The notes under the pieces were generated by a model. The model was not told where the DNA came from, ran no database searches, and worked only from the letters and a program-made list of their open reading frames with translations. From Heterostelium album PN500 (Eukaryota; Evosea; Eumycetozoa; Acytosteliales; Acytosteliaceae): a stretch of 64,000 nucleotides of DNA. The stretch lies in the NCBI RefSeq assembly GCF_000004825.1, contig NW_008805102.1, positions 89,835 through 153,834 on the forward strand, in the 5' to 3' direction. A program made the translations under genes and the position numbers. Shown piece after piece: positions 1 to 64,000 of the stretch. Each line of letters begins with the position of its first letter. Positions within the stretch are counted from its first letter, which is position 1.

Positions 1-17
1 TAATAAATTAGTATTTA

Positions 18-1403
18 TTATTTTAAATTTGTTATTATTGATGGATAATTATTAGTTCCACCCAATTCTATCATATCAAGTTGTTCTTTTTCGTCATTGG
101 CAGCCTCTGGTTTCCAGAAGGAATTTGAGTAGTTTATGAAAATTTGCTGACCTTTTGGTATGAATTTGGTTGCTGTGATGATAGCTTGTTCTGCACCGTA
201 CTCAAACATACAGATCGACTCTGCATTGGCGTGTTTCGATGAATGGTTGATCATACCACCCATCGATCGATAGCGATAGGCATCCAAACCGAAATCCTCC
301 ATCGATGTCATCATGTTGTAACAAGCGGTGACCATCGATTCGTTGTTAGTGAGACGTCCACCGTACCGCACAATGAATTGATCCTTATGAATATCTCTGG
401 CTGCGTAGACACCCCAACCAACCTGCTCGCCAATCCATCCCAATATTACATTCTCCTCACCCCCGGTCTTATTTATCAAATCGAGATACTTTGATCGGAA
501 CGCCATGTCGGCGTTGATCTCCATCGAACTGAAACACATCTCCACCAGGTAGTTGGTGGTTGCCAAGATTCGAGGACAGTAGACAATCGAGAGTTCTCTC
601 TCTAACCGATCGATTGTCCATTGCTGGAGTGCACTGTCGTTCTTGTAGTTGTAGATGGCTACGGATGCGGGTGGCATCGGTTGCTTTGGCAATCCACGCA
701 AGTACGCATAGTCAATGGGTCGCGCACGGAATGCATCGCTACAAATCGGGTCGGCACCGTTCTTCTCGAGTAGCTCTACCATCTCTGGTCGACCCGCCAT
801 CACAGCGATATGAAGTGGCGTCAACTTACTGATGGGGTCGGGAACATTTATCAAAACTCCGGCACCCTTCTCCAGCAGCGTCTTTAGAATCTCTACTTTA
901 CCGGTGGCAGTTGCAAACAGTAGCATCATACGATTCATAATTACAGCTGGATCTTCAACAATCGTTGTTTTACTCTCTGATTTATTCTTATTCTTTTTAT
1001 TCTTTTTATTATTATTATTAGTTGTTGTTGTCTTTACTTTTGTTGTCTTTTCTTGTTTTGGTAAAAGGTTTGTAAAGAAATTCGGTCCGTTTCTCTTTAG
1101 ATCAGCTGATATTTGATAGTTTACATTGGCAATGTCTCTCTCTAGTATAAATTCTGTGAGGGTTGTAAGTGATTCAGCAAATACTGCCTTTGCAACCTCA
1201 CAATATGTATCACAGAAATAGATTGATTCTTTCTCATCAAAGATTGATTTGATAAGTGATGCTATTGATGTTGTTATTGTTTCATTATTTTTGTTATTAT
1301 TGTTTTGTTCAACAGTAGCAGCAGCAGCAACAACATTATTTGTTACACTATTGTTATTATTATTATTATTATTTTCATTTTTTAAGATATCTGTTGAAGA
1401 CAT
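18..1403 (-). CDS. Ankyrin-repeat SET-domain protein (putative lysine methyltransferase)
   Basis: Single exon, 461 aa, starting at an ATG (MSSTD). The N-terminus is Asn-rich and a Lys/Asn/Thr-rich linker lies near residues 120-145. About two ankyrin repeats follow (residues 160-235; 'LTPLHIAVMAGRPEMVELL' is a textbook repeat). The C-terminal half is a SET domain (about 315-435): 'GWGVYAARDI' is the first strand, 'INHSSKHAN' corresponds to the NHS pseudoknot motif, and 'IFINYSNSFW' carries the late Tyr and the SET terminus. SET enzymes transfer methyl from S-adenosylmethionine to protein lysines. The usual NHSC Cys is Ser here and no post-SET Cys cluster is visible, so the protein resembles SET families without post-SET zinc. 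Substrate unknown; the ankyrins probably supply protein binding. Divergent from the zinc-finger gene at 1669. Confidence 0.85.
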   Translation of the reverse strand: MSSTDILKNENNNNNNNNSVTNNVVAAAATVEQNNNNKNNETITTSIASLIKSIFDEKESIYFCDTYCEVAKAVFAESLTTLTEFILERDIANVNYQISADLKRNGPNFFTNLLPKQEKTTKVKTTTTNNNNKKNKKNKNKSESKTTIVEDPAVIMNRMMLLFATATGKVEILKTLLEKGAGVLINVPDPISKLTPLHIAVMAGRPEMVELLEKNGADPICSDAFRARPIDYAYLRGLPKQPMPPASVAIYNYKNDSALQQWTIDRLERELSIVYCPRILATTNYLVEMCFSSMEINADMAFRSKYLDLINKTGGEENVILGWIGEQVGWGVYAARDIHKDQFIVRYGGRLTNNESMVTACYNMMTSMEDFGLDAYRYRSMGGMINHSSKHANAESICMFEYGAEQAIITATKFIPKGQQIFINYSNSFWKPEAANDEKEQLDMIELGGTNNYPSIITNLK

Positions 1404-1668
1404 TCTTTCTTTTAAATATCTAATAATGACTTAAAAATACAAATCAATCTAAAAATGTTTTTTTTTTTTTTTCGTTCGTTTATTTCTTTAAATTTAAGGT
1501 TGTTTCACTTTTTTTTGTTTTGAAGTTTTTGATAGAAAAAGTGAAAATTAATATGTAAAAATTTTAAAATAAAATAAAAGTGAAAAAAGCCTCATTTTAA
1601 TTTTATTTCATTTCAAACATAGATTTTAATTTATATATTCAATATAATTTATATTAAAGAAAAAAAAC
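1404..1668. promoter_or_regulatory. Divergent intergenic promoter region
   Basis: A 265-bp AT-rich stretch between two divergently oriented start codons, with T-runs (15 T near 1457) and A-runs typical of dictyostelid promoters. No specific motif is recognised. It presumably drives both flanking genes (inference). Confidence 0.4.
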
Positions 1669-2319
1669 ATGTACTTTGGAAATGGTTCAACACGTAACTA
1701 TTTATATATGAAGCATTGTGCAATATGTGGAAAGAATGCAGTAAAAGAATATTTCTCACAGACCTCAAGTTATTATAGGAACAGAGCATCTGCTAATTAT
1801 AATTTCTGTAGTAATGGATGTATGGAAGAATTTGATAATACGAGAAAATGCAGATACTGTAGTTACTACGAAAAATTGGTACAGGTGCCTTGTGGATTCA
1901 TGCTTTGCACCAACTCTGTCAGTGAACTCGGTTGTCTTCAGCGCTATTTCGGTGTAGAAGAGAAGCGAGTCGTTGAAAGGATACTTGAGAACCTCAAAGA
2001 CAAACTAAAGAATAAGTTTAGCGATGAATCTATCGAGCTGTTCAATGCCAAAATCATAAAGAATATGGATGACTATGTTGATACGCTTGCAGTCGGTGAG
2101 CCCGATGAATTTCTAAGGAAAACAAAAAAACAACTTAAAAAACTGTACAAACTAGAGGAAGAAGAAAACTATATATATTTAGATGAAGAGGAACAAGATG
2201 AGTTGACAAATGAAATTATCATTGAAATAACAACTTTTACCGAGCACCAATTTCGAGCAATACAGAAATTCAATCAAATTCTAAAGGAAAATAAAATAGA
2301 ATATTCAACATTTAATTAG
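1669..2319 (+). CDS. TRASH/MYM-like zinc-finger protein, function unknown
   Basis: Single exon, 216 aa. The N-terminal 80 residues hold paired cysteines: 'HCAICG' (CxxC), then 'FCSNGCMEEF', which fits the FCSxxCxxxF signature of TRASH/MYM-type zinc fingers, then 'CRYC' and further Cys in 'VPCGFMLC' and 'LGCL'. This suggests one or two bound zinc ions. The rest is Lys/Glu-rich and probably helical ('ERILENLKDKLKNKF', 'TKKQLKKLYKLEEEE'). TRASH fingers mediate metal sensing or protein contacts; the role here is not known. Convergent with the ankyrin-family locus at 2368, whose end lies only 48 bases away. Confidence 0.7.
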   Translation: MYFGNGSTRNYLYMKHCAICGKNAVKEYFSQTSSYYRNRASANYNFCSNGCMEEFDNTRKCRYCSYYEKLVQVPCGFMLCTNSVSELGCLQRYFGVEEKRVVERILENLKDKLKNKFSDESIELFNAKIIKNMDDYVDTLAVGEPDEFLRKTKKQLKKLYKLEEEENYIYLDEEEQDELTNEIIIEITTFTEHQFRAIQKFNQILKENKIEYSTFN

Positions 2320-2367
2320 ATTTATTTAAATGTTTATGTTTGATTCGTTTGTTTCGTTTGATTATTA

Positions 2368-4090
2368 TTATTTGGTTGAAAGTGAAAGTGAATCGATATG
2401 TAATGTTAATACATCGATTGCTTCAATTGAATTCAATGTACTAACTGACTTTTGATGTTGCTGGAGTTGATCAATGCTGAGAGTAGTTGCATTTTGTAGT
2501 ACCCATTCCAATGTATAGCAACTATTGTTTTTCAAAAGATATTTGATAAGGTCATCGATATTCATTGATTTCAAGTGAGTCTTACACTGCTCACTCTCTT
2601 TCTCTGCTAGGAAATCAACCAATTCATAGGCATTCGATTGGAGTGCTCTGCCGAATGACTGTAGACTAAAAGTTCTGGCATCTTCGATACCTGTCAGGTT
2701 CTCGTGTAGCCATTTGACATTGCCAAGATGTAGAGAACCGACAGCAATATCGAATATTTGTTCGTTGAAACCATATAGATTGTCCGGTCCATTTCTACTG
2801 TAGAGATATTTCACCATTGGCAGAGATGTCGCTAGTGCCTCAATCAATGCGGATTCCGAGCATTGCAATCCAGTGGTTTCCTCCAACCATTGTAGCATCT
2901 CGACAAATCCAAGTTGTGCAACATGATCTAGCATCTCAACCGACGGGTTGAATTCCTCATTTTTATTCTTGTGCAACCATTTCAACATGTTTAGATGATT
3001 GGCACTAATAGCATTATAAAATGCATTCTCCGTGCAACCTTCATTTCGATTTGCATGGAGCCACTTGACAATTTCCAAATGGTTTTGGCCAGCAGCGAGA
3101 TCCATTGTATCTTCATTACATCCTTCAGTTCGATTTGCATGGAGCCACTTGACAGTTTCCAAGTGTCCCATTTCAGCGGCATTTGTCATAGCATCTTCAG
3201 TACATCCAATAGTTGTATTTTCATGTAGCCACTTAATAAGCTCGAGGTTTCCAAATGCCGATGCTTCATTCATAGCATTGACTGGACACACGCATTTTCT
3301 TTGATACAACATCTTGAAGATCTCAGTTCTATCTGGTGCTCTCGCTGCAATTCTAAGGTAATCTCGCGACTCCATATTCATAGGATAGTTCAACTCGTCC
3401 AAAAGAAACTCAATCACCTTTGGCTGATTGCCTTGAGTTGCACAAATGATCATATTGGTTCGCGCCAGGTCTTGCGAGCGGTTCTCTAACAGCCACTTTA
3501 TGATATCGATACGTCCGAGGTGTGCGGCATCATTATAGACGTTGCCACCAAACATTTTGTTGTCAATCTTATTCACTTCCTCACCGCAGCTATCGAGCTT
3601 TGCAGAAATGAATTTCAAGAGCTCGAAATTTCCGGAATACACCGAGAGTGACAACGCACGGTTCAATTCCCACTGCGATTGATTATCTGGGAATCGTTGG
3701 AAGAGGTATTCCACCATGTCAAGTCGACCATACTGTGCTGCAAACACCAAAAACCGGTTGAGTACGCGATCGAATGGCGATTCATTCTCCAAGTGACGAT
3801 CGATCTTGTAGAACTCCAAGAGATATTCAAGCATCTCTGTAGTGCCACGTGCAATAGCACATTCAAACACACCCATTTTCTCTAGTCTTGCCTTCCTATT
3901 GCTTCTGTCATTTAAACATACTTTTAGTGAATCGAAATAGTTGTAATATGCAAGCAATTGCGGTCGTTTTGTGATCTCACTCCATTTCAATTGCACTTTA
4001 CTGTGGACTTGAAATCACAGAAACTTCTTTAAATATTAAATTTTGAAGAAATAAATTATTGAATACTTTTGAGAATAAAATATTATCCAT
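2368..4090 (-). pseudogene. Dictyostelid ankyrin-family protein, apparent N-terminal frameshift
   Basis: The long frame (2368-3996 and a few codons upstream) gives about 545 aa of degenerate ankyrin-like repeats of about 33 residues, with recurring 'WLHANRTEGC' and 'GHLETVKWLH' cores. It lacks an ATG. A short upstream frame starts at the ATG at 4090 and encodes the family's standard leader ('LFSKVFNNLFLQNLIFKEV'). It runs into a stop at 3998-4000, while the main frame opens after a TGA at 4015-4017. Leader and body are therefore one frame apart within 4000-4014, and no GT-AG intron fits the phase. Relatives at 18083, 23590 and 38932 show the leader continuous with the body. The frame change may be a real 1-base insertion (or 2-base deletion) or a sequencing error. 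The body is otherwise intact, so decay, if real, is recent. Confidence 0.65.
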
Positions 4091-4646
4091 TTTTATTTAT
4101 CTCTATCGTATAATCTATATCTGTTTTGTTCCAGAGAGTCAAATGAAAATGTTTATTTATTATTGTTGTAAAAAAATATTGTGAAAAAATCAGATTCGGA
4201 TTGTTTTAGTTTTTCCAGTTAACCAGAAAAAAAAAAAGATATTTAAAAATTTATCCAGATATATAGATATTTATATTTTTTTATTTTGATTTATACAGAT
4301 ATTTAAAATATTTTATAATATTTAAAATATCTTTATAAAATATTTTGAAAATCTTTATTTCAAAGCTTTGTGAATGATATTCAAACTTTAATTTCATTAA
4401 ATTTCTTATTCATTTCAATCCATAAATTTATAATTAACTATTTATTATATATTTGTAATCTCAATTTATTAGTAAACAATAATTTAAATACAAATTATTA
4501 AATATTGGTTTTGTTATTTACAATAGCGCATGGATTGCGCCAAAAATACTTTTTTTTTTTATTAGAAAAAAAAAATTATGTTTTATTATTATTGGTTTGA
4601 TCACTATCTTTTGTGATGTGTTGTATAATATTATTATTATTATAGT
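4091..4646. other. AT-rich intergenic stretch
   Basis: It lies between the 5' end of the ankyrin-family locus and the 3' end of the lysozyme gene. It is composed of A/T runs and short direct repeats such as 'atatttaaaatat' near 4300. No RNA gene, mobile element or coding potential seen. Confidence 0.5.
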
Positions 4647-6416
4647 TTAGTTATTTCCGGAAATCGATGAATGTGGTTGTGCAGATGAACCTGATCCTGA
4701 TGAGGACATGATGGTAGCTGGTGCGTGTGGTTGTGCGCTCGATACACTGGTGGTATGTGAAGAGGTTGGTCTGTGTGGCATGTTATAACGACCGGAGACC
4801 GATGAATGTGGTTGTGCACTCGATGATGACGATGATGATGACGAGGTGATAGTTGCTGGTGCGTGTGGTTGTGCGCTTGATACACTGGTTGTGTGTGTAA
4901 CAGTTGGTCTGTGAGGCATAGCCGAGGAGGCACCTGAACCTGAACCCGAAGCCGATCCAGATCCAGATCCTGGACCTGAGGAACCGGATGATCCTGGACC
5001 TGAAGAGGCGTGGCTATTGTCTGAACCGGATCCCGATCCTGATCCTGGACCAGAGCTTGCGGCAGTACCGAGCATAGTGTTGAACTTGACTTCTCCTGAA
5101 CCAGCTGAACCACCTAACATTGTGTTAAATTGTGGTTCTTTTGGTTTGACTTCTCCTGAACCTGCTGAACCTCCAAGCATTGTGTTGAATTTTGGCTCAT
5201 TTGGTTTGACTTCACCTGATCCGGCTGAACCTCCAAGCATTGTGTTAAATTTTGGCTCATTTGGTTTGACTTCTCCTGATCCGGCTGAACCACCCAACAT
5301 TGTGTTGAATTGTGGCTCCTTTGGTTTGGCTTCACCTGATCCGGCTGAACCACCGAGCATGGTTTGGAATTCTGGCTCTCTGTGGGTGGTAGATCCTGAA
5401 CCTGATCCACTTCCTGAACCAGATGCTGAACCGCTTGAAGCAGAGGTGGATGATCCTGAACCAGATGAGGCTGACGATCCACTACCCGATCCAGAGGCAG
5501 AGGTAGTAGCTGATCCGGAACCAGATGATGCTGATGATGATCCACTTCCTGAGGAGGTGGTACCAGATCCGGAACCTGATGATGCTGATGATGATCCAGA
5601 ACCAGAGGTACTACCAGAACCTGAGCTGGTGGAACCCGATGAACTTGAACCGCTTGATGCTGATCCGTCAAAGTAATCGAGATCGACAGAGACACCACAT
5701 TGGTTGGTGTTACCAACGTATTGCTTCATCTCTGGGTTGTTCCAACCACCGTATTGGTAGGATTTGGTATCGGTGAAGGCAGCTACACCATCGTAGTGAG
5801 CGTACCACTGTGGATAGGAAGAGAGTGATGTGAGTGAACCGACGGTTTCTGGCCATTCACCGAGCGATGAGTAAACACCGACTCTGACACCCAAAGAAGC
5901 GGCGGTCTGGACAGCCTCGACAACGAAGGCAGCGTTGGCACTGGTGCTTCCCCAACAACCGTTACATTGTTCAACATCGATCCAAAGAGTACCAAAATTG
6001 GTACCACTTTGTTTCAAATGACTAACAATCTCTTGGATGACATTGGACGATGGTGAATTACCGGAACATTGATTACATAAAAATGCATACTAAAATTATT
6101 TATAACATGAAAAATAAAATAGAAAAAAAAAACAATTAGTTATTTATTTCTAAATCTATATCTAAAACTACAAACTTACAAGATCAATAGTTTGGAAACC
6201 TGCACTTTGAGCAGCTTGGATGGCACCAACGACACCATTGTTCAAACCGTATCCACCTGCCCACACTTGGATGATTACACGTTGATTCTTCTGAGCTAGA
6301 CAAGACCATTGTGAACTTGTGATTCTGGTTGAAGTTGAAGATGAAACATCAATACCTAAATCTGCATTTGCAATTGCCAAAACTGTCAAAAACAATAAAC
6401 AAATAAATAATTTCAT
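4647..6416 (-). CDS. Secreted GH25 lysozyme with Ser/Gly-rich repetitive C-terminus
   Basis: Two exons, 6416-6180 and 6089-4647 (intron 6179-6090, GTAAG...TTTTAG, phase 0), 559 aa. Residues 1-18 are a signal peptide ('FICLLFLTVLAIANA'). Residues 19 to about 215 form a glycoside hydrolase 25 domain: 'LGIDVSS' carries the first catalytic Asp, 'LWIDVEQCNGCW' the D-x-E pair, and 'VGVYSSLGEW' and 'WYAHYDG' are further barrel strands. GH25 enzymes cleave the MurNAc-GlcNAc bond of peptidoglycan, which suits a phagotroph digesting bacteria. The tail has a long SG/SAS linker, five imperfect 20-residue units around 'FNTMLGGSAGSGE', and two copies of a block containing 'SSAQPHAPATI'. The tail is probably an O-glycosylated stalk (inference). 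Export or delivery to phagosomes is likely. Confidence 0.88.
4660..4920. repeat. Two-copy approx. 130-bp coding duplication
   Basis: Two adjacent blocks at the 3' end of the lysozyme gene share 'gatgaatgtggttgtgc', 'agctggtgcgtgtggttgtg' (tagctggtgc/ttgctggtgc), 'gatacactgg' and 'gttggtctgtg'. They encode two Pro/His/Ser segments around 'SSAQPHAPATI'. The copies have diverged in the Ser-run between them. Confidence 0.75.
5070..5390. repeat. Tandem 60-bp coding repeat, about five copies
   Basis: Within the lysozyme gene, a 60-bp unit recurs in register at about 5116, 5176, 5236, 5296 and 5356, with a partial copy at about 5070. On the + strand each unit begins near 'cattgtgtt' and ends near 'cctgctgaacc'. 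Copies differ by a few third-position changes (tct/tca, cct/ccg), so the array is young but not freshly amplified. Confidence 0.85.
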
Positions 6417-7574
6417 TTCTCTCTATATGTCTCTATCTATATGAATATTATATATCTTGATAGTAAAGTCGTAAAAAAAGAAAAATTAAGATTGATTTTT
6501 TTTTCTCAAGATCAATCCATCTTAAATAAGATGAAACGAACAAATCAAACCCCGGCTAAACAGTCCTGTTCAATGAAATTTAGTAAATTTTTTGTTTGAT
6601 TGCGAAAATTCGAAAACTTGACACTCTGATTGTTACAAAAAGTAGTTACAAAAATCTGTATACCATTCCCAAAACAAAAAATCTTGAAAATATCTTTTTT
6701 AGAATGCTAATTTTGATAAAAATTTTACAAACGTTCGCGATATTTCGATTAATGTAGAAATGGATTGATGGTTTTCAGAAATTTCTTTAGAGTTTTTTAC
6801 AGATGAAAAGTTATTAGATTTTTTTTCATTTGCTATGACTTTCGGTTTTATAAGATGATTCAGTTTTTGATAAGATGATAAGATGGGTGAAAATTCAATT
6901 GAACAATTGAATGATTGATTAATTAATAAAAATAAAGTTATTAATAGATCTAGATTGATTTAACTGTCGCAGAAAAAAATGAAAGAAAACTTTTAAATTT
7001 AATCTTCAAAAAAGGAAATTTGAAGATCTTTTTTTTTCTTAAATAAAAAGACAATACTTATATTTTGTGATTATTGATGAGGTTTATAAGTTTTGAAAAA
7101 AGAATTTAAACTATTTTGTTTTTTCATTTATTCACTTTGAAATTGTAAATTTATATAACTCTCTTGATTATAATTCGGAGCTCTAACATTGAAAGACTTT
7201 AAATATTTTGATATCTTTGATTTTTTCAGAAAAATTCTGATTTCTAAGGAATCTTGTTTGGTTCGGGAATTAAATGCTAAAACAAATAAATAAATAATAA
7301 ATTCTTGGAATTAAAAAAACAAAAAAATAAAAAAAATAAAAATTTGAGAAAAAGCAGATTATTTCTTGCTTATGCTCGCAAAAAATAATGTGTTGGCAAT
7401 GATATTACAAAAATCTAAAAAAATGTAAACTTAAAACCAATCTTTATAAATATATCTTTTTTGAATCAATTTGTAATATATTAATTAAATTATTCTACTT
7501 TATTAAATTATTATTATTTGATATATATATTTCATTTTTCTACTTTTTTTTCAAAACAACACAACAACAACAAA
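6417..7574. other. Intergenic, divergent between lysozyme and Hcp-like gene
   Basis: 1.16 kb of AT-rich DNA, presumably holding the promoters of both flanking genes. Homopolymer A and T runs are frequent. 'aagatgattcagtttttgataagatgataagatg' near 6850 is a small imperfect repeat. I see no coding or RNA gene. Confidence 0.45.
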
Positions 7575-8761
7575 ATGACAAAAGGAATCTACTTGCACCT
7601 CCCAATCGATATTGACACTTCGAAAAGCTATGAAATACCAACTATTGAGAATCAAAAGGATGTATTGATTGAGGCTATTCTCAGTGCTCCACAAGAGCCA
7701 GAGGAAGCAGCCAACCAACAACCACAACAGAGCAATGTTAACTCATTTTCCTTTGGTAACTTTGCTAATAACAATAATAGAAAAGCAACTCAAGAAATGA
7801 AAGCAGAGGAAAAAGTAAGTTGGTTATTACTATTTCAAATTGAAATCATTTCAATATTAATCATTATCATCATTATTATTATTATTTTTAGATTATGAAA
7901 GCTCAACACTTCAATTGGATTGATATCATGTCTTTTTCACATAACGTTGCATCCGCAGCTGGATCGAAATCTTTAAGATCTAAAAGAATCAAAATGGTTA
8001 ATGGCGATGAGGAAGCTCATGTTGGTGAGTTTACTTGCACCAAGTTTGTTTCTCATGCCACACCATCGTTGAACTACTTGTGTTTGAGACGTGAGATCAT
8101 TCCACATGCTATAATCCGTATCTTGGACAAGATCCAAAAGGATGAGGATGCCTTCAAGATCAACATCATCGAATATGAGTTGCAATATGTGAGAGTCTCA
8201 CACGTCTCGGTCAGTGGAGGAACCGGTGGTAAACCAGTGGAGACTCTCTCACTCTCGCCGCGCGTCATCAAGACAAAGTACATCGACTTGAATTTCCACA
8301 CCAGGGAATTCGACACCTATCAAGTCTACCATTGGGACACCATCACCAACACCGGTTCCAAGACGATATTCTCGCAGGGCAGCGCAACCAAATCGCTCTT
8401 GGAGTACGCCAAGAAGCGTTTGATGATCGATCTCGACTCGCAGGATCCATCGATGATCGCTCTCATCAAGGAACTCGGTCTGGTCACCGACTACGAGTTG
8501 CCCTCGGAAAAGCTAGAGTCACACACCATCAAGATTTCCGTCTCGAAAGAACCGATCACATTCAAGCGAATCACCGTGAAATCACTCACCATTAAATCAG
8601 TGATTGCCGCCATCGCAGAGAAACTCGCTATTCCCGCCCAATCAATCACCAACCTCTTCAGCATTGACAACAACAACACCGAAATCGAAACAGACGAAGA
8701 TCTCCAAGGAACAACATCAATTCTATTCAAACAAGCCGGTGGAAAGTTCTATGGTTATTAA
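7575..8761 (+). CDS. Hcp-like (type VI secretion tube-family) protein with ubiquitin-like C-terminus
   Basis: Two exons, 7575-7814 and 7892-8761 (GTAAGT...TTTTAG, phase 0), 369 aa. No signal peptide. The core resembles Hcp1-family beta barrels: 'GIYLHLPIDI' as first strand, 'FNWIDIMSFSHNVAS' (Hcp I-x-V-x-x-W-x-W region), 'FTCTKFVSHATPSLN' (FTK...SPxL), and above all 'VSHVSVSGGTGGKPVETLSL', which follows the Hcp pattern V-S-x-V-S-x-G-G-x-G-G...E-x-x-x-L, then 'IKTKYI'. Asn/Gln-rich insertions interrupt the N-terminal part, as is usual for dictyostelid genes. The last 90 residues look like a beta-grasp fold ('TIKISVSKEPITFKRITV', helix 'SVIAAIAEKLAIP', 'TSILFKQAGG'). Bacterial Hcp stacks as hexamers in the T6SS tube; no such machine is known in amoebae, so the role is unknown. 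Codon use and intron show it is a resident nuclear gene. Confidence 0.72.
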
Positions 8762-9082
8762 ATCAAATCATCAGTCATTAACCACTACTAAATTTAAAAG
8801 ATCTATGACACCCCAAATCAATAAAGAAAATCGATCAGTTTTTTTTTGCAAAATCTTTTTCTAAAAATTAAATTTTTTTTTTTTTTTGACAAAATCTTTA
8901 TAAAATTGGTTTCAAAAAAAATAAATGACAAAACAATTATCTGTTTCCTTTTTTTAAAGAAGTGTGCTCCTTCTTTTTTATCCTGTTTTATCAATAATTA
9001 ATTAATAATTAATAATAATTTTTTAATTTTAATTTTAATTTGTTTTACGTCATTATGACGATGTAATGTATTGAAAATTATC
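8762..9082. other. Intergenic, AT-rich
   Basis: 320 bases between the Hcp-like gene and the bZIP gene on the same strand. It contains T-runs (14 T near 8875) and tandem 'aattaataatt' near 8996-9015. Nothing else recognised. Confidence 0.4.
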
Positions 9083-10267
9083 ATGGAGAATCAACATCAA
9101 CAACAACAAACATTCAACTATGGTTTATATGATAATGTTAATATTGATAATATAATTAATAATAATTTCGATAATAATAGTAACAACAACCATCATAGTA
9201 ATATTTCTATAAATAGTATTAATGAGAATCATAGTAGTAGCGGCAGTAACAATAGTCATAGTTATATAAATCCTGATTTAGATATAAATAATATAGTTGC
9301 ATCAGCTGTCAATCATAGTCATCTAAATAATCAAAACGGAAAGAGTGCATTGATGGCACAACAATCGACAACTACCACTACAACTACCACCAACGGAAAC
9401 AACAACACTAGTACGAACGGTGGTAGACAACCAACAAGAAAATATAAGAAACAAAAAGATAAACTTGCAGAGCTGGGCATACACGTTGAACTATCATCTA
9501 AACCAATAAAGAAAGAAGATGCAAACGGCAGTGGCGGTGTTGTAGCGAAACCAAAACGTGGACCAAAGAAGAAAGCTGCTGCAACAGCACCACCACCAAC
9601 TACTACAACTCAAACTGTTAATAATAATAATGAAGATAAAGAAGATAAGAAAAGAAAAAAGTCGGCAACAGCTGCTGTTGTTCCACCCTCGAGATCGTCG
9701 TCATCGACGATGATGTCGTCACACGACGATAGCGATGACAGTCACGATGACGACGACGACTACTACGACGATGAACACGATCATGACCACGATCATTCCG
9801 ACGACGATCCAAACGACAACGAAGACCAAAGAAAACGAAAACGTCTACTGAAGAATCGTGAGGCGGCACAGCTGTTTCGTCAGCGTCAGAAGGAATACAT
9901 CAACAATCTCGAGTCGAAAGCAAACTCACTGCAGAGTTCGAACGATCTCGCCAATTCAAAGGTCGAGCAACTACTCATGGAGAACGGTGCAATGAAACAG
10001 CAGGTGGCATGTCTAAAGACATTTGTGAAACAAGCGGTATCTTTCTCAGTGTCACCGACCGTACTCACACAACCATTGCCACCACAACTAACATCTATGC
10101 AATCTGCAACCTTTCAACAGCTACAACAACAACTTCAACAACAAACTCAACAGCAACAGCAACAGCAACAACAACAACCACTTCAACAACATCAAACAAA
10201 TCAACAACAATATTTTAATAATTCATTGAAATCACCTTTAAAGATACCAGATGTTGCACCTGATTAA
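9083..10267 (+). CDS. bZIP transcription factor
   Basis: Single exon, 394 aa. The start is taken at the ATG at 9083 because the frame upstream has no other ATG. Residues 1-140 are Asn/Ser/Thr-rich low complexity. A Lys/Pro basic linker ('PKRGPKKKAA') and an acidic Asp/His/Ser stretch ('DDDDDYYDDEHDHDHDHSDD') precede the bZIP. The basic region is 'KRLLKNREAAQLFRQRQKEY' (N-R-E-A-A-x-x-F-R-x-R: the N...R DNA-contact residues are present, and Phe replaces the usual Ser/Cys). A leucine zipper follows ('LESKANSL..SNDLANSKVEQLLMENGAM', heptad positions mainly Leu/Asn). The C-terminus is Gln-rich, typical of activation regions. It should dimerise and bind palindromic DNA in the nucleus; targets unknown. 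Confidence 0.9.
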   Translation: MENQHQQQQTFNYGLYDNVNIDNIINNNFDNNSNNNHHSNISINSINENHSSSGSNNSHSYINPDLDINNIVASAVNHSHLNNQNGKSALMAQQSTTTTTTTTNGNNNTSTNGGRQPTRKYKKQKDKLAELGIHVELSSKPIKKEDANGSGGVVAKPKRGPKKKAAATAPPPTTTTQTVNNNNEDKEDKKRKKSATAAVVPPSRSSSSTMMSSHDDSDDSHDDDDDYYDDEHDHDHDHSDDDPNDNEDQRKRKRLLKNREAAQLFRQRQKEYINNLESKANSLQSSNDLANSKVEQLLMENGAMKQQVACLKTFVKQAVSFSVSPTVLTQPLPPQLTSMQSATFQQLQQQLQQQTQQQQQQQQQQPLQQHQTNQQQYFNNSLKSPLKIPDVAPD

Positions 10268-10407
10268 TAATAATAATATTACTTTAATAATAATTATTAT
10301 TTTTTCACTTTATTTTTTTAAATATAAAATATATTAAACAAACAAATAAATTTATTATAAACATTTGTAAATATAAAAAGTAAAATGCGCTTTGGTTTAT
10401 TATAAAT

Positions 10408-13400
10408 TTAATAAACTGATCTTGATCTCTTTGGATTCGTTGGTTCTATATCATATTCAGATACTGCTTCAATATCACTATTATTGATATACATATATTC
10501 TACATCCTCTTCTTCGTCACTTGAACCAAGTGATTGATCTACTAATTCATAATAAATATATTCTTCTTGTTCTTCATTTTCTACATCTACTACATCTACT
10601 ACTTCTGCTTTCTTATCTTCATTATTGACATGCTTTCCTTGATCATCATCATCTTCTTCTTCTTGAACAATATTGTATTCTAATTGTTTTTGTACTGCTT
10701 GATCAAATTGATTTAATATATTATTAAAATTATTATTGTTGTTGTCATTATTATTATTATCATAAAGTATAATTCTTTTATCATTATTATTGCTTTCTAA
10801 TTTATCATTCAATACTTTATCAATTTCTATCATAAACTTGTTATCTAAATGTGATAGAATAAAATAATAGTTTAACTTTTTTAAATATAGATTATAAAAT
10901 ATAATATCTTACCTTTAATACTTGCAATATATGTTTTATAGTTATTTACATTGTTGTTGAGCGATTGGGTGTCTATTGTTGGTCTATTTGATGGTTGCTC
11001 TTGTTTTTGTAGTTGTTTCTCAACGATATTCTTAAACTGTTGTAGTAACTTGATTGATTGTTTAGATTTCACAGTTGATCTGATGGCAATAGATATCAAT
11101 TCAACGATTTTCAACAAAGGAAAGTAATCAAACAATTTCCATTTCTTTAAGTTTAAGCATAAGCATAATGTATTACCATCTATTATTAGAATGTTTTATA
11201 AAATAATGTTACTTAATTAAATAATAATTAAAATTTAAATATTTAAACTTACATCTTTCAAAAGTTGAAATAATTATTAATAAATGTATTAATATATCAA
11301 TTGATATATTTCTATGACCACTGACTTTGGATTGTGAAAGTAACTCTGCTTTTGAGAAATAGTAATCGCAAATACTTGTGATTATCTTTGATTTGCTCGT
11401 GGCGTTTGAGTGGTTCTTGAAGCAAAAGAAATACTCGAGAGTGGTAATCATAGAGCTCACTAAAAACTTTTGTTTTATCTCTGTTTCATTTGCCAATATA
11501 TCGAATGTCTGGTGAGATTCGACATTCAAATAATCCGGTTGGAAGTATTTAATTGTCAATTCATTGAATCCCTAAAATGAATAAAACAAACATTATTGAT
11601 TAAATCAATTAGTAAATAGCTAAAAATAATTCTATCATTATTATTATTTACCATTTGAAATATATTATAACCATGATAATATAATTTAATAGTTCCACAG
11701 TAAATTAAATCTCGGTAATCCTTTTGAATATGAAGTTGATTCGATTTGATGTAGGTAGTGAAAATATTGTAATGACTGATCAAACCAGTTGATTTAACAA
11801 GTAATAAATCAAATATTGTCTAGAGAAATAAATAAAAAATAATTATATTAGAATTGTACACTTGAAAGAACAAGATTGGAATAGCAAGTTTGTTACCTCA
11901 ATAATTCTTCTCTTTACTTTTACAGATAGATCAGTGACAGTCAAAAGTTGAAAGAATTTAATCCATATCATTTTGGTCTGTAAACATTGATTATCCCGAT
12001 CCAAAACGATGAAGAGAAATGCACATCCAATAGAAATAATGAGAATCTCATCATCTACACTCTCACCTAAACATGGAAGAAAATAATCTAAATGTCCAAT
12101 GAAATCTATTTCACTCTTTGTCTAATAAATTTATAAATATAAAAAATAAGTAAGTAACCATTCTTCCTAATTAATAGTGTCTTGTATTCTAATTAAAAAA
12201 AAAAACATTACCATATAAGAATGATCATAATAATTCTCAATCAAACAAAGAGCATGATATTTTCTGATAAAAGTAAGCTTCTTCTCTTCATCTGAGAAAT
12301 CCATTGGTACTTCAATATCAGAGATAATATGTAAATAGAAACTAGTTTTAAAATAGGTTAAGTCATCTTATATAAATACTAACAATTACTTTACTCACCT
12401 ATTGAAATCAATCCATTTAAATGATTTAAACAATGACATTAATTGTAATTTAAGTGATATATCTATATCCAAAGAGAATAAGAATGGTTCTATAATTTTG
12501 TTTTTAATTTAGTTTAAACTAATTTTAGTCTTTATGTTTTGTACAAGATAAATTTGTATTATTGTAATGATTGATTGTTATACATACCAAACTTGGCAAC
12601 ACAACTATCAATAAAATGAGGAGTTGATATCGAATAGTTTTTTAATATCTTTACAATTTGTATCAATATAAAGTTATCATTTGAACAACTATCGATCAAC
12701 TTTAACCATTCTTTGGCACTTGGAGTTATCTCTTCTAAAATATCATCCAATCCGTCCAACTTTTTTTTTAATATATTTATAGTTAGAATAAAATTAATTG
12801 AGGCATTGTCTAATTTAATTTAAACTCACACTAATATTATCTCTTGTGAAATCAATGAAATGTCTCCAACAAAATAAAGAAGATGGAGTATGTTGATCAA
12901 CACTCTCAATTTCAAGATTCAAATATTCATTGGTATCTGGGTAGTATCCATCGTTGAACAAACTATACAATATCTTTTTACAAACTTTACTATTCTCTGT
13001 TACATTCAAACTACTTATTAACTTTAAGAATAAAGTTAGTTTGTTAGTTAGTTTGTTTGTTTTATTCCATAATATAAATATATATTATATTTACTTTGAC
13101 AATATCTAAATTCAATTCTTTCAACCAAGTGTTGATAATAAAATTCTTTACCAGTTTGTAATGTTGAGGACTACTACAATCGAAGATACCATCACTCACC
13201 AGTAACAATCTAGATTGTAAACCAATGTCATCCAATGAGAATTGACTGACTCTCTTGAGGATATTGATTCTATCATCTATAGTCAGTTTGCTGCTGTTGT
13301 TGTTGTTACTGTTGTTGATATTTAAAAGGAATTTATCTAAATAATTGATTGATATTAACATATTCTTTTCGATATAGTATCTATGACTATCAATTTCCAA

Positions 13401-14175
13401 CTTGATCGACTCATTCAATAGATTGGTAACTTCCAACCGCTCATCTTCAAATCTCTGAAGTGAAATCAATGCTTTCAAACTAACCAATCTAATACAATCA
13501 TATTTATGTAATCTTTGATCGTTCAATCTTTTAAAAATCGATTTGAACAATCTTTTACTAATAACAATAATTATTATTATTTTATAAAAATTAGTAATTA
13601 ATTAATGAATAACTTATTTTATCAACTTACCTATTTATAAAGCTGTTTGTTAATGTTGATATAGATGTAGATGTTGATGATTTATAAAGATCTAAAATCG
13701 ATTTAATGATTTTAGGTAAAATAAAGAGGAATGGTAATTGATCATTATTATTTTTTAACCATTTCGAAACTCTTTTCAGTAATGTATTTGAGAATGACAA
13801 TGAAACCGATAGTCTTGCATAGAATGACAATAGTTTATTCTGATTGCTATTAGTTGTATCGTCACTATCATCATTATTCACCACTCTTCCGTTTTCCACC
13901 ACCAACTTTAAATAATCGATCAACACTGAATAAACTGTATCTTTATCTTTTTGATAAAGTTTCGTAATTTCATCTATATTCTTATTGATCTCATAGCTCT
14001 TTACAGTATTAACAAGTATTTTTTTAATTTTTATCTTTAAATTATCATTACTATTATCATCATCATCATTATCATCATTATTATTTTTGTTATTATCATT
14101 ACTATTATTATTATTATTATTGTTGTTGTTATTATTCTTTTTAATTCCATTATTATTATTTACACTTTTATTCAT
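10408..14175 (-). CDS. Condensin HEAT-repeat subunit, CAP-G-like
   Basis: Eleven exons on the minus strand: 14175-13631, 13557-13095, 13021-12830, 12759-12588, 12489-12399, 12341-12212, 12121-11897, 11819-11652, 11571-11253, 11179-10913, 10844-10408. All have GT-AG borders and consistent phase; total 1002 aa, close to the roughly 1000 aa of CAP-G. After an Asn/Asp-rich leader the protein is all-helical. Segments match the CAP-G pattern: 'VYSVLIDYLKLVV' near the N-terminus, 'KYDCIRLVSLKALISLQ' (a HEAT repeat of the form VRxxAxxALxxLQ), and 'IINTWLKELNLDIVKLI' leading to 'LNVTENSKVCKKILYSLF' (the Cnd3 region). The acidic C-terminus is also usual. CAP-G binds the kleisin CAP-H and DNA in condensin I during mitotic chromosome compaction. 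The family call rests on pattern and length, not on a search; another HEAT protein is possible. Confidence 0.6.
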
Positions 14176-14558
14176 TATTATTATAATCTTATAATCTTAT
14201 TATATAACAATGATAATAAAAGTAAAGTAAAAATAAACAAAACTCTGTGTATAGAGATTGCATTATTAATTATAATATTGAATTTAATTGCTACATTTTA
14301 AATTTCCTAATAAATCTATGTAGATTTTAAATGTTATATAATTTATTTATTAAGTATTGTTTTTATTAAAGAGTGCAAAGGGTTGGTTCAAAAAAATAAA
14401 TAAATAATTAATATCAAACATTAAGTTTTTTTTTTTTTTTTTAAAAACATTTTTTTTTATTTTTACTATTTTTTTTTACTACTAGTTTTATATCTTAATA
14501 ATACATTTCACTCGAGTGTAAGTCAGTTAAGCAGCTTTATATTATTATAATAATAATA
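14176..14558. promoter_or_regulatory. Divergent intergenic region, CAP-G-like / RBM5-like
   Basis: 383 bases between two start codons facing away from each other. It contains T-runs near 14427-14470 and 'ctcgagtg' near 14512 close to the RBM5-like start. It is the presumed bidirectional promoter (inference). Confidence 0.4.
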
Positions 14559-17500
14559 ATGGAGCAAGGTGAATTATCGGATGACGGTGAATACTCACCA
14601 ACATCAGCTAGCATAAAAGAAATTAATGATATAAATATCAATAATAATAATGATAATTATAATTATAATAATAATAATGGTAACAATTCAATATTGATGC
14701 CAAATAAACAGTTGGTCAGCTATCATGATCTGGAAGAAGGTGAAACTGAAGATGATTATAATCCAAATATAGTTGATACAAATAATAACAATAACAATAA
14801 CAATAGAGATAGAGATAGAAAGAGTAATAGAGATAATCATAATCATTATAGTAGTAGAGAAAGAGATAGAAATGATAGAAGTGGTGGCGATAGAGAAAGA
14901 TACAATAAAGATAGTAGAGATTATAGAGATAGAGATAGAGATAGAGATGATAGAAGAGATAGAGATAGATACAAAGATGGTAGAGATCGGAGGGATGGCA
15001 GAGGATCAGACCATAGAGAGAGAAGAAGATACGATGATCTGGATCGAGACAACAATATAGAACCATGTAAAACTTTAATATTAAGAGGTTTATCATTTGA
15101 AACTAAAGAAGAAAAAGTATAGATAGATTTATATTTTTTGTTTTAAAACAAAATATACTCTCAAATCATTGTTGGAGATGATGATTAGAAGGATTAGTGA
15201 TGTGTTTATATTTATGATTAACAAACAACAATTCAATATTATGACATTAATAAATAATCTAGATTATAGATTCGATTAAACCGTATGGTATCTATGAATC
15301 GGTATCACTCAAGCTCGACAAACACACCAATGAATCACGAGGTTTTGCATTCGTTACTTTTGCAACGATCGATACCGCCACTGAATTCCTAACCAATGTT
15401 AACACCACCCCGAATCGCCTGAACATCGACGGCAAAGATATTATGGTTAACTATAGTATATCAGCAGGATCGTTGTCATCATCATCAACATCATCTTCAT
15501 CATCATCCTCCAATGTAAACAATTCACAAGATTGGTTATGTGATAATGTAAGTAAATAGTAATGAGTCAATAACAACTTAACAATTAAGAAAACTAACTA
15601 ATAATAACAATAAAAACAAAAAAAGTGTAATAAACTTAATTTCACATGGAGAAAACAATGTTTTAATTGTAATGAAGCAATTCCTTTGAATCCTACATTG
15701 AGATCACATGTCAATGTTGCAACTGATGAAGATACACCCGCCACTGCACTGATAATAAGAGATCTCGATACAAATACAACTGAAGATACGGTGCCTATTA
15801 ATTCCACTTTATAATAATAATATTAATACAATAGGATATTATGATAATATATTATTGTATTATACTTGGCAAAAGTACAATTCATTCATACTAACCTATA
15901 ATCTATTTGATATACTTTATCACTACTATCCTCTACCCTACCCTTCACTTCATTTCTATACAAACAAACAACTTAAAACAAATAGCTATACAATACACTC
16001 TATGAACTGAGTCAGTTGGTACCAAGAGAGATTAGATTAGTAAGGAAACCAGGACTACCAAAAGCAATTGCATTTTTAGAATTCAATTCATTAAGTGTCA
16101 GTAGTAGTAATATTTATGTTTGAAAACATAAGTAAACAATGATAATTATAGCATATTAACATACAATTCGTATCATTATTATTATTATTGTTTAGGAATC
16201 ATCAACGGCATTGAGTAAATGTAGTAATTTAATAATTGATAATCAATCGGTGAGAATCAACTATGTAAAGTCTGAGAAACCAAGTGGAAAGAGTACATCG
16301 ATGTTGGCACCAGGTATTTCTGCATCGGAATATGTACAGTGGACAAATAGTTTTGGTGGTGGTGGTAGTACTACTAATAAAAATAGTGGAGGGGTTAATA
16401 ACAACAACAATAATAGCAATAATAATAATAGTAGTAGTAATAATAATAATGCACCTGAAGGATGTGTAATCGATCCAACAACAGGATTCTATTATAATTC
16501 AACCTCTGGATACTATTTCGATGTTATTGCACAAGTTTATTTTTACTATGACACAACTAAACAAGCCTATCTATATTATAATTCGATAACTAGCGAATAT
16601 CAACCTTTTACTCCAAGTAAACCACCCACTACTTCTACTTCTAACTCTACTACAACAAAGTCAACAAATGATAATAATATTAATTTTACAAATCAACAAC
16701 AACAAACCAAAAAGAAATCAACTGGTCAAAAGATAAGTGGATCTTCTGCAATTAAAAAGGTAAGTTTGAAAACAATATATTAATAACAATTATCATTATA
16801 ATAGTTCATTATATTAACTTCTATTAATAATAATAGATGGACAGTGAGATTGAAAAATGGAATCAAAAAGGTAAACTATTAACAGAGGCAATGAATGCCG
16901 ATGATAAACTATTTAAAGCACCAATTGCTACTAGTTTGGATATGGTTGAGTATACTGTACAGCAACACTTGATACAACAACAGCAACAGCAACAACAGCA
17001 ACAACAACAATCTGGTTGGACTACGGTACAACAACATTTCGATCAATATGATCCTGATCAATCACAACAACAACAGCAGAAGCAGCAGATACAAGATCAA
17101 CAAGATACACAAACACAACCAACTACTACTATTACAGCTGCACCAATTAAATTTGCAATGAAGATTGCTCAACCTGTTAAAGTAGTTGCACCTGTCATTA
17201 ACAAAGCAGCGGTACTCATTAATCAGCAGATCGAACAGGAAATCAACAAACCACATCCACCACCAGCACAACAAACAAAAGCAGATCTCATCGTTTGTAG
17301 ACTCTGTGATAGACAGTTCCCTTCGTACGACGCACTGGATAAGCATGAAAAGATGTCCAAGTTACATCAAGTAATGACCTTTGATTTATTTAGATCTACA
17401 CTATTTTTAAAATCATACACTAACAATTACCCAATCGAATTGATTTTTTTTTGAATTTTAAAACTTAACTACTACTACTTTACTACTACTATATTTATCA

Positions 17501-17989
17501 ACTACTACTACTACTACCTACAACAAACATTAATAGACAAATCTAGAGAAAGCCAAGAAGGATGGTGTAGATATCAGCAGTCTAACCGGAAACAAACAAT
17601 CCAAACAGCAGCAGCAACAACAACAGCAACAAGAGGAAGACAAGAAGAGAAAGAAAGAGGTTAACGATCCATTCGGTGAGAATAGCATAGGTTATAAACT
17701 GCTAAAGAGAGCCGGTTGGAAAGCCGATGAATCATTAGGTAAGAACGGCGGCACCAACAACAATGCACCGATTGAATTGGCAATAAGACCAGCGGGTGCA
17801 GGTCTAGGATCGACCAACGAAGATTCGAAATACGCAATTCTACCGGGTGATGACTATCATACCATCACAAGAAAGCGTGCTATGCAACGATTTCAAGCTC
17901 TTGGTGGTGGAGATACCGATATTGATAATAATCCATTTTTCGCAACATCATCATCATCATCATCTTCATCGTCATCAAAAAAGAAATGA
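14559..17989 (+). CDS. RBM5/RBM10-like splicing regulator
   Basis: Seven exons: 14559-15116, 15263-15547, 15626-15790, 15986-16096, 16196-16759, 16837-17370, 17537-17989; all phase 0; 889 aa. Domain order is diagnostic of RBM5/RBM10: Arg/Asp/Ser-rich N-terminus (60-165), RRM1 (about 169-245, 'TLILRGLSF' and 'ESRGFAFVTF'), RanBP2-type zinc finger ('WLCDNCNKLNFTWRKQCFNC', split by intron 2), RRM2 (about 319-400), OCRE aromatic repeats (about 464-511, 'GFYYNSTSGYYFD'), a C2H2 finger (712-739, 'CRLCDRQFPSYDALDKHEKM') and a G-patch ('SIGYKLLKRAGWKADESLGK'). Such proteins act in the nucleus in spliceosomal A/B complexes and 3' splice-site choice. Introns 3 and 4 use weak donors (GTGCCT, GTCAGT), which are frame-forced here, so these introns could be alternatively spliced. 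Confidence 0.88.
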
Positions 17990-18082
17990 TAATTAATTAA
18001 TTAATTAATCATTTTTATTTATAAATAAATAATTAAAATTAAAAATTTGTTACATATTATTATTATTAATATTACTATTCTT

Positions 18083-18817
18083 TTAACTTTGGTTGTTATT
18101 ATTATTATTATTACTACTGTCGCTATTTTTATTTATATTAGTAATTCCTTTTGAGATTAGATAATCTATTACATGTTGATGTCCTCTTTCTTTAGCATGT
18201 GTATACATATCACTTGATTTTAAATCTTGAGGTCTATGAATTAATAAATACTCTATCATGTCTATTCGACCAGTTTTAGCGGCCAAATTAAATATACCTC
18301 GATGAGCTTGGATGTTATCATCAGAGCTTGTATAACCACTGCTATTTGCGAGAGCAACAAAGAATTTCAACTGTTCGAAATTATCTGTGCATATAGAATG
18401 CTCCATTACACTATTAAAGTTCCACTGAATCTTGAATCGATCGAGAAGATACAAAGTGACTACGGAACAACCATAAAATGAAGAGAGTTGCAACGATTTG
18501 TTTAGAAAGAGATCGTCACTTCCGTCATAGAATCTGTCAATCAAACACCCTACAGTATCTATGCTCTTGGATATAATGGCAGCTCTCATCAACTGAAATA
18601 CTTCATAGTGACTCAAGATCCAATCCAAACTACTAAGGCATTGATTTAATAGATCGAAATATCCATGTGAAGCCAACACCAACGGTTTATTGATCACCTC
18701 ACTCCATCTATAATGTAATCTATTATTTAGACTTGATATCGAGCTAACACTATCAAATATTAATCTATTCAAATAACAATTATTAAAAACTAAAGTAAAA
18801 AGTGATTTATTTAACAT
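18083..18817 (-). CDS. Short dictyostelid ankyrin-family protein
   Basis: Single exon, 244 aa, with a good ATG. It carries the family leader 'LFTLVFNNCYLNRLIFDSV', then 'YRWSEVINKPLVLASHGYFD' (homologous to 'KWSEITKRPQLLAYYNYFDSL' of the locus at 2368), then three to four degenerate repeats ('LAAKTGRIDMIEYLLIHRPQD'). It ends in an Asn/Ser tail where its relatives continue for 300 more residues. It may be a natural short form or a gene truncated by a stop; no remnant of further repeats is seen between 18000 and 18083. Function unknown; the leader may be an F-box-like helical segment (inference). Confidence 0.7.
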   Translation of the reverse strand: MLNKSLFTLVFNNCYLNRLIFDSVSSISSLNNRLHYRWSEVINKPLVLASHGYFDLLNQCLSSLDWILSHYEVFQLMRAAIISKSIDTVGCLIDRFYDGSDDLFLNKSLQLSSFYGCSVVTLYLLDRFKIQWNFNSVMEHSICTDNFEQLKFFVALANSSGYTSSDDNIQAHRGIFNLAAKTGRIDMIEYLLIHRPQDLKSSDMYTHAKERGHQHVIDYLISKGITNINKNSDSSNNNNNNNQS

Positions 18818-18966
18818 GTCATTATTATTATTTGTAGATATATCCTCTATTTATATTTTTAAAAATGGAAATTCGCTAGCGGCTTGATCAAAAAGTTCTA
18901 AAATTATCATCATCATATTTAATAAAAAAATAAATATTTATTATTTATTAATTTATTACTTTACTT

Positions 18967-21684
18967 CTATGGTTTTGATTTAGTTAATCGCATATCATAA
19001 CAATGTTGATTACAAGTATGAGTCTTAAAGAAGTTATCTATTCCCTGTTGACCTTGGTTGGTTGTGCCATATCTTTTGAGATGTATCGAGTGTATCACAG
19101 GATCCATTAGAATTAAACCACGATCTGTTACCACACCTTCAAGATCGACTACTATCGTTGATTTATCGGAAATGACATAGGTCCAATGAGAGAATGCCTG
19201 TATTACAGGTTCTAAACTATGATTCTTCCATCCAACTACTGAATTATACTGTATTTAAAATGAATTATTAATAACAATTAGAATTTTATTAACAACACAA
19301 GTTGTTGTTGTTGTTGTTTACATACTTTCTCATAATCACCATCATAAAATGTTTCTAAACCATAATAAATATCTTTATCCATTCCTTCTATAACCTTTGA
19401 AACACCAAAAGTAATAACATCCTTTCTCTATATATATACAATAAAAACAATGTTGTTAATATTAATAAAATGAACTTAATATAATAATGATAATAATGAT
19501 AACTTACAAATTCTCTATTAAATTCAAAAGCAAACTTTGCTGCTATTGTTTGTGTCTCCATATAATCATAGTATTGTCTTCTTCTTCCTCTAGAGGTATC
19601 GGCTTCATTTATAAATAATTTAAGTACTGCTCGCTTGTTGTTCGTAACATTGTGTCCATAATATGAATATCGTCTAAAGAATGAATTAATTAATAATGAT
19701 GTTTGACCACTAATTGAATTGCTGTTAACCGTATAACTTACTTTGTTCCTTTAGCAAAAGGTTTAGGTGCAATTTTTAGATTACATTTAATCTCTTGAAT
19801 GTTCATTTCAAAGTTTGGTTCTAAACATTCAAATAATACTCTGGGTAGTTGGAATTTTCTTTGATATACTCTTACCTCTCTAATAGTACTCCAATCGGGT
19901 AACTCTTTATCAATATTATTATCAATCTCTTTTGGTATTTGTAGTTGTAATTGTTTTTGTTGTAGTTGCTGTTGTTGTTGATCTTGTTGTTTGTGTTGTT
20001 GTTGTTGTCGTCTTTGTATACTTTCAGATACGGCACGATATACATTGTCACTAAGTGATTGAATATCCTTTGCATCGAAACTATTGATCTGCAATTGATT
20101 GTTACTCAGAATCTTGAGGGTCTGACTGAGAATGTGTATCATACTGGAGGTGCTATCGATATTCACATAGCCAAAGAAGTAATTCAAGTCGAATCTACAA
20201 ATATTATCTACAACCTGTTCGTGTGTAATACCAAACGGATCACCATTTGGATAGTTATCTTGAAATCTATGATATTGATTTCCATGACATGGTGCATCAC
20301 ATATATGTATTAAAACTCTATAAATATATATGGTTAATAGCTATTGATAAATCAAATAAAATACCTGTAATCAATCAATCTACTTACTTTATACTTTGTT
20401 TTCTCCAAGTATTTTCGAAAACAACTTTGAAACCACCGAATACATCCTCCGGACCGTCATCTCCACCAGCCGCTACAACATTGGATAAGAACATCATAAA
20501 TTCATTCGTTGACCTAAAAAATTAAGATCATAAATTTATGATGAATATTGATAGCTATGTATCTATAAAAATGATACAAAGAGAGGTAGTGGCACTTACT
20601 TTGTAAATGGCAGAGATGAAGTTCTTTTATCACCACGATCGAAATCACTATAGCAGACAGCGGCGAATTGTAAATCGAGATTGGTAAACTTTGCAACTAT
20701 GTTATTGTAGAGTAAAGCTATATCATTTTTTACACGGTCGATATAAGGTTGCATAGATGCAGTACAGTCTAGCAGGAAACAAAGGTCAAGCTTTTAATTT
20801 GTGTGTAAAGTAAAGGTGTTGTTTATAAAATTTTTATACCAAGATATATTTATATTAGATTGATTCTGAATAAGTTTTTTGATTTGTGTTTCTATTTGTA
20901 TCTAATTTGTTTCTAATTTGATTCGATTTGATTTGATTGGATATAAATTGTTTGATTTGATTTGTTTTCTTACATTTTGTGTTGCGATATTTCCAATTGG
21001 CTTTTCTGTCGGCAGATCCTTCAATAGTTCATTGACCAATTCTCTTGCTCTTATCTTTTCAAGACTTAGTTTATGTAATTCTTGCTCTTGTTCTTTAAAA
21101 TGTTGTTGCTTTTGTTGTTGTTCTTGTTGTTGTTGAATTTCTGTAATTTCTTTAATAGAAGGTGATATTTTATCAATATTTTCATCTCCACTTCTTCTTC
21201 TTTCATGTTGATCGTTGTTGTTGTGATGATTGTGATGATTATGATGATGTTCGTGGTGACCGTGATGACCATGGTGATGATCATGATGATCGTGGTGGTG
21301 ATCATGTCCATGATGATGAAATGGATGATGACCATGACCATGACCATGACCGTGATGATGTGGATGTGGATGAGCATGTGGATGAGGATGTCCGTGTCCG
21401 AAATCATGTGGATGTGGATGTGGATGAGCGTGTGGATGAGCATGTGGATGAAAGTAAGGATGTGGATGTGGATGTAGATGTGGCGATAACGGTGATATGG
21501 GAGGTGGTGGTAGTGCTTGTAGTGGAGGTGACGAATGTAGAGGTAAACCATAGGGATGGAATCTAGGTGGTGGATGTAAAGGTAAACCTAGTGGTGGTGG
21601 TGGTAGTGGATAATCAGCTCCATCGCCACCTCTAATTAACCAAGGTTCTATATCTTCATCTTTATTTCTCTTTAAATCACTCAT
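18967..21684 (-). CDS. vwkA-like: VwkA-like vWA-domain alpha-kinase with His-rich N-terminus
   Basis: Seven exons: 21684-20974, 20790-20600, 20513-20388, 20317-19742, 19673-19508, 19427-19326, 19248-18967; phases consistent; 717 aa. Residues 20-75 are Pro-rich and about 75-160 extremely His-rich ('HPHPHAHPHPH' type); a coiled Gln/Glu stretch follows. A von Willebrand A domain starts at 238 ('LDLCFLLDCTASM': D-x-T-x-S MIDAS; 'LIHICDAPCHG'). The C-terminus is an alpha-kinase: 'AVLKLFI' (ATP-binding Lys), 'VVDLEGVV' and 'LILMDPVIHS' (catalytic and metal Asp), 'GTTNQGQQGIDNFFKTHTC' (Gly-rich loop plus zinc-binding Cys/His with the following 'NQHC'). In Dictyostelium, VwkA sits on the contractile vacuole and influences myosin II; the same role is plausible. 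The His tract could bind Zn, Cu or Ni. Confidence 0.88.
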
Positions 21685-22075
21685 TTTTCTTTTCTTTTTT
21701 TATAAAAAAGATTTATGTTTTTTTAATTTTATTTATTATCTTTTTCCTATCCTATCTAGTTAACTGATTAACAACAATCATTGAGAAAAAAATAACTTTG
21801 AACGAAAAAAAACAATTAAAACTTTTTTGGTATTATCAAAAAAAAACCACATCTTTATTTTTTTGGTTTTTGTCATGAAATTCGTAAAGTGGGTGTGGGT
21901 ATGAAAACGATTGATCTCAAAATTCAACTAGTTAAAAAAATTAATATTCTTGAATTAATACTTTCAAGTACTATTAATAGTATATGTTATGATATTAAAT
22001 TATATGTTTTTATTTTTGTTTTGTTTTGTACATCAAATATTTATTTAATTTGCAAAAAGAAAAGAACACTACTTT
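21685..22075. other. Intergenic upstream of alpha-kinase gene
   Basis: 391 bases holding the alpha-kinase promoter side and the 3' end of the barwin-like gene. A/T runs only; no recognised element. Confidence 0.4.
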
Positions 22076-22857
22076 TTACTCTTGAGCAGCACATTCGTTT
22101 GAAGCCATACATGACTCTAATTCAACTTTGTGGTCTACCAACATTTGAGCGAATTCAGCATCGGTGACATTGAATGGACCCAATGGTCTGGTGTCTTTAG
22201 CACTGGCAATGGTAGCGGTGATCGAGAACTTATCACTCCATCCACATGAGCTAGCACCGAAAAGATCTTTGCACAATTGTGGTGAACCGTCGATAATAGC
22301 ACGACCAGCATTCTAATAATAACAAACAAATAGGAGGTAATGAGTTAAAAAAACAGTTATATGAATGGTTTTTCATTTTTTTTTTTGAAGATACTTACTT
22401 GTTCAACCCACATAGCGGGACCAGAGTCGATAACTTGAGCTTTAATACATTTCTTATTGGAGTTACGGCAAACATTCAAATATTTACTGCAACCAAATCT
22501 TTGTGCATCAGCTATTTTTTTAAATAAAAAAGATAAATAATTGTAATAATTATTATTTTTGAGAACAAACTTACCAGTAAAGTATTTACCACCAGAACAA
22601 CTTGGAATTGGACCACATGCAGATTGTGAACCACCTAATTAGTTGTTTTTTGTTAGTATTTTATTTGTTATTCTTTTAAACAAAACAAAGAATGATAATA
22701 ATAATTAAAACCTACAGAAATCAGTTAAATAATATTGATTATCTGATGGAATTGAACAACACATATTTCCATAACATGGCTTTGGACAAGTGTAACCAGC
22801 ATAGGTTGTTGCCAAAATAACAGATAATACTAAAAAGAATAATGATTGTCTAAACAT
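22076..22857 (-). CDS. Small secreted Cys-rich protein, barwin/RlpA-like double-psi barrel
   Basis: Four exons: 22857-22716, 22634-22575, 22511-22399, 22312-22076 (GT-AG, phases 1/1/0), 183 aa. Residues 1-20 are a signal peptide ('FFLVLSVILATTYA'). A Cys-rich head ('CPKPCYGNMCCSIP') precedes a domain with 'CIKAQVIDSGPAMWVE' and 'AGRAIIDGSPQLCKDLFG', matching the V-x-D-x-G-P...R-x-I-D-x-S-P pattern of double-psi beta-barrel proteins (barwin, expansin, RlpA). The even spread of Cys suggests disulfides. Such proteins bind or loosen polysaccharide, or act as protease inhibitors; here it may act in the extracellular matrix or against bacterial walls (inference). Divergent from the ankyrin-family gene at 23590. 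Confidence 0.68.
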
Positions 22858-23589
22858 TATTTCTTTGTTTAAATTTGTGAATAAATATATGTTTGTTGTA
22901 AGATAAGTTGTTTTTTAGTTTGAAAAATAAAAAAATGGGCTCACTTCAATCTCTCCTTAAATAGATCTGAAACAACTAGATCCAAAACTAAAACAAGAGA
23001 CACACGAACCCACCAGGTCGAGATAAATTTCTATAAAAATGTGAATTTTCAAATTTTTGGTCATGCCGATACCAGGTTTGGGATTTTTTATTTTTTTACA
23101 TAAAACTTTTTTAGATATTTTATTTTTTAACTTGAACCAATCTTTTAAGAGAAATCAGAGTTGATATTTAATATTTTTTTACTTTTTAGATATTCAAATT
23201 TCTAAATATCTGATGGTATCGGTGTGGTTTTAACTAAAACTACAGGGTTAAGGTTATTTCATTTTTTAATTATATTTATTTATACCAGTATAATAAAATT
23301 CTTTTGAAAACATAAAATTTATAACATATTTAACAACAAATTAGTTTTTGTCATTACAAAAATTACAATTAGGATTTAATTTTAAATAAATAAATATCTT
23401 AGGTTAAAGTTTTTAGTCCAAAAATAAAAAAAATATTACTTGCTAAAAATCACAGAAAAATCATGGAATCAATAAATAGTTGTATCAATACTTAGAAATA
23501 GTACTATTGCATTCATAATTAACAAGTTAATTTAAATCATTCATATTTTTTATTAAATAATAATAACTTATTGATTTTGAATGTAGTGA
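22858..23589. promoter_or_regulatory. Divergent intergenic region
   Basis: 732 bases between the barwin-like gene (-) and an ankyrin-family gene (+). The half nearest the barwin-like gene is less AT-rich ('caagagacacacgaacccaccaggtcg' near 23003). No open frame or RNA gene seen. Confidence 0.4.
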
Positions 23590-25280
23590 ATGGAAAAATC
23601 ACTATTCTCTTATGTTATTCATAATATTGTATTGAAACAACTGATATTCTATTATATTAGTTATATTCACAGAGCAAAAGATATAAAGTAAGTTCAGTTT
23701 ATCAACTTATAAAATTATTGTTATTAAAATATATAAATATCATTTAATAATAACTTTATTGGTTGGAATTATTTTGTGTATAATCACATATTTATATAAT
23801 TAGAGCTGAGAAATGGGATGTTTATAGTAAAAGTAAAAATAATTTGGTATATCATGGTTATACGGATTTATTAAAGAAATCATTGAAACAAACAGAGATA
23901 TCAAGCAAAGAAAAGAAGTTATCACAATTGGCTGCTTTAAGAGGTCACTTGGATATTGTTAAACTATTTCAAAGACGTGGAGATCTAAGTGGTAATGAAG
24001 TTAATATCTGTGTCAACAGTGGCAATCTAGAGTTGTTCAAGTATCTAGCGGATGAAGTACATCAAACGGTAACCGTCGATGCAATGGACAATTGCGCAAG
24101 ACTTGGCGATCTAAAAATGTTGAAATGGTTTCATGAGAATAGGAGTGAAGGTTGTAGTTATAAGGCAATCGACTACTCGGCCATAAACAACAATACTGAG
24201 ATTGTTCAATGGTTGTACGAGAATAGAACGGAAGGCTGTTCACACGTTGCTTTTGATTGGGCAGCTAGAAATGGTAATATTCCGATGTTACAAATGCTTT
24301 TGGTCAAGAATAACAATGTACATAACTTTACGACCAAAGCAATTGATTTGGCCGCCGAACAAGGACAACTTGAAGTTCTCGAATACCTGAGAGTGAACTT
24401 CCCCGATTTGAAATGTACTACCGATGCAGTCGATAATGCTGCTGCCAATGGTCATTTGGAAGTGATTAAACATCTGCTGACACACAGGAGAGAAGGTGGA
24501 TCCAATATGGCAATGCACTGTGCAGCTGTTTCCGGACATTTGGATATTGTTAGGTATCTCCACGAGAATAGCACTGTGGGCTGTCTTTCCTCGACTATTA
24601 GCTTGGCAATAAGACGCAGCCAACAGGAAGTCGTTAGATTCCTACTGGACAATAGAGGTGAACGTGACCATTCAGAGTTGACATCTGCCTGTGTCATGGG
24701 TGATATGAGCACCGCACAGCTGCTGATCGAACACTACCGCTACGTACCAAATATAATTACTTTGGAGCTTACTATCGACGCTGGAAAGATGGATACCTTT
24801 CTCTATGCGTATAGTAGGATAGTGGTTGATCCGGTGAGAGTTGCAATGCGGCTGGTATTCAGTGGACATGGCGAGATGTTCAAATACTATCTTGATCATC
24901 TCGATTTGTTCGGCGGTTTCGATATTCGAAGTTACAAAGTAACAAACTATGTAAAGTACTATTCAAAAGTGGATATGATAGATTTACTGATCAAATCGAA
25001 ACTGGTACGACTTGATAAGTTACTCTATGCTATATTGATTGCTGACAATTTACCGGGATTAAAACATTTCCAGGAATCGGTTGGACCTCTAGAAAATTAT
25101 ATCAATGAAAAAAGTAAAAAGAGAATGTTATCCTATCATTTCTATATCACAACTATTTATATAAATAATTATCTTAAATCATTGGACCTACCTGAATCAT
25201 CATCTCCTTCACCATCTAAAAATACAAAGAAAACAACAATATCAAGGAGAAGTTCAAAGAAAAATAGAGAAATAAAATAG
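23590..25280 (+). CDS. Dictyostelid ankyrin-family protein
   Basis: Two exons, 23590-23687 and 23804-25280 (AA|GTAAGT...TTAG|A, phase 2), 524 aa. The first exon encodes the leader 'MEKSLFSYVIHNIVLKQLIF', as in the gene at 38932. The body is about ten ankyrin-like repeats of 33-34 residues, for example 'NGHLEVIKHLLTHRREGG' and 'SGHLDIVRYLHENSTVGC'; the loop 'ENRSEGCS' is the family hallmark. The C-terminus is basic ('KNTKKTTISRRSSKKNREIK'). It aligns along its whole length with the gene at 38932, including the leader intron at the same place and phase, so the two are paralogues. Function unknown; repeat proteins of this kind generally bind other proteins. Confidence 0.8.
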
Positions 25281-25332
25281 TTTATTTATAAATCTTTAAC
25301 TTTTTGTATTTTATTATTGTTTTATTGTTTTT

Positions 25333-28300
25333 TTAAAGTTTTGAAAGAATTGGGAAATCATCAACGATTGCTCTTCTTAAATCACTAACTTGATGGCGTA
25401 TTGGAAGTGTTTTTCTGAAGCTGGAGAGACGTTCGGCCAATGTACGGAGCTGTCCTTCTTTCTCTTGGTATGGAGGCAACAATTGGATGTATTCCTCTGG
25501 CTCTTGGTTACGTTCGCTTCTTCTTGGCTTACGCTCCTTCTTGTTGTTCTGACGGGTGGTACGCTTACCAACGACTTCGGTGTGTTTCTTCTTTTGGACT
25601 ACCTTCATCTCGGTGACGAGCGTAGTGGCGTTGGTGAGTAACTCCATCGAGCACGACTCGTAGTAGTTGAGACTGCCCTCCTCGTACATCTTCTCGGCGA
25701 ACCATCCCATACGTTGGAGCAACTGATTCTTCTTGATGGTGATCTCCGGTTGGATGGAGAACAATGTTAGGAAAGCAACCATGTAACCCTCGATGATCGG
25801 ACAGAATAGATTTCCAATGAATCCAACGATCGCTTCGTTCTTGATGCTGTAACGAATCGACTCTCCGTTGACTTGACGTGCAATCAATCCACGAGAAACC
25901 ATCTTATCGATTTGAGTCATGAGGAATTCATCGGTGACCATACCCGGTTTGTTAACAAACTCTGTGGACATGATCTTTGAGAGGAAACGAACATCCTGCA
26001 AGAGTGATTGTTGATCGATCGATTCGTTTTGTTCCTTTGATGCTGCCGATGATCCTGCTGTAGCTGCTGATAATCTATTTCTTAATGACAATAATACACA
26101 TGATACCAAACCATCCCATAAGAAAAGATGGAGCAATTGATTTCTATAGAAATTGAGTACGAGAATGTTCTTTTTGTAGTTGATAGTGTGTTGTCCTCCG
26201 GCTGGTTCGTACATGTTTCTACGCTTGGTGACCAAGTTGCTCAGCAGCTTCAAGGAGTGGTCAACGAGTGCGTCGGATGGACCCTCGAAAGCAACATCTC
26301 CTCCACGAGCAAAGATCTCTTCACGCAACCATTCGACCTTGCTGATAAGTTCGTCACGACTGATACCACGACGGAATGTCAAAAGGATGGTGGCAACAGC
26401 CGATGTTGTGGTGACGATCGCTGACTTTTGAAGATCGGCAACAATTTGATAACCAAGATTCTGAATCAACATTCTACGATCGTCGGCATTGTTGAAAGCA
26501 TCGAACGATGCACCGGGTTGTCTGGTGTTTCCGGCGTTGGAAGACAAGTTCTCAAAGTCACCTTCACTGATGTTTCCGCTGGTTGGTGGAGCGATGTTTG
26601 GCGAGCTGCTGCTGGCGACGGCTGCTGGAGGTGATGGTGGCAAAGTGGTACGAACCGAACTCATATCGCGAGTCAAGTTGTCGGTGTACTGTTTGAGCGA
26701 GATTGGCTGTGCGAAAACAACGTTGATACGTCCCCAGTTCATATTGAGAACCTTGGTGGCACGCAACAATCCGTTGAACGACTCCTTTGTCTTTGACTCA
26801 CCCATCATCTCATTCGAGTACAACTCACCCTCGAGAACCTTCTCGTAGGAGATACCGATCGGTGCAACGTGAACATCGTGCACCTTGTTCTCAAAGAATG
26901 GATTGGCAATCATCGACAACATTCCCATCTTTGGATAGAGTGACTTTCCGGTACGCGAACGCTTACCCTCAATGAAGAACTCAACGGGCTGATTGTCGAT
27001 AATCAGACGTTGGACGTACTCAGAGAAGATCGCCCAGTAGAGTGCGTCACCGTGGAACGAACGACGCAAGAAGAAAGCACCGGCGTTTCTAAAGAACCAA
27101 CGCACGATAATGATAGCAAGGAAATCCTCACCGGCGGCAATGTGTGGCAGTGGGAGGTTGTACTCAAAGAAGATGTAAGAGATGATGAGGAAATCGATGT
27201 ACGATCGGTGGGTGGGGATGAGAACGACCGGCGACTTTTGAATGGCGGCACGAATCTGCTCGATACCTTTCTCGTCGACGTGAATTCCCTGGTAGAGCTT
27301 ACGCCATACCTTCTTGAGGAACCAACCGATGACACGAACCACAACAATGTTGAGATTCGACTGCATTCTATCCATGATTTGAGCGGCACGTCTCTCGATC
27401 TCCGAGACGAGGACACCCTCCTCACGCGATACCTTCTCCATGGCCATTTGGACACGTGGTGAGTTCATCACGAGTGAACGGATCTCCACGGGTGCACGTG
27501 GTGGAAGTGGAGTCTGAGTGACGTGACGATACGATGTGTAGGCCCACGAGACATCAGCGAAAATCCATTGGAGCAGACCGGATTGATTCATGTCGGACTT
27601 GGTGATGAGCGAATTATTGAGCAGCTCAGTTGGTGGACGAACACCCTCCTCCTTCAAGACGTACTTGTGCAATCCATAGCAGAAATAGCAGAAATAGGAT
27701 TGCCAGTTGATTTCGGCGGCGTCGCAATTGAAACGAACACGATCCTCTGCGTCCAAGACCTCCTGGAAGATCTTTTCGAGTGTGGTGACAGAGAATACCC
27801 ATTCGTGACCTGTGAAATGTTGGAATGTATCTGTAATGAGACGTGCTGCCTTTGTCATTTTCTTGAACGCCTCGGACTTGGCTTTCGTCTCTTCGTTGCC
27901 GGTGAGTGTCGACATCAGTGACAACAACACCGATGGAATACCGTACTTCATAAAGAAATGTGCTTCGTACATCATAATATTGGTATGGAAATTGAAAGAT
28001 GATCTAGCAATCGACTTCTTTGGTGTATGATTACGCCAGTACTCAGAAACATAATGAGCTGCTGTATTCCATGCAACTGGATTTCTATGACTTGTACCAA
28101 CCTATATATATATTGTTGATTGATTTGATTGAATGAATTATATTAATTACTAAATTTGGTTATATCTAATTTCCATTGTCTGTGATAATTACTTGATAAA
28201 TTTGTAATGTATTTTGGTTGGCGATCGATGGAACAACTGCCAACATTGCGTTGGCTACCATGTCGACTGGAACGATGTCGGCAACCATACGTCCATCTCC

Positions 28301-29107
28301 CTTCATGAATTGAACTAGACCGACACCACAATAGAGCATGACTGCACCGACCGCAGCGACAGAGTCGACCCAACCTGGGACTGGCTCCTTCAACGAACCT
28401 CCAATAATGGTTGGACGCACAAAACACAGTGGAATATCACCACGCTTCAACGCCAAGATACGCTCTGTAATGGCTTTGGTGAATGTGTAGGTGTTTGGGT
28501 AGGCACCGAGCAAGTTTGGTGTGATCTTGTCGATGTTGGCGACATCCTGCTTCATGATCAACTCGACCATCTCCTCCGGGTTGAAATCCAACACTGGCAA
28601 CTCCTCGTCGAGCCAACCCTCACGGTTGGAATTCACGTAGGCAGTGGAACAGTGAACGAAAGCGATCAGGTTCTTCAGGCGCTTCGCCACTTCGAAGGCG
28701 TGCAACGTTCCGTAGAGATTCGACTCGATGGCCTTGTCGAGACGCTCACGGAAATCGATGGACGCTGCGCAATGCAAGATGATGTTGACGCGCTCGCACA
28801 CCGTTTTCAAGTCGTCCGCCGACAGACCCATTTGGTCCTTCTGGAGGTCACCGCTAATTGGGAACACTTTGCCACGCAGGTAACGATCGAACTGCTCGGC
28901 ACCCATACGCTCACGCATCACATCCCAGATACGCGATCCAACGATGTCATCTTCGAAACGCTCCTTTGCATTGCCTCTAATAACAATATAAACGGAAACG
29001 ACATCGGGCAAGTCACGAACGATCTTCTCCAACAAAACCTTACCTACAAATCCAGTGCAACCTGTAATCAAAATTGATTTACCTGCAAAAAATTGTGGAA
29101 TAACCAT
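25333..29107 (-). CDS. FARAT-like: Fatty acyl-CoA reductase fused to DHAP/glycerol-3-phosphate acyltransferase (ether-lipid synthesis)
   Basis: Two exons, 29107-28193 and 28101-25333 (GTAATT...TATAG, phase 0), 1227 aa. Residues 1-305 are an extended-SDR reductase domain: 'ITGCTGFVGKVLLEKI' (NADPH-binding TGxxGxxG) and 'YTFTKAITE' (catalytic YxxxK). Residues about 306-420 are the FAR C-terminal region. From about 590 there is a GPAT/DHAPAT-type acyltransferase: 'HRSYIDF' (H-x4-D motif, about 603), 'GAFFLRRSF', 'FFIEGKRSRTGK' and 'APIGISYEKV'. A Pro/Ser-rich insertion lies near 'TTLPPSPPAAVASSS'. The protein ends 'FPILSKL', a canonical PTS1, so it should enter peroxisomes. One part makes the fatty alcohol and the other acylates DHAP, the two inputs of alkyl-DHAP synthase. 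The fusion has been reported in Dictyostelium. Confidence 0.92.
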
Positions 29108-30135
29108 TTTTCTCTATGTTTTTTTTGGTTTTGAATTTTTTTCACACACACTTCACTTTTCTGACTGACTGACAAACTAACTAATTACTAATAACTAATT
29201 AATTTCTTTCTATATATATGTATATGAATATATTTATATATCTAAACTAAAAGTTTTTAAGATATATATTTTAAACTTTTTGTGAAAAAAACAATAAAAA
29301 AGAAAAAAGATGATTATCTATTTAATATATTAATATATTTATATTAAGATTTATAAATATATTTTGTATATATTAAGTTGTTGTTTTTTTGTTTTGGTAT
29401 GGTTGGTAATGGAAGATTACTAATCTAACAATATAAAACTAAAAAAAACCCAAACAATCGACTTTTTAAAAGCAATAAAAAGGTTGTTTTTGTCAAGTCA
29501 ATAAAAAAAAACTTTGACTTTGATATTATTCGATTTATTTAAATGAAAAAAAATAATAAAATTAAAAATTAAAAGTAATTTTTTTTTTTTTTTTTTTTTT
29601 GTAACAAACGGTTTCATTGTTTTTTTTCATTGACAACAATTTTTACCAAAATTATAAAAAAAATCAGCAAAAATCAAAAACATCATTAAAATGAATTGTT
29701 AGTGGTTTTTTTGCGATTCCCAATTTCAAAAAACTAAATGATTTTACAACACATAAAAAAAAAACACACCATAAAATTAAAAAACAATACCATTCAAATT
29801 TGTGTTGTGTGTCTGTTCTAAAAAACCTGTCTATTAATTTATAAAGTTACTAATTATTTTTGATATTAATATTTGTTGTGTGATCATGTTGACTCCTTTG
29901 AAATTTTATAAAATTTTAATTTTTTTTTGTAAATTTCTTTTTTACTTTTATTTTTTTTTTTTTGATTTTTTTCAATTTTGTTTTTCCACACTTGACCAAT
30001 TTCAATCGTCAATAAAAATTTAAGATTGAATAAATATCAATTTATTATTAATATTACTTCTTTGCTTTTTAACTATAATAATATTATATTTTATATTAAA
30101 GTTTTAATTTAAAGAGAAGCTATTAATAAATAATA
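29108..30135. promoter_or_regulatory. Divergent intergenic region, FARAT-like / MMSDH
   Basis: 1.03 kb, almost entirely A/T, with a run of about 21 T at 29580. It separates two divergent metabolic genes and presumably holds both promoters. No RNA gene or mobile element recognised. Confidence 0.4.
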
Positions 30136-31935
30136 ATGTTGTCCTCTAAATTCTCAAACGTTGTCGTCTCAAACTTGGGTTTCAGATCATTCCACTCCTC
30201 TGCCTTCAGTTTGGCTCATGTAAGTGTTTTCTTCAGATTGTTGTTGATAATGTATCATATATGAAATAACTAACATATTGAACCAACACATCTATTTACT
30301 TATACATTTAATATATATATATATGTATATTTATAATCATAATTATAATCAACTATTTTGGGAAAAAAAAACAAACAAAAAAAACAAAATGATTATTTTT
30401 TGATTATCAATTTTCTGTTCATCTATATCAATGTACAGACTACCAAATTATTGATTAATGGTAAATTCGTAGAGTCAAAGACAAAGGAATGGTTGGATGT
30501 TAGAAATCCAGCTACTAATGAAATCGTTACAAAGGTTCCATTGGCAACTCAAGAAGAGATGAAGGCAGCTGTCGATGCCGCCAAGAATGCTTTCCCAGCT
30601 TGGAGAGACGTTTCAGTCTCCAATCGTTCACGTATCATCGCCAACTACAGAGCTTTGATCAATAAGAATATGGACAAGATCGCCGCCATCATCACAGAGG
30701 AACAAGGTAAGACTCTCCCAGACGCCAAGGGTGACGTCTTCCGTGGTCTCGAAGTCGTCGAGCACGCTTGCAACGTCGCCACCCTCATGATGGGTGAGAC
30801 CGTCGAGAACGTCTCAAAGAACGTCGATATCTACTCATACAACCAACCACTCGGTGTCTGCGCCGGTATCACCCCATTCAACTTCCCAGCTATGATTCCA
30901 CTCTGGATGTTCCCATTGGCCATCGCCTGTGGTAACACCTACGTTTTGAAGCCATCGGAGCGTGTCCCAGGTGCATCGATGTACTTGGCCGAACTCGCCA
31001 TCGAAGCCGGTGTTCCAGCCGGTGTCTTGAACATTATTCACGGTGCAAGAGATGCCGTCAACTTTATCTGTGACGAGCCAGCCATCCGTGCCATCTCGTT
31101 CGTCGGTTCCGGTGAAGCCGGTACCTACATCCACGCCCGTGGAACCAAGAACGGTAAGCGTGTCCAATCAAACATGGCCGCCAAGAATCACGCCACCATC
31201 TTGCCAGACGCCCACAAGGAGCGTACTCTCGACGCATTGACCGGTGCCGCTTTCGGTGCTTCCGGTCAACGTTGTATGGCCCTCTCTGCCGCCGTCTTTG
31301 TCGGTGACGCCCAAAACTGGATTCCAGAGTTGGTCGAGCGTGCCAGAAAGCTAAAGGTTACCTGCGGTGCCGTCGAAGGTGCCGATCTCGGTCCAGTCAT
31401 CTCACCACAAGCCAAGGAGCGTATCCACACCCTCATCCAAAGAGGTGTTGACGAGGGTGCCACCTTGCTCTTGGACGGTCGTAACGTCAAGGTCCCAGAG
31501 GCCTACTCCAAGGGTAACTTTGTCGGTCCAACCGTGTTGTCCGACGTCACTCCAGATATGACCTGTTACAAGGAAGAGATCTTTGGTCCAGTCTTGGTAT
31601 GTTTGAAGGCTGCCACCTTGGACGACGCCATCAAGCTCATCAACAACAACCCATACGGTAACGGTACTGCCATCTTCACCAGCTCTGGTGCCGCCGCCCG
31701 TAAATACCAATACGAAATCGACGTCGGTCAAGTCGGTATCAATCTTCCAATCCCAGTTCCACTCCCATTCTTCTCTTTCACTGGTTCACGTGCTTCCTTC
31801 GTTGGTTCATCCCATTTCTACGGAAAGCAAGGTGTCAACTTCTACACCCAAACCAAGACCATCACCTCCAACTGGAGAGACGACGACATCTCAACTGGTG
31901 TTGCCACTCACATGCCAATTTTGGGAAAGAACTAA
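30136..31935 (+). CDS. mmsdh: Methylmalonate-semialdehyde dehydrogenase (acylating), mitochondrial
   Basis: Two exons, 30136-30219 and 30439-31935 (GTAAGT...TACAG, phase 0), 526 aa. Exon 1 encodes a 28-residue leader rich in Ser, Arg and hydrophobics without acidic residues ('[16 protein letters not shown]'), a mitochondrial presequence. The rest is a full ALDH6-type enzyme: '[20 protein letters not shown]' and '[11 protein letters not shown]' (cofactor site), '[15 protein letters not shown]' (Rossmann Gly loop), '[11 protein letters not shown]' (nucleophilic Cys) and 'EEIFGPVL'. It oxidises methylmalonate semialdehyde to propionyl-CoA (and malonate semialdehyde to acetyl-CoA) with NAD+ and CoA in valine and pyrimidine breakdown. 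Coding sequence is strongly C-ending at third positions, unlike its neighbours, suggesting high expression. Confidence 0.95.
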
Positions 31936-32083
31936 AATAACTTTAAAAAAAGCGATAATATAATAATAGTAATAAAATAATATAAATTTAACAAGCAAAT
32001 AGATTATATATTTGTAATTATAAATAAGTTTATTTTTTTTTCTTTTTTTTTAATTCTATTTTTAAAGAGGACTTGGAATGTGT

Positions 32084-33029
32084 TTATCTGCTCTTGATGT
32101 AACTCTTCATTCCGTAATCCATCTCACCTCTGTGTTTCTTGGCAGATGTCAATCTGAGAACCTTGAAGAAAATACCGGCAACTAAGAAGAAGTTTACGAA
32201 CCAGAAGAAGAGTGCAACTACATGGAGAGCTCCAACGGCCTTGTGCTTATTGTGGAAAAGAGAAATGAGCCAAATCAATCCGCTATTAATAGAAATAAGA
32301 AGAATATTTAAATGTTAATTATCTATTTGTTTAGATTATATTTAAGTTGGTTATTAAATTTAATACTTACTGCATACCAGAATGTTTAAATCCAATGAAA
32401 AACATAATGTTGAAACATAATAAAGCAAAGTAACCGAGGAGGAAAGAGTAGGTTGCTTTTGGTTTTTGAGATCTGGCGGCTCTATATAATCTTCTGGTCA
32501 TAAAGAATGTAAATGGAATACCTATTAACATGTAGAATAGCGACAAGAAGAAATCACCGACCGAACTGTAAACTATGACAGCAATACCACAGACAAAGTT
32601 CCAGATCAGACTAGCGCATGTCCAGAAGAAAACTACATAGGAGAACTTAACGAGACGTTGGTTGGGCACAGGAATATCCTCAGAGACGGCAACTCTTGTA
32701 ATGGGCATGAAACTAGGGTAGTTGGCTGGTCCCATTGGATTGTTGGTCATCATATTTACTTGGCCAGGTGCAGCGGCAGTCGATGCACTTCCAGCGGCAT
32801 CGGAAGAAGCTTGTCCATTGAGGTTCAGATTTCTTTCACGGTGTCTCAGCTCTTCTTCCCATCTCATGAGATTCTGCTCCTTCTCAAAGAGACCCTGTGA
32901 ATCAACTGCATGTAGAGTGGACTGAGAAGCAGATGGCTGGAATGTTGGAACGGCGGTTGTAGAACCAGACATTGAACCCTCAGGGAATTCTGTAGATTTC
33001 AAAATTGGATATGGTGGTGAGGATGACAT
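32084..33029 (-). CDS. Secretory carrier-associated membrane protein (SCAMP)
   Basis: Two exons, 33029-32371 and 32282-32084 (CA|GTAAGT...AATAG|C, phase 2), 285 aa. The N-terminal cytosolic part has a short coiled coil ('LMRWEEELRHRERNLNL'), as in SCAMPs. Four membrane spans follow from about residue 130: 'VVFFWTCASLIWNFVCGIA', 'FFLSLFYMLIGIPFTFFM', 'FLLGYFALLCFNIMFFIGF' and 'ALHVVALFFWFVNFFLVAG'. The segment between spans 2 and 3 ('TRRLYRAARSQKPKATYSF') is the conserved amphipathic loop region. SCAMPs travel in post-Golgi and endosomal membranes and assist vesicle fusion and recycling. NPF repeats, frequent in animal SCAMPs, are not visible. Confidence 0.9.
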
Positions 33030-36000
33030 TGTTAAAGTATTTTTTTGTTAATGAACAAATGGATAAATCAATAAATAAATTAATTTTAATCAAAGAAATA
33101 AAATTTTTAATTCTTTACAATTGTATAATTTTTAAATAAAAAATGGACAATTTATCGTTATTTGATTTTTGAATTCAATTTATAAATTAACTAACTAAAG
33201 TTATGAATTGTTTATAAATAAATAATTTGTAGTTGTTGATACAAATAAATAAATAATAAATAAATAATAAATAAATAAAACTTTAAAGTTGTTACTTGAT
33301 AAATAAGTTAAAACTCAAGAAACTTTTTGGATTTTAATAGTTGGAGTCTAATGGTATTACTCCTATAAGAGGCAGATATAGATCTATAGGAAAATTGTAA
33401 AAACTCAAAAAAATATATTATTTTTTCTAAAGGTGGTAGAAAAAAATAAAAATATATTTAAGTGACTGATTACGTATTTGAATTTACAATAAAATTACTG
33501 AATTTGGAATGAAAATAAAAATATAAATAAACACACATTATTCTTTTAGGTACATTAGGCTGTTGTTCTTTTCCACTTTAATTACCACAAATTGGTTTAT
33601 TTGCCAAAATAAACAAGAAACAAGCCTTTTATGATATTAACATTAGAATTTCATCCATCTTTAAAGATTTTATGACTATCTATTTTAAAAAATTATTTTT
33701 AATTTTTTTATTCTTTTGTAATTTCTTTTTTTGATTCATAAATATGTAAAATAAATCATCCAAAATCTAAATAATACTGTTTTTGTTTTAAACTAATTAA
33801 AAAAAAATAAAATAAAAAAAAAAATTTTAAAAAATATTTGTTTTTTTTTTATGTTTTTTTTGTTTTTTTTATAACACTATATATTTCTTAATTAAGAAAT
33901 TCATGGTTACTCTTTATCTCTACTTGAGATAAATTTATGAGATTTGATATGTGTAATTTCTTTTTATCATAAAAATAAAATGTAAAATATCTTTTTGTGA
34001 TTTAAATTGGTTTTAGCATGGAAATTTAAAATTGGGATTATAATTCTGGAATTTCAAATATTTGAAATCCCAAATCTAGTTGAAGATTTTCTTGAAAAGT
34101 ACGAACTACGATACCCATTAATCTTTTAGTTTAGTAATTCAAGTATGATATGATTGTGCAAATAAATAGATAACCCTTCCAAAAAAAAGTGTAATAATTT
34201 GCTGATCTATTTCTTTAAAAGGTAATTACGTGATGATATGACCAACGGTTTTTCTTAAAGTTCCAATAAATAAATATGTGATGCTGATGTTGATGTTGAT
34301 GATAACATTTATTGTTGTTTGTGGATTTCTCAGGACAAATAAACAAAAGTTTCAAAGATCTTGAAAGATTAGATGGATAGATTTCATTAATTTGCAGAAA
34401 ATCCAACAACACAAAACCTTCACCAAAAATATAAAGAATGTTTTTTTGCAAACAAAAAAAAATAAAAAAAATACAAAATGGATTTGCAAACACTTTCTTT
34501 ACGCGTAACCACCTGGTAACTATATCGACCTAATCGGCAATTAAACAACTATCAAAATAATAATGATAGGAATCTAATTGATCGGTGTTTTCTGTAAAAA
34601 CTACAAGCACATGACATAGAAATCATTCTGTTTTGTTGTTTGTTGTTGTTTTTTGCTAAACATTGTATAGGTGCGCGTACGCAAACGTTTGCGTGTGTGC
34701 GATTTAACAACATAAATAATATATTTGGTGCTCCAGAAAAGTAAACTAATGATTTAACTGATTTTGAAAAAGGTATAAACTTTTACTTTACACTACATCA
34801 TTGTAATATAAATAGTTAGTGTTGTAACCAAATAAATTAAATTTTATATTTTTAAAAATAAAGTTTATAAATAAATAATATTGTTTTAATTTGGCACAAA
34901 CAAAGTTGGTTGATGATGTTGTTGAGCCTGTGGAGATTGATAGATAAATAGATAGATGGTCTGGATTGTTGGTGCTCTTGGTTCCCACACCCACCAACTC
35001 TTTTCTTTTTTTTTTTTTTTTGCTGCAGTACATCGATGCTTCCTGTGAGAAAAACATCTCGACCAAAAAGGAAATAAGAAAAAGTTTATCAAAATTTGCA
35101 AAAATAAAAAAAAACAACTTTCATCAAAATGCTCTTAAATTAATTTATTTTATTTGCAATTTATTGTTAATGAGAAGCGATGAAAACAAAAAATCGTTAT
35201 TTTTAATTTTTCAAAAAAAAAACTCACAAAAAACACAATTTTTGTGTGAATTGGTTAACACAAGCAACATTTTTTACTTAATTAGTACGGGAAATTTGGG
35301 ACTGCAACAAGGGGGAATTTTGATATCAAAATCGTCATCATTCAACTTTATTTGTTGCATTATTTTTTTGGGGTTTTCTTTCTTGCTCTTTCAATTTCTA
35401 ATATTGGTATTTGATGATGTTGTAATATTTTTAAATTTCCACCTATATGTGTCACTCATTCTTTCTATCTATGTTTCTTTTTTCTTTTTCTCTGCCAACA
35501 AACAAACATATACACATATAATTTGATTTTAACATTAGACTTTGTAATAATAATTTTTTAAAAATTTAATATTAAGAGAATAAGACAAAAATCAAATTAA
35601 GATTAGATAGATAGTAAAAAACAAAACAAAATAATAAGATTAAAAGATTTAATACAATACAACCCAATTGCAAACATTTTTATTTAGTAATAGATAAAAA
35701 TTATAATCATCATAATCAACAACATAATAATAATATATTATTTTCATAAAGATTAAGAAATCGAATCATAGATATTATTTAGTAATAGATAGGTAGATAA
35801 ATAACATTAGATAAGATAAAGAATTATTTAAGATACAGGCAAAAAAGTAAAACAAAAAAAAAAAAAAAAGTAAGAAACTGACAGGAAAAAAAAAAAATAG
35901 TTATATTAAAAAATAGTTATATTAAAAAAATGATGTTATAAAAGGATATTATTGGCAGTTTTTAAAATTATAAAAAAAAAAACAACTCTTATTTGTATTG

Positions 36001-36945
36001 GATGTTGTTATGTTTGTTCAATGTTGTTGTTGAATTTTCAGAGTAGAAATCCACTTAAATATCAATGTAACATCCCCCAAAAATTTCAAAAACTTAATTT
36101 TATCTTAGTTTGAATCGTCACAATTCAAATTGTTCAGTTTTTATATTATTTATTTAATTTTTTTTTTAATTTTAAAAACAACTTAATTTAATCAAATTAA
36201 AAAAAAAGAAGCATTTCAAGTTTATTTGTTTACAAAAAACGAACAATCTTCATCTGTCTAATCATCAGCACCACTAAAATAACACACTCAGTATTATATT
36301 ATTGTTTTTACATTTCTATAATAAAATATCGTCATGTTAATGTTAATGTTATTTTTAAATTGAATGAATTCGGTAATAAATATATTTACAATAACATCAA
36401 TATAACAACAGCGCAAAAATATAACTATAATAACACACAAATTATTTTTAGTTTATCACATCAAATTGACAACATTGATTTCCTAAATTTCACAAACCAA
36501 ACTAAATGCAAAAGTTTGTATATGAATCTCACAACATCATCTCGCACCACTACACACTACACTATCAACACACTCACACACAACCAAAAATTCAAAACCT
36601 TCAAACACATTCCATTCAAATTTGCATTTACTCAGCTTTCTAAATCTTACCTTTTTTTATTATTTATATTCCAATACAATATATATACTTTCAATTCAAT
36701 TTCAAAAACTATAATAAAAACAATAGTAATTATATTGACATTAATCATTTCAATTAATTTATATCTATTAAAATCAATCTTATCATTTAATTTAACTTTG
36801 TTTTACTAATTCCAAAAAAAACAATATTATTTTAATTATCAATAGAAATAGCATAGAATAGCTCACAGAATAATAATATAATTTATAGATACATAGTTTT
36901 TTTTTTGCAAATTTCAATTTCTCGAAGTAATTATACGATTGTAGG
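33030..36945. other. Large non-coding gap, divergent SCAMP / F-box genes
   Basis: 3.9 kb with no convincing gene. It is mostly A/T runs with islands of higher complexity: 33560-33660, 34480-34700 (with the 16-bp palindrome listed separately) and 34900-35060. Open frames at 34966-35526 and 36360-36809 are Phe/Ile/Asn/Lys-rich, lack ATG starts and look like chance frames in AT-rich DNA. It may hold long regulatory regions, an untranslated leader for the F-box gene, or a non-coding transcript. Confidence 0.4.
34679..34694. promoter_or_regulatory. 16-bp perfect palindrome in a GC island
   Basis: 'acgcaaacgtttgcgt' reads the same on both strands and sits in 'gtgcgcgtacgcaaacgtttgcgtgtgtgcga', a CpG-rich patch inside very AT-rich non-coding DNA. 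It may be a dimeric transcription-factor site; no factor assigned. Confidence 0.4.
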
Positions 36946-38757
36946 ATGAGTAGTGTTTTTCCTCATCAAAATACTTCAACTATTATTATTAGCCAAAGTC
37001 AACTGAATCAGCACCCTTTGGAGTTATTGGATCTACCAGATGATATCTTGTTATTCATCTTTGGTTTCCTCGATGAACAATCACTGACTCGAGTCAGTCA
37101 GATCTCAAACTTTTTCAATTCGATCTCGTCCAATCACAACATCTGGCGTGAATTGTTTCGTGCGAAATGGGGACCAATGTTCCCACTGGTGCCGGTGTGC
37201 ACCATCAATTGCTGTCATAAATACTTTTCCGATCCCTACGCCAACTTGGAACCGATCAACATGCTGTTTTCCTACGCTTTCTACAAGTCGCTGCTGATTC
37301 CCTCACAGATTCTCAGTGTCATCACCAGCACCTACTCGTTCAAGCAGATGTTCAAGTTTCGCAACCTGCTGTACTCCTACTATGCACCGGTATTGTCGGC
37401 CGGCCTCAAACTGCTGCGTTCAACAGTCGCCATAGACAGTCGCCGATGGGTAGCAATCGTCGATCCGCTGGTTCGTCCGGTCTCCGCTGGACGTCTTCCC
37501 AATGCTTTCCAATCGATCATCGACAAGACAATCATTCCCAACCAGAAGATCACCGTCATGCAAGATCAACAGGTATCGGAGCGCACCACCAACACCTATT
37601 GCATTCGTATCGTTCGAACCATACCAACACGAATCCTCAAGATGATGCTCTCACTGATTATCGACTACGAGAAGATTCCTCTGTGGGACGTTGCACTGCG
37701 TCATTGCACAGGCATGGTTATCAAAGCGCCAGAGATGAACGAACAAGGACAACTCCTCGATAACTTGCCCATCAAGAAAGTAGATCTTCTACACAAACAG
37801 ATTATGGGCAATCTTTATATGACCTATGCACGTATGGTCTACTCTGACACAAACGAGAACGACCAGTTCTTCACTGACCAAACAATCAATGGTGTCAACA
37901 GTGTATATCATAGTAGTGCAGCTAATAATACACCAACCAACAACGGTGGTAATAATAGTCTTTTGAATAATAACTTTGCCTATAGTAATAACGGTAACAA
38001 ACAAGTCAATCATAATAACAAAGCAATGAAGGCAAGTCTTAGTAATAACGGTATCACCAATGCAATGGAAATGATTCAGAATAAGATTAGCCAACAGCAA
38101 CAACAACAACAACAACCACCACAACCTATAGCTATCAACTCGGAAGCAGTGTCTGCCACCTCTTCTTCTGGAACGATACCGTCGCACCAACTCGACGCCG
38201 TCAACTACATCCACACTGCGGCTTCCACCAACACACCAACCATTTTACATTTACAACAACCACTGCAGCACATTTTAGAACAACAGAAACAAAAGGAAGA
38301 CGAAGCCAACGAGGAGAATGAAGAGTCTGATGATTCCTTCTCGGACTCTGACAGCGATTCCGATGATGACGACGACGACTCCTCCTCCGACGACGAAGAA
38401 GAAGAACCATCCGGTCCAACCAAAAGAGTTAGAAGGGTTGAAGATATCACCCCAGTAGACCCGGTTCTCAAGCAACCAATCTATATTGTACAACATAATA
38501 TCCCATTTTTCGTGAAGGGAATGAACAATCATCTCATGGACAAAGACATCCAGCCATTCCAACTCGATTGCTTTGGAAGTGGATTCGTTTTTGAACCACT
38601 CGAGAACAATGAAGTCAAACTCACCTACGTTCTCCAATTGACCAAGTCTGACTGGATGGAGGATGAAGCAGAGGTACTCCTGGATGATCTCGCTAGATCG
38701 AGAAGTCGTTCCATCTCCACTTTAATTTCACATGCTTATCATTTATCAAGAGCTTAG
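36946..38757 (+). CDS. F-box protein with possible START-like C-terminal domain
   Basis: Single exon, 603 aa. An F-box spans about residues 22-70 ('LDLPDDILLFIFGFLDEQSL' then 'NIWRELFRAKWG'), so it is expected to bind Skp1 in an SCF ubiquitin ligase. Residues about 200-300 and 505-603 could be two halves of a START-like lipid-binding fold: 'CIRIVRTIPTRILKMMLSLI', 'LWDVALRHCTGMVIKA', 'VDLLHKQIMG', then 'FGSGFVFEPLENNEVKLTYV' and a terminal helix. They are split by Asn/Gln-rich and acidic Ser/Asp stretches (about 310-480). The START reading is inference from pattern; the F-box is clear. Target unknown. Confidence 0.75.
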   Translation: MSSVFPHQNTSTIIISQSQLNQHPLELLDLPDDILLFIFGFLDEQSLTRVSQISNFFNSISSNHNIWRELFRAKWGPMFPLVPVCTINCCHKYFSDPYANLEPINMLFSYAFYKSLLIPSQILSVITSTYSFKQMFKFRNLLYSYYAPVLSAGLKLLRSTVAIDSRRWVAIVDPLVRPVSAGRLPNAFQSIIDKTIIPNQKITVMQDQQVSERTTNTYCIRIVRTIPTRILKMMLSLIIDYEKIPLWDVALRHCTGMVIKAPEMNEQGQLLDNLPIKKVDLLHKQIMGNLYMTYARMVYSDTNENDQFFTDQTINGVNSVYHSSAANNTPTNNGGNNSLLNNNFAYSNNGNKQVNHNNKAMKASLSNNGITNAMEMIQNKISQQQQQQQQPPQPIAINSEAVSATSSSGTIPSHQLDAVNYIHTAASTNTPTILHLQQPLQHILEQQKQKEDEANEENEESDDSFSDSDSDSDDDDDDSSSDDEEEEPSGPTKRVRRVEDITPVDPVLKQPIYIVQHNIPFFVKGMNNHLMDKDIQPFQLDCFGSGFVFEPLENNEVKLTYVLQLTKSDWMEDEAEVLLDDLARSRSRSISTLISHAYHLSRA

Positions 38758-38931
38758 ATTACAAACCAACAACCAACCAACAACACACAACAAAATCCCC
38801 TTTACTTTTTAAACTAATGATATTAATTAAACTTTAATATTATTATCTCTTTTTTTTATTTTATTTAATTCAAACAAAACAATTACTTTGTTTTAATAAT
38901 CAGTTATTAAAGTAAATCCAATATTTTATTA

Positions 38932-40659
38932 TTATTTGATTGATCTACTCTTTTTCATTTCTCTTCTTGAAACCCTAGGCTGATGTTGCTGTGGTTTACT
39001 CTCTTCTTTTTCAAATGTTATATGATCCAATTCGCTAAGGTTGGGGTTTAATGTTTTGATAAATTCGCATTGATCTTTGTATCTCGGAAGCTGTAGGAAA
39101 TCAATACAGGGCTTAGTCAATTCAGCTTTACATTCATCGACAATATATCTGATTGCAGGCAGACAGGCGTTTAGAATAGCTTTCTCTAAGATCTTTCCTT
39201 GTATCTCCTTTGTCAACAAACCTCTTTTGTTCAGCAATCTGAGTGTATCAATTGATCGCATAAACTCACTGTGATAGAGAAAGAGCAATTCGAATCTACC
39301 GAAATGAAACTGATTGTCCAAGTAGTATTCCACCATATGAATGAATCGCGATCTAAGAAAACATCGACAGAGAAAGGTTTTTGTGGTGTCATCGAATACC
39401 ACCTTGTCATAGAGATACAGGAATGCTTCGAGATGACCCTCTATGATTGTAGACTCTATTGCACTTAGGAAGTTGTTGTGGTTCGTCTGTGATATGATGA
39501 TGCCGAGTAATTCAATGTTACCCAACCCACCAGCCAATACCAGTTCCAATTGATCGCGTTCACTTCTGTTTTGCAATAGATATTTCGCAACTTCTACATG
39601 TTCGTGTCTGATGGTATAACTTATCGTTGAATCTAGACAGCCAACCGTTGTGTTTTGCTGCAGATACTTTACCACATCAAGGTGTCCGCCAACAGCAGCA
39701 AAGTGATACCCTTCTTTTGTGCATCCTTCTGTTCTATTTTCATGAAGATACTTCACTGCTTCAAGATGACCGTTACCAGCTGCTTCATTCATAGATTCAA
39801 CACTGCTTTGTAGTCTCTTATAGTTCTCAGTCAAGTACTTTAATATCTCTACTTGACCGTTCTTTGCCGCCAACACAAATGCATTTCTAGAGAATGTATA
39901 GTTTGTTTTGTTCCTCTCGAGCAGAAGGTTAATCATAGTCATATCGCCATTCCTCGCTGCCCAATCGAATGAGACATGCGAACATCCTTCAGTCCTATTG
40001 TCAAACAACCACTCTACGAGTTGCCTGTTGTTATTGACCACGGCAAAGTCAATGGCATTCCAACTGCACCCTTCAGTCCTATTCTCGTGACACCAGCGAA
40101 CCAGTTCGATGTCGCCGTGCTTCGCTGCGTAGTCCATCGCGTCTTTCGAAACGATTTGATTGGGATCTGTCGCCAAGTACTTGAACAACTCCAAGTGTCC
40201 GTTGATCAGACACAGATTGATTTCATTGCCCTCCAAAATGCCGAGTTTCTGAAAGTACTTTACGATTGCAGTTCGACCGAGTCGCGCTGCCACCTGTGTG
40301 ATATACCGATCGCATGTGTCATCTCTAAGCGCGTCTTTCTGAGTGAGTGGTGATTCTTTTACTTTTTGTATCAACAGATCAACATTTCCATAGTGCACAA
40401 GATTTATATATTTCTTTGAATACTCTTCCCAATTCTTTACTCTACTTTTGTAATTCAAAAATGTCGAATCGAATCAATTAGTTAATTAATAAATCTAATC
40501 ATAATCATAATCACATAAAAAAACTAGACTAAACAAACCAGCTACTAGTTTAAATACATACAGTATTCTTTTTTGTAAATGTATTTCTTTAACAAAATAG
40601 AAAATCAAGTATTTTAATATTTTATTTCTAAGTATATAGATAAATAAAGATTTTTCCAT
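38932..40659 (-). CDS. Dictyostelid ankyrin-family protein
   Basis: Two exons, 40659-40562 and 40444-38932 (CT|GTATGT...AAAAG|T, phase 2), 536 aa. Exon 1 is the family leader 'MEKSLFIYILRNKILKYLIF'; the body begins 'NWEEYSKKYINLVHYGNVDL'. It has about ten degenerate ankyrin repeats with 'HENRTEGCS' loops and helix cores like 'GNGHLEAVKYLHENRTEGC', then a less regular C-terminal part and a basic end ('PRVSRREMKKSRSIK'). It is collinear with the gene at 23590 (same intron site and phase; 'RSERDQLELVLAGGLGNIEL' against 'RGERDHSELTSACVMGDMST'). Function unknown; a scaffold or adaptor is most likely. Confidence 0.8.
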
Positions 40660-41068
40660 TATTTACAATTTAATATATTAAAATATGATATTTAAACAAT
40701 CGTCGCGATTGAACACAAAAATGATTTGGTGATTCATTTATTCTTTAAGATTAAGTTTTTATGTTTTGAGAAATTATTTATAATTTATAATTTATTGAAA
40801 TCCAGATAATAAGTTATATCAAATTTATCTATTTATTAAATCTATTCCTTTTTTTGACAAAAGATGAAGGAAATTCAACTTTGATTGAATTGAATATCTA
40901 CTAACATATATATATATATATTTATTTAAAAAATGAACAAAATATATATCTTTATCTTTTTAATATTTTACATTATAAAGGTACAGAAATTATCTAATTT
41001 GATAATCTTAAATAATATCAAATCAAAGAGGTTCAATATCTACATATTTAGTTTCATCATAATCATCG
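40660..41068. other. Intergenic, AT-rich
   Basis: 409 bases between the ankyrin-family start and the FNIP-type gene end, both minus strand. It includes a short (TA)n run near 40905-40921. Nothing else seen. Confidence 0.4.
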
Positions 41069-42689
41069 TCATGGCGACGTAATAATAGGTGATCTATGTT
41101 TGTCTATAAGTTTTTTAAGTTGTTTGAGTGTAAGAAATAATCCTTTGGTTAGATGATCATCCAATGTTATGAATACGGTTGGGTTTTGTCTTTCTCTGTA
41201 GAGTGTTAAATTGCAATCCGTACTGAGTTGCACTTGATATTTCTGGACACTCATTAGATTCAAAAAGAAATCGGACGATGCCAAACCACAGGGATAGTGT
41301 ATCTCTTTGACCGACGGCGGTACCGTTATCGAAAAGAGATATCGACCATGCTCTAGTTTCTCAACGGACTCTGGAATGGAACCTGCCGTCAAGTGCTGAT
41401 AGAATGTCTCGCCCAGCGCCAACTCCTTGACACCGAACGGAATTGCACCGGGTGGAGTTGATTGATTATAGTAATTGCCCAACCGCAGCGATCTAATGGT
41501 CTGAGGTAAACGTGATTTCGTTTCCTTCTTCCGGTAGTTGAACTTTAGGAATCCCTGTTTCTTCACGGTTTCCTGATAGTGAAAGGGCAGACCCGTTTCA
41601 ATCTCCAGTGACTCCAGCCCGGGTGGAATAACGAATTGATTGAAATCCGCAGTGAATCTGCTAATCTTTAGGTGTTTGAGTCCGGGCGGTATATCTTCGA
41701 TGGCTTGCGGTAGCATCGCAATGTGTTTGATTGAGAGACGCGTCAGTGAACTGGGCAACGTCTTGAAAACAATGTTATAGCGTTGACCGAGATGCAGCTC
41801 CTCGAGAGTATCCGGTAGACATCCCGGTTGCAATCTCTCTTGAAACTTGTTACCGATCGACAAGTACCGGAGTTTCGACGGCAGCACGCCAAGCTCTAGC
41901 GCCGACGATAGATTAGGGAATGACAAGTACTCTAGGTTGGCCGGCAGCATATTGCTCTTAACCACACGGTTGTAGAACTGCGACATCTTCAGGTGTGTCA
42001 GTGACGAAGGCAGTGAATTCTCTTCAAAGACACCGGTGAAATCGGTCAGTGTCAAACGTTCAATATGATTAGGTATCGCGCCTGCCACCAGTGAATTACA
42101 ATCACCGAAGCATATCAACTCCCTAACGCTTCTGGGCAACAACAAACCACCAGGTTCATTCAAATCACTAACATTCAAAGTCAATTCTTGTAAACTAAAA
42201 GGATAACTATCGATTTTATCTAGATAATCTTTTTCCTCTAAATAGTTGTTGATTGTTAAGTTTGTTTGTTATTGATTGTTAAAATAAAACTGTTTTTTAA
42301 AACATACTGCCAAACATTACAAAGTCATATTTCAGCATTAGATTATTCAATTCAGATGAATTGTCTTTGTCGTTTTCGATGTTTTCGTTGTTGTTATCGT
42401 CATTCTTTGTATTAGTAGATAAAAATGATTCTTTAGTTGTATTTAAGTAATATGCAGTTGTATATGATTTATTCTCTATTGATCTACGTATTTGTTGCTT
42501 GAACGACTGTAAACAGCATTTCTGATCGAATCTATAGAGTGTTGGCAATGGCTGATCGAAATACAAGAATTGATCTCTATTGTCAAACAAACGTTTGCAT
42601 ATCAATACTAAACAGATTCTATCTATATTTTTATCCAAGTATTTCAATATGTTCTTAAGTAAAATGTATGATAGTTGGTGTAATTGCAT
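41069..42689 (-). CDS. FNIP/LRR-type repeat protein with F-box-like N-terminus
   Basis: Two exons, 42689-42308 and 42237-41069 (A|GTATGT...TTTAG|AG, phase 1), 516 aa. The start is taken at the ATG at 42689 (MQLHQLSY) because further upstream the frame has no ATG and this is where related dictyostelid proteins begin. Residues 4-45 ('SYILLKNILKYLDKNIDRIC', 'LICKRLFDNRDQFLYF') form the F-box-like head common to dictyostelid FNIP proteins. The C-terminal two thirds are about 22-residue repeats of the form 'LPSSLTHLKMSQFYNRVV' and 'LPDTLEELHLGQRYN', degenerate FNIP units. Many dictyostelid relatives exist; molecular role unknown, possibly substrate recognition in ubiquitin ligases (inference). Confidence 0.8.
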
Positions 42690-43584
42690 TTGATGTGAAA
42701 ATGGTGTATAAAAACAATTAATTGGAAAGAAGTAGTGAATGAAAGGGTTGTCCGAAAGACAATCCAAACTTTTATTTTATTTTTTTCCCCAGTAATTTAG
42801 GATTTTTTTTATTTTTTTTTTTAATTAAATGTTAAACATTTCAACTCATCTTTTTGTAAAAGAAATTGTTTCTAATTATGCTGCAAAGATAGTTTTTGTT
42901 TACAAGATAGTTATTGTTATTGTTATTGTTGCCACTGCCACTATTGTTATCGTATTGAAAACGAAGTGGAATCGGTCATCGAAATAGTTTTCAATAATTT
43001 GGTTGGTTGTTGATAATATTACTAATACTAAGCTTCGACAACAATATAGATAGAGCAGATCAGAATACAAGATTTTCATATCATGTGAAATATAATAATA
43101 TTGCTATCTTTGAAAACAATCTATTTACCAAATGATATTGTTTATATATCATGACTTTGGGTTGGTGATCATCCAACTAGCCTGATTAATGGCCAACGTC
43201 AATGACACTAACTATTATAAACTCATAGGTAACAATCATTTCAATTGTTGTTGTTGTTATATATAATATTTACTCTTCAAAGTCAGCAAAAGGAAAATAC
43301 ATCTTTTTTTTTTAAAAATATTGTATTTGCTTTAAACAAAATTATTAAAGATGTTACTTTAAGAGTTTTAAAATTAATATTTATTGTATTTATCAGAAGT
43401 GGTTAAACTGATTTTAAAAAATTCCAATTGAGCCAAATAATAAGTTAATTCCCCTAATCGATGTATCCATCAGATCTGTTTACATATCCATAAAGATAAT
43501 ATTTTATACTTCATCCTTTAATTAAATGTTAAAATTTTGATCAATTTATTATTATTATTTTTTCACAAAAATTGATTTATTCCC
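42690..43584. other. Intergenic, AT-rich
   Basis: 895 bases upstream of the FNIP-type gene. It contains a (GTTATT)n-like microsatellite near 42910-42955. The block at 43140-43260 is of ordinary complexity with no open frame. Confidence 0.4.
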
Positions 43585-45192
43585 TCATTTTGGGGAATTC
43601 TTTAAAATCTGAGATTTGTCGTTTAATTCCTTAATCTCTAGTTTTGATATGAACTCAACCAACACTGATAATGATTCAAAAGATGATGGACATTGACGAG
43701 TCATATCATCTTTAATGTACAGAAGTTCCTCTAATGACATAGCTGTCTTGTTGAGTGATGTTTTGTTGAGAATAAACTCTAAAATATTATTACAATTATG
43801 AATGAAGATTTTTTTGATAAAATCATGATTGATTGCTATCGTTTCAAGGGTGCACTCACTACGATTCTCAGTCAACCATTGGAGGATGTCCACTCTATCA
43901 GAACCGCAAATTGTAAATAAGAGTGCGTTGATTGTGCAACCTTCAGTACGGTTCTCACTCAGCCACTTTATTATATCGAGTTGATCGTATTTAGCTGCTA
44001 AATCCATGGAATTGCTACTGAATCGGTAGAGATTGTCATCACCATTCCTCTCATGCAGATATTTAACCATGTTGAGATGTCCACCTGGAATAACTTTTTC
44101 GAGGATATCCACACTGAATCTCTCATTGGTATTACTTAGATACCATTCGACCACTTCCAATTTCCCGTTGGCTGCAACTAGATTGATGACTCCAGGTGTA
44201 TAGCCTTCAGTACGGTTCTCTTTCAACCATTTAACAATATCTAGCCGACCTTTTATCGATGCTTTGTCTAATGCAGCTTTACTGCATCCTACAGTAGTGT
44301 TTGTATGAAGCCACAATAAAATTTCTCGGTGCCCATATGTCGCGGCAATATCCATAGCTTGATATGTCAAGTTATTTGTAAATGTAGTATTTGAATGGAT
44401 CCATTTAATAAGTTCGAAACTACCAACACTTGCAGCTCTTTCAATCAAATCAAACGAGTCGCATTTACATTCAAGTTTGACTAACAATTTGAAGAGCGCA
44501 TCTATATTCCTTGTTTCTGAGGCATTCAGCAAGTATTCTTCATCGGCACTATCAAAAAGATCTCCATGTTTCTCCAGCAGGTATTCAAAGGTCGGCATCT
44601 GGTTACCATTATCGCAAGTAAAAAAGTATCCTTCTCTGGTATAACTTCCGGTCTACTATCTTCTAACCATTTGATCATCTCGATCCGACCGAAATACACT
44701 GCTTCGTTATAGGTATTTCCACATTGTCCTTGAATATTCTCTCCTAGTTTGTCGATAAACAGTTTCATAATCTCCAAATTACCGGAATGCGGTGATCTCT
44801 CTAGAGGCAAGTAGAAATCCCATTGCACCGTGGTGAATCGACCCAATAGGTATTCAATCAATTCCATTCTACCGTATCTCGATGCCAACGAAAGGAAATC
44901 GTTGAGTAGAAGATAAAGATCCATTACACTCTTTTCATCTATTTTGTAGCGCTCGAGCAGAAACTCGAATATCTCTAATCGACCACCTCTGATTGCACAT
45001 TCAAACACCGACAAATCTTTAAAGATGGTCTTTTCAGCCATACATTGTTTTAACAAATCTAAATAATTGTAAGCAGCCAACAAACAAGGTTTTTTAACCA
45101 CTAAATTTCAAAGTGATTTCACTGATATGATTAAATATCAAATTGACTATTACTTTATTATTAAATATTATTGAAAATAATGACTTATTCAT
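43585..45192 (-). pseudogene. Dictyostelid ankyrin-family pseudogene with two frameshifts
   Basis: Three frames together make one family member of about 530 residues. Frame A: ATG at 45192, leader 'MNKSLFSIIFNNKVIVNLIF', stop at 45094-45096. Frame B: 45107 to about 44626, 'VVKKPCLLAAYNYLDLLKQC' onwards. Frame C: about 44619 to 43585, 'GNQMPTFEYLLEKHG' through the 'WLSENRTEGCT' repeats. A to B shifts within 45096-45107. B to C shifts at or next to a run of six A (T on the coding strand) at 44620-44625, where one more base would restore register with relatives. Introns cannot explain either change: the joins are abrupt and GT-AG pairs of correct phase are missing. It is most likely an inactivated copy, though the homopolymer site could be a sequencing error. 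Confidence 0.7.
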
Positions 45193-45756
45193 AACTAAAG
45201 ATAACAAATAAACTATTCCAATAAGGTAAAATAATCAAACTTACTGATCACAAACAGAAGTTAAAAAAATAACCCAAAAAACAAAAAAAGATATTTTGTT
45301 TAATTCAAATAATTAATTCTTTAAAGTCTTTTGTATTATTCAAAACTAAACTGGCTCTTGCTTGTAACCATAAGTCAAATAAAATAAAAAAAACCACTCA
45401 GATCACATTAACCCCCGCAGGCGAAAGTGGTTGGGAGCCAGTTTTGTTTTGTATGGATAAATATTATTATTTATAGAACATTTTATTTTTATCTTTTTAA
45501 TTTATATAAAAATAGAAGTTACCCAAAAAGATAACTATAACCTCAAGTTTGATGTTAAAAATGATTAACTAATAGTTAGGCAAACAAAGATTTAATCATA
45601 TTAAAACGAATTTAATAAATAAAGTTTTATTCATATAGAACGACCTTCATTAGTGAATTATAAACCAAGTAGAGTACTTCTATTATTTTATATTTTATAG
45701 AAATAGAAATTGATATATTATTTATTTATTGGTTCATGTTTATTTAAATAATTATA
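45193..45756. other. Intergenic spacer with RNA candidate
   Basis: 564 bases between the pseudogene and the B-box/kelch gene. Apart from the hairpin candidate it is AT-rich without recognisable signals. Confidence 0.4.
45348..45444 (+). ncRNA. Candidate structured small RNA with DUSE-like upstream element
   Basis: A 10-bp perfect outer stem pairs 'aaactggctc' (45348-45357) with 'gagccagttt' (45435-45444) and can extend inward with G-U pairs. A 7-bp inner stem pairs 'aaccact' (45392-45398) with 'agtggtt' (45426-45432). The enclosed 'cccccgcaggcg' is GC-rich in an otherwise very AT-rich spacer. 'ttttgtttt' follows as a possible Pol III stop. About 70 bases upstream, 'aacccaaaaa' (45271-45280) resembles the dictyostelid upstream sequence element (about ACCCATAA) found ahead of spliceosomal and other small RNA genes. 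It does not match any tRNA, U1, U2, U4, U5 or U6 core I could recognise. Transcription and strand are inferred. Confidence 0.4.
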
Positions 45757-47574
45757 TTATAATGTTATTGATGTAGATCCACACATCCATCTGGCATTAG
45801 GAGAAATATTTCGAAAGAATGGTTCCCATTGATTGGATTCAATTGAATATTTGAAATTATAATCATTAGAATTAGCAAATGAATAAATAAAACTCGATGT
45901 TGGTGATTCTCGGTGATACTTCACATATCTATAAGTTTCATATATGAGAGGAATATCATTGAGATTTATCGTTTGTTTTGTTTCAACATTGTATTTGAGG
46001 AATAGTTTTTTTGTTGTATCCAAAATAAAGAAATTTCCATTTTTATCATTACATGCCGAGTATGGTATTATATCAATTTGATGATCTTTTATCATTCTAT
46101 TTGTCAAATCGAATTGAAATAACTTATTTTGTTGGTATGATATTGAATATAATGAACCTTTGAAGATCATTGATGATGCTTGCTGACCATATTGACCGGG
46201 TAATTGATGATATGATTCAAATTTCATTGTCAAGATGTTGAATCGGTCAATTCTATTTTGTACACTACCATTCACTAAATAGATATAATCTTGACCATCA
46301 TAACAAACTGATATACATGAATCAATTCTAATTCCTTCATAATCGCCAATATGTTCAATTGATTTCGATTTAATTGATATTTTAAGCCATTTTTTTTGAT
46401 TTGTGTTTGGATATCCACCGAATATATAGATATATTCACCAATTGAAACAATAGCAGAGTCAGTATAATTAAAATAATAATCAAACTGTAATTCTTCAAT
46501 TGAATAGTTGTTTGATGTGTTGATCAGTGTTGCTCCTCTTTTTTGATGTGTTACGAAAATATATGTTTGTTTATTATCATTGTTGTTTGTTGTTGTTGTT
46601 TTTGTTGTTGATGTTGGCTTTAATGTTGATTCAATCTTATCAACCTTGATTGATTGTTCAATGATTGAATTCAATTGATTGAAATCAAGTTGTTTGATTG
46701 AAATTTTATATGATGATAATGATGAATTGTCATTATTGTCAGTGATTGTTGTTGATTTAAATTGATTGTTGTATTTATAAATGATATCTAATAATAAAGA
46801 TGTCGAATCAGAGGAATGCTCTTTGAGAATATTGAAATTATTATTATTATATTCATTGAATAATGTTTGGTTATTATCATTGATGAATGATTGTAGAGAT
46901 GAATTTGTTGTTATTGATTCCATTATTGTTTTTGTTGAAAATAATGATGTTGTATCTTCAATAACTGATTGATCATTATCCTTGCTACTATTACTCTTAT
47001 CATGATTAATACCATTATTATTATTATTTACTTTATTAAATATATTTATAACATTTATTAAATATTTCAAATTCGTAATATAATTTTCGATTTTATTAGT
47101 GATTTTATGTTTGTCATCACTGATAGGTTTCTGTAGTTTGTGTTCTTCAATGATTAGATATTGATGTAATTGTTCAAAGTGTTGTTTGATATCATTCTCT
47201 GTTGTTGTTAATGATTGATAGAGAGAAGTCGATAATCTTAACGATTCCCAAATCGACTTAAGTTTAATATTGATTTGTGAAATGAATTTATTACTATTAT
47301 TACAATTATTTGTATTATTACTAGCAGTGTCATTACTAATATTATTATTAGTTGCTGTTGTTGTGGTGGTGGTGGTGGTGGTGGTGGTGTCAATAATATC
47401 ATCTAATTTCAATGAACTCAATGAATTTTTAATGTCGTCAATATGTTCAAATTTATCGAAATGATCAGGGTGATCATTGATATGACTAGTAATACATTTT
47501 GAACACATCAAACTATTACATTGATAACAAATGAATTTGTTTGATTTTTGGTGATTTAAACATTTATTATTCAT
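45757..47574 (-). CDS. B-box zinc-finger / kelch-like protein
   Basis: Single exon, 605 aa, ATG start. Residues 1-45 are a B-box: 'CLNHQKSNKFICYQCNSLMC' with 'CSKCITSHINDHPDHF' (C-x2-H...C-x2-C...C-x2-C...H-x-x-H pattern), binding zinc. After Thr/Asn runs a helical, coiled-coil-like middle follows (about 100-300). The C-terminal 270 residues form kelch-like blades: 'AIVSIGEYIYIFGGYPNTNQ', 'GQDYIYLVNGSVQNRIDRFN', 'SSMIFKGSLYSISYQQNKLF' and 'NGNFFILDTTKKLFLKYN'. This B-box plus propeller layout is a large dictyostelid family of unknown role; TRIM-like ubiquitin or scaffold functions are possible, but no RING is present. A (GTG)n tract near 47365 encodes the Thr run. Confidence 0.82.
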   Translation of the reverse strand: MNNKCLNHQKSNKFICYQCNSLMCSKCITSHINDHPDHFDKFEHIDDIKNSLSSLKLDDIIDTTTTTTTTTTTATNNNISNDTASNNTNNCNNSNKFISQINIKLKSIWESLRLSTSLYQSLTTTENDIKQHFEQLHQYLIIEEHKLQKPISDDKHKITNKIENYITNLKYLINVINIFNKVNNNNNGINHDKSNSSKDNDQSVIEDTTSLFSTKTIMESITTNSSLQSFINDNNQTLFNEYNNNNFNILKEHSSDSTSLLLDIIYKYNNQFKSTTITDNNDNSSLSSYKISIKQLDFNQLNSIIEQSIKVDKIESTLKPTSTTKTTTTNNNDNKQTYIFVTHQKRGATLINTSNNYSIEELQFDYYFNYTDSAIVSIGEYIYIFGGYPNTNQKKWLKISIKSKSIEHIGDYEGIRIDSCISVCYDGQDYIYLVNGSVQNRIDRFNILTMKFESYHQLPGQYGQQASSMIFKGSLYSISYQQNKLFQFDLTNRMIKDHQIDIIPYSACNDKNGNFFILDTTKKLFLKYNVETKQTINLNDIPLIYETYRYVKYHRESPTSSFIYSFANSNDYNFKYSIESNQWEPFFRNISPNARWMCGSTSITL

Positions 47575-47593
47575 TATTACTGGTGTTTAACTT

Positions 47594-48130
47594 TTACTTT
47601 TTGAATATAATGATAACTTTATTATCTTTCCATTGTTGGAAAGCCCATTGAGTCTTTTGAATTCTATTTCCACCATATGTGAAATCCATATACATTTCAT
47701 ATGCAGTGTTATCAGCATCAACAATGATCTTCAAAACTTTTGCTTCGTGTACGGTTGCATTACTTGAGAAACCTTCTTCAACCTTTCTATTCTCTGCAAA
47801 ACCAACTCTATTTGTTGAATCACCTTTCTCATACATCACGATATCTTGATGATAGAACTTATCAAACACTTCTAATATTCTATTCTCTTGGATACCTTTG
47901 ATTATTGATTCCAAATTTAATCTTAGATTGGAATTTGATTGAACTTGTGATTGATATTGTGTTGAAACTTTTGTTGCTGAATTTGTAATTGTTGTTGTTG
48001 GAATTGAAACTGGATTATATTTTGGAGATTCTAAATTATTTGAAGTTTGTTTCTTTGATGATTGTGATGAATTTCCTTTTTTATGAATTTTATTTCCGAT
48101 TTTGGAAAAGAATCTTTTAATTTGAACCAT
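47594..48130 (-). CDS. NTF2/SnoaL-like protein, copy 1
   Basis: Single exon, 178 aa. The N-terminus is basic ('MVQIKRFFSKIGNKIHKKGN') and could form a membrane-binding amphipathic helix; a Ser/Thr/Asn linker follows. Residues about 78-175 form an alpha+beta domain with the NTF2/SnoaL-like pattern: helix 'SIIKGIQENRILEVFDKFYH' then strands 'DIVMYEKGD', 'ATVHEAKVLKIIVDADNTAY', 'EMYMDFTYGGNRIQ' and 'QWAFQQWKDNKVI'. NTF2-like folds bind small ligands or partners; no catalytic residues can be assigned. Nearly identical to the copies at 51656 and 63836, with shared upstream DNA. It ends 19 bases before the B-box gene start on the same strand, without sign of co-transcription. Confidence 0.78.
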   Translation of the reverse strand: MVQIKRFFSKIGNKIHKKGNSSQSSKKQTSNNLESPKYNPVSIPTTTITNSATKVSTQYQSQVQSNSNLRLNLESIIKGIQENRILEVFDKFYHQDIVMYEKGDSTNRVGFAENRKVEEGFSSNATVHEAKVLKIIVDADNTAYEMYMDFTYGGNRIQKTQWAFQQWKDNKVIIIFKK

Positions 48131-48402
48131 TTTTAAAAATATTTAAATTGTAAAATGAAAAATAATGATTTAATGATAAATATAGAATATAGATAGATAG
48201 ATAATAAATATAAAGATATTTTATTTAGTTTTAGTGTTTGTTTTAATTTATTTTTAGAATGAATATTTTGATGATCAAGATATGATATTTATAATATTTA
48301 TTTTTATTCAGGACCATTTCTTTTAAAAAATTCTTTTTTTCTGTTCCAAAAATAAACAATGAAATTCACTTCAAGAATCGAAAAAAAAAACACACAATTT
48401 CA

Positions 48403-48410
48403 TTCCGGAA
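48403..48410. promoter_or_regulatory. Palindrome ttccggaa upstream of NTF2-like copy 1
   Basis: An 8-bp palindrome 273 bases upstream of the start codon, conserved at 52412-52419 and 63573-63580 ahead of the other two copies. It has a TTCnnnGAA-like symmetry compatible with a dimeric factor such as the dictyostelid STATs (inference). Confidence 0.35.
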
Positions 48411-49509
48411 TCAAATAAAAGAATAAAAAATAATTGACTTGAGTAAATATTAGATTATTTATGTTAATATTTGTTATTAAATATATACTTCAAGTGCAAG
48501 AAATAAAAAGATATAAAAAAAATTAAATTAATTTTGTTGTTTAATACTCTAGATTTTTTTTTTTTTTTTTTTGGTGATAAAATTTTAAAAAAATGTTGAT
48601 AAAATTAAACCATACGATTTTAATGGTATTTAAATATCCATTTGAGACAATGAGAATTTATTTATATTAAATATTTAACTTTGTTTTTAAGAATAAAAAA
48701 ATTAATAAAAATGTTAACATTTGTGAAACATTTTATATTATTTTTGAAAATTAATAAAAACTTATTTTTATTTTATAAAAAAATTTTTCAATTTAAAAAT
48801 CCCACCCATTATTTTTAAAGTTCAACACTCTGGATTTCAAAATCAAAGTTACCTGAAGAGAAATATTGGGTGGGATTTGGGATTGACTGTGTAGTTTACA
48901 TACTTTATTTAGATTAAAACCTTTGAATTTACTTTTAATATTCAATTATAAAAGGAAATTGTTGATATGAATTGACTTTATCAAAAATAACACCGTGAAA
49001 AAACAAAAATTCGATCTTTAATAATATAAAAGAAACTAAAAATAAATTGTCTTCATATTTTCAAAGTGTATCAAAACTGTGGACCAACTATGTTATTTTT
49101 TAAATCTCAATTTTCAAAATTATTATTATATATCATTTGATTCATTGGTCATAGTAGATATCGGTATTTGGTAAAGCGATTAAAAATTCATGTAAATAAT
49201 TATTTATATTAAAAATTGATATTAACTTAACTTTCGGGTTTCTCTGTGTAAATTTATAAAGAATTAAGTTAATTTTTATTTATATTCATTTTACCGACTT
49301 CCTTAAACAAAACTTATTTATATTGTCTTTTGTGATTATTTCAGTAAATCATCTTTCAACATGTAAATTAATAATTACATTAATATCACTTTAGTGATAT
49401 TTAAATATATTATATATTAATAGTTGTATTTTAAATATTTTTTAAAAATGGGTGATTTTTTGATCTTTCAAAGAGATTGAAAACACCTCCTGTTGTTCAC
49501 TAAAACAGA

Positions 49510-50035
49510 CCATCATTTTTAGTAGTTGATACTATATTCCTAGAAATTAAAAACCAATAGATCGAGAAACACAAAAATTTACTTATTCAGGTATAATACT
49601 CTGTAGATTAAATTTATTTTAATTTATTAACTAATATTTAACCTCAAGAATCAAATTTTTATAACTACCAATAAAGGTAAATATAAGGCTAATGGTTTTA
49701 AATATCAAGTTATAGTCAATCTAAATGGAAGTTTGGTAAAACTCGATGGTCCTTACTACGGTCCACGACCTAACTATAGCAAGACAAACCAACTTGCCCA
49801 ATTTATTAGGTGTAGAACAGATAATAGGTGATAAAGCCTATATAGGTGATGGTAAGTTTTAATTCCTATTAAAAAAACTTTGAGGAGTCAATACAGAAGA
49901 AGAGAAACTATTTAAAAGTAGATAGTCACTATTCGCTTGGACTTTGAAAACCTGTTCCCAAGAGTAAGAAATTTTTCAATATTGGATAGACCATTTCGAT
50001 CTGATGTTGTTATGTTATTTATTTAACATATTAAT
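49510..50035 (+). mobile_element. Relic of DDE (IS5/Harbinger-type) transposase with an intron
   Basis: Fragments in order on the plus strand: 'VVDTIFLEIK' (49521 on; first catalytic Asp), one-base shift, 'PIDRETQKFTYSG' interrupted by a GTATAA...AAAG intron (about 49591-49675) and continued by 'KYKANGFKYQV', the Y-S-G-K...K-x-Q-V motif of DDE_Tnp_4 enzymes. Next come 'DGPYYGPRPNYSKTNQLAQF' (GPYPG...D/N region), a shift, 'VEQIIGDKAYIGDGKF' (second catalytic Asp in GDKAY), further stops, and 'ENLFPRVRNFSILDRPFRSD' near the C-terminal Glu. At least four frame breaks or stops show it is dead. No terminal repeats recognised, so the element's ends are unknown. Confidence 0.72.
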
Positions 50036-50256
50036 AGGGATAACTAAAAATAAAAATATTGTTTTTTAATTCATTTCATTTTTTAAAAATAAATCTTTTT
50101 TTTTTTTTTTTTTTTGATTTTCTCTATTTCAATAAATAAACCAATATTTACTCATGTCAAATGGGCTGTGTGCTTTTAAAAAAATTTGTGTTGTTACCAA
50201 TGATAATCACTCAATAACCTTCTGTTATTATGATATCTTATTTAATTAATTATTTA

Positions 50257-50493
50257 TTATTTAATTATTAATATGATATGAAATTTAATTAAAACCAGAA
50301 AATCAACAGAACGCAATTTGAAGAGACTGAGTATGTGTAGGTTTGAGAACTGAGTAGAACCTGTCCAAGTCGATGTACTGAAGGATACCAAGATGTTAGA
50401 TATATAGCCAAAGAAAGCACTTAAAAGGTTATGTAACTTTTTGGAACGAAAGAGTACCACTAAGCTAATGTCGATCATCACGATGAAAGTCAC
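50257..50493 (-). pseudogene. Decayed membrane-protein ORF
   Basis: A 78-codon frame, rich in Leu/Ile/Phe/Ser, ending in 'FLVLIKFHIILIIK'. The flanking DNA (50158-50300) matches, in reverse orientation, the DNA at about 63400-63553, and the 63170-63440 copy carries the same reading ('HNLLS', 'IHIILII') with stop codons. Both are therefore fragments of one ancestral sequence. The original gene is not identified; the hydrophobic content suggests one or more membrane segments. Confidence 0.45.
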
Positions 50494-50852
50494 CTATAAT
50501 CCAAAGATATGCTCTGTTCAATATTGATCCTATTGCAGAGAGAAAGGAGATGTTGGTTAATATCTTTTATACAATACATGTTAGTATTAATTAGTTACTC
50601 AATTATTCCAAATAGACATTGTTAAATGTAAGTTACACTATAACTAAAATCATCATATCTAATATTCGCAAGATCGAAGTTTCTTTTAGTAAACATGATG
50701 TTACCGATTTCAATGAATGACTTGGTTTGTTGAATTATTGTGCTCTTTGTCTTTGTGGGTGTGAGAGGTACTGGTACTGGAGTGGTTGTTGTTGTGGTTA
50801 TTATATTTCCTTATTCCTGGGATTAGTCACTATCACTATTTATGTGTGATGC

Positions 50853-51072
50853 TGTTGGAATCGTAGTTCCAAGATATCAGTCAACCGACTACTGCTAACC
50901 GATCAATGAACACAATGTATTTAAGCGCAAACAAAATCAATAAACAATTCATTATTATTCATATATTATTTTACGAACACCTTTAAACACATAAACTATT
51001 TATTTATTATAACATCATTTCTATACTACTATAATATGTCGTTACTACCACAATTTAACGGTGTTTCTAACA
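50853..51072. mobile_element. 220-bp solo LTR with perfect 5-bp target duplication
   Basis: It begins 'tgttggaatcg' and ends 'gtttctaaca', i.e. TG...CA with short inverted ends (TGTTGGAA / TGTTAGAAA). It is flanked on both sides by 'gatgc' (50848-50852 and 51073-51077). Inside are a TATA-like 'gtatttaagcg' and 'aataaacaa', fitting an LTR promoter and polyadenylation signal. No internal retrotransposon remains, so it arose by LTR-LTR recombination. The dictyostelid retrotransposon family is not assigned. Confidence 0.78.
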
Positions 51073-51149
51073 GATGCTGTGTGGTTGGATTACTACATCA
51101 AACTTCTATCAAAGTACTTTGTTAGACAAGTTCACTCGACATCCAACGT

Positions 51150-51189
51150 TTTAATCTGTGGTTAAATCTAATTATAACCACAGATTAAA
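51150..51189. repeat. 15-bp perfect inverted repeat with 10-base loop
   Basis: 'tttaatctgtggtta' (51150-51164) and 'taaccacagattaaa' (51175-51189) form a perfect stem. It lies 77 bases past the solo LTR, in non-coding DNA. It could be a transposon end, a foldback or an RNA hairpin; no function shown. Confidence 0.6.
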
Positions 51190-51655
51190 TAATAATGTAA
51201 CATAATCGTTACAATTCATAAAAACTCATTTTTTAGAAATTATAAAAACACGAAAAACTTTAAAAATAAATCATTATTATATTATTCAGATTAACCAATT
51301 CAATTAGATTCTTACTAGTTTATATATATATAGAAATAAACCAACATTATTTTATAATAATCAATAAAGTCTTATCAAGAACTTTTTTTTGGGTGTTAAA
51401 AGATTTTGTAAAAATCGTTATTAAGAGATCGTCGATAATAGAAAATAGATATATATAGTTTGAAACCAAAAGTATATAGTATCAATAAAGAAAGTTCAAG
51501 AATCACTTTTAATTCATATCGATATTTAATATCTAACACTCATGAAAGAAACAACTTCAAATAAAATTTATCCTTAAGATTATTAATAGATTGTATTTTG
51601 AAAATGTTTTATTTACAATTGAATTTTATTTCTATATATTTATTTACAAATTATT

Positions 51656-52213
51656 TTAAAAGAATTCTTCTTTGATAACTTTATTATCTTTCCATTGTTG
51701 GAAAGCCCATTGAGTCTTTTGAATTCTATTTCCACCATATGTGAAATCCATAAACATTTCATATGCAGTGTTATCAGCATCAACAATGATCTTCAAAACT
51801 TTTGCTTCGTGTACGGTTGCATTACTTGAGAAACCTTCTTCAACCTTTCTATTCTCTGCAAAACCAACTCTATTTGTTGAATCACCTTTCTCATACATCA
51901 CGATATCTTGATGATAGAACTTATCAAACACTTCTAATATTCTATTCTCTTGGATACCTTTGATTATTGATTCTAAATTTAATCTGAGATTGGAATTTTG
52001 TTGAACTTGTGACTGATATTGTGTTGAAACTTTTGTTGCTGAATTTGTAATTGTTGTTGATGGGATTGAAACTGGATATTTAGAGGTTTGGAAATTATCA
52101 TATTTTGCAGATTCTAAATTATTTGAAGTTTGTTTCTTTGATGATTTTGATGAATTTCCTTTTTTATGAATTTTATTTCCGATTTTGGAAAAGAATCTTT
52201 TAATTTGAACCAT
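51656..52213 (-). CDS. NTF2/SnoaL-like protein, copy 2
   Basis: Single exon, 185 aa. It differs from copy 1 by a seven-residue insertion in the linker (near 'DNFQTSKYP'), a few substitutions (Y to F in 'EMFMDFTYGG') and a different last seven residues ('VIKEEFF'). Domains are as in copy 1. The coding DNA is nearly identical over long stretches (for example 51690-51950 against 47640-47900), indicating recent duplication or gene conversion. Upstream 200 bases share only short blocks with copy 1, including ttccggaa and 'tttttagaatgaatattt'. Confidence 0.78.
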   Translation of the reverse strand: MVQIKRFFSKIGNKIHKKGNSSKSSKKQTSNNLESAKYDNFQTSKYPVSIPSTTITNSATKVSTQYQSQVQQNSNLRLNLESIIKGIQENRILEVFDKFYHQDIVMYEKGDSTNRVGFAENRKVEEGFSSNATVHEAKVLKIIVDADNTAYEMFMDFTYGGNRIQKTQWAFQQWKDNKVIKEEFF

Positions 52214-52652
52214 TTTTAAAAATATTGATTGTTTATTGGATATATAATATAAATATTAAAATGAAATATTTGATTTTTAGTTATGTATTTGTTTAATTAT
52301 TGTTTTTAGAATGAATATTTGAAATTGAAAGATATACTATTTATAATTTTTGATAAAATTCTTGATCGATCATCGATTTTAAAAAGTTCAGTTCAAGAAT
52401 CACACAAACAATTCCGGAACAAGCATCTATAAAATTTATTAAAAATGAAAAAATTGGGGTTATACCAATTTTTTAAAAAAGATACTTGGTCCATTTTGAA
52501 TAACCAGTCTACCTGCAATATACATATAGAGATGGATATGAAATAAAGATTTATTATAAAACAACATATATGTTAAAAAAACATTTTGTTAGTTTCAATA
52601 AAATGTTATTTATTGAAGTCCTTTGTTTTGTAGTTTTTAATATATAATATCT

Positions 52653-52838
52653 CGCAAGAAACTATGCTTTTTGCAGTACCAAAGTAACTTGTTTGTGGTG
52701 AAGTGTTGTATAAAAGTCTAAAACTATTGATCATTTTGAATCTACTTTATTTCTTTTTGTGTGGAACCAATTTAAAAATACATCGGATGATGTGATGCCT
52801 ATTTGGTTTTGTCCTTCATTTAAGTATAGTTTCTTGCG
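52653..52838. mobile_element. MITE-like element, 186 bp with 13-bp terminal inverted repeats
   Basis: The left end 'cgcaagaaactat' (52653-52665) and right end 'atagtttcttgcg' (52826-52838) are perfect inverted repeats. The intervening 160 bases encode nothing. AT-rich flanks prevent a clear target-duplication call. Size and ends fit a non-autonomous DNA element, but a chance inverted repeat cannot be excluded. Confidence 0.45.
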
Positions 52839-53334
52839 TTATATATATTTATATATATATATCTAATAAAAAGTAGTAGAGCTTTTTTCTTTTAAATTTT
52901 TTCTTTTAAATGCGATCAAACGACATTTCAATGAATTAATTCATTTTACTCATACCAAACGATCGTAAGTTGAGGAATTTTGCAATGTGGTTAATCAAAT
53001 TTTGGTAAAAAAAATTCAAAAAATTCAAAAAAATTAAAAAAAAACAATTTTTTTGAAAGACAGTTCCCCTGGGTAGTTATCAACGATTATAAGACTTTAT
53101 TTATTGTTGTTTCTACTTGTTTTTAATATATTCATATTTATTTGTTATTTTTTATTTTATTTTTTTAATATTACTTTTATATAAAATCATTGTATCATTA
53201 TTTATTTAATTATCTATCATATCACCCCCACATACCTATCTATTTAAAAAATCAAATAATAATAATTTAAATCAAAACACAACAACGCATCGTATCACAC
53301 AATTTATATTATTACAAACTACTTTTTCACAAAC

Positions 53335-53365
53335 AAATCAAATCAAATCAAATCAAATCAAATCA
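53335..53365. repeat. (aaatc)n tandem repeat
   Basis: Six perfect copies of a 5-bp unit, 90 bases upstream of the SNARE start codon, probably in its untranslated leader. Confidence 0.85.
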
Positions 53366-53454
53366 CAAAAAAAAAACAAAATTATTATTTTATTTGTAAT
53401 ATTAAATAACTATAGTAGTATTTTAGAAAAAAATAAATAAGATAAGATTGAAAA

Positions 53455-54455
53455 ATGAATTCATTAATTAGAAGAGTTGAAAAGATTCAAAAAGAATGTG
53501 TAGATGCTAAAGATAAGAATAAACAATTGCTAAGCGAAGGTGATGCAGATGCCTTTACATTGTTAAGAAGAAAGATTGGTTTAGATATTAAAGGAATTAA
53601 ACAAGTATGTTCTGTTCTTTATAATAATAAAGATAAAATAGAGAGAGATGAGAATACCAAGATATTAACAACGCAGTTTATATTTGTATATGTTTTAACA
53701 GTTGATTGCAGATAGAGATGAAGCGGAAATCAATATGCCAGGATCAGTTAGAACGGTGGATCTTTCACATCAAATCAGAAGAGCGATCATCGATATCAAG
53801 TCCGATGCCAATAAACTACAGAGAATGTACGACAGAGGTCAAGAGAAATACAACCGTAAGCAGAAAGAGAACCCAGAGAAATTGAAAAAGTTGGAACTCG
53901 AGAAGGAAGACTGCGAACTGGTGTGGTCACATATCAACCAATTGGAGCTTATCAACAAGAAACGTGGAGGTGACTCCAACAAGTTCATCCCAATGGAAAC
54001 AACATCGTCAGGTATCAAAGAGTTGCCCGATATCGATAACGAAGACTTTAGAGAATTGAGAAGAAATGATGCTGAAATTGTAAGTTGCAATCTTAATATT
54101 ATTGATTTGATTGAATATTTTGTTGTTGGTTTGGTTTGTTTACTAACTAACTCTTTGTTGTTGCTATTGATTATTATTATTATAGGATAGAGGATTGGAT
54201 ATTGTCGGACAACATATTGCAGAGGCAGGAGAGATTGCAAAGAAGATGGGTACCACTGCAAAGGCACAGGGTGAACACTTGGATGCACTTAACAAGAGAG
54301 CAGAGGATCTCGATGAGAAATTGGAGACGATCAACATCAGACTTGCAAAGATGATCAAAGATGTGCGTAAAGCCGATAGATTCATTATTGATGTCATTCT
54401 AATTTGTGTATTGCTTGGTATTGGTGGTTTCATTTATTCAATCGTTAGAAGATAA
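53455..54455 (+). CDS. Qc-SNARE, SYP7-like syntaxin
   Basis: Three exons, 53455-53604, 53702-54079, 54186-54455 (all phase 0, GTATGT/GTAAGT donors), 265 aa. The N-terminus 'MNSLIRRVEKIQKECVDAKD' resembles the start of plant SYP7 syntaxins, followed by a helical region. The SNARE motif is about 178-238 ('DRGLDIVGQHIAEAGEIAKK' through 'LDEKLETINIRLAKMIKDVR'), with Gln at the central layer position in 'GQHI' or later heptads. A single C-terminal anchor follows ('FIIDVILICVLLGIGGFIYS') and the protein ends with a short luminal 'IVRR'. Qc-SNAREs pair with Qa, Qb and R-SNAREs to fuse vesicles, here probably in the endoplasmic reticulum or endosomal route. SYP7-type syntaxins occur in plants, algae and amoebae. 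Confidence 0.85.
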
Positions 54456-54846
54456 TCATTTTAAATTTTTGAAGATAGATAGATAAACACTCATATACAC
54501 CTCCTACCCAATTATTATATAATCAATCAATCAAACAAAACAATCACCTCTAATATCAATCATCATTACTGTAGTTATTCAACAATACAAACCAAACAAC
54601 CCTAAAATTTCAAATAAATATAAAATCATATAAAATAAATATGATAGATAGTTTTCATTTTCTATAAAATAACTGATAATAATAATAGCAATAATTATTT
54701 TCTAAAAACAAGTTATAACTTAAAAATGTGATAATATTTTATTTAAATATTTTTGTTTGTTTGTTTTTTGTTTTAAAAAAATGATTGTAATAATTGTGTA
54801 TTAATAAAAAACGTAATATTATATTATATAAGTAATATTTTATATT
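54456..54846. other. Intergenic, convergent 3' ends
   Basis: 391 AT-rich bases between the SNARE gene (+) and a small ORF (-). No signal recognised. Confidence 0.4.
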
Positions 54847-55080
54847 TTAAACTTGTATATATTGAATTGAGGTCTTTCTAAATATTAATTCTTTGGATGG
54901 AGTGTGGATTACACCCGGAAGGTATGGAGAGTTAATATCGTTGTCATCCCAGGTGCAGATACTGTTGCTTCTCTCGAGATAGTCGATTGTTTCATTTCTG
55001 ATGGTATTTAGATTGACTGTGTTTTTCGAATTGATGTTTGAACATGAAGCAGAGTCAACTTTTGAATTTGGAATTCCCAT
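54847..55080 (-). CDS. Small hypothetical protein (77 aa), possible N-myristoylation
   Basis: An ATG-started ORF of 77 codons with higher complexity and GC than the surrounding DNA. The start 'MGIPNSKV' fits the MGxxxS myristoylation pattern, and Cys13 could be acylated. The middle contains 'NSICTWDDNDINSPYLPGVI'. No family recognised. It may be a real short gene or the last exon of one; the absence of homology evidence keeps confidence low. Confidence 0.4.
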   Translation of the reverse strand: MGIPNSKVDSASCSNINSKNTVNLNTIRNETIDYLERSNSICTWDDNDINSPYLPGVIHTPSKELIFRKTSIQYIQV

Positions 55081-57505
55081 TTTTATATTTTAATAAATAA
55101 ATAGTTTTATAAAGAATTGATGAATAATTAAATAATGAAACGATATGATAATAAAAAGAGTAATAATCGTAGATAGATATATATTGATTTCTTTTTTTAA
55201 AATAAAAGTTTGGTTGGCTTTATTAGAAAGAAATATTTGTTTTTAAAAAGAGTTTGTTTTGATAGTTAATTAATTGATAGATAGAATGAATTTTAAAATT
55301 AATTTATACTCTTTTTTGTTTTATTTTGAATAACCTTTTGTGTCGTTTGGCAATTTATCGGCTTTATCTAATAAAAATATTGATACATATATACTAGTGT
55401 TCAGAGAGAAAGGCTTTTATTTCCAACAAAGCCAATGTGTCCTATTGGTTAGTTGTTTAATACTCAATATCAATACTATTAAAATGAATTTTATTCGTTG
55501 GTGTTATGTTTATGATATAAAATCTTTGCTTTCGATTTATTTTTTGTTTTAATTTCTTTTTTTTATTCTGCAGATAGTATCAATATTACTCCACCCAACT
55601 CAAGAGGGTAGTGTTAATAATAGAATTTACCAATATGTTTTTAGACAGAAACAAATAAACCAAAAAAAACAAATCAAAACAAAACATATCAATCAACAAC
55701 AACAACATCATCATAATCATAATCAAATTTCAAATAACCACCAATTGGAATACAGCAGCAACAAGATTATAAAATAATTGAACGGCATCTTTAAAGAGAG
55801 AATTAATCACAACACCACCAGTTTTAATATTTGGATCAAAAACAAAAAATCTTTTGGAATTACTTTTACCAATGTAATTATACTAATACACTCTGCTAAA
55901 ATATACAAGAAATAGTTTCATAAAGTAATATTATTAATCACAACACTAGCCAGATTAACCTATTATTTTTTGATTTTCTGTCACACAATTGGTTAAAACA
56001 ATGATTCATAAATACAATCTATTCGTTTATTTGTGTGTGTGAGTGGTGTGTGTGACTGTTTCTGTCAAATAATTAGTAGTAGTTTAAAGATAAGTTTGAA
56101 TTTAATGAGAGATCAAAACCCATACATCAGTGTCACTATTTATTCAATATATATCAATCTAAATTATTAATGTGATTTATTTAGTGTTAAATTTTATTAA
56201 TTAGAAAAAAGACCAATATTGACGTCTTTACATATAAAAAATTTATTTTGATTTAAAAAGTTATCGAAATAAAATCAAATATATAATTTTTATAATTTAA
56301 AATAAAAATTACAAATTTATTGGTAATAATGTCTTTGTTTCCTAGATCTACAGTGATTGATCTTTAAAAAATGTGTAATATTTATTTATTGATAATTTAA
56401 GATCGTGAATTAATAAACTATTCCTGTCATCACTAAAGCAATCCATATTGAGACAACAATGACAAAATTCACTTTCAACCAACCATTTAATTATTCGATT
56501 AATTCTTCAAGAGTAAAGAAAATAAAATTAAAGTAATGAAAAGAAACTTTGTTTTTATTGTATTGCAAAAATATTAATATAATATAAAAAAATGATATAT
56601 GATTTTTTTATTCTTATAAAAAAAAAGTTTTGTTTTTCAAACTCAAACCAAATTATTTGAATTCATTCATTTTATGATAAATAATTTTTTCAATATAAAG
56701 TGTTTTTTTTATTTTATTTTATTTTTTTGATATTTTATAAAATAAAACAATGTGTTTGTGATTGATGATCAACTTTATCAGTAGTCAAAGAGGTGCTCTT
56801 CAGTTCAACAACAATCCAAATTCCCTCAAATAGCAGTACCTACCTCAAAACACAAACAATTAAAATTAATAAATTAAAAAAATAATTAAATCAAAACCCA
56901 CACACCCTTAACCAATTTTTAATAAACTTTGCAACATCAACAAAAGCAAAAAAGAACTCCAACACCAAAGAAGAAATCTTTAAATTAAAATACAACTTAC
57001 AAGTTATAAATTACTAGTAATATATATATATATATTTTAGATTATAAAGATTAATAATAGTATAAATACAATCACAAACTATTTATTTTTTTTCATACAA
57101 ATCATTAATCATTTTAATTGAATGAAAACCAAATTTTATTAAAAAAATAAAAATTAAAATAAAAAAAAAAACCAACTCAACAACCATCACCAATCCCACC
57201 ACCCAACCACTTCTTTAAATTAAAAATAGATATTAAAGTTTTTTTTTTAATTTAATTTTAATCAAATTTCATCTCCTATTTTTTTAATTTACAATATATC
57301 AATATTATTAGATTTAAGCAATTTTAATGACACATTTGTATTTTATTAGCAAGATAAGATCATCATCATAATCATAATCACCAGCAGTATAATCATTATT
57401 CTAAATCATAAATCATAAATCATAATCATATTATTAATAGATAGATAGATATCTACATAGTAATAGTAATAGTAATAATAATCACTAATATAAATAGTTT
57501 AGGAA
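55081..57505. other. 2.4-kb AT-rich intergenic region
   Basis: It lies upstream of the CARMIL-GAP gene. The longest frame (55340-55552, 70 codons) has no coding character. 55560-55870 is of normal complexity and 57360-57500, with 'aatcataaatcata' repeats, probably belongs to the CARMIL-GAP leader. Nothing else supported. Confidence 0.4.
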
Positions 57506-60500
57506 ATGTCAGCTATTAGTTTAACTCCGAACGAAAAAAGTAAATTTATTTTTAAAATATCTCTAAATCTTTTTTTATTTTTTTTTTTTTTGTTATGATT
57601 ATTAATTTTAATATCAAATAGAATCAATAGAGAATGTATTATCACAGAGAAGAGAAGAAGGAAGGTTGATATCAAAGATTACACCGGTGAATGAGAAGAA
57701 AAAAGATAAAAAAGTAGATGATATGACATTGATTCTTGGTATAAATCGATTGTTTATATTCAAGGCCAACGGAAAATTAGAGGAGGATCACCACTTTTTA
57801 GATATCGTTGAGATTCAATCACCAAACAGCAATGAAATTACTATTAAATTTAGAAATAACAACTCTGCCAAATTCAACTCGACCGACACCGACAAGATAC
57901 TGAAAACACTGTACACCTCCTTCGTTACAACATTCCCAGCCATAACCATCGGTAAAGCATTGATATTCTCAGTCCTACCAGAAACTAGATTAGTTACAAT
58001 ATTTCAATCTGTTTGTAAGTACATAGGTGTTCATTACCATCCACCCGCCCATCAACCTCCTCTTCAAGTTTAAAAAGTGTTGTTGAAAACTGGAACAATT
58101 TCAAATTCAACTTTTTCAAAAGGGGTTATAACAACTAATTATTATACTAATAAGTTTTTAAACTAATTTGTTGTTGTTTATTTTTTCTATCTAGCAAATT
58201 TAACAAAAGAATCTGGACCATGTGGATCATTTGCAATTACATATAAATCGATTTGTGATTATGTCGGGATTTCACCGCTGTCCAGTGTCGTTTGGGACAT
58301 TGAGAATCTCTATCCTTTCAACTCGATTAGAGAGTTCAATTTGAATGAGATCTACCAGTCCAATGCAAACGATGTGAAAGCATTGATCATGGCAATGGCA
58401 TACAACAACTACTTTACATCGTTCGTTGCCAGCAATTGTAAACTATCGACCGACGAAACCAACCAACTCACAGAAACACTCAAAGTAAATACAACACTCC
58501 AGAAAATATTGCTAAACAACATACAATCTTCGAAAGAATCAATCATGTCTGTATTAGGTGCACTAACAGATAACAAAGCAATCAAATTACAACATATAAA
58601 CATTGGAAATAATATATTAGAGGTAAAAATAACTATATTCATTTTATTACTTCAAAAGTAAAAATAGTTACTAACTATCAATTCATATACATTTATTAGA
58701 GTAAAGGTATTGTTGCTTTAGGAAGTACAATTCAATCTTTTGCAACTGGAATCACACATATTAATGTTGAGAGTTGTCAAACCAGTGGAAAACCATTGGA
58801 ATCTTTGTTTAATTCTATTTTGGCGAGCAGTTCGATTGGTACTCTACAATTTTTATCGATTAATAATAACAAGTTAGAGTTGGTAGGAACTCAGGCGCTT
58901 TGTAAGCTCTTGAGTAAAGCTAGTTCACTCCAAACTCTTTTGATGTCAAATACATCGCCAGTCTACAACCAACTACGAAATGGCTGTGCTTCGCTAAAGA
59001 CGCTGGATTTCTCTGGCAATCGTGCAACTTCCAACAAAGAGGGTGCTCTCGATTTGCTTGGTTTCTTTAAGCAGTGCTCTCAACTCACAAGTGTCAATTT
59101 GTCGCGTGTCCAACTGAGTGGCGACGATCTCAAAGTGCTGTTCTCACCGGCAACCGCGCTTCTAAAGTGTCCGAGCGTTGACCTGTCGGATAACGAGCTT
59201 GGCGATGCCGGTATCCTCAAGCTGTGCGAAGTTATGTATCCGAATTCCAACTTGCGTCATCTGGCTATAGATAATAACTTTAAGACCAAAACGAAACTAC
59301 GTCAACGTGCAATCGAAGCGCTATGCAATTTGATCGAAGACAACGTTGGAATAGAGTCGTTGTCCATCGCCAGTGCCAGCAAAGGTTTGAAGACCGATCT
59401 GGTCCCATTCATTATGGCACTGCTAAAGAATCAATCGTTGATTAAACTCGATATCTCTGGCAATGGAATTGGTGATGCCGGTGCCATGGCAATCACCAAG
59501 GTTCTCTGGAAAAACCAAACACTGAAATCGCTAAAGTTGGACGGCAACGACTTTACCATGGATGCAGTCAAGATGATCAAACAATCGGTGAAACGAAATC
59601 CAAAGTCTGTCACTTTGCTGCAGCTTCCAATTGTAGATATCAACGCCATGCTCCTACAAGACAAATCGACAGTCGGTCAAGACAAACTTCACAAACAACT
59701 GGTGGAAACACAAAATATTATTCACGCCAATATTGTACATCAAGTAACGATCGCCGAGAAATCCAGTGATAGTTTGTCATCGTCATCCTCATCGTATGGA
59801 AGCAATAATGCAACAAATACATCACCGAATCGCGGCGTCAATATCGGTGGATCTCTCACCACTTCCAACGGTAATATCAGCACTTCTTCTCTGCCGGTTA
59901 GAAAGATGACTTCGCCAGTGCAACCAGGCGGTGGATCTCTCAGCAAACTACCACCAGTCTCAAAGACAGGATCGATTGAAAGCATGTCTGCTAAGCGTCC
60001 AGCGATGAGAGGTCCGCTCTATCCAGGTCGCCAAACCAGTCTGACAGAGAGTGGCGGCGCCGCCAACAAGTCTGCCGCCACACCAGACATCCCGCCAATC
60101 GTGGCGCGTTCCATCGACTATCTAGTGGCAAAAGGCACCAAAGTAGTTGGAATCTTTAGAACTTGTGCAAGTGCAACACTCCTAAAGAAAGTTAAAGCAA
60201 GATTCGAAGCCGGCGAAGACATTGATCTGGCAGGTGAGGGTGTCGACCCTGACACTGTTGCCGGTGTGCTAAAGAGCTACTTCCGTGAGCTGGCGGTACC
60301 GATCTTCCCAGATAATCTTCACGATCGATTCTTCCAGGCATCGCGTATGTCAACACTCGAAGAAAAGATCGCCGCATACCGCGATGTCATAGAGCAGCTG
60401 CCGGCACTCGAGAACAAGATGGTCAAGAAACTCTTCAATCTACTCTATCTGATCTCACTCGAGAAGGCAGAGAATATGATGTCCGCAGAGAATATCGCTA

Positions 60501-60967
60501 TCTGTTGGGCGCCAACACTCTTTAGATCGTTCGCCAGTGAGCTGCTCCCCATCAATGCATTCCTGATGGTCCACTACTTTGAGATATTCGACCCGGAGAA
60601 CGCACCGGTCAAAGCAAAGCAATCGTCGGTTCCAGTAGCAGATTCTGCCGCAGCCAGCCAGGAATCGATCTCCGATACACAATCCACTGGAAGCGGAGTG
60701 TCTGCCAATAACACTGGTGACGACTCTTCGCCTGTGTCGACACCACCGGCATCACCAAAGATTGGAGACGGAATGTCAACACTGCGAGGCAAGCGATTCT
60801 CAAGAGTTTCCAGAGTGTCTTATTCACCTGTAATGTCAAGAGCATCACTTGGCCACTCAACACTAGGTTGGAGTGAATCTTCAAGATCATTGTCATCATT
60901 GTTCCAAGACGAATGGGACAATGAAAATAACAAAAACTCACCACCATCAGAGCCACAAACTGTTTAA
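57506..60967 (+). CDS. CARMIL with C-terminal RhoGAP domain (CARMIL-GAP)
   Basis: Four exons, 57506-57539, 57622-58014, 58195-58622, 58700-60967 (phases 1, 1, 0), 1040 aa. Residues about 15-130 form the CARMIL PH-like domain ('LILGINRLFIFKANGKLEED'). About 170-590 is a leucine-rich repeat array ('LQFLSINNNKLELVGTQALC', 'LKTLDFSGNR', 'LIKLDISGNGIGDAGAMAIT'). A Ser/Pro/Gly-rich linker follows. A RhoGAP domain occupies about 722-917: 'VGIFRTCASATLLKKVK' holds the arginine finger (about R772), 'LAGEGVDPDTVAGVLKSYFR' and 'MSAENIAICWAPTLFR' are conserved helices. The Ser-rich tail is basic and phosphorylatable. CARMILs regulate capping protein and actin assembly; the GAP should switch off Rac-type GTPases. 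A Dictyostelium CARMIL-GAP with this layout is known. It acts at the actin cortex, phagocytic cups and cell contacts. Confidence 0.9.
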
Positions 60968-61269
60968 ACATCACTAACAACCAGCAAACCCTTGTAATTA
61001 AATAAATTTAAAATCATATTGTATTATTTAAATCAGCAATATTGTTATGATAATTAAGTTCAGAACTTCGATTTTCGAAATTCATAGACACACAAAAATG
61101 ATCACGATGTGTGTTTTTTTTTTGATCATTTTTTTTTGTTTTTTTTTTTTTTTTTTCCACAAAAAAAAATGATCATCTGATTGTTGTAAAAAATTTCATT
61201 CGTTTTTCAGGTGTTTGTTTACTTTGTTGAATAATCATTATTTATTATATTAATTTATAGACTATAGAG
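60968..61269. other. Intergenic with inverted T/A tracts
   Basis: 302 bases. 'aaaaatgatcac' and 'gtgtgttttttttttgatcattttttttt' with later 'aaaaaaaatgatcatc' (61085-61180) make an imperfect inverted repeat of 'aaaaaatgatca', possibly a 3' end signal of the CARMIL-GAP gene. Confidence 0.35.
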
Positions 61270-61557
61270 ATGATGCAGCGAGGAATGTCATCGTTTGTTA
61301 GAGTTGCCTCTAGAGCAAACTCTATGAGTAAGAGTTGTTCATCGTTCAAACTCAATACATCTAGCGTCAACACCAGCAGTTTTAGCAATAACATTTCAAC
61401 CATTTTAAAGAATAATAATAGTAAAATTTCATCTTTTGTATCAACATCTACAGCTTCCCCATCATCATCTTTTTCAACTTCTTTACCATCTACCAGCTGC
61501 TCGTCATCTGCACCATCAACACAATCGAAATTCTCTTCAAATATACCAAATGGGTAA
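61270..61557 (+). CDS. Ser-rich small protein (95 aa), hypothetical
   Basis: An ATG-started ORF of 95 codons with over 35% Ser. The first 25 residues ('MMQRGMSSFVRVASRANSMS') are basic, Ser-rich and free of acids, like a mitochondrial presequence. It ends 'NIPNG' directly before 'ggtaatg', so the frame could continue by splicing. An 'atttatag' just upstream could be an acceptor, making this an internal exon. No homologue recognised. Base composition is clearly more complex than the flanks, which supports it as coding. Confidence 0.45.
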   Translation: MMQRGMSSFVRVASRANSMSKSCSSFKLNTSSVNTSSFSNNISTILKNNNSKISSFVSTSTASPSSSFSTSLPSTSCSSSAPSTQSKFSSNIPNG

Positions 61558-63835
61558 TGTTTCACCATCTAAAAAGCACTCGAATTACAAGTATCTCAAT
61601 AAACTAACCTTTTACAACAATAATTATATATATCTAGTTTAAAACAAACAGTTTCATTAGCCAAGTTTAAATTAAGCACTTTCTTATATATTTCTGACGG
61701 TAATTATAATGAATATTATCATAGTTTATTAAATATATTATTTACTAAATACCTTTCTTCTTTTCTATAAACAATATAACAAAAATAATTATCATTGATT
61801 TCATCTCTTGCCTTGGTTTTGATGAAAATATTCAATACAAAAACAAACACTCCAATTGAAACAAAACAAAACTTCAACTATAAATAGATGATGATGGTAT
61901 GTGATTTTAAATCGAAATAATAATAATAACATTTCCTATTATTGTTTTATATATTATTCTTTTATTTTTGATTCGTTCCTTCATATACTTTCTTCATTCA
62001 ACCCCATCCATCCATCACAGATACCATCTCAACAACTATCAATCAATCAACCCCTACAACAATCCACTATCATTTCTCATTATCATTCATCAACAATATA
62101 AGTGTTTCAGCAACCACCCAATAACTATAATAGAACCATTGTTCAAAAACGAAGAAACAACAACGAAAATAAAAAGGTATCTATCAATAATATTGTTTCT
62201 TACTTCCTTACCGACCTATCTCTATCGAAACTCTTCTTTTTCTCTCTTTCCAAAATCAAAACATTCGTCTGTCAACAACCCAACATTACAAATTATCATT
62301 AAAAAAATAATAATATTGACTAATGAAATGTAAACATAATAACCATCAAACTTTTCTTTTCTTTCAACAACATTAAAGGTTCCTGATTCCAAAATAAATT
62401 AAATTAAAGAATTTTCAAAATGACCATACATACATTTATATAATTTTGTTTTGCCTTAATTCATCAAAACAACCACACTCCAAAGCAACAAACAACTACC
62501 AATATCATAAAATAATAATAATTATTATATCTATTTTTTTTTCTTACTTTAATTAATCAAATTCAATATTTAGATATCTCGTAATTAATACAATCTATTT
62601 CTTTCTTAAAACAAATCAACATTACGTTATTATCCCCAGGATCATAACAAAAACCTGTTTATACAACCTCTAAAAAAACAACAACAACAATCCGAAATTG
62701 GCTCTCAAATTCAACAAATAGTCTAAATATTCTTGTCATCTTACAATAATATCTATATATTAATCTTCGCCCCTATATCTTACCTTCTATTTTTCTTATT
62801 TTTTTAAATTATTTGATTATTTATTTTAACGATATAATCCATAAATATAGGAGTCTGACCCAAATATATAATTTGAACCAATAAAACACAAGAATTATAT
62901 TTTTTATATTAAATCAATCCACCAACCAAACATTTGCAAGAATTGATAATACTTTAATATTTGAATTATCTGAAGTTTTAATTTTTGATAAATTTCTTTA
63001 CATTATTTTGATCATTTTTTAGTTATTACAAATATTTAATGATATCTATAATTATTTCTTTTTTTTATTGGATGAGGTATCGATTCAAAAGATATTAAAA
63101 TGACAAACAAAAAAAAAGATGTTAAATTTCAATTTACATATTATTTTGGTTGTTTTTGTTGTGATTGATCGAATGAACAAGCATGGGTACAAACCGCAAC
63201 GATACACTCCCGCTTACATCTTCAAAGTCTTAACAAGTCATAATCTCTTATCCTCTAATGCACTTTGTTAACATGAATTCTACTGGTTTACTTATTCAAT
63301 ATATTATTTTCCTTCAACACATTCGTCTCGGATAGTTCTACTCAATTCTCAAACCTACTCGTACTCGGTGGTGTCTTCAACTTAAGTTCTGTTGATATTC
63401 TGGTTTGTAATTAAAATTCATATCATATTAATAATTAAAAATAAAAATAAAAATAAATAATTAAATAAGATATCATAATAACAGAAGGTAATTGAGTGAA
63501 ACAATGGTCATTGGTAAAAACACACAAAATTTTGAAAGCACACAGCCCATTATTTTTTATTCTTTTATTTGATTCCGGAATGAAATTGTGTGTTTTTTTT
63601 CGATTCTTGAAGTGAATTTAATTGTTTATTTTTGGAACAGAAAAAAAGAATTTTTTAAAAGAAATGATCCTGAATAAATATTATAAATATCATATCTTGA
63701 TCATCAAAATATTCATTCTAAAAATAAATTAAAACAAACACTAAAACTAAATAAAATATCTTTATATTTATTATCTATCTATCTATTTATCATTAAATCA
63801 TTATTTTTCATTTTACAATTTAAATATTTTTAAAA
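61558..63835. other. Intergenic with inverted duplicate of the 48-50 kb region
   Basis: 61558-63160 is AT-rich without supported genes. 63170-63553 matches, inverted, 50158-50500 (decayed membrane ORF and flank). 63540-63835 matches, inverted, 48131-48430 upstream of NTF2-like copy 1. Confidence 0.6.
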
Positions 63836-64000
63836 ATGGTTCAAATTAAAAGATTCTTTTCCAAAATCGGAAATAAAATTCATAAAAAAGGAAATTCATC
63901 ACAATCATCAAAGAAACAAACTTCAAATAATTTAGAATCTGCAAAATATAATCCAGTTTCAATTCCAACAACAACAATTACAAATGCAGCAACAAAAGTT
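63463..64000. repeat. Inverted duplicate of segments from 47.7-48.4 and 50.2 kb
   Basis: The upstream region 63555-63835 matches the reverse complement of 48131-48430 almost base for base ('gaaattgtgtgttttttttc', 'ttcttgaagtgaattt', 'atcttgatcatcaaaatatt'). 63463-63553 matches the reverse complement of 50158-50250 ('agatatcataataacagaag', 'gcacacagcccat'). The two source segments are 1.7 kb apart at the other location. Either a deletion joined them here, or the intervening DNA with the transposase relic was inserted there. Confidence 0.8.
63836..64000 (+). CDS. NTF2/SnoaL-like protein, copy 3 (truncated by window end)
   Basis: The first 55 codons are present: 'MVQIKRFFSKIGNKIHKKGN' and a Ser/Thr linker, matching copy 1 except for Ala in place of Pro and Ser at two sites. 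The NTF2-like domain lies beyond the window. Orientation is opposite to copies 1 and 2, and its upstream 280 bases are those of copy 1, including ttccggaa. Confidence 0.8.
   Translation, partial: MVQIKRFFSKIGNKIHKKGNSSQSSKKQTSNNLESAKYNPVSIPTTTITNAATKV

What the first reader, a model, noticed from the sequence alone, without database searches (positions are those of the whole stretch)
7575..8761. Hcp-like type VI secretion tube protein fold in an amoeba, fused to a ubiquitin-like domain
The spliced 369-aa product shows the Hcp1-family signature, including 'VSHVSVSGGTGGKPVETLSL' (V-S-x-V-S-x-G-G-x-G-G) and 'FTCTKFVSHATPSLN'. The C-terminal 90 residues look like a beta-grasp fold ending near 'KQAGG'. 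Hcp proteins are the stacked tube rings of bacterial T6SS. A nuclear, intron-bearing copy with Asn-rich inserts suggests horizontal transfer and domestication. A ring-forming protein with a ubiquitin-like tail would be a new architecture in a bacterivore.
Basis: partly seen in the sequence, partly recalled or inferred. Interest (0 to 1): 0.75.

Follow-up and report, generated by a model that had tools for sequence, protein, structure and literature searches.

The report
Amoeba bacterial-weapon ring with ubiquitin tail
Social amoebae carry a family of nuclear genes whose protein joins the ring-forming subunit of a bacterial stabbing weapon to a ubiquitin-like tail, which suggests that the amoebae took over a bacterial part and put it to a use of their own.

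The parts
7575..7814 (+). exon 1: residues 1-80; Hcp strand 1 (residues 4-8), helix 24-36 with conserved ENQKD, then a disordered Asn/Gln-rich insert
   Evidence: splicing; secondary structure, pLDDT under 50 at 42-73; E25-D29 invariant in 9 of 9
7815..7891 (+). 77-base intron, GT..AG
   Evidence: the spliced product equals NCBI PPL_11717
7892..8761 (+). exon 2: residues 81-369 and the stop codon
7898..8281 (+). Pfam T6SS_HCP match, residues 83-210; the Hcp fold runs on to residue 236 (8359)
7955..8017 (+). position of Hcp loop L2,3 (ring stacking in bacteria), residues 102-122: rewritten here, 5-14 residues in the 13 relatives
   Evidence: loop function from PMC4650826
8204..8251 (+). lumen loop VSVSGGTGGKPVETLS, residues 185-200, with G192 and K194 matching Hcp3 G121 and K123
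   Evidence: PMC13323088 section 8
8360..8515 (+). linker, residues 237-288, with two short helices and low confidence
8516..8758 (+). ubiquitin-like domain, residues 289-369
8741..8758 (+). C-terminal tail GKFYGY; GKF-x-G-Y/H in 11 of 14 family proteins

Best explanation
Identity (about 0.95): a domesticated Hcp. An ancestor of the living dictyostelids took up an Hcp3-type gene from a proteobacterium and joined it to a ubiquitin-like domain; the fusion then duplicated, to at least seven loci in H. album. Shown here: homology, predicted fold, one clade, spread over both orders, no match to three other T6SS families, dN/dS below 1 between copies, kept lumen residues, changed stacking loop. Mechanism (inferred, about 0.35): the protein assembles as a single Hcp-like hexamer that no longer stacks into tubes and closes around a protein cargo, as Hcp3 protomers close around the effector Tce1. 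The flexible linker holds the ubiquitin-like domains outside the ring, where they recruit a partner of the ubiquitin system or assemble with each other. The cargo could be an injected bacterial protein, since the H3-T6SS is described as mainly anti-eukaryotic, or a protein of the amoeba.
Against: No hexamer could be predicted or tested. The six contact residues may be kept for folding or ring contacts rather than cargo, and the 14 proteins are not independent. The family carries an insert between strands 1 and 2, and strand 2 takes part in the Hcp3 protomer interface, so the ring may be altered. PMC13323088 argues that a ring cannot hold more than one extended Hcp if the extension lies in the lumen, so six tails must lie outside. 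Two H. album copies (C10, C24) have degenerate lumen loops and a third, PPL_00318, a partly changed one. The tree program warned of long branches and of an unsettled bootstrap, and the order inside the clade does not follow the species, which needs old duplications or is an artefact. No expression, localisation or phenotype was available.
Confidence: 0.4

Rival explanations
1. A housekeeping ring scaffold or chaperone for the amoeba's own proteins, with no link to bacterial attack.
For: Old, spread over both dictyostelid orders, dN/dS below 1. Hcp is described as a chaperone of its cargo (passages of PMC13323088 and PMC4650826).
Against: Copy number is high in H. album with recent tandem copies (dS 0.09-0.30 among the three clustered C2 copies), which fits an arms-race or dosage gene better than a fixed scaffold.
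Confidence: 0.3
2. A monomeric adaptor: the Hcp barrel lost ring formation, and the kept loop only supports the fold.
For: The insert between strands 1 and 2 and the rewritten loop L2,3 change surfaces near ring contacts. Model confidence is moderate (68.5 and 72.5).
Against: Lumen contact residues are kept more than other residues invariant in bacteria (p 0.013).
Confidence: 0.2
3. A decoy or cap that co-assembles with incoming bacterial Hcp and marks it for removal through the ubiquitin-like domain.
For: Same Hcp subclass as that of the H3 system described as anti-eukaryotic; heterohexamers of Hcps are known (9vne listed, 9vnd; mentioned).
Against: Only 34-47% identity to bacterial Hcp3-type proteins, and interface residues could not be compared.
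Confidence: 0.1
4. A eukaryotic contractile injection machine of which this is the tube.
For: Only the presence of the tube subunit.
Against: No VipB, Phage_GPD (VgrG-type) or PAAR match in the own genome at E up to 1, while the same searches rang in E. coli; the stacking loop is rewritten.
Confidence: 0.01
5. Bacterial contamination or a mis-joined gene model.
For: None found.
Against: Intron, Asn-rich insert, neighbours that look amoeba-like by eye, seven loci on four contigs and orthologues in other species.
Confidence: 0.01

Closest known systems
Hcp3 of the Pseudomonas aeruginosa H3-T6SS (PDB 9qpe) and the bacterial Hcps nearest to it (called Hcp3-type here)
   Same: Barrel fold, VSVSGGxGGKPVETLS lumen loop, all six cargo-contact positions in this protein, 34-47% identity over the aligned part
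   Different: Eukaryotic and intron-bearing; insert between strands 1 and 2; stacking loop rewritten; linker and ubiquitin-like tail added; no VipB, Phage_GPD or PAAR match in the genome
Hcp-ET, bacterial Hcps with C-terminal toxin extensions (PMC13323088 discussion)
   Same: Hcp domain with an extra domain fused to it
   Different: The extension is a ubiquitin-like fold and not a toxin domain; no bacterial Hcp with this tail was found
Ubiquitin-fold proteins (ubiquitin, ISG15, NEDD8, Hub1, CIDE domains)
   Different: No free di-glycine end; fused to Hcp in the family; weak sequence similarity
Grainyhead C-terminal domain, Pfam GRHL1_C
   Same: Weak match of residues 303-350 (16.0 bits)
   Different: Below the cut-off of 27; 2 of 9 members only; no other place in the genome

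Membership tests
Hcp domain family (Pfam T6SS_HCP, PF05638) | profile match above the curated cut-off | tested here: met
   51.7 bits against 23.5; 9 of 9 members of alignment A1 match at E up to 1; 6 of 6 own-genome matches over the cut-off
Hcp domain family (Pfam T6SS_HCP, PF05638) | Hcp two-sheet barrel fold | tested here: met
Hcp domain family (Pfam T6SS_HCP, PF05638) | homohexameric ring | not testable with these tools
   single chains only could be predicted
NCBIfam TIGR03344 (T6SS tube protein TssD) | score above the curated cut-off | tested here: not met
   21.6 bits against 58.9; not filed under this subfamily
T6SS tube component | sheath, spike and PAAR partners in the genome | tested here: not met
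   no VipB, Phage_GPD or PAAR match at E up to 1; six-frame search without regard to introns
T6SS tube component | loop L2,3 that stacks rings | tested here: not met
   16 residues in 40 of 41 bacterial rows; length changed in 14 of 14 dictyostelid rows
Hcp3-type clade | groups with the bacterial relatives of 9qpe, apart from other Hcp types | tested here: met
   99/96 support (with long-branch warnings); nested against sister not resolved, p-AU 0.195
Ubiquitin-like fold | beta-grasp fold | tested here: met
Conjugated ubiquitin-like modifier | conserved C-terminal di-glycine | tested here: not met
   GG in 1 of 14 proteins, followed by KFYGY
GRHL1_C | score above the curated cut-off | tested here: not met
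   16.0 against 27 bits

The most novel reading that the evidence does not exclude
Social amoebae turned the cargo ring of an anti-eukaryotic bacterial weapon into an intracellular trap: the non-stacking ring closes around injected T6SS effectors by the same lumen contacts that load them, and the ubiquitin-like tails pass the captured protein to the amoeba's clearance machinery.
Probability: 0.2. Interest if true: 0.93.

Novelty: new variant of a known kind. Interest (0 to 1): 0.74.

Why it matters
Hcp is a core T6SS part, and my searches found no description of it as a long-kept eukaryotic gene family. If right, it shows a weapon's structural part, not a toxin or immunity gene, passing into a predator of bacteria and being kept in both of its orders. 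Because D. discoideum AX4 has an orthologue, whether it makes rings, what it holds and whether it protects against bacteria can be tested in a standard model.

Tried and rejected
Contamination: rejected (intron, seven loci, orthologues, neighbours). A eukaryotic injection machine: no VipB, Phage_GPD or PAAR match. A Grainyhead-type tail: below cut-off; the CP2 search rang in no control genome, so it shows nothing. A viral carrier: one viral-contig scan with family patterns gave 28 pattern matches, none a relative. A first genome-contig scan with family patterns gave 57 pattern matches, none a relative; a second scan with bacterial Hcps gave 156 relatives, 80 kept, nearly all Pseudomonas because the query was a Pseudomonas protein, so it says little about the donor. 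Naming the donor: unresolved. I could not compare protomer-interface residues, as the paper puts them in a supplement that I could not read. No tail match was among the 50 entries shown for the second model. The two divergent copies (C10, C24) were left out of the trees and of the 14-protein counts; the tail of the C24 copy went into alignment A5.

Rows dropped before counts: of 187 hits only the best 120 were listed. Of these, 41 were kept, at least 150 aa long and under 86% identical to each other. Of 14 Hcp loci from the four genomes (L098, L103, L106) were dropped by my own motif filter. The second tree left out C. fasciculata and five outgroup rows. The lumen and loop counts use 14 dictyostelid proteins, several of them close relatives, so they are not independent events. 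Paper searches returned capped listings (20 of 125; 20 of 57; 10 of 21).

Full report
What is there. Window 7575-8761 (+) is a two-exon gene, intron 7815-7891 with GT..AG ends, 369 aa, identical to NCBI protein PPL_11717 of Heterostelium album PN500. The window lies at G000:C37:89835-153834 of a 32.9 Mb genome. Several neighbouring long ORFs carry Asn or Gln runs as is usual in these amoebae, and one downstream looks like a bZIP protein (by eye).

A family. The own genome holds at least seven loci: this one, four on C2 (three of them within 17 kb), one on C24 and one on C10. Two protein searches of 5.8 billion sequences found relatives of the same architecture only in dictyostelids: H. album, Polysphondylium violaceum, D. 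discoideum (AX4 DDB_G0288943 and other isolates), D. citrinum, D. dimigraforme, D. firmibasis and Cavenderia fasciculata (9 and 16 proteins). The only others were two bacterial sheath-Hcp proteins, P0008 and P0009. The search needs shared five-residue words and similar length, so distant relatives may be missed. The species cover Acytosteliales and Dictyosteliales. H. album copies show dN/dS of 0.17-0.49 in the 9 of 10 pairs of five copies where it could be computed (one pair saturated), with dS down to 0.09: recent tandem copies, apparently under constraint; I ran no significance test.

Origin. In a tree of 66 rows the 14 dictyostelid Hcp domains are one clade (100/100), joined to Hcp3-type proteins at 99/96 and apart from other Hcp types. 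The program warned of long branches (C. fasciculata and outgroups) and of a bootstrap that had not settled. A second tree without C. fasciculata and with two outgroup rows gave one clade again (13 of 13 rows, 100/100), and left open whether it lies inside or beside the bacterial group (p-AU 0.195). The order inside the clade does not follow the species, so old duplications or an artefact must be assumed. A bacterial relative in P. aeruginosa PA7 sits among ORFs that look like T6SS parts (those names are my reading). VipB, Phage_GPD and PAAR do not match in the amoeba genome. One transfer before the dictyostelid orders split is the simplest reading.

What was kept and what was lost. PMC13323088 names S29, S31, E56, T60, G121 and K123 of Hcp3 as recurring contacts with the effector in the lumen; changing G121 alone, or with K123, to tryptophan abolished binding. 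In the 14 dictyostelid proteins these residues are identical in 14, 14, 11, 12, 14 and 14. The mean is 13.2 of 14, against 4.6 over 151 aligned positions (p 2e-4) and 7.8 over 64 positions invariant in bacteria (p 0.013). In contrast loop L2,3 is 16 residues in 40 of 41 bacterial rows, but in dictyostelids 5 residues in 7 of 14, 7-12 in 5 of 14, and 14 and 21 in two; 12 positions invariant in bacteria there are kept in 0 to 5 of 14. In B. pseudomallei Hcp1, mutating this loop leaves hexamers that cannot stack (PMC4650826, abstract and passages). In E. coli, deleting it in Hcp1 and Hcp2B stops delivery of antibacterial effectors (PMC5874247, passages). Two of the seven H. album copies, on C10 and C24, have degenerate lumen loops and PPL_00318 a partly changed one, so not all copies need it.

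How it may work. I infer a single, non-stacking ring that closes around a protein, with ubiquitin-like tails outside on a flexible linker. PMC13323088 reports stepwise assembly of Hcp3 around its cargo and calls the H3 system mainly anti-eukaryotic. This makes a trap for injected effectors a natural but unproven idea. The same evidence allows an ordinary chaperone ring or, if ring contacts are lost, an adaptor.

Literature. Searches for Hcp with Dictyostelium, T6SS_HCP with Dictyostelium, DDB_G0288943, Hcp with Amoebozoa, dictyostelid with T6SS and lateral transfer, Hcp domestication, and horizontally transferred tail-tube genes gave no paper that, from the capped listings, describes this family. 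PMC3482391 was checked by passages only: it reports polymorphic-toxin parts in amoebozoans but, in the passages shown, no amoeba Hcp. Most subscription papers are not in the library. Pfam already labels members of this family T6SS_HCP, so the domain is in databases if not in print.

Noticed in passing
L015 (G000:C10:59517-60293) and L014 (G000:C24:1205106-1205834): Two divergent H. album copies keep parts of the Hcp core and the tail but have degenerate lumen loops; the C24 copy seems to have its intron at another place than the window gene.
   Followed up: partly
L002 973-2043 (-) and L005 970-2043 (-): NCBI model PPL_00180 leaves the plain open frame just before the family's C-terminal motif (DGKFVGY in the frame), and PPL_00318 runs about ten residues past the frame's stop; these two gene models may be mis-spliced.
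   Followed up: no
P0008, P0009: Two proteins are listed as a sheath protein (VipB) fused to an Hcp3-type protein; in PA7 (L029) the matching parts are two adjacent ORFs, so the fusions may be assembly or gene-call products.
   Followed up: partly
window 7647-7661: The ENQKD motif in the strand 1 to strand 2 insert is not seen in the 16 bacterial rows and marks the dictyostelid family; its role is unknown.
   Followed up: no
window 4647-6017 (-): ORF with a DVEQCNGCWG stretch followed by long Ser/Gly/Ala repeats; by eye it recalls amoeba GH25 lysozymes (recalled, not tested).
   Followed up: no
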